NCBI GenBank assembly: GCA_016930365.1 | Contig: JAFGGY010000134.1 | Coordinates: forward strand, 1 to 35,979 | From: Prolixibacteraceae bacterium | Lineage (GTDB): Bacteria; Bacteroidota; Bacteroidia; Bacteroidales; Prolixibacteraceae | DNA length: 35,979 nt | Direction of reading: 5' to 3' | In this document: positions 1-35,979 of the stretch, piece by piece | Layout: each line of letters opens with the position of its first letter | Position numbering within the stretch: the first letter of the stretch is position 1 | Translations under genes and position numbers: made by a program | The notes under the pieces: model-generated | What the model saw: the letters and a program-made list of their open reading frames with translations, nothing else | Told to the model about the DNA's origin: nothing | The model's database searches: none

Positions 1-198
1 AAAATTACAATTTTGTAGCCCTCGAAATTATACTCCCCGGATTAAACAAAATACTTGAATACACTAAAAACAGGAGTTGATATCGTAAGACTATAAGATA
101 ATGGCATATATTTTGATTAAAATTTAAATAAATATCGCACTTTAGTGCAATTTTTCAGAAAAGAGAACTGATTTTGAACGTTTATAAAAAACAATAAG

Positions 199-1803
199 AT
201 GAAAGCGATTACAAAACACATTGCCCTTGCACTGCTGGCAACACTGATAACAGTAACAGCATTTGCACAACGGAAAATAAGCGGTACCGTTTACAATAAC
301 GGAGAACCTGCAGCCGGAATATTAGTAGAAGCACATCGCACAAGCGACTCATACTACACCAGTTTCGATGGCCAGTACGAGTTAGAAGTGAGTGAGAAAA
401 GCAAATGGATTCGTTTTACATTTTTAGATGAAACCCGAAAAATCGATATTAGCGACAACGCTACCGATGTATTAAATTACAGCTGGGATGGATCGGAAAT
501 ACCCGATGCCGACGAAGCAGGCGTAATTCTTAAAACACTTGACGAACTTCGAAAAGAAAACGATTCAGAATTCATTAATAACTATTCACTTTACCGCGAA
601 TTTATTAAACAAAACAATTACAAATCGGCTTTACCCTATTGGAAAATTATATATAAAACATATCCAAAATCGACCGAGCAAATTTACAGGGATGGTGCTG
701 AGATTATGAAAGCATTTATGAATGAAGCATCAGATACCGACAACAAAAAAGCTTATCTCGACACCATGATGCAGATTTACGACAAACGAATGAAATACAT
801 GGATAACGTGGGAGCTATAATGGGGCTTAAAGCAGCAGATTATATCGAAAACATTCTCAAACTCGACATTTCAGAATTTGAATTAGCCGACGACCTGAAA
901 AAAGGTTACGAATATGCACAAAAATCAATCGAAGAATCGGGCAAAAAAACTGAACCTAGAGTAATCGTTTTATTCCTCCAAACGTCGCGTAAACTATATT
1001 CGATGGACGAGTTTACAGCCGAAACAGTACTTGAAGACTACGAAAAATCAATGGATATTATTGACTCACAGCTCAAAGACGAAGAACTGAAGGACAAAGC
1101 AAACCAGGTTCTGCCTATCCTCGAACAAATTATAGAAGGCAGTGGTGCTATGGATTGTGAAGCAATGAACAAACTATACTCAGAAAAGTATAAAGAGAAT
1201 CCCAACGATATCGATTTTATCAAAAAAGCTCTTCGCTCACTAAACCGCAGCAAGTGCGACAACAAACTGGTAATCACTCTTTCGGAAAAACTATACGAAT
1301 TAGAGCCATCTTCCGAAGCTGCCTTCAACATGGCTCGTACATTTCTGAAAAAAGAAAACTACACAAAAGCCTTCGAATACTATGAGAAAGCTTGCAACTC
1401 ATCTACCGACAACAACGAAAAAGCATTGTACTACTACGAGTCAGCCGGCCTTTCGCTGCAACAAGGTATGCTTGAAAAAGCACGCGATTTTGCTAAAAAA
1501 GCCATCGGCGTAAAACCCGACTACTGCGAAGCATATATGTTAATTGGTGAGATATACATACAGGCAAGTAAAGATTTTAGTGATGATTCTTTTGAACGTA
1601 GCACTGTTTTCTGGCTGGCCACCGATTATTTTGAAAAAGCAGCCCGCTATGCCGATTGTAAAACAGATGCTCAAAATAAAATTTCGACCTACCAAAACTA
1701 TTTTCCGAATAAAGAAGAAGTGTTTTTCAAAGGTCTCGAAGACGGGAAAAATCACTATATTGGTGGTTGGATAAACGAAACTACTAAAGTACGTGTTAAA
1801 TAA
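199..1803 (+). CDS. Secreted TPR-repeat protein with N-terminal carboxypeptidase-regulatory-like domain
   Basis: Signal peptide (MKAITKHIALALLATLITVTAFAQ), then RKISGTVYNNGEPAAGILVEA (CarboxypepD_reg-like), then TPR-like helices (EAAFNMARTFLKKENYTKAFEYYEKAC). Upstream of lptC, an arrangement common in Bacteroidetes. Confidence 0.8.
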   Translation: MKAITKHIALALLATLITVTAFAQRKISGTVYNNGEPAAGILVEAHRTSDSYYTSFDGQYELEVSEKSKWIRFTFLDETRKIDISDNATDVLNYSWDGSEIPDADEAGVILKTLDELRKENDSEFINNYSLYREFIKQNNYKSALPYWKIIYKTYPKSTEQIYRDGAEIMKAFMNEASDTDNKKAYLDTMMQIYDKRMKYMDNVGAIMGLKAADYIENILKLDISEFELADDLKKGYEYAQKSIEESGKKTEPRVIVLFLQTSRKLYSMDEFTAETVLEDYEKSMDIIDSQLKDEELKDKANQVLPILEQIIEGSGAMDCEAMNKLYSEKYKENPNDIDFIKKALRSLNRSKCDNKLVITLSEKLYELEPSSEAAFNMARTFLKKENYTKAFEYYEKACNSSTDNNEKALYYYESAGLSLQQGMLEKARDFAKKAIGVKPDYCEAYMLIGEIYIQASKDFSDDSFERSTVFWLATDYFEKAARYADCKTDAQNKISTYQNYFPNKEEVFFKGLEDGKNHYIGGWINETTKVRVK

Positions 1804-2365
1804 ATCAATCCATAGAAGAAAAAGTAGCATTGCAACTGCCATGGTAGTTGCAATGCTTTTTTTATCGTGCCAAAAAAACGACATCAATAAGATAAAATCT
1901 TTTGAACATCCGCCAGGTGCTCCCGAAATTGTTGCCGATTCAATTAATGTACTCTTTTCCGATTCGGCTGTTGTACGCTTTAACCTTAGCGCTCCAAAGT
2001 TGAAAATATACGAAGACGAAAAAGAACCACACACCGAATTCCCTGAAGGTTTTGTAATCAAGCAATTCAACCAAGACAACATAATTACCTCTAATATAAA
2101 AGCCGATTATGGCAAGCACTTCGAAGAAAAAGAATTGTGGGAAGCCCGGCAAAATGTTGTGGCTGTTACCGAAAACAACGATACGCTAAAAACCGATCTC
2201 CTTTATTGGGACGAAAAAAACGACAAAATTTATTCCGATCAATTTGTTAAATTTATACAGCAAGAACAAATAATTACCGGCATCGGATTTGAGTCGGATT
2301 TACAGATGAAAAACTGGCATATAAAAAATGTTAAAGGAACAGTTATCGTAGAAACTGAAAACTAA
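1793..2365 (+). CDS. lptC: LPS export ABC transporter periplasmic protein LptC (lipoprotein)
   Basis: Lipobox MLFLSC; LptC-like body (LKIYEDEKEPHTEFPEGFVIKQFNQDNIITSNIKADYGKHFEEKELWEARQNVVAVTENNDTLKTDLLYWDEKNDKIYSDQFVKF). Start codon uncertain (1793 or 1841). Confidence 0.85.
   Translation: MLNKSIHRRKSSIATAMVVAMLFLSCQKNDINKIKSFEHPPGAPEIVADSINVLFSDSAVVRFNLSAPKLKIYEDEKEPHTEFPEGFVIKQFNQDNIITSNIKADYGKHFEEKELWEARQNVVAVTENNDTLKTDLLYWDEKNDKIYSDQFVKFIQQEQIITGIGFESDLQMKNWHIKNVKGTVIVETEN
1826..1863 (+). terminator. Rho-independent terminator-like hairpin inside lptC coding sequence
   Basis: AGCATTGCAACT (1826-1837) and AGTTGCAATGCT (1846-1857) are perfect 12-bp arms, loop GCCATGGT, followed by seven T (1857-1863). 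Confidence 0.6.
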
Positions 2366-2366
2366 A

Positions 2367-3638
2367 ATGAACCCTTCAATAATCATTGTTATAACCATTA
2401 TTCTATCGGCCTTTTTTTCGGGAATGGAAATCGCTTTTTTCTCGGCAAACCGGCTTACCCTCGAAATGGACAAACAAAAAAAATCGTTCACCGCAACAAT
2501 TTTAAGTATTTTCACCTCGAGACCCGAACAATTTATTTCCACCATGCTGGTTGGAAACAACATAGCCCTGGTTGTTTACGGGCTCGCCACGGCACGACTA
2601 CTCGAACCACACATCGAAAATTTTATCCAATCCGACATACTCGTCTTACTGGTTCAAACCTTACTCTCAACGCTGGTGATTCTTTTTACAGCTGAATTTT
2701 TACCAAAAACTTTATTTCGACTGAATGCCAACGGGCTTTTAAAAATATTTGCTGTGCCGGTAATGTTTTTTTACATCATACTATACCCCATCTCGCGTAT
2801 TTTTATGAGTTTATCAAACTTCATCATCAAATTTATAGCCGGCAAAAAACCATCGAACGAAAACGAAGGCCGAATTTTCTCAAAAATCGACCTTGATCAT
2901 TACATAAATCAACCCGACTTACAACAAACGGGTAACGATAACACCGACAACGAAGAAACAGAAATTAAGCTTTTCAAAAATGCGCTCGATTTCTCAAATG
3001 TAAAAGTTAGAGATTGCATGGTACCCCGAACCGAAATCGAATCGGTTGAAGAAAACACACCAGTAAAAGAACTAGCCAATTTACTTATCAAAACCGGCTT
3101 TTCGAAAATACTGGTTTATAGGCAATCAATCGACAACATGATTGGGTACATACACACCTCCCAGCTATTTAAAAACCCACACGAAATTAAATCGATTGTT
3201 AACCCCATTTCAATTGTGCCCGAAACAATGCCTGCGAGCAAATTATTAAGTTTTTTTACTCAGAAACGAAAATCGATAGCCGTTGTGGTTGACGAATTTG
3301 GTGGAACTTCGGGGCTAATAACAACCGAAGACATTCTGGAAGAAATTTTTGGAGAAATAGAAGACGAGCACGATGTGGACGAATTAACGGTCAAAAATAT
3401 TAAAAACAACGAATGGATTCTTTCGGGGCGCTACGAGATCAGTTTTTTGAACGAAAAATACCATTTTAATCTTCCCGAAGACGACGAATACGACACTCTT
3501 GCCGGTTTAATAATCCACCAGCACGAAAATATTCCCAAAGTAAACACCATAATTACCATAAATCAGTTCGAGTTTCGCATCCTAAAAGCCACTAAAATAA
3601 GGATAGAGCTCGTTTTAATGAAAATACTCGACAATTAA
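2367..3638 (+). CDS. CNNM/CBS-domain hemolysin-family (CorC/HlyC/GldE-like) membrane protein
   Basis: N-terminal DUF21 region (SAFFSGMEIAFFSANRLTLE), CBS pair (VPRTEIESVEENTPVKELANLLIKTGFSKILVYR), C-terminal CorC_HlyC domain (VDEFGGTSGLITTEDILEEIFGEIEDEHD). Confidence 0.9.
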   Translation: MNPSIIIVITIILSAFFSGMEIAFFSANRLTLEMDKQKKSFTATILSIFTSRPEQFISTMLVGNNIALVVYGLATARLLEPHIENFIQSDILVLLVQTLLSTLVILFTAEFLPKTLFRLNANGLLKIFAVPVMFFYIILYPISRIFMSLSNFIIKFIAGKKPSNENEGRIFSKIDLDHYINQPDLQQTGNDNTDNEETEIKLFKNALDFSNVKVRDCMVPRTEIESVEENTPVKELANLLIKTGFSKILVYRQSIDNMIGYIHTSQLFKNPHEIKSIVNPISIVPETMPASKLLSFFTQKRKSIAVVVDEFGGTSGLITTEDILEEIFGEIEDEHDVDELTVKNIKNNEWILSGRYEISFLNEKYHFNLPEDDEYDTLAGLIIHQHENIPKVNTIITINQFEFRILKATKIRIELVLMKILDN

Positions 3639-3739
3639 CAAATTGAATAATTCGAAAGTTTAGGATAAAAACCTAAAATTATTATCTTCGTAGCTCGAAA
3701 AATCAAACCGTTTTAAAAAGTCAAAATAAGTAACATACA

Positions 3740-5854
3740 ATGGCAACATTACAGAAACTCAGAAACGAAGCAGGCCTTCTCGTTGCAATAGTAATTTTTA
3801 TTGCCTTAGCCGCTTTTATTTTAGGTGATTTATTTCAATCTGGCAATTCAATGATCAGAGGTAAACAGTTAGAAATAGCCGATATTGACGGCCAATCGAT
3901 AGAATACCCCGAATTCCAGGAACGATTTAATGAAATATCTGAAATTTACAAACAAAACAACCAGGTAAATAATCTCGACGAAGCTGCGTATCAGCAAATT
4001 CTCAACCAAACATGGGATGACATCGTTCGTCAAACCATTATGGCTGATGTGTACGAGGATCTTGGTATCGAAGTAACATCCGAAGAAATGTTCGACCTCG
4101 TTCAAGGCAACAACCTTCACCCCATCATCCAGCAGGTTTTTGGAAATCCTGAAACCGGGCAGGTCGATAAAAGTCAGGTTATCCAGTTCCTGAAATACAT
4201 CCAGGACAACCCCGACGCACCGCAGAAAGCCAGCTGGCTTAATATCGAAAAAGAAATTCTGAAAGCTCAGAAATACACAAAATACACCGATTTAGTTGCC
4301 AAAGGGATGTACGCAAACTCGCTACAAGCGAACAATAGCCTGTCCATCAACAACAAAATTGCTGATTTGAAATTCATTCAGAAAAAATTCTCAGCAGTAT
4401 CTGACAGCGTGGTTAGCATCACTCAAAAAGACCTTGAAAATTATTACACCAACAATATCGACAACTACAAACAAGATGCACAAAAAACCATCAGTTATGT
4501 AGCTTTCGATATAGTACCATCGGCACAAGACGATAAAGATGTTGAAAAATGGATTAACAACATTAAAGCCGACTTTGCAACTGCAGAAGACAACGAGCAA
4601 TTTGTAAATATGAACGCCGATTCGCGCTTCGAAGATGTGTACGACAAAGAAGATGCATTGAAGGAAGACCTTGCCAACTGGGCTTTTAATGCCGAAATCA
4701 ACGACGTTTTCGGCCCTTATAAAGAAGGCAATGTTTACAAACTGGCAAAACTGAACGACACACGCATGATGCCCGACTCAGTAAAAGCCAGCCATATTCT
4801 TATCAGGGTTGAAAATGCCCAACAAGCTCAAGCCGCTGTTGCATTAATCGACAGCCTGAAAAAGACCATCGAGAGCGGAGCTGCAAGCTTTGAACAAGTT
4901 GCACGCGAAAATTCACAGGACGGTTCGGCACAACAAGGTGGCGACCTGGGCTGGTTTAGCCGCGGTGCTATGGTAGCTCCATTCGAAAGAGCTGCTTTCA
5001 GAGCCGAAAAGAACGAATTGGTACAAGTTCAAACACAATTTGGGTATCACTTAATTAAAGTAACCGAGCAGGGGCCAAAAACCAAACATGTTCAACTGGC
5101 AATTCTCGATCGTGAAGTTACTCCAAGTACTGCTTCTTACCAGGATATTTACGCCACAGCCAGTCGTTTTGCAGCCAACGCACAAGACCTCGAAGGTTTC
5201 ACCAACCAGGTTGAAGAAGATGGACTTAATGCTCGCAAAGCCGTGATTCGCGAAAACGACCGACAGATACCCGGTATCGGCAATGCCCGTAGCCTTGTTC
5301 GCGCAGCATTTCTCGAAACCGATAAAGGCGAACTCGTAGTTGGAAACGACAAATCGGCAGTTTTCGAACTTGACAATAAATTTATTGTAGCTGCCCTCGA
5401 ATCGGAGCAGGAAGAAGGTCATCGCCCTCTCGAAGCTGTCAAATCGTCGGTAGAACTTGCCGTTATTAAAGAAAAGAAAAAAGAAATGCTTGTTGCTCAG
5501 TTTAGCGAAGCAAAAGCGTCAACCATAGAAGAAACCGCACAAAAACTCGGACTGACTGTTGAAACAGCCCAGGGATTTAATTTCGAATTTGGTTCGGTGA
5601 ATGCTATTGGCTACGAACCGGCAATTAACGGAGCTGCCGCTGCACTTAAAATCGATGAAATTTCTAATCCTATAGCCGGAAGAAATGGTGTGTATATAAT
5701 ACAACTAACTAGTGTTGCCGGAGAACCTTCGACCGATATTGAAGCCGAAAAAATTGCTTTATTCCAAAACTCAGGTTATCGCGCAAGCTACCAGGCTTTC
5801 GAAACCCTTATGGAAGAAGCCGATATTGAAGATTTACGTTCAAAATTTTACTAA
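3740..5854 (+). CDS. ppiD: Periplasmic peptidyl-prolyl isomerase (PpiD/SurA-like)
   Basis: Single N-terminal TM, SurA_N-like domain, parvulin signature SHILIRVENAQQAQAAVALIDSLKKTIESGAASFEQVARENSQDGSAQQGGDLGWFSRGAMVAPFERAAF. Confidence 0.9.
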   Translation: MATLQKLRNEAGLLVAIVIFIALAAFILGDLFQSGNSMIRGKQLEIADIDGQSIEYPEFQERFNEISEIYKQNNQVNNLDEAAYQQILNQTWDDIVRQTIMADVYEDLGIEVTSEEMFDLVQGNNLHPIIQQVFGNPETGQVDKSQVIQFLKYIQDNPDAPQKASWLNIEKEILKAQKYTKYTDLVAKGMYANSLQANNSLSINNKIADLKFIQKKFSAVSDSVVSITQKDLENYYTNNIDNYKQDAQKTISYVAFDIVPSAQDDKDVEKWINNIKADFATAEDNEQFVNMNADSRFEDVYDKEDALKEDLANWAFNAEINDVFGPYKEGNVYKLAKLNDTRMMPDSVKASHILIRVENAQQAQAAVALIDSLKKTIESGAASFEQVARENSQDGSAQQGGDLGWFSRGAMVAPFERAAFRAEKNELVQVQTQFGYHLIKVTEQGPKTKHVQLAILDREVTPSTASYQDIYATASRFAANAQDLEGFTNQVEEDGLNARKAVIRENDRQIPGIGNARSLVRAAFLETDKGELVVGNDKSAVFELDNKFIVAALESEQEEGHRPLEAVKSSVELAVIKEKKKEMLVAQFSEAKASTIEETAQKLGLTVETAQGFNFEFGSVNAIGYEPAINGAAAALKIDEISNPIAGRNGVYIIQLTSVAGEPSTDIEAEKIALFQNSGYRASYQAFETLMEEADIEDLRSKFY

Positions 5855-5883
5855 AATTAGTAACTCTATAAAATATAGTGGTA

Positions 5884-5912
5884 GGGCTGTTTCGTAATGA
5901 AGCAGCCTTTTT
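5884..5912 (+). terminator. Rho-independent terminator after ppiD
   Basis: GGGCTGTTTCgtaatGAAGCAGCCTTTTTTTT. Confidence 0.75.
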
Positions 5913-5986
5913 TTTAAAAAATTCAACGCAACCTTCGAAACGGTTTTTTCATCGTATTCATACGTTAATCCAAAAAATGAAAAACG

Positions 5987-6742
5987 ATGAGAAGGGGAAT
6001 ATTTTTTACAGGAGTACTGCTAATACTTTTATCGCTTATTAGCTCGTGTAGCGACGATAACGACTACTATTCCGTTGGCGAATACGGCATTTCGCTCGGA
6101 CTAATTGATACTACAAATACGTTTGGATACGATTATCTTATCCGATGCGATAACGGCGACTCGTTGCTGCCTGCCATAACCGCATTTTATGGTTACAAAC
6201 CCACACACAAGCAACGGGTACTGGTTAATTTTTCACCACTCGACAAGGTTGGCGATTCGAAAAAATTGCTGTATGCTAAAATCAACAACCTGAGCGATGT
6301 TCTTTACAAGGAGATTATTGAAGCCACCGAAGCCAATGCAGACAGTTTGGGTAACGACCCGGTAATAATCGACGATATTTGGCTAAGCAACGGCATTCTG
6401 AACATCGAATTTCGGGTGTGGGGCAATGTACGTACCCACTTTATTAACCTATCGTATGTTCCAAACGAACAAGAAGACATAGATGAGCCGATCGAACTGA
6501 CATTCAGGCACAATCGCAACGACGATGATGAAAACTACCTGCTTTATGGATTGGTTTCGTTCGATTTATCAAAGCTCCAACAGCCCGACAGCGATTCCAT
6601 CGCGTTTCGTATCATTTCGACCGATTATAATGGGAAAAGCCACACAAACAGTGGCACATACATTTATGGAGATGGCCTAAAAGAAAGACCTGTTGTGAAA
6701 AGTAATATTCAACACACAGGCTACTCGCTTTTAAGCGAATAG
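5987..6742 (+). CDS. NigD-like lipoprotein
   Basis: Lipobox LISSC; NigD-like features (GDSLLPA..., KQRVLVNFSPLDK, DDIWLSNGILNIEFRVWG, ELTFRHNRNDD). Confidence 0.75.
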   Translation: MRRGIFFTGVLLILLSLISSCSDDNDYYSVGEYGISLGLIDTTNTFGYDYLIRCDNGDSLLPAITAFYGYKPTHKQRVLVNFSPLDKVGDSKKLLYAKINNLSDVLYKEIIEATEANADSLGNDPVIIDDIWLSNGILNIEFRVWGNVRTHFINLSYVPNEQEDIDEPIELTFRHNRNDDDENYLLYGLVSFDLSKLQQPDSDSIAFRIISTDYNGKSHTNSGTYIYGDGLKERPVVKSNIQHTGYSLLSE

Positions 6743-6748
6743 CCTGTG
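6715..6748. terminator. Bidirectional terminator hairpin between convergent NigD-like gene and thrC
   Basis: CACAGGCTA...TAGCCTGTG outer 9-bp stem with inner TCGCTT/AAGCGA; overlaps the NigD-like stop codon. Confidence 0.65.
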
Positions 6749-6761
6749 CGCTTTTAAAGTT

Positions 6762-8057
6762 TTATTGTGATAACAAGAATGATTTAAACGAATCGAAGGC
6801 TGAATCAATTTCAATACTTTTCTTTTCGCCTTTCATAAACTCGGCCAATTTGTCGGGCAAAGGTACATTCCCTGCTCCTACAACCGCTTCAACCGTTTCG
6901 GTAAATTTAGCCGGATGTGCTGTTTCGAGGAAGATACCTACCTGCTTATCGTTTAAATACGCTTCGAGCGACTGGTAACCACAAGCCCCATGCGGATCGA
7001 GCAAATATGAACATTGGTCGTAAACCCGTTTTATAGTCTCTTTAATCTGCTCGTCGCTATAACGATATCCTTTTATGTCGGCAGCAATAGCGCTGTGTGA
7101 ATTCGCATATAAATCGAGAATACGGGCGAAGTTGCTGGGGTCGCCCACATCCATTGCATTGGCTATGGTTTGTACGCTTGAACGAGGCTCGTAGCGTGCT
7201 GTTTTCAGATAATTGTAAACGATATCGTTTTCGTTATTAGCGGCGATAAACTGCGAAACCGGCAAGCCCATACGCTTGGCAAACAAACCGGCAGTTAAAT
7301 TGCCAAAATTGCCGCTGGGAACCGAAATCACCAGCTCCTTATCTTTATGTCCGTTACGTGCATAAGCGTTGAAATAATAAAACGCCTGAGGCAGAAAACG
7401 AGCCACATTAATCGAGTTTGCCGAAGTAAGCGTCAGCTTTTCATTCAGCGATTTCTCGGAAAAAGCCGATTTTACCAGTCGCTGGCAATCGTCGAACGTA
7501 CCATCAACTTCGAGTGCAGTTATGTTTTTCCCTAAGGTGGTAAACTGGCTCTCCTGTATTTTACTCACCTTACCCTTTGGATAAAGCACATAAACATGAA
7601 TTCCGGGAACCCCAAGGAAGCCATTAGCCACAGCACTACCCGTATCGCCACTGGTGGCAACCAGCACGTTAACCATTTCATCCGATTTTTCGAGAAAATA
7701 CGATAACAATCGAGCCATAAACCGAGCACCAACATCTTTAAACGCCAAAGTTGGTCCGTGAAATAATTCAAGCGAAAATATATTTTTCTGAACCGGAACC
7801 ACCGGGCAATCAAAATTTAGAGCATCGTAAACCAGTTCGTTTAGCGCCTTTTCTTCTACATCGTCGCCAAAAAACTTTTTAGCCACTTCGAAGGCAATCT
7901 CCTGAAACGACAAGCGATGAATATTCTTAAAAAACTTTGGCTCGAAACCATCAATGCGCTCAGGCATAAAAAGACCACCATCGGACGCCAGCCCTTTAGT
8001 TACGGCATATTTCAAATTCTCGGGATTCGATTTCTTATTGGTGCTGTAATACCTCAT
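6762..8057 (-). CDS. thrC: Threonine synthase
   Basis: MRYYSTNKK...VTKGLASDGGLFMPE; PLP site FHGPTLAFKDVGARFMARLL; VATSGDTGSAVANGF; LETAHPAKFTETVEAVV. Confidence 0.97.
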   Translation of the reverse strand: MRYYSTNKKSNPENLKYAVTKGLASDGGLFMPERIDGFEPKFFKNIHRLSFQEIAFEVAKKFFGDDVEEKALNELVYDALNFDCPVVPVQKNIFSLELFHGPTLAFKDVGARFMARLLSYFLEKSDEMVNVLVATSGDTGSAVANGFLGVPGIHVYVLYPKGKVSKIQESQFTTLGKNITALEVDGTFDDCQRLVKSAFSEKSLNEKLTLTSANSINVARFLPQAFYYFNAYARNGHKDKELVISVPSGNFGNLTAGLFAKRMGLPVSQFIAANNENDIVYNYLKTARYEPRSSVQTIANAMDVGDPSNFARILDLYANSHSAIAADIKGYRYSDEQIKETIKRVYDQCSYLLDPHGACGYQSLEAYLNDKQVGIFLETAHPAKFTETVEAVVGAGNVPLPDKLAEFMKGEKKSIEIDSAFDSFKSFLLSQ

Positions 8058-8068
8058 TTGTTTAGCTT

Positions 8069-9277
8069 TTATTTCAACAATTCTTTAATAAACGCATCGC
8101 CACTTAAAATGCCGTAAGCCCCTTCTTTTACACTTTCTTCGTCGTAACACTTAACCGAATCGGGTTCGATACCAGGCTTATACAGTAGAAATGGGATTGG
8201 GTCGTGGGTATGTGTACGTAATGCACACGGGGTTGGGTGGTCGGGTAAAATCCCAATAGCCAATGGTTCATCCAGCTCGCCGGCAGCCTCAACAATGGGC
8301 TTTACGATACGGCTATCGAGATACTCAATGGTACGTGTTTTCAGTTCTACATCGCCTTCGTGTCCAGCCTCGTCGCTCGCTTCAACATGGAGATATACGA
8401 ACTCGGCACCGTTCTTCAGCGCATCGATGGCTGCCTGTGCCTTTCCCTCGTAATTTGTGTCGTACAAGCCGGTGGCGCCATCCACCTTCAATACTTCCAT
8501 GCCGGCATATACGCCAATTCCCTGGATAAGGTCAACCGCCGAAATAACCGCCGATTTATCGATGCCAAACATTTCTTTCAGCGTAGGCATCTGAGGTTTA
8601 TTGCCCGGCGACCATGGCCAAATTGAGTTTGCCACATCCTTACCGGCTTTTGCACGGGCAATATTAACCGGATGCTGAGCCAGCACCTTTTGAGAATTAA
8701 GAATCAAACGATTAACCAGATTTGCTGTTTCAACAGCTTCATCGCTTTTAGCTTTCACCAGTAAGGGTTCAAAAGCATGGTCGGGAACATCGTGAGGTGG
8801 CGTACACTGTATCAATTTATTACCTCCTTTTATAACCAAAAGATGACGATACGAAACCCCGGGATAAAAACAAACATGCTCGCTACCAAGCTCTTTATTC
8901 AAAAAAGCAATAAGTTCATGCGCTTCTTCGGTTGAAATATGCCCGGCCGAATGATTTTTAATGTTTTCTCCCGTAATACAAATCAGGTTGCATCGCAGAG
9001 CCAGGTCGTTGTTGTTCAACGCAACGCCCATACTGGCAGCTTCGAGTACACCTCGACCTTCGTAAACCTTATGCACATCGTAACCCATTACGCCCATATT
9101 GGCTATCTCGCTGCCAGCGGGCATATCGTCGGGCACCGTTTTCAACAGCCCGGTACGTCCGTTTGCTGCCAAATTATCGATATAGGGTGTTTTTGCTGCC
9201 ATTAGTGGCGTTTTACCACCTAATTTTTCGATGGGTAAATCGGCCATGCCATCGCCCAAAATTATAATATGTTTCAT
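8069..9277 (-). CDS. apgM: ApgM-family (cofactor-independent phosphoglycerate mutase fold) protein; probable homoserine kinase by operon context
   Basis: MKHIIILGDGMADLPIEKLGGKTPLMAAKTPYIDNLAANGRTGLLKTVPDDMPAGSEIANMGVMGYD...; HVEASDEAGHEGD; PDHPTPCALRTHTHDPIPFLLY. Lies between thrC and thrA. Confidence 0.9.
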   Translation of the reverse strand: MKHIIILGDGMADLPIEKLGGKTPLMAAKTPYIDNLAANGRTGLLKTVPDDMPAGSEIANMGVMGYDVHKVYEGRGVLEAASMGVALNNNDLALRCNLICITGENIKNHSAGHISTEEAHELIAFLNKELGSEHVCFYPGVSYRHLLVIKGGNKLIQCTPPHDVPDHAFEPLLVKAKSDEAVETANLVNRLILNSQKVLAQHPVNIARAKAGKDVANSIWPWSPGNKPQMPTLKEMFGIDKSAVISAVDLIQGIGVYAGMEVLKVDGATGLYDTNYEGKAQAAIDALKNGAEFVYLHVEASDEAGHEGDVELKTRTIEYLDSRIVKPIVEAAGELDEPLAIGILPDHPTPCALRTHTHDPIPFLLYKPGIEPDSVKCYDEESVKEGAYGILSGDAFIKELLK

Positions 9278-9420
9278 AGTTATCGGTATAAAAATTTGTA
9301 TTGCCGGTTTGATACATCCAAACCGTAAAAAACGTGTTCCAAAAATAAAAAATTGGCATCTACTTCAAACAAAAAAGCAGTTCTAACTTAAAATAGTTAA
9401 AAAAAACAACGCATTTGCTT

Positions 9421-10215
9421 TCAATTTGTTCCTCCTTCAACCTCTTCGAGTTCATCGCTACGGTCGATGGTGAAATCGCCACCGTAAAAATCACCCCCTG
9501 AGGGTAAAATCAGTCGATAATCGAGCAAGTATCCGAGTTCCATTGTTCCCGACTCTAATGTAAAATCGATAATATGACCACCCTTTTGCCTGTTCTTATC
9601 CAGAAAATGCAAATGAAACCCGGTTACATTAATCCCTTTGGCATAAGCCGGGCAATAAAATCCAACAATATCACCATACACATTTTCGAATTCGAATTCG
9701 GGCTGATTTACCGTAACATCGGCTAGCGGAGGATAGGGTTTTACCTGTGCGGGCACACTTCGGGTATGCACATAACTAAATTGACCTTTAAGTAGTACCA
9801 GATAAAAAATATTGGGTGTTGGAAAATACGTATTGAAATTTTCATCAAAAAATGTAAAATCTACGTTATTCAACACATACGAAGTATCGGCTAAATAAGG
9901 AGTAACCGCTGCAAAAGGAGTTGTTTCGTTATCGGCCGGCAGGTAAACATCACCATCGGCTCGTACCTGGAAAACGGTATCGTTCAATACAATCATTTCG
10001 CCATCGAGTGCATGGAATGTGCCAATTCCGTAGCCTCCATACGATTTTAACTCGTCAAGAGACATAAAGCCATCGTAAAAACCTTGCAATAAGGCATCGA
10101 TAACCGAAACCTGAACCAACGTTGGAGTTGCTTTTGAAGCTGGTTCTTTAATTTGCTCTTCGGAGCAGGAACTCATGAAGAAAACAGCACCAAAAATAAT
10201 TAAAAAGTATCGCAT
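9421..10215 (-). CDS. budA: Acetolactate decarboxylase, lipoprotein form
   Basis: Family motifs GYGIGTFHALDGEMIVLNDTVFQVRADG, GFYCPAYAKGINVTGFHLHFLDKNRQKGGHIIDF; N-terminal lipoprotein signal MRYFLIIFGAVFFMSSC. Confidence 0.88.
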   Translation of the reverse strand: MRYFLIIFGAVFFMSSCSEEQIKEPASKATPTLVQVSVIDALLQGFYDGFMSLDELKSYGGYGIGTFHALDGEMIVLNDTVFQVRADGDVYLPADNETTPFAAVTPYLADTSYVLNNVDFTFFDENFNTYFPTPNIFYLVLLKGQFSYVHTRSVPAQVKPYPPLADVTVNQPEFEFENVYGDIVGFYCPAYAKGINVTGFHLHFLDKNRQKGGHIIDFTLESGTMELGYLLDYRLILPSGGDFYGGDFTIDRSDELEEVEGGTN

Positions 10216-10225
10216 AAGATTAGGT

Positions 10226-12652
10226 TTAGATGTTTGCTATACGTATTATATCGGCAAAAACGCCGGCCGCAGTTACCGCAGCACCGGCTCCATATCCTTT
10301 TATCTGCAAGGGATATTCCTTGTATCGTTCGGTAGTAAGCAATATGATATTATTACTTCCTTCGAGGTCGAAAAAGGGTGAATTTTGCGATACGGTTTGC
10401 AATTCAACTTTCGAATTTTGAGGCTCAAAGGTAGCAATAAAACGCCACTTCTGTTTGTTGGCTGCCAGCTCTTTCCGTTTAAGTTCAAAAGATTCGTCCA
10501 ATGCTTTTACACCGACCCAGAAATCGTTCATCGAACCAGAAAATAACGATTCAGGGATAAATTTTTGCACTTTTACATCGCTCTCTTCAAGCGGATAACC
10601 AGCCTCGCGCGACAAAATCAGCAGCTTACGTACAACATCCTTTCCACTCAGGTCAACCCTCGGGTCGGGTTCCGAATAACCGGCATCGCGTGCCATTTCG
10701 ATGGCCTTACTCAAAGGCACATCACTACCCAGGGTATTGAAGATAAAGTTGAGGGTTCCGGATAAAACAGCCTGTATTTTTATAATCTTATCGCCACTGT
10801 TAATCAGGTCTTTTATGGTTGAAATAATTGGCAGTCCGGCACCAACATTGGTTTCGAAAAAGAATTTTATGCCTTTGCGAACGGCCGAATCTTTCAACAT
10901 TTTATAGTTGCTATACACCGACGAAGCAGCCACTTTATTGGCCGCAACCACCGATATTCGGGCATCGAGAATTTTATGGTAGTAATTGGCCAGCTCTTCG
11001 TTGGCGGTGCAATCAACAAATACCGAGTTAAACATGTTCATCTCAATCATTTGGTCGGTAAACGTATCGAATCCCGATTTAGAACTCGATTCTTTTAATA
11101 ATTCGGCAAAATTACCAGGGTCGATTCCTTCGCGATTGAAAAGCATTTTTTTGCTGTTGGCTACTCCAACCAGTTTCAGTTTCAACCGTTGCTCGTTAAA
11201 AAGTTTCTCCTGCTGATTTTTGAGCTGCTCCAGGAATATGCCGCCAACTGTTCCCACGCCAATCAAGAACAGATTTAACTCTTTGTACGAGGTAAGGAAG
11301 AACGCTTCGTGAACTACGTTGAGCGTTTTACGCAAATCGTCGGTACGCACTACCCACGAGATGTTTAACTCGGAAGCCCCCTGGGCAATAGCCCGAATAT
11401 TCACCCCGTTTTTGCCAAGTGTATTAAACAGTTTACCGGCAATACCGGCACTTTCTTTCATATTTTCGCCAACAATAGCTACAATCGAAAGACCATTCTC
11501 GGGTATCACACCATTTACATATCCTTTTGCTATTTCATGTTGAAATTCATTTTCAACAGCCTCTTGTGCTTTTATTGCTTCACCGGTCGAGACAGCCACC
11601 GAAATTGAATTTTCAGAAGAAGCCTGCGAAATAAGAATCACATTAATTTTCTCTTTAGCCAGGGCCGTAAACATGCGCATCGAAATGCCGGTTACGCCCA
11701 CCATACCAGCACCATGCAGGGTAAGCAGCGTAATACCCGATATCGAAGAAATACCCTTAATAATTCGCTCCTGCCCGGCAAGTTTTTCGTACCCGATGAG
11801 CGTACCATCGGCATCGGGCTCACTTGTATTTTTAATGCGAACAGGAATTCGCTTACGGTAAACCGGCAAAATAGTAGGCGGATAAATGACCTTAGCCCCA
11901 AAATGCGAAAGCTCCATAGCTTCGGCATAGGTCAGGTAATCGATGGTGTATGCCTTGCTGATAACCCGTGGGTCGGCAGTCATAAATCCATTAACATCGG
12001 TCCATATTTCGAGCGATTCGGCATTAAGTGCCGCAGCGTATAGGGCTGCCGAATAATCGGAGCCACCTCGCCCAAGGGTAGTAGGCTCGCCATGGTTGCT
12101 TTTCGACACAAAGCCCGGGGCTACCGCTATACCGCTGAAACCATTAAAAGCATCGACAATTCGTTGATTTGTAGCCTCAAACGCGACTTCAGCCTTTACA
12201 AAATTATTATCGGTTACAATTAAGTCGCGACTATCGACCCAACGGGCATTTAGAAAAGAAGCAATAATTGTTGACGACAGCAATTCGCCAATACCCCCGA
12301 TACGGTCGAGTGTTTTATTGGTTAACTCTCCTATCATCGAAACACCTTTTATAAGGTTCTCAAGTTCGTTGAGACAAGTTTGCACTTTTTGTTTAACTGG
12401 CTCCTTTTCAGCTTCCGGGAGTAAGATGTCGATGGTTGTCATGTGGCGGGTGGTGATTTCCATCATTTCGTTTACATCGAAGGTTCGTGTTGCTTCGGCC
12501 GTACGTGCCATGTTTAACACCTGGTCGGTTACACCGCCAAATGCCGAAACAATTACCACTACATCGCCGTCCTGACGATGAATAATATCTTTCACCCTAC
12601 GCAGGTTTTCAATACTTCCGACTGAAGTCCCACCAAATTTTAAAACCTTCAT
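10226..12652 (-). CDS. thrA: Bifunctional aspartate kinase / homoserine dehydrogenase I
   Basis: MKVLKFGGTSVGSIENLRRV (AK), ACT region (GITLLTLHGAGMVGVTGISMRMFTALAKEKINVILISQ), HSD region (VVAANKVAASS..., KFFFETNVGAGLPIISTIKDLINSGDKI..VLSGTLNFIFN, SEPDPRVDLSGKDVVRKLLIL). Confidence 0.97.
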   Translation of the reverse strand: MKVLKFGGTSVGSIENLRRVKDIIHRQDGDVVVIVSAFGGVTDQVLNMARTAEATRTFDVNEMMEITTRHMTTIDILLPEAEKEPVKQKVQTCLNELENLIKGVSMIGELTNKTLDRIGGIGELLSSTIIASFLNARWVDSRDLIVTDNNFVKAEVAFEATNQRIVDAFNGFSGIAVAPGFVSKSNHGEPTTLGRGGSDYSAALYAAALNAESLEIWTDVNGFMTADPRVISKAYTIDYLTYAEAMELSHFGAKVIYPPTILPVYRKRIPVRIKNTSEPDADGTLIGYEKLAGQERIIKGISSISGITLLTLHGAGMVGVTGISMRMFTALAKEKINVILISQASSENSISVAVSTGEAIKAQEAVENEFQHEIAKGYVNGVIPENGLSIVAIVGENMKESAGIAGKLFNTLGKNGVNIRAIAQGASELNISWVVRTDDLRKTLNVVHEAFFLTSYKELNLFLIGVGTVGGIFLEQLKNQQEKLFNEQRLKLKLVGVANSKKMLFNREGIDPGNFAELLKESSSKSGFDTFTDQMIEMNMFNSVFVDCTANEELANYYHKILDARISVVAANKVAASSVYSNYKMLKDSAVRKGIKFFFETNVGAGLPIISTIKDLINSGDKIIKIQAVLSGTLNFIFNTLGSDVPLSKAIEMARDAGYSEPDPRVDLSGKDVVRKLLILSREAGYPLEESDVKVQKFIPESLFSGSMNDFWVGVKALDESFELKRKELAANKQKWRFIATFEPQNSKVELQTVSQNSPFFDLEGSNNIILLTTERYKEYPLQIKGYGAGAAVTAAGVFADIIRIANI

Positions 12653-12679
12653 TCTGTAAATTTTTAATGTTAAAAGCTG

Positions 12680-12721
12680 ATAAAAAAATTTCCGGTAAAA
12701 ATCACTGTTTTTACCGGAAAT
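12680..12721 (-). terminator. Rho-independent terminator after recA
   Basis: 14-bp stem ATTTCCGGTAAAAA (12688-12701) / TTTTTACCGGAAAT (12708-12721), followed on the minus strand by TTTTTT. Confidence 0.8.
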
Positions 12722-12750
12722 ATAAAATTATACAAAAGCAAAAACAGCGA

Positions 12751-13773
12751 TTATTCGTCGTTTGTTGTTCGTGTCATTGCTTCTAATATTTTAACTTCGA
12801 GTTCATGAGCGAGCTCCGGATTATCTCTCATAAGCGTTTTCACTGCTTCGCGGCCTTGTCCGAGCTTCGAATCGCCGTAGCTAAACCACGAACCACTTTT
12901 CTTCACAATACCGTAATCAACCCCCAGGTCAACAATTTCGCCGGATTTTGAAATGCCTTCGCCATACATAATGTCGAATTCGGCTTTTTTGAACGGTGGT
13001 GCTACTTTATTTTTCACCACTTTCACACGGGTATGGCTACCGGTAACTTCCTCGCCATCTTTAATTTGACCAATACGACGGATATCGAGACGCACCGAAG
13101 CATAAAACTTAAGCGCATTACCCCCGGTAGTTGTTTCGGGATTTCCGAACATCACGCCAATTTTTTCGCGCAACTGGTTAATAAAAATACAGCAGGTTTT
13201 GGTGCGGCTAATGGTTCCGGTTAGTTTCCGCAAAGCCTGCGACATAAGCCTGGCCTGTAAACCCATGCGAGAGTCTCCCATATCGCCTTCGATTTCGGCT
13301 TTAGGAGTAAGTGCAGCCACCGAGTCGATAACGATAATATCGATGGCCCCCGAACGAATAAGGTTATCGGCTATTTCGAGAGCCTGTTCACCGTTATCGG
13401 GTTGCGATATCAGCAATTCGTTAATATCGACCCCCAGTTTTTTTGCATACGATGGGTCGAATGCATGCTCGGCATCGATAATTGCGGCAATACCGCCTGC
13501 TTTTTGAGCTTCGGCTATGGCGTGAATAGCCAGGGTTGTTTTACCTGAAGATTCGGGACCGTAAATTTCTATCACGCGTCCTTTTGGGAAACCACCCACA
13601 CCTAGTGCGGCATCTAGCCCAATTGAACCCGATGAAATTGCGGGGACATCTTCTACTGCCCTGTCGCCCATGCGCATAATCGAACCTTTGCCGTACGACT
13701 TGTCGATTTTGTCCATGGTTAGCTGAAGGGCTTTCAGTTTTTCTTTGTTGATTGTTGCTTTTTCGTCGCTCAT
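12751..13773 (-). CDS. recA: Recombinase RecA
   Basis: [99 protein letters not shown]. Confidence 0.99.
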
Positions 13774-13774
13774 A

Positions 13775-14236
13775 TTACTTGAGAGTACTTAATATTTGAT
13801 TTGTATGTTCTTTTGTTTTTACCTTTTCAAACACTTGGGCAATGCGCCCATCTTCGTTTATAACAAAGGTTGTACGCAAAACCCCCATGTACGTTTTACC
13901 GTACATTTTCTTTTCGCCCCATGCACCATATTGCTGCAAAATTTCTTTTTCGGTATCGGCTACCAGGTTGAAATTCAATTGATACTTCTCAGCAAATTTT
14001 TTGTGCGATGCCACACTGTCGGGGCTTACTCCAATGACTTCGAACCCCTTCGACAACCACATATTGTAATTATCGTTTAAATCGCAGGCTTCGGAAGTAC
14101 ATCCCGGGGTGTTATCTTTCGGGTAAAAGTATAAAATTACTTTCTTTCCGTTGTAATCTGACAAAGAAATTTGTTCACCATTTTGGTTAAGCCCTTTAAA
14201 ATCGGGGGCTACATCACCAATTTCTAATTTCGACAT
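13775..14236 (-). CDS. bcp: Thioredoxin-dependent thiol peroxidase (Bcp-type peroxiredoxin)
   Basis: [55 protein letters not shown]. Confidence 0.96.
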
Positions 14237-14314
14237 AATGCTGTATTTTTAAAATTATCGATATAGTTTTTGTATTTTTACATTTTGTATTTTCAAAAAT
14301 CACAAAAGAGACTT

Positions 14315-15832
14315 ATGAAGAAGCACATAGTATTGAACACATTGTTATTCGGTTTTGTTTTCGTTTTTGCTACAAACATTTTGATGGCACAAAGTAACGA
14401 AGAACTGGCCAAAGAACAGTTTTCAGATGGTGAATTTGCACAGGCTCTGCCCCATTTCGAATCGCTATACAAACTGTATCCTACCGATGCCTGGGTGCAA
14501 TATTACTATGGCGTTTGCCTGACCGAAACCAATCAGTTCAGCCTCGAAACCCGGAAAATATTGCTCCAATCGGCACAAGATAACGTTCCCGGCAATGTAT
14601 TTTTTTACATCGCAAAAAATTACCATGCCATGGAGCAGTTCGAAACAGCCCGGCAATACTACGAGCGCTTCGACGACTATGCCCGCAAGCGCGAAAAACG
14701 AAAACTCAACTTCGACACTTACTACGAAGCATGCATAAATAACGAAAATCCTTTTGATATTGCTCAAATTCGCCACGAAGAACAAGCGCCAGAAAACAAA
14801 CAAACACCGACACAAACCCAGGAAGAAAAAACACAAGATGCAACAACGCCAGAACCAGCCAAAACGGAGGAAAACAAAACAATTTCCAGCTCTAAACCCG
14901 AGAACACTCAACATGTAGAATTCGAGGCAGAACCAATCGAAAAAGAAAGCCTGGAAATACCTGCAAGGCTTAACGATTCAATCTTTAATTTTAATGTAAT
15001 TGGCGACATTTTGTATCACCAACTTTCGCAATTCAAAACCACCGAAGGAAAAACTTCGTTTGTAAAAGGAATAATTAACAGTCGTCAGCTCGACCAATCG
15101 ATGAACGAGGTGAATCTGCTCAGGAAGCAATATCAAAACGCCGGCAGCGAAGAACAAAAAAAGGAAATTGCCCAAAAAGTGATTGACCTCGAGCTTGAAA
15201 ACATTAAACTAAAATCGGTACGCGACCAAGCATACAGCGAAGCACGCCGACACGAAATGAGCTATTGGAATCATGCACAAAACGACGAAAAAATTCAACT
15301 AAAAAATGAAAACGACTCGATTACAGCTTCGCTTAGAACCCCAAATACGCCCTCGCAGGCAGACGAAATCACAAGCAGAGAAGCTCACGAAGAGTTGGCA
15401 TCAGATACGCTCGGTGTTGAAAATGAACAAACTGCAATACCAGTAATAGTAGAAAACATACCCGAAGAAACAGCCCCAGCTACTGTTGCCCCACCTGCCG
15501 AAAGCAAAAACGACATTCGGTACAAAGTACAAATCGGTGCATACAGCAAAGGGCTTCCCGAATACATTGACCGGCTTTATAAAAAACTTTCGGTGCTGCG
15601 TAAAATCGACAACTACACCGACGACCGTGGTATCGTAGTTTATACCATAGGAAATGTCGATAATTTTGAGGATGCCGTTAAACTACAGAATCAAATCAGG
15701 CAGGAAGGCGTAAAAGATGCCTTTGTAGTTGCATATAATAACGGAAAAAGAATAACTTTGAGCGAAGCGCGTGAAATTCAGAAAAATGAAACGAACAAAA
15801 TTCGAACGCGAACCACAACCGAAAATAACTAA
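14315..15832 (+). CDS. Secreted TPR protein with C-terminal SPOR domain
   Basis: Signal peptide MKKHIVLNTLLFGFVFVFATNILMAQ; TPRs; Gln/Glu/Thr/Pro-rich linker; SPOR-like YKVQIGAYSKGLPEYIDRLYKKLSVLRKIDNYTDDRGIVVYTIGNVDNFEDAVKLQNQIRQEGVKDAFVVAYNNGKRI. ORF track start at 14270; signal peptide suggests ATG at 14315. Confidence 0.8.
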   Translation: MKKHIVLNTLLFGFVFVFATNILMAQSNEELAKEQFSDGEFAQALPHFESLYKLYPTDAWVQYYYGVCLTETNQFSLETRKILLQSAQDNVPGNVFFYIAKNYHAMEQFETARQYYERFDDYARKREKRKLNFDTYYEACINNENPFDIAQIRHEEQAPENKQTPTQTQEEKTQDATTPEPAKTEENKTISSSKPENTQHVEFEAEPIEKESLEIPARLNDSIFNFNVIGDILYHQLSQFKTTEGKTSFVKGIINSRQLDQSMNEVNLLRKQYQNAGSEEQKKEIAQKVIDLELENIKLKSVRDQAYSEARRHEMSYWNHAQNDEKIQLKNENDSITASLRTPNTPSQADEITSREAHEELASDTLGVENEQTAIPVIVENIPEETAPATVAPPAESKNDIRYKVQIGAYSKGLPEYIDRLYKKLSVLRKIDNYTDDRGIVVYTIGNVDNFEDAVKLQNQIRQEGVKDAFVVAYNNGKRITLSEAREIQKNETNKIRTRTTTENN

Positions 15833-15876
15833 ATGCGAGTTCCATGAGTCACCATTAAAAATTATAGTTAAGACGA

Positions 15877-16155
15877 ATGAATAAAAGAATTACCAAAAAC
15901 AGACCTGCTACCGGAAGCTGTCAGAAAACAACAGAAGAACGTTACCTGGTACTGATTAACGACGATGAACACTCGTTCGATTATGTTATCGACACCCTGA
16001 TTGAAGTGTGTGGGCACAACTACGAGCAAGCAGCTCAATGCACCGTAATTACACACCACAAAGGAAAATGCGACATAAAAAAAGGACCGGTTGAATTACT
16101 TCGCCCCATGCGAATTTCGCTAGTAAACCGCGAACTAAAAGCAATAATTAGCTAA
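15877..16155 (+). CDS. clpS: ATP-dependent Clp protease adaptor ClpS
   Basis: YLVLINDDEHSFDYVIDTLIEVCGHNYEQAAQCTVITHHKGKCDIKKGP. Confidence 0.9.
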   Translation: MNKRITKNRPATGSCQKTTEERYLVLINDDEHSFDYVIDTLIEVCGHNYEQAAQCTVITHHKGKCDIKKGPVELLRPMRISLVNRELKAIIS

Positions 16156-16165
16156 ACACAAAAAT

Positions 16166-16636
16166 ATGGAATTTTTAACCATACTAATTCTAATATTACT
16201 GGGCATCATTCTGTTAATTATCGAATTTATGCTCATCCCCGGGGTAACCATTGCCGGTATTGCATCGGTAATTGCTTTTGGAGCTGCAATTGTGCTATCG
16301 TTTCAATATTGGGGAACTGTTCTGGGGCTTATCAGCCTGTTTTCGATACTAATATTTGTGCCTGTTTTTCTGTATTTTTTATTTAAGGGGCGCGCCATGA
16401 AACCCATGATGCTCAACACCGATATCGATGGCAAAGTAGTTAACATCGACAATCAAAAAATACATATTGGCGACGAAGGAGTAAGCATCGGGCGGCTCAA
16501 CCCGTCGGGCAGGGTAAAAATCGATAAGCTTAGCGTAGAAGCTCGCTCGCGGGGAATATACATTGACCCCAAAACCCCGGTGAGAATTATACAAATTGAA
16601 GGAAATACCGTAATTGTTGAACCTATAAATCCATAA
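16166..16636 (+). CDS. NfeD-like membrane protein (short form)
   Basis: TM helices then OB-fold-like C-terminus (GRAMKPMMLNTDIDGKVVNIDN...GDEGVSIGRLNPSGRVKIDKLSVEARSRGIYIDPKTPVRIIQIEGNTVIVEPI); directly upstream of floA. Confidence 0.88.
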   Translation: MEFLTILILILLGIILLIIEFMLIPGVTIAGIASVIAFGAAIVLSFQYWGTVLGLISLFSILIFVPVFLYFLFKGRAMKPMMLNTDIDGKVVNIDNQKIHIGDEGVSIGRLNPSGRVKIDKLSVEARSRGIYIDPKTPVRIIQIEGNTVIVEPINP

Positions 16637-16639
16637 AAA

Positions 16640-17632
16640 ATGACAATTGAACTACCAGCATTACTGATTGTAATCGGAATCATCATTTTAATCTTTATCT
16701 TATTGTACTTTATCCCCATCGGGATATGGTTTTCGGCCCTGGTTTCGGGCGTACGTATTTCACTGCTTCAGCTCTTCCTGATGCGTTTCCGTAAAGTGCC
16801 ACCCGGCATTATTGTTCGCGCCATGATTGAAGCCTACAAAGCCGGTTTAGCCACCGTAAAGCGAGACGAACTTGAAGCGCACTACCTGGCCGGCGGGCAT
16901 GTCGAAAACGTAGTGCATGCCCTGGTATCGGCCGAGAAAGCCAATATCGACCTGACCTTTAAAATGGCAACAGCCATCGACCTTGCCGGCCGCGATGTAT
17001 TCGAAGCCGTACAAATGTCGGTAAACCCGCGGGTTATTAACACCCCACCGGTAACCGCCGTTGCCAAGGACGGAATTCAGCTGATATGCAAAGCACGGGT
17101 AACCGTACGCGCCAACATCAAACAATTGGTTGGTGGTGCCGGCGAAGAAACCGTACTGGCACGGGTTGGCGAAGGTATCGTATCGTCGATTGGCTCGAAC
17201 AACTCGCACAAGGCCGTACTCGAAAACCCCGACTCCATTTCGCGCGTAGTGCTCGAAAAAGGCCTCGATGCCGGTACTGCTTTCGAAATTCTTTCGATTG
17301 ATATTGCCGATATCGACATAGGTAAAAACATTGGAGCCTACCTACAAATCGACCAGGCCGATGCCGATAAAAATATTGCACAAGCCAAAGCCGAAGAACG
17401 CAGAGCAATGGCCGTAGCTACCGAACAGGAGATGAAAGCCAAAGCCCAGGAAGCCCGAGCAAAAGTAATTGAAGCCGAAGTAGAAATACCGCTTGCCATG
17501 GCCGAAGCTTTCCGCACCGGAAACCTTGGAATTATGGACTATATGCGCTACAAAAATATCGACGCCGACACCAATATGCGCGAAAGCATTGCCGGCGATG
17601 AAAATGAAAAAACAAGCGACCAGGACGATTAA
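16640..17632 (+). CDS. floA: Flotillin-like protein FloA (UPF0365 family)
   Basis: [44 protein letters not shown]...[69 protein letters not shown]. Confidence 0.96.
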
Positions 17633-17657
17633 ACTATTTATCGTAACATTAAAAAAG

Positions 17658-17689
17658 GCTGCTCATTTTAGGGATGAGCAGCTTTTTTT
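17658..17689 (+). terminator. Rho-independent terminator after floA
   Basis: GCTGCTCAT tttaggg ATGAGCAGC then TTTTTTT. Confidence 0.85.
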
Positions 17690-17813
17690 GTGTCGGCTAT
17701 TTATTCTTATTCTAAATTGAATGAATTTTCAGCTACATTCCAACTTTCTATAATTTGTTCTGTTTAGAATATACCATTTGAATAATAATTATAAACCAAA
17801 AAAATACAACAAC

Positions 17814-18395
17814 ATGAGTTTTGAATTACCAAAATTGAACTTTGCGCCCAACGCGCTTGAACCACAAATAAGCCAAAAAACCATAGAGTTTCATTATGGC
17901 AAGCACCACCAGGCTTATGTAAACAACCTGAACAACCTGATACCAGGCACGGCGTTTGAAAATGCTTCACTCGAAGAAATTATCAAAAAAGCCGATGGCG
18001 GTATTTTCAATAACGGAGCCCAGGTTTGGAACCACACCTTCTATTTTGAGCAATTTGCCAAAAATGGCAAAAAAGAACCTTCGGGCGCCCTTAAATCGGC
18101 CATCGAACAAGAGTTTGGCACCTTTGCCGAGTTTAAAGAAAAATTCTCGAAAGCAGCCGCAACCCTGTTTGGCAGTGGCTGGGCATGGTTGGTGGTTGAC
18201 CCCGACGGTGAATTGGAAATTGTACAAACCCCGAATGCAGGCAACCCGCTACGCGACGGGAAAAAGCCCATCCTAACCTGCGACGTGTGGGAACATGCCT
18301 ATTACCTGGATAAGCAAAATGCCCGCCCGAAATACATCGAAGACTTTTGGGAAATTCTCGATTGGGAAATTATTTCGGAAAGATATGCCGGATAA
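17814..18395 (+). CDS. sodB: Superoxide dismutase (Fe/Mn family)
   Basis: MSFELPKLNFAPNALEPQISQKTIEFHYGKHHQAYVNNLN; FNNGAQVWNHTFYFEQFA; GSGWAWLVVDPDG; LTCDVWEHAYYLDKQNARPKYIEDFWEILDW. ATG at 17814 preferred over track start 17778. Confidence 0.97.
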   Translation: MSFELPKLNFAPNALEPQISQKTIEFHYGKHHQAYVNNLNNLIPGTAFENASLEEIIKKADGGIFNNGAQVWNHTFYFEQFAKNGKKEPSGALKSAIEQEFGTFAEFKEKFSKAAATLFGSGWAWLVVDPDGELEIVQTPNAGNPLRDGKKPILTCDVWEHAYYLDKQNARPKYIEDFWEILDWEIISERYAG

Positions 18396-18402
18396 ATAGT
18401 AC

Positions 18403-18444
18403 GTTAGATATGAGATGTGAGACATGAGACTTTAGACATTAGAC
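18403..18444. repeat. Six-unit degenerate 7-bp tandem repeat, consensus NTKAGAY
   Basis: GTTAGAT ATGAGAT GTGAGAC ATGAGAC TTTAGAC ATTAGAC in exact 7-bp phase; isolated TTTAGAC again at 18474-18480. Confidence 0.8.
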
Positions 18445-18575
18445 TCTGCTTGGAATAAACTAATTGTCAGCACTTTAGACAATCAGGACAACAAATCACA
18501 AACAACTCATCGTCAATCATTTAAAAAATATTAACGAACTGTTTCCGGATAAAACATGAGTTTTATTTAACTAAG

Positions 18576-18612
18576 CCCCACGGTTTCATCGCAAATCGCG
18601 GGGTTTTGTTTT
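18576..18612 (+). terminator. Probable terminator after sodB
   Basis: CCCCaCG...CGcGGGG imperfect stem followed by TTTTGTTTTTT. Confidence 0.55.
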
Positions 18613-18631
18613 TTATTAAGAATTGAAAATC

Positions 18632-19462
18632 TTATATTCTTCCTTTCACCTTAAACGAATCAATCATTTCGCCAGCGATACTACGTTCGGGCGGATAGTT
18701 GGGTAAGTTATCGCGAGAGAACCAAGCCGCCTCAACAATTTCAATCCCATCAACCCTTATTGGCTGTTTATCATCGGCCTTTGCTGTAAAGCCAATCATC
18801 ATTGAACCAGAATTTGGCCAGGGTTGGCTTTTGTAGTAACTTACATCCCACACATCAATCCCAATTTCCTCTTTAACTTCACGAACAACTGCATCCTCAA
18901 TAGACTCACCCACCTCGACATAGCCAGCTACCAACGAAAAGTATCCTCTCCGAAAATTTGCTCCACTGGCAAGTAAAATTTTGTCGTTACTTAAAACAGC
19001 CACAATAATAGCAGGCGATATGGTTGGGTAATAAACAGCATTGCAGACCGGACAGAGTAACGCTCTTTCGTTTTCTTTGTGTTGGGTTTGCGAACCACAT
19101 TTTCCGCAAAAACGGTTTTGCTCGTACCATACTTTTAACTGCATAGCTACATTTCCGGCCCAATCAATATCTTTTTGCAATGTGTTTCGCAACAATTTCA
19201 CATCGTGGTAAACGTAGGAGAGTTCAGATGAAACGACACAGTCGTTAACCCAAAAACAACGAATTCCATTCAGCAAAAACAAAAATATACCGGTACGGCT
19301 GCACCCTTCCAAATCACACTTACGGGGAAAATAAAATGCATCGTCACTCTTTCGCAGCAAGAGTTCATCTTCTTTAAAATGAAATATAAAATCATTATCA
19401 CTTATATTGGTTTCGGCAATAAACTGATTTTCGAAAGTATGCGGGTAAATATCCTGTATCAT
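18632..19462 (-). CDS. nudC: NAD+ diphosphatase (NADH pyrophosphatase), Nudix family
   Basis: Zn ribbon FCGKCGSQTQHKENERALLCPVC; Nudix box GYVEVGESIEDAVVREVKEEIGI; NudC-specific SQPWPNSGSMM. Confidence 0.95.
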   Translation of the reverse strand: MIQDIYPHTFENQFIAETNISDNDFIFHFKEDELLLRKSDDAFYFPRKCDLEGCSRTGIFLFLLNGIRCFWVNDCVVSSELSYVYHDVKLLRNTLQKDIDWAGNVAMQLKVWYEQNRFCGKCGSQTQHKENERALLCPVCNAVYYPTISPAIIVAVLSNDKILLASGANFRRGYFSLVAGYVEVGESIEDAVVREVKEEIGIDVWDVSYYKSQPWPNSGSMMIGFTAKADDKQPIRVDGIEIVEAAWFSRDNLPNYPPERSIAGEMIDSFKVKGRI

Positions 19463-19624
19463 AAAAAAGGATAGTTAAGTTTGAAAGGCAAAACTAACTA
19501 TTTTAGCTCTACAACCTATATCGTATGAAAATATTAAAAGCGCTTTGCTTCCACATTTTCAACCAAAATATGCACTAAGTGATCATTTTTTTCAAATTAC
19601 AGTGTTTCGTGTTTTACAGCTATA

Positions 19625-19813
19625 CAACCCCAGCGGGATTGCATGTTTATAGAAAAATAAAACAACAGATAAGGTTCGACCCCGGCCGGGGTCAGTTCAT
19701 TTGTGCATTCAAATACGAAATATGTTTCATACAAAACGGGTTATAAACCCGTTGTCCGTTTAGCGCATACGGCAAGTTCAGCCCCTAAACGGAACACCCT
19801 TTTCTAAAGGGTG
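19625..19813. repeat. Cluster of REP-like palindromic hairpins
   Basis: CAAcCCCagcGGGaTTG (19625-19641); GACCCCGGCCGGGGTC perfect palindrome (19678-19693); AACGGGTTataAACCCGTT (19735-19753); TCCGTTTAG...CTAAACGGA (19755-19763/19785-19793); CACCCTTTtctAAAGGGTG (19795-19813). No ORF explains them. Confidence 0.7.
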
Positions 19814-20077
19814 TAATCCTTAAACATCTTTTGCCTACCGAACCCCGAGTAGTCGAAGATTTTGGGCATACGGCAAAAAAGGAAAGGCTGAGCAGCAAAA
19901 AAGAATCGATTGGCATGAAAAAACTGTTCGTTGTTGTTTTTTAAAATTCCCGACAAGCAAAAGCTTAAACATAGAAATACCTTAATGATGATTTTGCTTT
20001 TTACACAAAGCACTTTTTAGTGTTTTTGCTTTTTATATTCAACATTTTTTGCATTTTTTTTGTATAATTTAAGCAAA

Positions 20078-20470
20078 ATGGAAAATCTTTATCAAAAATC
20101 ATATCTAAAGCTGCACCGTATATCAACACAATTTAAAAGATACCTGGCCGATTTCATTGACTGGAACAATCGCCTTATTGGCATCGAAGGAGCAAGAGGT
20201 GCAGGCAAGACAACCATGGTACTGCAATATGCAAAAGAGAACCTCCCTTTAAACAATCAAACCCTGTATGTTAGCCTGGACGAATTGCTTTTTACCGAAA
20301 ACAAACTTGTTGATTTTACTGAACAATTTGTAATGCATAAGGATTCCTTTTCAGGCTCCTCACTAATGCACCTAAACCCGGCAAAAGATGATTTAAGCCG
20401 CCAGACTGTGATGCATAAATTGTCTGGATTATCTTTTCGGGAATATCTAAATATATCGCATGGAACATGA
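20078..20470 (+). pseudogene. Remnant of AAA+ ATPase (DUF4143-type) with internal deletion and truncated C-terminus
   Basis: Walker A intact (GIEGARGAGKTTMVLQYAKENL...TLYVSLDELLF); the region normally carrying Walker B is missing between FTEQFVMHKDS and FSGSSLMHLNPAKDDLSRQTVMHKLSGLSFREYLNISHGT; ORF stops after the FREYL motif. Confidence 0.75.
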
Positions 20471-20508
20471 TTACCATCAATCAGTTTTGAGCAATTAAGT
20501 ATTTGATA

Positions 20509-20793
20509 TTAAAACAAATCGCCAATGCGGTTAAAGACGGTATGGTCATAATCTTCACGCTCTTTAAGCTCAATGACATCGTTAAGTTTATTGAGTTGGA
20601 GCAACACCTGCTGGTATTGCTCGTTTTTACGCACCAACAAAAACATAACACTTGTAGCACCCTGTCCTATTGCACCACACAATATTCCCTCGAGATTGTA
20701 TCCGCGGCGTGAAAAAAGCCCGGTTATGTGCGACATTACGCCCGGATGATTATTTACGATTAATTCGATTACGGTATGATTTTTTTGTTTCAT
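20509..20793 (-). CDS. ilvN: Acetolactate synthase small subunit, short AHAS-I (IlvN) type
   Basis: 94 aa single ACT domain: MKQKNHTVIELIVNNHPGVMSHITGLFSRRGYNLEGILCGAIGQGATSVMFLLVRKNEQ; resembles E. coli IlvN (96 aa) rather than ~160-190 aa IlvH. Confidence 0.92.
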   Translation of the reverse strand: MKQKNHTVIELIVNNHPGVMSHITGLFSRRGYNLEGILCGAIGQGATSVMFLLVRKNEQYQQVLLQLNKLNDVIELKEREDYDHTVFNRIGDLF

Positions 20794-20812
20794 TGTGATT
20801 TATTTTTTCAGG

Positions 20813-22474
20813 TTAATCAATCATTACTTTATTTGCTGCTCCGGGTGGCACCATGGGAAATACATTTTCATCGGCATTAACCGGAACATTGATAAACACC
20901 GGCTCATTAAGCTGTAAGGCTTCATGCAATGCTCCCAGCGGGTCGGATACTTTTTCGAGATCGATGGATTTCAATCCGAAACATTTTGCAATACCTGCAA
21001 AATCAGGGGTAGATTTAAATTTCGACCCGATGTATTTTTTATCAAAAAAGAGTTCTTGCTGTTGACGCACCAAGCCCAGCGTTCCGTTGTTAAACAGCAA
21101 AATAGCCATATTGGGTTTTTCATCGGCAATGGTAGCCAGCTCCTGCATATTCATCATAAATGAACCATCGCCCGAGAAAGCAACCACTTTTTTGCCGGGA
21201 TTGGCCAGTGCTGCCCCAATGGCTGTAGGGACTCCAAACCCCATGGTACCTAACCCGCCCGATGTGAGAAAAGTACGCGGTGATGTAATGGGATATTTCA
21301 TGGCTACCCACATTTGATGCTGGCCAACATCGGTTGTAATAATCGAATCGGCAGGTATGGATGCTGCTACTTCGTCGATAATGCGCAGCGGATGAAAAAC
21401 ATCGCCATTTAAAGGAGCAACAACATAAGGCAGGGCATCTTTTGTTTCATAGCATTCATCTAACCATTCCCTACGTTCTTTTTTGTCAACTGACGGAATC
21501 AACAACGAAAGAAAATCGTGTAAATCGGCATTAACACTCATAAATGCCGGTTTTATCTTATTGATTTCAGCTTTATCAATATCAACATGAATAATTTGAG
21601 CATTGCGGCAAAACTCGCTTACCTTACCGGTTGCCCTATCGTCGAACCTTAACCCGAGTGCAAGTATTAAATCAGCCTCCTCGGTTATCCGGTTGGCATA
21701 TTTTGTGCCGTGCATACCTATCATCCCCACATATAGAGGGTGTTCCGGACTAATAGCTCCCAATCCGCGCATGGTAGAAGTAAGTGGAATATTGTTTTTT
21801 TCGGCCAAAAGTCGCAACAACTGACAAGAACCTGACTCGATAATACCAGCCCCAAACATAATAACAGGTTTAACGGCATAGTGAATTGCCTGTGCAATTT
21901 TGTCGATAAGCTGCTTTTCAATAACCTGCGGTTTCGTTGGTTCATGAAATCCGGGCCATTGGCCGAACTCGCATACTTGTTGTTGTACATCTTTGGGTAC
22001 GTCGATTACTACTGGCCCCGGCCTGCCGGTTTCGGCAATGCGAAAAGCTTCCGGGATTACGTCAAGCAACTCGGCTGCCGAGCGTACCAGAAAATTGTGC
22101 TTCGTAATTGGAATGGTTAAGCCGTAGGTGTCAATTTCCTGAAAGGCATCGGTGCCAATAAGCGATGTGGCTACCTGTCCGGTAAATGCTACTACAGGCA
22201 CCGAATCTAGTTTAGCGTCGGCAATGGCTGTTAGCAAGTTTGTGGCTCCGGGCCCCGATGTGGCAAAGCAAACTGCAGCTTTACCTGTGCTCCGGGCCAT
22301 TCCCTGCGCAATGAAACCGGCACCTTGCTCGTGACGTGCCAAAACATGTTTAATTTTACTGTCGTGCAATGCCCTGTACAGTGGCAGGTTGGCACTTCCG
22401 GGAATACCTGCAATGGTGTCAATTCCCTTCTTCTCTAAAAGGTGAACGATAATTTCTGCTCCTGAGTACTTCAT
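20813..22474 (-). CDS. ilvB: Acetolactate synthase large subunit
   Basis: MKYSGAEIIVHLLEKKGIDTIAGIPGSANLPLYRAL; HEQGAGFIAQGMARSTGKAAVCFATSGPGATNLLTAIADAKLDSVPVVAFTGQV; TPP site GDGSFMMNMQELATIADEKPNMAILLFNNGTLGLVRQQQELFF. Confidence 0.96.
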   Translation of the reverse strand: MKYSGAEIIVHLLEKKGIDTIAGIPGSANLPLYRALHDSKIKHVLARHEQGAGFIAQGMARSTGKAAVCFATSGPGATNLLTAIADAKLDSVPVVAFTGQVATSLIGTDAFQEIDTYGLTIPITKHNFLVRSAAELLDVIPEAFRIAETGRPGPVVIDVPKDVQQQVCEFGQWPGFHEPTKPQVIEKQLIDKIAQAIHYAVKPVIMFGAGIIESGSCQLLRLLAEKNNIPLTSTMRGLGAISPEHPLYVGMIGMHGTKYANRITEEADLILALGLRFDDRATGKVSEFCRNAQIIHVDIDKAEINKIKPAFMSVNADLHDFLSLLIPSVDKKERREWLDECYETKDALPYVVAPLNGDVFHPLRIIDEVAASIPADSIITTDVGQHQMWVAMKYPITSPRTFLTSGGLGTMGFGVPTAIGAALANPGKKVVAFSGDGSFMMNMQELATIADEKPNMAILLFNNGTLGLVRQQQELFFDKKYIGSKFKSTPDFAGIAKCFGLKSIDLEKVSDPLGALHEALQLNEPVFINVPVNADENVFPMVPPGAANKVMID

Positions 22475-22491
22475 GTTTTTCAGTTATTTGT

Positions 22492-22532
22492 AAATAAAAA
22501 AAACCCTGTTGGAAGTTCACCAACAGGGTTTT
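22492..22532 (-). terminator. Attenuator terminator in ilvB leader
   Basis: On the minus strand AAAACCCTGTTGG tgaactt CCAACAGGGTTTT (13-bp stem, 22500-22532) followed by a T-run; lies between leader peptide and ilvB start. Confidence 0.9.
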
Positions 22533-22557
22533 AATATCTGGTTATATTATTATCCTT

Positions 22558-22638
22558 TTATCTGCGGTGAACACATAGCAACTCCACGACCACAACAGTG
22601 ACCACGTTAAAAAGGATATTTGCTGAAAATGTATTCAT
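22558..22638 (-). CDS. ilvBN leader peptide (26 aa, Val/Leu-rich, IvbL-like)
   Basis: ATG AAT ACA TTT TCA GCA AAT ATC CTT TTT AAC GTG GTC ACT GTT GTG GTC GTG GAG TTG CTA TGT GTT CAC CGC AGA TAA = MNTFSANILFNVVTVVVVELLCVHRR*, 25 nt before the terminator stem. Not in the supplied ORF track (too short). Confidence 0.88.
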   Translation of the reverse strand: MNTFSANILFNVVTVVVVELLCVHRR

Positions 22639-22670
22639 CGCTTTGATTGTATTTTTAAAACTTGATTTTG

Positions 22671-22701
22671 CAATGTTAGTATAATATAATAGAAATCACA
22701 A
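22671..22701 (-). promoter_or_regulatory. Candidate Bacteroidetes-type promoter for the ilv leader
   Basis: Minus strand TTG (22699-22701), 20-bp spacer, TAACATTG (22671-22678; one mismatch to TAnnTTTG); about 33 nt upstream of leader ATG, overlapping the upstream methyltransferase 3' end. Confidence 0.45.
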
Positions 22702-23350
22702 TAAAACATGATTTTTCTTGTTGATGCTGTTGTTTCTTGCCCTTTATGACCACAAAACTGCCCGTACCGTGCCCCTTAACCGGCTCTTCAACAGCAGTTG
22801 CAGCCGGGTTTTCGAGGGTTTGGTATGTTTCAGTTACCGTAAAGCCATTCTCTTCTATCAGTTTAACAACTTCATTAACAGTAAAAAACCGGGCATATTT
22901 ATAGAAGGCACTTTTCTCTTTATTTTTTTCTAAAAACTGCCCAAAAGCTGTTCCCTTATCGATAATGGCAAATATAATTTCACCCTCATGCTTTAAAACA
23001 CGGCGAGCTTCTTTAACAGCTTTCTGCGGATTATCGATAAAGCAGATTGAAGTAATAAAGACTGCAAAATCGAAGGAGGCATCATCGTATGGAAGGTTTT
23101 CGGCAACGCCAACTTGTACATCCAGGCTTCTGCCCCGTGCTACTTCTATCATATTCTCAGATGGGTCGACCCCATATTTAATGCCCAATGGTTCGGAAAA
23201 AATTCCGGTACCCACACCAATTTCCAAACCTTTTTTATCTGAAGGCACTACCTGCTTTAGCGCCAGTACTTCCGATTCGAAAAGTGTTTTGTTTTCAACA
23301 AACCAGTTTTCGTACTTATCAACCAACGAATCAAAAGGATTGTATTGCAT
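22676..23350 (-). CDS. Class I SAM-dependent methyltransferase
   Basis: KKGLEIGVGTGIFSEPLGIKYGVDPSENMIEVARGR...VGVAENLPYDDASFDFAVFITSICFIDNPQKAVKEARRVLKHEGEIIFAIID. Confidence 0.9.
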   Translation of the reverse strand: MQYNPFDSLVDKYENWFVENKTLFESEVLALKQVVPSDKKGLEIGVGTGIFSEPLGIKYGVDPSENMIEVARGRSLDVQVGVAENLPYDDASFDFAVFITSICFIDNPQKAVKEARRVLKHEGEIIFAIIDKGTAFGQFLEKNKEKSAFYKYARFFTVNEVVKLIEENGFTVTETYQTLENPAATAVEEPVKGHGTGSFVVIKGKKQQHQQEKSCFIVISIILY

Positions 23351-23354
23351 AATA

Positions 23355-23714
23355 TCAAAATGTTAATACTTTATCACTGTCAGCTACCCAATCGGCCAAA
23401 AAGCCCATGGTCGATTTGTTGGCACCGTCGAAATACGGATGGTTTTTGTAAATACCACAACGTGCCATGCAAGTTCCGCAAACTTCAACGGGAACCCCCT
23501 GCGCAATCAGGTCTTTGAGCATTTGTGATAAATCCTGGTCGTATCCATGGGGTGGTTTCAAAATATCGCGCGCAAGGTCAACCGAATCATTCATCAAAAA
23601 TATCCGCACTTCGTTCCCTTTTTGCTTTAAGGTATCGGCCAACCTGAGGCCATTCCATGTTACATCGGTATTGTCGTATGGTTCGCGATTAAAAATGATA
23701 AGAATTTTCGGCAT
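23355..23714 (-). CDS. DsrE/DsrF-like sulfur-relay family protein
   Basis: KILIIFNREPYDNTDVTWNGLRLADTLKQKGNEVRIFLMNDSVDLA...MLKDLIAQGVPVEVCGTCMARCGI, with Cys-rich CGTCMARCG. Confidence 0.82.
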   Translation of the reverse strand: MPKILIIFNREPYDNTDVTWNGLRLADTLKQKGNEVRIFLMNDSVDLARDILKPPHGYDQDLSQMLKDLIAQGVPVEVCGTCMARCGIYKNHPYFDGANKSTMGFLADWVADSDKVLTF

Positions 23715-23734
23715 AAGACTTTGTTTTTATTTTT

Positions 23735-24871
23735 CTATTTATCTAATTGTTTAACAGTATTTTGAATCAAATCAAGAGCGTGGTCAACATCCATTTCGGA
23801 AGTATGTTTTCCCGTAGTAATGCGCAAGGTTGAGGCGGCCCTTTGGGCATTAACTTTCATGGCTTTCAGTACCGGTGAAATATTGACTGAACCGGCATGA
23901 CAAGCCGAGCCGGTAGAAACCAGCACCTTATTGCCAATAAGCGAGGCCAATGTATGCGCATCAACACCGGCAAGTGCCACGCTGAGGGTATTGGGCAAAC
24001 AATGTTGCAAGTTGGCATTCACAGTAACCCTTTGCGGGAAAAACTTTTGCAGTCCATCGAATAAGCGGTCGCGCGTATGGCGCATGTTGGCCGTGTTTTT
24101 ATCGAAATCGCGCTGTGCAACTTCGCAGGCTTTCCCCAGGGCTGCTATGTGGATTACATTTTCCGTCCCCGGGCGCAGGCCCTTTTCCTGGCTTGCGCCA
24201 AACATGACCTTCTCTATTTTTACGCCATTTTTTATGTACAAAGCGCCAATTCCTTTGGGGGCGTATATTTTATGCCCGGCTATGGTGAGCAAGTCAATAC
24301 TACTTTGAGCCACATCAACCTTAATTTTCCCAAGCGACTGGGCTGCATCGGTATGAAACAAAACACCATGCTTACGGGCAATATTGGCAATCTCGTCAAT
24401 GGGCTGAATGCTACCGGTTTCGTTATTGGCATGCATGATGGTAATGAGCGCCGTATCGTGCCGGACAGCCTTTTCAACATCAGCGGGGTTTACCCTTCCA
24501 TATTGGTCAACCGGGACATAAGAAACCTGGTAGCCCCGTGTTTCGAGTTGCCTACACACTTCGATTACGGCAGGGTGCTCAATAGCCGAGGTAATAATGT
24601 GTTTACCACTTTGCGCCTTGAGGGCACCAAGTATGGCCAGGTTGTTCGATTCGGTGGCACACGATGTAAAAACAATTTCAGAAGGACGCGCATTTATTAA
24701 ATTGGCCACCTGAAGGCGGGCTTTATCAACAATTTCCTTTGCTGTCCGCCCTATAGAATAAGCACTCGATGGATTTCCATAAACCGCATCAATTATGTAC
24801 TTCATTTCGGCAGCCACTTCGGTGTCAATTGGGGTGGTCGCGTTATAATCGAGATAAATGGGCTGTGTCAT
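23735..24871 (-). CDS. Cysteine desulfurase (NifS/IscS-like, class V aminotransferase)
   Basis: PIYLDYNATTPIDTEVAAEM; MHANNETGSIQPIDEIANIARKHGVLFHTDAAQSLGKIKVDV; PLP Lys in LLTIAGHKIYAPKGIGALYI; VSTGSACHAGSVNISPVLKAM catalytic Cys loop. Confidence 0.95.
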   Translation of the reverse strand: MTQPIYLDYNATTPIDTEVAAEMKYIIDAVYGNPSSAYSIGRTAKEIVDKARLQVANLINARPSEIVFTSCATESNNLAILGALKAQSGKHIITSAIEHPAVIEVCRQLETRGYQVSYVPVDQYGRVNPADVEKAVRHDTALITIMHANNETGSIQPIDEIANIARKHGVLFHTDAAQSLGKIKVDVAQSSIDLLTIAGHKIYAPKGIGALYIKNGVKIEKVMFGASQEKGLRPGTENVIHIAALGKACEVAQRDFDKNTANMRHTRDRLFDGLQKFFPQRVTVNANLQHCLPNTLSVALAGVDAHTLASLIGNKVLVSTGSACHAGSVNISPVLKAMKVNAQRAASTLRITTGKHTSEMDVDHALDLIQNTVKQLDK

Positions 24872-24872
24872 A

Positions 24873-25538
24873 CTATTCGGTTTTTGTGGTTTCGAGTTGT
24901 TTAAGTTTCCATTCGGGATAACCTTCGTCGAGGCGGCGAACCTTGAACCCCTTAGAACTGAGCAGCTCTACAGCATCGTCGCTAAGGGCACAGAACGGTC
25001 CGCGGCAATACGCGATAATTTCTTTGTCGCGCGGTAATTTACAAAGTTGACTTTTTAACTCATCGGCAGGCAACGAAATAGCACCCGTGATATGCCCAAA
25101 CCCAAATTCTACAGCCGGACGCACATCCATCAGCAGCACATTGTCGTCGTCCATCATCAGCTCCAGCTCATCGAGGCTCACGGCATTGCACGAATGATGT
25201 TGTGTGCGTTGTTGGACAAGTGTTCGTTCCAGTTCGGCTATTTCGCTAAGCCCATAGCGCGAAATATGATGGTACAAATCGAGAAACTCGTTGTTCGACA
25301 AGGAATAAAAAACATATTGCTTCTCTTTGCGCGATTTTACAATGTTGTTGTTTTTTAGCACCTGCAAGTGTTGCGAGGTATTGGCAACAGTAAGCTTGCT
25401 TGCCTCAACAAGTCCCTCAACGCTTTTTTCGCCTTGAGCCAGCAGGTCAATAAGCTCAAGCCGGGCCGGGTTTGCCAGTGCTTTCAGCATTTTTGCCAGT
25501 CCGCTGTACATTGCATCTTTAAATTCGCGCTTATCCAT
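24873..25538 (-). CDS. ArsR-family HTH regulator fused to rhodanese domain
   Basis: wHTH: MLKALANPARLELIDLLAQGEKSVEGLVEASKLTVANTSQHLQVLKNNNIVKSRKEKQYVFYSL; rhodanese: LLMDVRPAVEFGFGHITGAISLPADEL...EIIAYCRGPFCALSDDAVELLSSKGFKVRRLDEGYPEWK. Confidence 0.95.
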   Translation of the reverse strand: MDKREFKDAMYSGLAKMLKALANPARLELIDLLAQGEKSVEGLVEASKLTVANTSQHLQVLKNNNIVKSRKEKQYVFYSLSNNEFLDLYHHISRYGLSEIAELERTLVQQRTQHHSCNAVSLDELELMMDDDNVLLMDVRPAVEFGFGHITGAISLPADELKSQLCKLPRDKEIIAYCRGPFCALSDDAVELLSSKGFKVRRLDEGYPEWKLKQLETTKTE

Positions 25539-25563
25539 TGTCCTTTCACTTCAAAATGAATGA

Positions 25564-25608
25564 CAAATATAAAAGAAGATTTTAAGTATTCAATAGATTA
25601 CTTGAATA
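25564..25608 (-). promoter_or_regulatory. Candidate promoter and ArsR operator of the sulfur operon
   Basis: Perfect inverted repeat TATTCAA-N8-TTGAATA (25587-25593/25602-25608); minus-strand -33 TTG (25591-25593) inside one half-site, 19-bp spacer, -7 TATATTTG (25564-25571) matching TAnnTTTG; 25 bp before the ATG. Confidence 0.7.
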
Positions 25609-25749
25609 TGTGTTTCTTTCGTAGTTTTTTTTGACATCATTTACTCCCACAAAGGCTATTATTTTGAGACTAATAGGTTTTAAGGCTTTCTTGGTGAACT
25701 TTGTGGCTTGGTGGGATTTCAATAATTACTGCGAGATAAAACTTCATAA

Positions 25750-25775
25750 AAAAAGCTGCCTTTACAGACAGCTTC
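25750..25775 (-). terminator. Probable terminator after the AhpD-like gene
   Basis: Minus strand AAGCTGtCtgtaaaGgCAGCTTTTTTT. Confidence 0.6.
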
Positions 25776-25798
25776 GTATTGAATTGATAAATCAATTA

Positions 25799-26134
25799 TC
25801 ACATCATTTCTTTCATTGCTTTGTAGGCTTTATCGCCATAAACTACACTTGGGCCACCGCCCATAACAACAGCAACACCAATTGTTTCAACAATTTCTTG
25901 CTGTGTGGCTCCATTTGCAAGCGAGTCGCGCACATGGCAAGCAATACATCCTTCGCAACGTATCGAAATTGCAATTCCTAAAGCAATGAGCTCTTTTTGT
26001 TTAACAGTAAGCGCTCCATCTTCTCCAACAGCCTGATGCATTGCACCAAATCCTTTTGCTATACCGGGATATTCTTTTGATAACGTTCCTACAAAATCAA
26101 AAACGGCATCAGCTTTTTCATTATATGTCTCCAT
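25799..26134 (-). CDS. Carboxymuconolactone decarboxylase / AhpD-like protein
   Basis: ELIALGIAISIRCEGCIACHVRDSLANGATQQEIVETIGVAVVMGGGPSVVYG, with CxxC core (CIAC). Confidence 0.92.
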   Translation of the reverse strand: METYNEKADAVFDFVGTLSKEYPGIAKGFGAMHQAVGEDGALTVKQKELIALGIAISIRCEGCIACHVRDSLANGATQQEIVETIGVAVVMGGGPSVVYGDKAYKAMKEMM

Positions 26135-26309
26135 AACTCAAATATTTATTAAAAAATACATTAATTCACAAATCACTGCAATTACATTACAAGTGATTTA
26201 GTAACAGAGAAACACATAAATTAGTTATTTGTTGAAACGACAAGTTCATATTCAGCAATTTTAACATCTCTATAAGAACTTTCAATTTCGATTACAATAA
26301 ATACAATGT

Positions 26310-26795
26310 TTACATAAAAAGCTTATCGAGGAAACTAAAACCTGTCTTGGTTTTAAAATACTTATCGCGCATACTTTTAATTGCTACGTCACTCATCTTG
26401 TCTTCAAAAATATTGACCAAAAAATCGGCTTCAACCAGTATCTGAAAGTCAATACCATCAATTTTGGTGTAACTATGATGATGGCCAATAAGAAAACATA
26501 TACGCTCAATGGTTTCTTCAGGCAGCTCATGCTTTTCGAGCATTTGTCGTGCCACGGGCGGACCTTCAATCTCCTGATAATTTCCGGCTGTTGAATGATA
26601 CTTTTTTTCGGCATTGACAATACCAATATCGTGCAAAATGGCGGCAATTTCAACAATTTCGAGTTGCCGGCTGTCCAGTCCTTCAATTCCGGCAATTGCC
26701 AAAGCAAAACCCAATACTTTTAAGGCATGATTGACACGGGGCACATCACCATCGAAATAATCAATCATTTGTTGTGTAAGCTCTTGCTTAAGCAT
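26310..26795 (-). CDS. HD-domain phosphohydrolase
   Basis: NHALKVLGFALAIAG...IVEIAAILHDIGIVNAEKKYHST...ICFLIGHHHSYTKIDGIDFQILVEADFLVNI. Confidence 0.88.
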   Translation of the reverse strand: MLKQELTQQMIDYFDGDVPRVNHALKVLGFALAIAGIEGLDSRQLEIVEIAAILHDIGIVNAEKKYHSTAGNYQEIEGPPVARQMLEKHELPEETIERICFLIGHHHSYTKIDGIDFQILVEADFLVNIFEDKMSDVAIKSMRDKYFKTKTGFSFLDKLFM

Positions 26796-26796
26796 A

Positions 26797-27135
26797 TCAC
26801 AAAAGTTTTGTCTGTGTAGTTGGGCGCGGTGCTTTTACGACCATAATGCGTGCCTGTTTTTGCGCGTTGTTCGACAAACAATGCACAATGCCTTTGGGAC
26901 TGTCAACCAGGCTGTCGGTTTCAACCGTGATGGTTTCGTCGCCAACCCGCACATCGGGTGTGCCTTCTAAAATATAGAAAAAAACATCAACCGGGGTAAT
27001 GTGTGGTTTGAGTGTTTCGCCCGGTTGCAGGGTAATGTGCATAACCTGTGCACTTTCCTTGTCGTATAATCTGCGTACATCAATTTTGTGAGGAGTATCT
27101 ACAATTGCCTGTTCTTTTACTTTTTTAATGTCCAT
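26797..27135 (-). CDS. Cupin-domain protein
   Basis: QVMHITLQPGETLKPHITPVDVFFYILEGTPDVRVGDETITVETDSLVDSPKGIVHCLSNN. Confidence 0.9.
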   Translation of the reverse strand: MDIKKVKEQAIVDTPHKIDVRRLYDKESAQVMHITLQPGETLKPHITPVDVFFYILEGTPDVRVGDETITVETDSLVDSPKGIVHCLSNNAQKQARIMVVKAPRPTTQTKLL

Positions 27136-27154
27136 ATTATTTATGCTTTAAATT

Positions 27155-27730
27155 TTATTTTGAAATAAGTGAGATTACCGAACGAATTAATTTTCCACCT
27201 TCGGAATTAAGTTTAAAATTGAAGCCCGAAAGCTGCCATTTTTTCACAAACAAGCGCAGAGTTCCCATTACCATTATGGCCAAATGTTCGGAGGAAATAT
27301 CGTTTCGTATCTCTCCATGCTGAATCCCTTCTTCGATAACAGTTCCTAAAAAATGAATATTACGATTGATGATATCTGCTGTTTTTTGGGATAATTGCGG
27401 TTCGTTACGGAACAATTCTTCAGAGAAAATCACAGCCACTAACGACGGATTCTCGTTAAAGGCTGTAAAAAAAGCTGTAAACATTTTTTCGATTTTCGAT
27501 AAGCTTCCACTTTGTTTTTCAACATCATTCTTAATTTCGCCTAGCAAACTCCCAAACGAATCGAGTACAGCCACCAGTATTTCAACTTTATTTTCGTAAT
27601 GGCGATAAATAGCCGGTTCGCTAATTCCAATTTTTTTTGACAGGTTTTTAATGGTAAGCCCCTGAATTCCATTATCGTTAATCAGGTGTAAAGCTGTTTC
27701 TACTATTTCGATTTGCCGTGCTGTTTGCAT
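27155..27730 (-). CDS. TetR/AcrR-family transcriptional regulator
   Basis: ARQIEIVETALHLINDNGIQGLTIKNLSKKIGISEPAIYRHYENKVEILVAVLDSF. Confidence 0.93.
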   Translation of the reverse strand: MQTARQIEIVETALHLINDNGIQGLTIKNLSKKIGISEPAIYRHYENKVEILVAVLDSFGSLLGEIKNDVEKQSGSLSKIEKMFTAFFTAFNENPSLVAVIFSEELFRNEPQLSQKTADIINRNIHFLGTVIEEGIQHGEIRNDISSEHLAIMVMGTLRLFVKKWQLSGFNFKLNSEGGKLIRSVISLISK

Positions 27731-27753
27731 AACTTTTGGTAATTAATATGCGA

Positions 27754-27784
27754 CAAAGTTAGTTAATGTTTACTAACCTGCAAA
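27754..27784 (-). promoter_or_regulatory. Candidate tetR promoter with operator in the spacer
   Basis: Minus strand TTTG (27781-27784), 19-bp spacer, TAACTTTG (27754-27761); near-perfect palindrome GTTAGTTAATGTTTACTAAC (27758-27777) fills the spacer. Confidence 0.7.
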
Positions 27785-27831
27785 TATTTTGCCTCATTTA
27801 ATGCCCATTATCCTTATTTCATTAACTTTGG

Positions 27832-27863
27832 TTGGTGCATGCAAAATAGCTTCAGTACTTTTG
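27832..27863 (+). promoter_or_regulatory. Candidate promoter of the outer-membrane barrel gene
   Basis: TTG (27832-27834), 21-bp spacer, TACTTTTG (27856-27863), matching TAnnTTTG. Confidence 0.55.
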
Positions 27864-27888
27864 CAACCATGTATATTTATTTAAAAAA

Positions 27889-28536
27889 ATGAAGCATATA
27901 TCAATTTTTTTCACCCTACTGCTTACAACCTTTAGTCTTTCGGCACAAGAGTTTTATGGTGGATTATTGGCCGGATTTAATGGCAGCCAGATAAACCACG
28001 ACAACAATAGCGGCTACCACAAAATGGGGCTTGTTGGCGGCGCATGGATTCAGCGCGACCTTTCGACCAACTGGTACTGGGGCATGGAGCTAAAGGTGAA
28101 TCAGAAGGGAATGCGCATTAAACCCACCAAAGAAAACGGGCAGGCAAAATACGTGTATCGTCTGAACTATATCGATCTGCCTGTGTTAATTGGATATGGA
28201 TACGACCCTACATTCTCTTTTTTCGGTGGCCTTTCGTTTGCTTACCTTTTCAACAAACATGGAATCGACAATTTTGGTATCGATTCGTATGTTCAATACG
28301 ACAACATCAGCAATTGGGAACTAAGCATGTTTGCCGGAATCAAAGTTAACTTTAGAGAATTGATTAACCAACCATGGGCTGAGCGTCTTACGCTTGAAAC
28401 CCGCTTCCAGTACTCAGCTCTTTCGATTGATAAATATCACGATTTGTTTACCCGCTACAAAAGCAGTATTGGCAAATTCAACAATGTTATTTCATCGGCG
28501 CTCTACTACCGAATTGAATGGGATAACATCAACTAA
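27889..28536 (+). CDS. Outer-membrane beta-barrel protein (PorT-like)
   Basis: Signal peptide ending SAQ; EFYGGLLAGFNGSQINHDNNSGYHKMGLVGGAWIQRDLS...YIDLPVLIGYG. Confidence 0.85.
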   Translation: MKHISIFFTLLLTTFSLSAQEFYGGLLAGFNGSQINHDNNSGYHKMGLVGGAWIQRDLSTNWYWGMELKVNQKGMRIKPTKENGQAKYVYRLNYIDLPVLIGYGYDPTFSFFGGLSFAYLFNKHGIDNFGIDSYVQYDNISNWELSMFAGIKVNFRELINQPWAERLTLETRFQYSALSIDKYHDLFTRYKSSIGKFNNVISSALYYRIEWDNIN

Positions 28537-28571
28537 AACACTTAACATACAAAATAGTTAAACACAAGAAT

Positions 28572-30725
28572 ATGGCAAAAAAGAACAAGAATAGAAAAAA
28601 AATACAAAAAGCAACCGGTCTGAATAAAAAGCAAATAAAAAAATTTATTCTCGAATATTGCTACAACGACCCAAAACGTTTGTTCAACTACAAACAAGTT
28701 GCTGCACATCTGAACGTGAAAGACGATTCGACCCGGCAACTAATTAATATCGTATTGCAGGAATTAACCGAAAGTGGTTACCTGGTGCGCAAAGATCAGG
28801 GCAAATACCAGCTACAAGCCAAAACAGGCGATGTGATTGGCGTAATAGAAATGACTCAGCGTGGGTATGCTTTTCTTATTTCCGACGAGCTTGATGACGA
28901 TGTATTTATTGCCGGCCCTAACCTCAACAAAGCGCTCAACGGCGACAAAGTGCGGGTTTACCTCCATGCCAAACGCAAAAGGAAACAACCCGAAGGCGAA
29001 GTAATCGAAATCATCGAGCGTTCGAAAACCAACATTGTAGGCGTTATTTCAATGTCGAAAAATTTCGCGTTCCTGGTTCCGGCCGGGCGAAACAACTTCG
29101 ATATTTTCATTCCGAAAGAAAAGCTGAATGGCGCAAAAGATGGCCAGAAAGCCGTTGCAAAAATTACCGATTGGCCGGCAAAAGCGAAAAATCCTTTTGG
29201 CGAAATTATTGATGTACTGGGCGATGTTGGCGAAAACGACACCGAGATGCACGCTATTCTGGCCGAGTTCGATTTGCCCTATAAATTTCCTTCACGGGTA
29301 GAATCAGCGGCCAATAAAATACCAACCGAGATTACCAGCGAAGAAATTGAGAAACGACGCGACTTTCGGTCTATACCTACGTTCACCATCGACCCGGCCG
29401 ATGCGAAAGACTTCGACGATGCCTTGTCGGTACGCCAGCTTAAAAACGGCAACTGGGAAGTAGGCATCCACATTGCCGATGTAAGCCACTATGTAAAACC
29501 CGGCTCAATTATCGACCACGAGGCCGAAGAACGCGCCACTTCGGTTTACCTGGTTGACCGCGTGGTGCCTATGTTGCCCGAGGTACTGTCGAACGGGGTT
29601 TGCTCGCTGAGGCCCAACGAAGAAAAACTGTGCTTTTCGGCCGTTTTCGAGCTTGACGAAAACACCAACATTCAAAATCGCTGGTTTGGGCGTACCATTA
29701 TCAATTCCGACCGCAGGTTCGACTACCAGGAAGCACAAAATATTATCGAAACGGGCGAAGGCGACCTGAAAGATGAAATGCTTAAATTAAACGAATTGGC
29801 TCAAAAACTGAAAGACAATCGCTTTAAAAACGGCGCTATAGCTTTTGACCGGGTTGAAGTAAAATTTGAACTCGACGAAAAAGGTAAGCCGCTGGGGGTA
29901 TATTTCAAGGAAGCCAAAGAAGCAAACCACCTGGTTGAAGAGTTTATGCTACTGGCAAACAAAGAGGTAGCCTCTTTTATCGGGAAGCCAGAGGGACGAA
30001 AAAAGGCTCGTACATTTGTTTACCGTATTCATGATAAACCCGACCCCGAAAAACTGGAGTCGTTCAACAACTTCATCCATAAATTTGGATACGGAATTGA
30101 CATGAATTCGCCATCGAATCTTTCTCGCTCAATCAACAACCTGTTAAACAATGTAAAAGGCAAGAATGAAGAAAATGTTGTATCGACCTTGGCCGTAAGA
30201 GCCATGGCTAAGGCGTTGTATTCGACCCGAAACATTGGACACTACGGGCTGTCGTTCGATTTCTACACACACTTTACCTCACCAATTCGCCGCTACCCCG
30301 ACCTGATGGTTCACCGCTTACTGGCTCGTTATCTCGATGGTGGCCGCTCGGCAAATGCCGACGAGTTTGAAGAGAAGTGCCGCCATTCGTCGGGAATGGA
30401 ACAACGCGCAGTAAATGCCGAACGCACATCAATAAAATACAAACAGGTTGAATTTATGCAAGATAAAATTGGCAAAGTGTTCAACGGAGTGATATCGGGC
30501 GTTACCGACTGGGGCTTATTTGTTGAATTAACCGAGAACAAGTGCGAAGGGCTGGTTGCCATGCGCGAACTAACCGACGATTTTTACTATTTCGACGAGA
30601 AAAACTATTCCATAATTGGGATGCACAGCAATAAAACTTACCAGTTAGGTGCCGAAATAAAAGTAGAAGTTGTTCGAACCAATCTCGAAAAGAAACAAAT
30701 AGATTTCAAGCTTATTGATGAGTGA
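28572..30725 (+). CDS. rnr: Ribonuclease R
   Basis: RNB motifs FTIDPADAKDFDDALSVRQLKNGNWEVGIHIADVSHYVKPGS, YLVDRVVPMLPEVLSNGVCSLRPNEEKLCFS, HYGLSFDFYTHFTSPIRRYPDLMVHRLLARYL; C-terminal S1 (GVISGVTDWGLFVELTENKCEGLV). Confidence 0.97.
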   Translation: MAKKNKNRKKIQKATGLNKKQIKKFILEYCYNDPKRLFNYKQVAAHLNVKDDSTRQLINIVLQELTESGYLVRKDQGKYQLQAKTGDVIGVIEMTQRGYAFLISDELDDDVFIAGPNLNKALNGDKVRVYLHAKRKRKQPEGEVIEIIERSKTNIVGVISMSKNFAFLVPAGRNNFDIFIPKEKLNGAKDGQKAVAKITDWPAKAKNPFGEIIDVLGDVGENDTEMHAILAEFDLPYKFPSRVESAANKIPTEITSEEIEKRRDFRSIPTFTIDPADAKDFDDALSVRQLKNGNWEVGIHIADVSHYVKPGSIIDHEAEERATSVYLVDRVVPMLPEVLSNGVCSLRPNEEKLCFSAVFELDENTNIQNRWFGRTIINSDRRFDYQEAQNIIETGEGDLKDEMLKLNELAQKLKDNRFKNGAIAFDRVEVKFELDEKGKPLGVYFKEAKEANHLVEEFMLLANKEVASFIGKPEGRKKARTFVYRIHDKPDPEKLESFNNFIHKFGYGIDMNSPSNLSRSINNLLNNVKGKNEENVVSTLAVRAMAKALYSTRNIGHYGLSFDFYTHFTSPIRRYPDLMVHRLLARYLDGGRSANADEFEEKCRHSSGMEQRAVNAERTSIKYKQVEFMQDKIGKVFNGVISGVTDWGLFVELTENKCEGLVAMRELTDDFYYFDEKNYSIIGMHSNKTYQLGAEIKVEVVRTNLEKKQIDFKLIDE

Positions 30726-30772
30726 AAAAATGAAGAAATTTTGTATCCGACAAATGTGCTATTGTGCGCCGT

Positions 30773-31378
30773 TTAATCGCGGCGCATAATTCCATAACAC
30801 AGTATGCGTACAAAATTATCGACCGTTACTTCGAGGTTCAGGTTGTGTTTGGCTCCGGTTGTAAGAGGCATCTCAAGACCTTTCATTGCCGTAGTTATAC
30901 CAATAGCAGCCAAATTCAGATCCTCAATTTGAAATTTGTCTCTGCGTACGCCTTCAATCAAAATACGTTTAATCATACGTATTTCGTCTTTGGCATTCTT
31001 TTCTTTTACCTCTTCGATGAAACCAATGGCAGCGACATCATTTTCGAGAGCGTTGTATAAATTAGCCAGGCTGCGATAAGTAGTAAGTTTAGTCAGAATA
31101 TACTCACGAAGTTTTTCCTCCGGATCGAGTGATCGAAAAACAACTTTTTCGAGCGATTGCTTCAGGATATCTACTTCTTTAATGATAACTGCCTGAAACA
31201 AATCTTCTTTACTGCTAAAGTAGTAATACAACGAGCTTTTCCCTTTACGCACGGCGTTGGCAATGTCGTCAAGGGTAGTTTTCTTATAACCGTATCTACT
31301 AAAAATGTCCTGGGCAATTTCCAGGATTGCTTCCCGGTTCAGGTCTTTTTTGTTAATGCCATTATCGGTTGATCCCAT
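30773..31378 (-). CDS. TetR/AcrR-family transcriptional regulator
   Basis: NREAILEIAQDIFSRYGYKKTTLDDIANAVRKGKSSLYYYFSSKEDLFQAVI. Confidence 0.92.
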   Translation of the reverse strand: MGSTDNGINKKDLNREAILEIAQDIFSRYGYKKTTLDDIANAVRKGKSSLYYYFSSKEDLFQAVIIKEVDILKQSLEKVVFRSLDPEEKLREYILTKLTTYRSLANLYNALENDVAAIGFIEEVKEKNAKDEIRMIKRILIEGVRRDKFQIEDLNLAAIGITTAMKGLEMPLTTGAKHNLNLEVTVDNFVRILCYGIMRRD

Positions 31379-31416
31379 CTTATTCCGGTTTTCAGATTAA
31401 ATTCAGGCTTCAAATA

Positions 31417-31460
31417 TAAAAAAAAAAGATAGAGCGGTCTGTTTTGAACGGCTCTATCTT
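31417..31460 (-). terminator. Rho-independent terminator after efp
   Basis: AAGATAGAGC (31426-31435) / GCTCTATCTT (31451-31460), followed on the minus strand by a T-run. Confidence 0.85.
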
Positions 31461-31468
31461 CGTATTTT

Positions 31469-32038
31469 TTATCGTTTTACTCTTTCAGAATAGCTGTTAT
31501 CGCGCGTATCAACCTTAATAACATCGCCCGTATTGATAAAAATAGGCACCATTATTTCTGATCCGGTTTCAAGCGTAGCCGGCTTTAATGCTGTTGAAGT
31601 AGCCGTATTGCCTTTCTCTCCCGGTTCGGTGTAAGTTACTTCGAGTTCAACAAAAGGAGGCATTTCGAGGGTTAACGGTGTTTCGGTGTCGGCATGGAAG
31701 TTAATCTCAACCACATTCCCTTCTTTAAGCAAACCTGCATTATCCACTAAATCTTCCTGTAGCGATATCTGCTCAAATGTTTCGGTGTGCATAAAGTTGA
31801 AGCCCATATCGTCTTTATACAAATATTGATACGGGCGACGTTCGATTCGCACCGGCGTTATTTTAGCACCGGCGTTAAACGTGTTGTCTATTACCTTTCC
31901 GGTTTTGAGATTTTTGAGTTTGGTACGCACAAACGCTGCGCCCTTGCCCGGTTTTACATGCTGAAATTGCACAATGGAGTACAACTGGCCGTTGTATTCA
32001 ATGCACAATCCGTTTTTGATATCTGATGTATTTGCCAT
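31469..32038 (-). CDS. efp: Elongation factor P
   Basis: [57 protein letters not shown]...[47 protein letters not shown]. Confidence 0.98.
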
Positions 32039-32245
32039 GTTATAAATGAATTATGACTTTAAAAATTCTTTTAGCGCTGCAAAAATAAAAAAAATATACA
32101 GGAATGAAGCGATTTTTTCATTTTAGGCCATATGGTATAGTTAATTACAAGCTCAAGGCATATTAATTATGGCACAATATTTGGCTTGTTTGTAATTACA
32201 AATACTATTTTTATATCCCAATCGTTTTACTCAAAAATTAAGCTT

Positions 32246-32959
32246 ATGCGCGTTTTATTCACCATACTTACAACCCTGATTATCTTTACAGCTTACGCCC
32301 AGGATATCAGTGAGCAACTCAAATTTGACATTAAATTTGGGATGATAAAAGGAGGCGAAGTGTATTTTCAAACTTCGGACACCCTTTACTCCAACATACA
32401 GGCTAAAAATGCGCGTTTGTACGGTTTCACCACCGGATTTGCACACATGTTGTACAAAGTAAACGACTCGTTCGAAAGCATTATTGACAAAAGCAACCAC
32501 AATCCCATCAAATCGTTCAAAAACGTTAGCGAACAAAACTATCGATTCAACAACGAGGTTCACTACTATCATCACCTCGATTCGGCATGGAGTAAAGAAA
32601 CCGGTTGGCATCGTATTGAGCCCGGTGTAGCCGATGTTTCGGCACTTTTTTACAAACTGCGTTTCTCGGGTATTCTCGACTCTATCAGCCAGGGCGACAC
32701 CATCAGCCTGCCATTTTGGGACACCGGCGAATGGTATTTTGTTGAGATGATACACAACGGACTCGAAACCATTAAAACCAAATATGGCAAGCGCGAATGC
32801 ATCGTTCTCAAACCGCTTAACATCGAAGGAAAATTCTTCAGCAAAAAAGACCCCATGGAGGTATGGTTAACCAACGACTCGCAACGACTGCCGATGCTGA
32901 TGAAGTTAAACTTCAATATTGGTTCGGTAAAGTGCATTTTAGTCGATTCAAAGGTATAA
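32246..32959 (+). CDS. DUF3108-like periplasmic protein
   Basis: Signal peptide MRVLFTILTTLIIFTAYAQ; FDIKFGMIKGGEVYFQTSDTL...YGKRECIVLKPLNIEGKFFSKKDPMEVWLTNDSQRLPMLMKLNFNIGSVKCILV. ATG at 32246 preferred over track start 32186. Confidence 0.8.
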   Translation: MRVLFTILTTLIIFTAYAQDISEQLKFDIKFGMIKGGEVYFQTSDTLYSNIQAKNARLYGFTTGFAHMLYKVNDSFESIIDKSNHNPIKSFKNVSEQNYRFNNEVHYYHHLDSAWSKETGWHRIEPGVADVSALFYKLRFSGILDSISQGDTISLPFWDTGEWYFVEMIHNGLETIKTKYGKRECIVLKPLNIEGKFFSKKDPMEVWLTNDSQRLPMLMKLNFNIGSVKCILVDSKV

Positions 32960-32985
32960 TACAAACCCTTTCATTACCACCTGAC

Positions 32986-35241
32986 TTAAAACATCCAATT
33001 AAGCCTCAAACCCAGATTTCGTCCTGGATTTTTATAGCCAAGAGGTTTTAAAGTCGAAAGATGGTCGTAATACTGTTCATTAAACGCATTAGACAATGAC
33101 AACAGCACCGAAGCTTCGGAATTTTGCAATTTTATTACAGCGCCTGCTGCCACAGAAACAGTCGTCCACTGTGGTGTAGTTGTCTCGAATTGAGATGGCC
33201 GATTTTGAGCAAAAGCATACCTCACATTTGCCGAGAAATGTGCTTGCTTCAAAAATCCATATTTCTCTTTCATCAGTTTTACACCTACATTTATTTTATC
33301 GTGTGGAATAAAAGGCAAATAAGAACTCTCGTTTAACATGCCCCGTATGACAGATAGGTTGCCATTCATTTCAATCCAGCTTACAGGCCTGAATCGAAAC
33401 ATCACTTCACCACCCAGCAAACGGGCTTTGTTTTGCTGATATTGATACACCAATAATTCATTGTATATCATAGCCGTAGGCGATAGGTAAATGTAATTCG
33501 GGATAAAGTTATAAAAGGCGGCTACATCGGCCGAAAACGATGAATAATGATAGTGTATGCTTAGGTCGGCTTCGTAATTTCGCTGCGACAGCAATGATGT
33601 GTCTCCTTTCTCATAGCGGTTGCCATGTACTCCATCCTGTGTTAGTTCGGCCACATTCGGGGGGCGAAAAGCCGATGCCACATTAGCTCTAACCAGTACA
33701 TTTCGATTCATTTCGTACGTAGCACCAACCGAAATACTTGCATTGTGAAACACATAGTTCTCTTCGTGCATCACCTGCTCATGCGCCTCCCCTGGAACTT
33801 CGTCTTCGTGAGCAGGCTCTTCGTCGTGACTATGAATAGCTTTTCTCTGTTCCGGAATAAAAAGCGAATTCAAATCGTAGCGAGCACCGACCTGTAAACT
33901 CAGCCTGTCGGGCAAACGATACTGAAACAATCCCATAAAAGCATAAGCCTGCTCGTTATAATCGGGCAAAACACGCATAAGTCCATCGTAATTGGCATTG
34001 GACTTCAGTTGACTTTGAATACCCACTATTAAATCGTAGTATTTTGAGGTTGGCAACCATGTTTTAACTTCACCTCCAAAACTATTTAGTGCCATATTAA
34101 CTGCGTTATTCTCTGTTGTATTCAAAATACGATGATTCCGGTTGAATGAAAAGTTTGCATTCACTTTTGTATCTCTAAGATAGATGGTGTTTTTTGACAA
34201 CAAGACATGATTACTTAGATTCTGAAACCACACATCGGGTTCATATTTATTACTATTTACCAAACCTATGGACGCTGCATTTGTCATTCCTGCTAACAAA
34301 TGACTGTAATCGTAACTAAGTTTAAAAAAGCCCAATTCACTATTGCGAGCCAAAAAAGTTTTGACCGACTGCTGCCCGAATCGAGAATTCGGAACAAAAC
34401 GCCCCACTCCATCCTTGTAGTCGCGATTCGATTTTAAACTTCCACGCAAACCCCACGACACCTCCTGTGTACTTTGCTTAAGGCCCCCGTTAAGAGTTAG
34501 TCCGTTGCTCATCGAATAAACCGACACTGAAACATCACCGGATGTTTCGCCAACAGCAGCAGGATGTTCGGATAAAACATTGATCAAACCTCCTACAGCA
34601 TCGGATCCATAAAGTAACGAAGCGGGCCCTTTGATCACCTCAATCCTGTCGATCCCTGTTTCATCAATAACATAAGGATGATCTTCGGAAAATTGGTAAT
34701 TTTCGAGTTTAACACCATTACTTAATACAAGAAGATTTGAATTAGACAAACCCCGAATAACCGGTTTACCAATACCATTACCACGGCTAATTACATCAAC
34801 CCCGGGCAGTATCGCTGTAGCATCTAAAAAAGAAGGTGTTCCGATATTCTCTATTGCTGCAAGACTTATTGCTTCGATTTTTACAGCATTCTCGTGCTGC
34901 GATACAAAATTTGAAGCAGTTACAACCACTTCGGGTGCTTCAACCAAAACCGTCAATAAACCTATTGATAAAATTTCATTAGTAAGCAAACTCACAATTT
35001 TGGTTTCGTAGCCCACAAAAGAGATTTCGGCTCGCACATTTTTAGTTGGGATGGCTTCAAAAACAAACATCCCTCTATCGTCGGAAACCGTTGCTCTTTC
35101 TAATTCATGAATATAAATACTAGCACCAGGAAGCGGCTCCCCGGTATTTTTGTCGAAAACATATCCTTTTGCAACGCCGGCTGCAAAACCACTTAAGCCT
35201 TCAGCAGCAAGCAGTATGTAAAATACAATTCTTTTTAACAT
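32986..35241 (-). CDS. TonB-dependent outer-membrane receptor with His-rich extracellular loop (ZnuD-like)
   Basis: CarboxypepD_reg-like N-terminus (AKGYVFDKNTGEPLPGASIYIHELERATVSDDRGMFVFEAIP); plug (ATAILPGVDVISRGNGIGKPVIRGLSNSNLLVLSNGVKLENYQFSEDHPYVIDETGIDRIEVIKGPASLLYGSDAVGGLINV); His-rich segment HSHDEEPAHEDEVPGEAHEQVMHEE; barrel C-terminus. Confidence 0.9.
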   Translation of the reverse strand: MLKRIVFYILLAAEGLSGFAAGVAKGYVFDKNTGEPLPGASIYIHELERATVSDDRGMFVFEAIPTKNVRAEISFVGYETKIVSLLTNEILSIGLLTVLVEAPEVVVTASNFVSQHENAVKIEAISLAAIENIGTPSFLDATAILPGVDVISRGNGIGKPVIRGLSNSNLLVLSNGVKLENYQFSEDHPYVIDETGIDRIEVIKGPASLLYGSDAVGGLINVLSEHPAAVGETSGDVSVSVYSMSNGLTLNGGLKQSTQEVSWGLRGSLKSNRDYKDGVGRFVPNSRFGQQSVKTFLARNSELGFFKLSYDYSHLLAGMTNAASIGLVNSNKYEPDVWFQNLSNHVLLSKNTIYLRDTKVNANFSFNRNHRILNTTENNAVNMALNSFGGEVKTWLPTSKYYDLIVGIQSQLKSNANYDGLMRVLPDYNEQAYAFMGLFQYRLPDRLSLQVGARYDLNSLFIPEQRKAIHSHDEEPAHEDEVPGEAHEQVMHEENYVFHNASISVGATYEMNRNVLVRANVASAFRPPNVAELTQDGVHGNRYEKGDTSLLSQRNYEADLSIHYHYSSFSADVAAFYNFIPNYIYLSPTAMIYNELLVYQYQQNKARLLGGEVMFRFRPVSWIEMNGNLSVIRGMLNESSYLPFIPHDKINVGVKLMKEKYGFLKQAHFSANVRYAFAQNRPSQFETTTPQWTTVSVAAGAVIKLQNSEASVLLSLSNAFNEQYYDHLSTLKPLGYKNPGRNLGLRLNWMF

Positions 35242-35374
35242 TTCATTCTGTTTTAAAAAAATACAAAACACGCACATTACATATCACACCTTAATGAAAA
35301 CATGCAACGTACCACGAAAGAACAAGCACTAACTAGACGCTTAATTCTATCGACATAAAAAACAAAGTATTATT

Positions 35375-35761
35375 CTAAATCAGAAATGGAGGTGCACGCG
35401 GTGCATTCAGATTCTTTTTTTCAGAAGAACTAAAATTTGAAAGAAATACATACTGCCAGTCGGTAAAATGGGATATAATACCGGGGGCAATGACCGAGTT
35501 AACGGTTATGGCAAATGGAAATTCAAATTCGGCAATTGGGCAATGCTCCAATGAAGCTTCAAAGCGATAGACTGTATCGGGATTCACAAAAACCTGCACT
35601 GGGTGGCAACAATCATCAACCACATGCAAATGGCTGTTTAGGTGATGTGTTTTCACATGCAAAAATGAAAACACCATCGGATACACCAACAGCATGATTA
35701 GCATAAGTGCATTTATCTTACGATTTATATTGCTATTTGGTTTAAAATTCATAGCCAACAA
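35375..35761 (-). CDS. Small membrane-anchored or secreted His/Cys-rich protein, possible metal-binding partner of the TonB receptor
   Basis: One N-terminal hydrophobic helix; HVKTHHLNSHLHVVDDCCHPVQVF...LEHCPIAEFEF; C-terminal RAPP. Same strand, about 130 bp upstream of the receptor. Confidence 0.6.
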   Translation of the reverse strand: MLAMNFKPNSNINRKINALMLIMLLVYPMVFSFLHVKTHHLNSHLHVVDDCCHPVQVFVNPDTVYRFEASLEHCPIAEFEFPFAITVNSVIAPGIISHFTDWQYVFLSNFSSSEKKNLNAPRAPPFLI

Positions 35762-35901
35762 ACAACTGATATTCGAAACGGTTCAAAGCGCTTCTTTCCA
35801 ATCATAAAAAACAATGGTACAAAAGAAGAAAATGGCATTCATCAAAAACACGGAATCATAAAAAAACCTTAACATGAAATTGATCACAACTGATTAAAGA
35901 A

Positions 35902-35945
35902 TCCACCCTCTAAGAAGGTGGACTTGACAAGCCCCTATAAGGGGC
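35902..35945. repeat. Pair of hairpins at the window edge, similar in layout to those near 19.7-19.8 kb
   Basis: TCCACCctctaagaaGGTGGA (35902-35922) and GCCCCTataAGGGGC (35931-35945). Confidence 0.5.
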
Positions 35946-35979
35946 CAAAGTCGAGCTTCTGTTGCTCTTCGAGACGTTC
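35935..35979 (-). CDS. C-terminal fragment of an unidentified ORF continuing beyond the window
   Basis: Minus-strand frame ...ERLEEQQKLDFGPL* reads in from the edge; stop codon lies within the 35931-35945 hairpin. Confidence 0.35.
   Translation of the reverse strand, partial: ERLEEQQKLDFGPL

Follow-up and report, generated by a model that had tools for sequence, protein, structure and literature searches.

What controls the acetolactate synthase genes ilvBN in a Bacteroidota genome, and how did that control come to be there? The locus lies in the window, meaning the whole 35,979-nt stretch analysed here (Prolixibacteraceae bacterium, contig JAFGGY010000134.1), where a short valine-rich open reading frame (ORF) and a stem-loop precede ilvB. 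The original prediction read this arrangement as a ribosome-stalling valine attenuator of the ivbL-ilvBN kind, and our results support that reading. The element is very probably a ribosome-mediated transcription attenuator, homologous to that of Escherichia coli ivbL-ilvBN, which arrived with a horizontally acquired ilvBN operon of the acetohydroxyacid synthase I (AHAS-I) type. Identifying it as a known kind of attenuator in an unexpected host is, for a reading made from sequence, sound.

Table 1 Features of the ilvBN operon and its leader in the window
Feature	Position	Strand	Basis
Promoter-like site, Bacteroidota type: TTG (22701-22699), 20-nt spacer, TAACATTG (22678-22671)	22671..22701	-	By eye
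Predicted sequestering region (leader start), pairing with region 2 in the absence of a ribosome	22626..22645	-	Folding
Leader peptide ORF, 26 codons, MNTFSANILFNVVTVVVVELLCVHRR and stop	22638-22558	-	Read from sequence
Control codons 12-18 (V V T V V V V)	22585..22605	-	Stall simulation
Region 2, GTTCACCGCAG, 5' half of the antiterminator, inside the last leader codons	22562..22572	-	Duplex with region 3
Region 3, CTGTTGGTGAAC, 3' half of the antiterminator and 5' part of the terminator	22515..22526	-	Duplex energy, alignment, covariation
Intrinsic terminator, stem-loop 3:4 (22532-22500) plus T-run	22491..22532	-	13 bp, 7-nt loop, -19.3 kcal/mol
ilvB, AHAS-I-type acetolactate synthase large subunit, 553 aa	20813..22474	-	NCBIfam, tree
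ilvN, short AHAS-I-type regulatory subunit, 94 aa	20509..20793	-	NCBIfam, identity

The anatomy is as first described, down to every coordinate. Valine occupies codons 12, 13 and 15–18 of the leader, i.e. six of the seven codons 12–18; the 13-bp stem, followed by a T-run, lies 25 nt from the leader stop on one side and, measured from the stem itself, 25 nt from the ilvB ATG (22474) on the other; and regions 1, 2 and 3 lie where they had been placed. Region 2 fits a CACCG...GGG motif of the relatives with which it was aligned. The leader is without a Shine-Dalgarno sequence. Promoters of Bacteroidota follow the consensus TTG/TAnnTTTG, and a site with one mismatch to it, read by eye, overlaps the 3' end of the upstream methyltransferase ORF, predicting a transcription start at about 22664. 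Among 398 short ATG-initiated ORFs (15–45 codons) in the 36-kb window, the leader alone has at least four valines in seven codons. The leader RNA folds with z = -3.7, and the 2:3 duplex has an energy of -16.0 kcal/mol versus -7.5 ± 2.0 kcal/mol with shuffled region 2 (z = -4.2, p = 0.002). Because six valines in seven codons never arose when the intergenic stretch was dinucleotide-shuffled 20,000 times, and because of this antiterminator score, a chance origin of the leader ORF and antiterminator is excluded.

We folded the transcript as it emerges with a ribosome at successive codons, assuming that the ribosome covers 13 nt past the first base of the A-site codon. For ribosomes with V12, V13 or any of V15–18 in the A site, all 13 (13.0) expected 2:3 pairs form before region 4 exists; this number falls to 8.6 at L20, 5.4 at L21, 2.8 at V23 and 0 at the stop codon. 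Without a ribosome, the leader start (about 22645-22626) makes 8.9 expected pairs with region 2, and 2:3 pairing drops to 3.3; an untranslated leader should therefore terminate. In the full-length leader at equilibrium, 3:4 is always favoured, and since it is the more stable helix once region 4 has been made, antitermination requires kinetic trapping of 2:3. Simulated in the same way, the E. coli unit gives 10.0 expected 2:3 pairs when stalled and 0.0 at the stop, with the terminator favoured in the complete transcript. The simulation thus bears out the proposal that stalling at the valine codons favours 2:3, and folding recovers 3:4 and 2:3 as alternatives, but not the 1:2 stem as drawn (22598-22591 with 22569-22562). 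That stem has a probability near zero in the folded leader (0.00 of 7 expected pairs), and pairing of the leader start with region 2 replaces it. We do not treat a 1:2 protector stem as defining for the attenuator, because a ribosome at the stop codon is enough to mask region 2, and the same simulation of the E. coli unit worked without 1:2.

From this anatomy we infer the promoter position, stalling, termination and valine response as follows. RNA polymerase would start about 25 nt ahead of the leader ORF. When Val-tRNA is ample, the ribosome would reach the leader stop and cover region 2, allowing 3:4 to pair and transcription to terminate. When Val-tRNA is scarce, the ribosome would stall in the valine run and leave region 2 free to pair with region 3 before region 4 has been transcribed, so that polymerase would continue into ilvBN. 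Should no ribosome translate the leader, the leader start would hold region 2 and termination would be the default.

The same layout recurs widely. We compared 32 AHAS-I loci, comprising the window, 22 loci from the initial searches, seven further gammaproteobacteria and two further Bacteroidota; the leaders of the last gammaproteobacterium and of both further Bacteroidota were read by eye. Rather than orthologous ilvBN loci devoid of leader or 3:4 stem, we found a Val-rich leader ahead of a terminator at 27 of the 32, E. coli ivbL included, in Bacteroidota, Omnitrophota, Planctomycetota, Fibrobacterota, Pseudomonadota and genomes labelled Nitrospirota. Across 25 units, the gap from leader stop to stem has a median of 25 nt (range 19–33) and is 25 nt in both the window and E. 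coli. Other loci depart from this pattern. One clostridial AHAS-I operon has a T-box by Rfam (L008, 2649-2897) in place of the leader peptide, and a second (L013) has upstream of ilvB, by eye, a T-box-like element that falls below Rfam's threshold; the same operon is there under a different tRNA-charging sensor. In L154 and L158, a terminator lies within 100 nt upstream of ilvB and a Val-rich leader was not found, possibly reflecting a decayed or differently controlled attenuator. In L012, neither leader nor terminator was found within 1 kb upstream of ilvB.

Aligning the leaders shows that both mutually exclusive helices covary. The 25 units align around CACCG-TAGGGG ... CCCCTGCCGGTGnn-AAACCGGCAGGGG, and the window and E. 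coli cores are alignable with each other (alignment A2). The 3:4 helix has 89.7% standard pairs and 26 double-change cells versus 6.7 in shuffles, with covariation at 9 of 12 pairs. In the same alignment, the 2:3 helix has 76.8% standard pairs, which fall to 37–53% when the register is slid by one to three columns, and 22 double-change cells versus 9.7 in shuffles; the count of 2:3 pairs with a double change (6 versus 5.2) was not above shuffles. Regions 2 and 3 of the same unit pair at -21.6 kcal/mol versus -16.8 kcal/mol for swapped partners, a mean cost of 4.8 kcal/mol (permutation p = 1e-4). We rely on these covariation and swap tests because the single-locus shuffle z for 2:3 is weak in several units, namely the GC-rich leaders of E. 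coli (-0.8), Providencia (-0.6) and Scal2_a (-0.8), as well as L187 and L188a (about -1.0 in each). Together with the z score in the window, the covariation supports the predicted 11-bp 2:3 antiterminator as a competitor of the terminator. Judged by the alignment, the AHAS-I attenuator units are one homologous RNA, so the earlier statement that the window element shares the logic of E. coli ivbL-ilvBN is right as far as it goes: beyond similar logic, the relationship is one of kinship.

With E. coli ivbL-ilvBN (L159, NC_000913.3), the window shares a Val-rich leader ORF ending 25 nt before the terminator, a CC(C)-TAG/GGG region 2 that pairs with the 5' arm and loop of the terminator, and AHAS-I ilvBN genes downstream. 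It differs in having 7 leader valines (E. coli has more), a leader ending in HRR rather than NAP, an A/T-richer antiterminator, no Shine-Dalgarno sequence, a Bacteroidota-type promoter and a host of another phylum.

The host is indeed a member of the Bacteroidota, as had been stated, but its ilvBN operon is of the E. coli AHAS-I type. The best NCBIfam models are PRK08155 for ilvB (794.7 bits, under its cut-off of 870) and PRK08178 for ilvN (101.1 bits, under its cut-off of 128). Window IlvB is about 45% identical to the ordinary ilvB products of its own genus and family. With a group of proteins from Omnitrophota, Fibrobacterota, Planctomycetota, Nitrospirota, clostridia and enterobacteria, E. 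coli IlvB among them, it shares 52–64% identity, and this group and the window protein form one clade with 100/100 support. Window IlvN is 50–62% identical to the short IlvN beside each AHAS-I ilvB versus 31–40% to the long paralogues in the same genomes. AHAS-I was found in none of a sample of 395 Bacteroidota genomes besides the window's own (E ≤ 1e-165), in two others, one of them borderline, among 393 genomes of the window's order (E ≤ 1e-160), and in none of seven genus mates. On one flank, flotillin and SodB are 98% and 92% identical in genus mates; on the other, DsrE, cupin, HD-domain and TetR proteins are 90%, 91%, 83% and 84% identical. The near absence of AHAS-I ilvB from the sampled Bacteroidota, combined with native genes on both flanks, indicates that the operon was acquired laterally and is foreign to most Bacteroidota. 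Contamination or a chimera is an unlikely source, given that several genes on both flanks are 84–98% identical in genus mates and that the GC content (0.458) and GC3 (0.426) of ilvB are inside the window's range. The genome is a fragmented metagenome assembly, and a clean empty site sought in genus mates was not found, synteny around the site being broken there. Adjoining ilvN is a 136-aa ATPase-like fragment (window 20060-20470, plus strand) that matches part of one gene of the genus mate G002 with 38% identity; it may represent a disrupted gene at one border of the acquired segment.

Transfer of AHAS-I ilvBN has been repeated, because the AHAS-I tree mixes phyla with support. For example, Omnitrophota L006 groups with the Nitrospirota-labelled L077 (99/94), and Planctomycetota L144 and L145 group with E. 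coli and Providencia (100/100), apart from Scalindua, the other Planctomycetota. The tree gives window IlvB no resolved place inside the clade, and thus indicates no donor. No plasmid vector for AHAS-I was identified; the best matches were enterobacterial, many of them chromosome-sized, with at most 54% identity. A scan of the phylum Nitrospirota for AHAS-I was empty, the one relevant ilvB being cut by a contig end.

Might the attenuator have come with the acquired operon and persist in its Bacteroidota host as a non-working relic? In favour of this, promoters and translation initiation are different in Bacteroidota, the leader lacks a Shine-Dalgarno sequence, and selection in this host cannot be measured directly from one copy in one assembly. 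Against this, sequence changes in the window are matched by partners. In 3:4, CTG-YY-GG has become CTG-TT-GG, with YY/RR matched as TT/AA, and a loop change from GTGAAAA to GTGAAC is matched by a change from TTTTCACC to GTTCACC in region 2. Moreover, two other Bacteroidota of the window's order (L187 and L188) retain leaders and terminators, and the promoter readable by eye ahead of the leader is of Bacteroidota type. We consider a relic unlikely, and a working attenuator remains the preferred reading.

Two further explanations fare far worse, and to each we give only a very slight chance. The stem-loop lies downstream of a codirectional gene (22676-23350) and would end its transcript, so one could suppose an ordinary terminator of the methyltransferase transcript beside a chance Val-rich ORF, with no regulation at all. 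Besides the shuffles, this is contradicted by the same two-part layout, at about the same spacing, at 26 other loci with unrelated upstream genes; moreover, a plain terminator would not need an antiterminator, yet 2:3 covaries. Alternatively, the leader could control translation of ilvB, by coupling or reinitiation, instead of termination, as leader ORFs near genes can boost translation by reinitiation, with a distance peak of 11–14 nt reported for Bacteroidetes (PMC4833913). The leader stop is 83 nt before the ilvB start, far past that peak, with a strong terminator and T-run in between, and the distance conserved among loci is that from leader stop to terminator, whereas the distance from terminator to gene varies. 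Finally, a riboswitch, T-box or protein-bound leader, for which the two clostridial loci offer a precedent, is the least probable of all, as the window has no Rfam family above gathering score (T-box RF00230 included) and no T-box motif, and its leader is almost wholly ORF and terminator.

For the transcription attenuator that we favour, a second level of organization emerged among relatives. Two leader-terminator units stand in series at 9 of the 27 loci (L006, L007, L011, L015, L077, L149, L151, L152 and L188), one of which, L188, belongs to a Bacteroidota of the window's order. Where measured, the second leader begins 17 to 136 nt after the first terminator. With 17 nt there in L077 and L152, and 25 nt in L011, no room is left for a separate promoter outside the terminator, and polymerase must therefore read through the first unit to arrive at the second. 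Of seven tandem loci tested, six have units that each favour their own 2:3 partner overall; the cross-pairings Omni 2a:3b and Scal2 2b:3a are as good as the own pairings. The second unit of L149, where the called ORF runs into the terminator, was left out of the pairing statistics. The window unit is closer to the upstream than to the downstream unit in six of eight tandem loci (28.5 versus 7.5 for Scalindua), with the Fibrobacterota pairs pointing in the opposite direction. This hints that the window once had a tandem, of which the upstream unit remains and the second was lost.

On balance, we lean towards a broader picture in which AHAS-I ilvBN moves between phyla as a mobile operon and takes its own ribosome-based valine sensor along, polymerase would have to pass two independent valine checks in series on one transcript in many members, and the window unit derives from the upstream unit of such a tandem whose partner was lost. 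If so, two gates in series for one signal would reduce basal expression multiplicatively and make the response sharper; the tandem versions thus raise a quantitative question about the added effect of a second identical gate. The only tandem leader-peptide attenuators in the literature searched, mostly without subscription papers, were those of Salmonella mgtCBR, and no report of two same-signal valine attenuators in series was found there. The mgtCBR leader RNA, termed a singular example, likewise carries two leader ORFs, but mgtM and mgtP sense different signals, ATP and proline (PMC3641672). By contrast, the nine AHAS-I tandems are Val-rich in both units and have a terminator per unit, whereas the window has a single unit.

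More broadly, leader-peptide attenuation is commonly regarded as a local device that is soon rebuilt. In the loci compared here, alignment and covariation trace a single attenuator, together with its operon, through E. coli, Scalindua, Omnitrophota, Fibrobacterota and Bacteroidota. A requirement for no host factor beyond ribosome, polymerase and valyl-tRNA would explain how it could move with its genes. The surprise is the family, in which a single valine sensor based on the ribosome has spread with its operon through at least six phyla and is often doubled. Before reporting a Firmicutes case, for which they leaned towards convergence, Naville and Gautheret (2010) described leader-peptide attenuation as unknown outside Proteobacteria and Actinobacteria (PMC2965389). 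Leader-peptide attenuation of an acetolactate synthase operon, as in the window, is also reported for Corynebacterium ilvBNC, a different operon in a different phylum (PMC1262725, PMC11857589). The T-box (RF00230) of the clostridial L008 controls the same genes via charged tRNA but senses the tRNA directly, with no leader peptide.

Rfam has no family at the E. coli ivbL element or at the tandem relatives searched. By eye, no attenuator was seen at host-type ordinary ilvB genes; L002 has an ilvD-ilvB arrangement and L003 is without a Val-rich leader. The ordinary (non-AHAS-I) ilvB of Sedimenticola (L018) has its own Val-rich leader, MKIRSLMVVVSLVVVVVQRLRGETIG, followed by a terminator-like stem and T-run. 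In many AHAS-I leaders, Pro-Pro or Ala-Pro precedes the stop (SPP, LPP, YPP, NAP, LAP), which probably reflects CCNCCG of region 2, and Pro-Pro before the stop could slow the ribosome on region 2.
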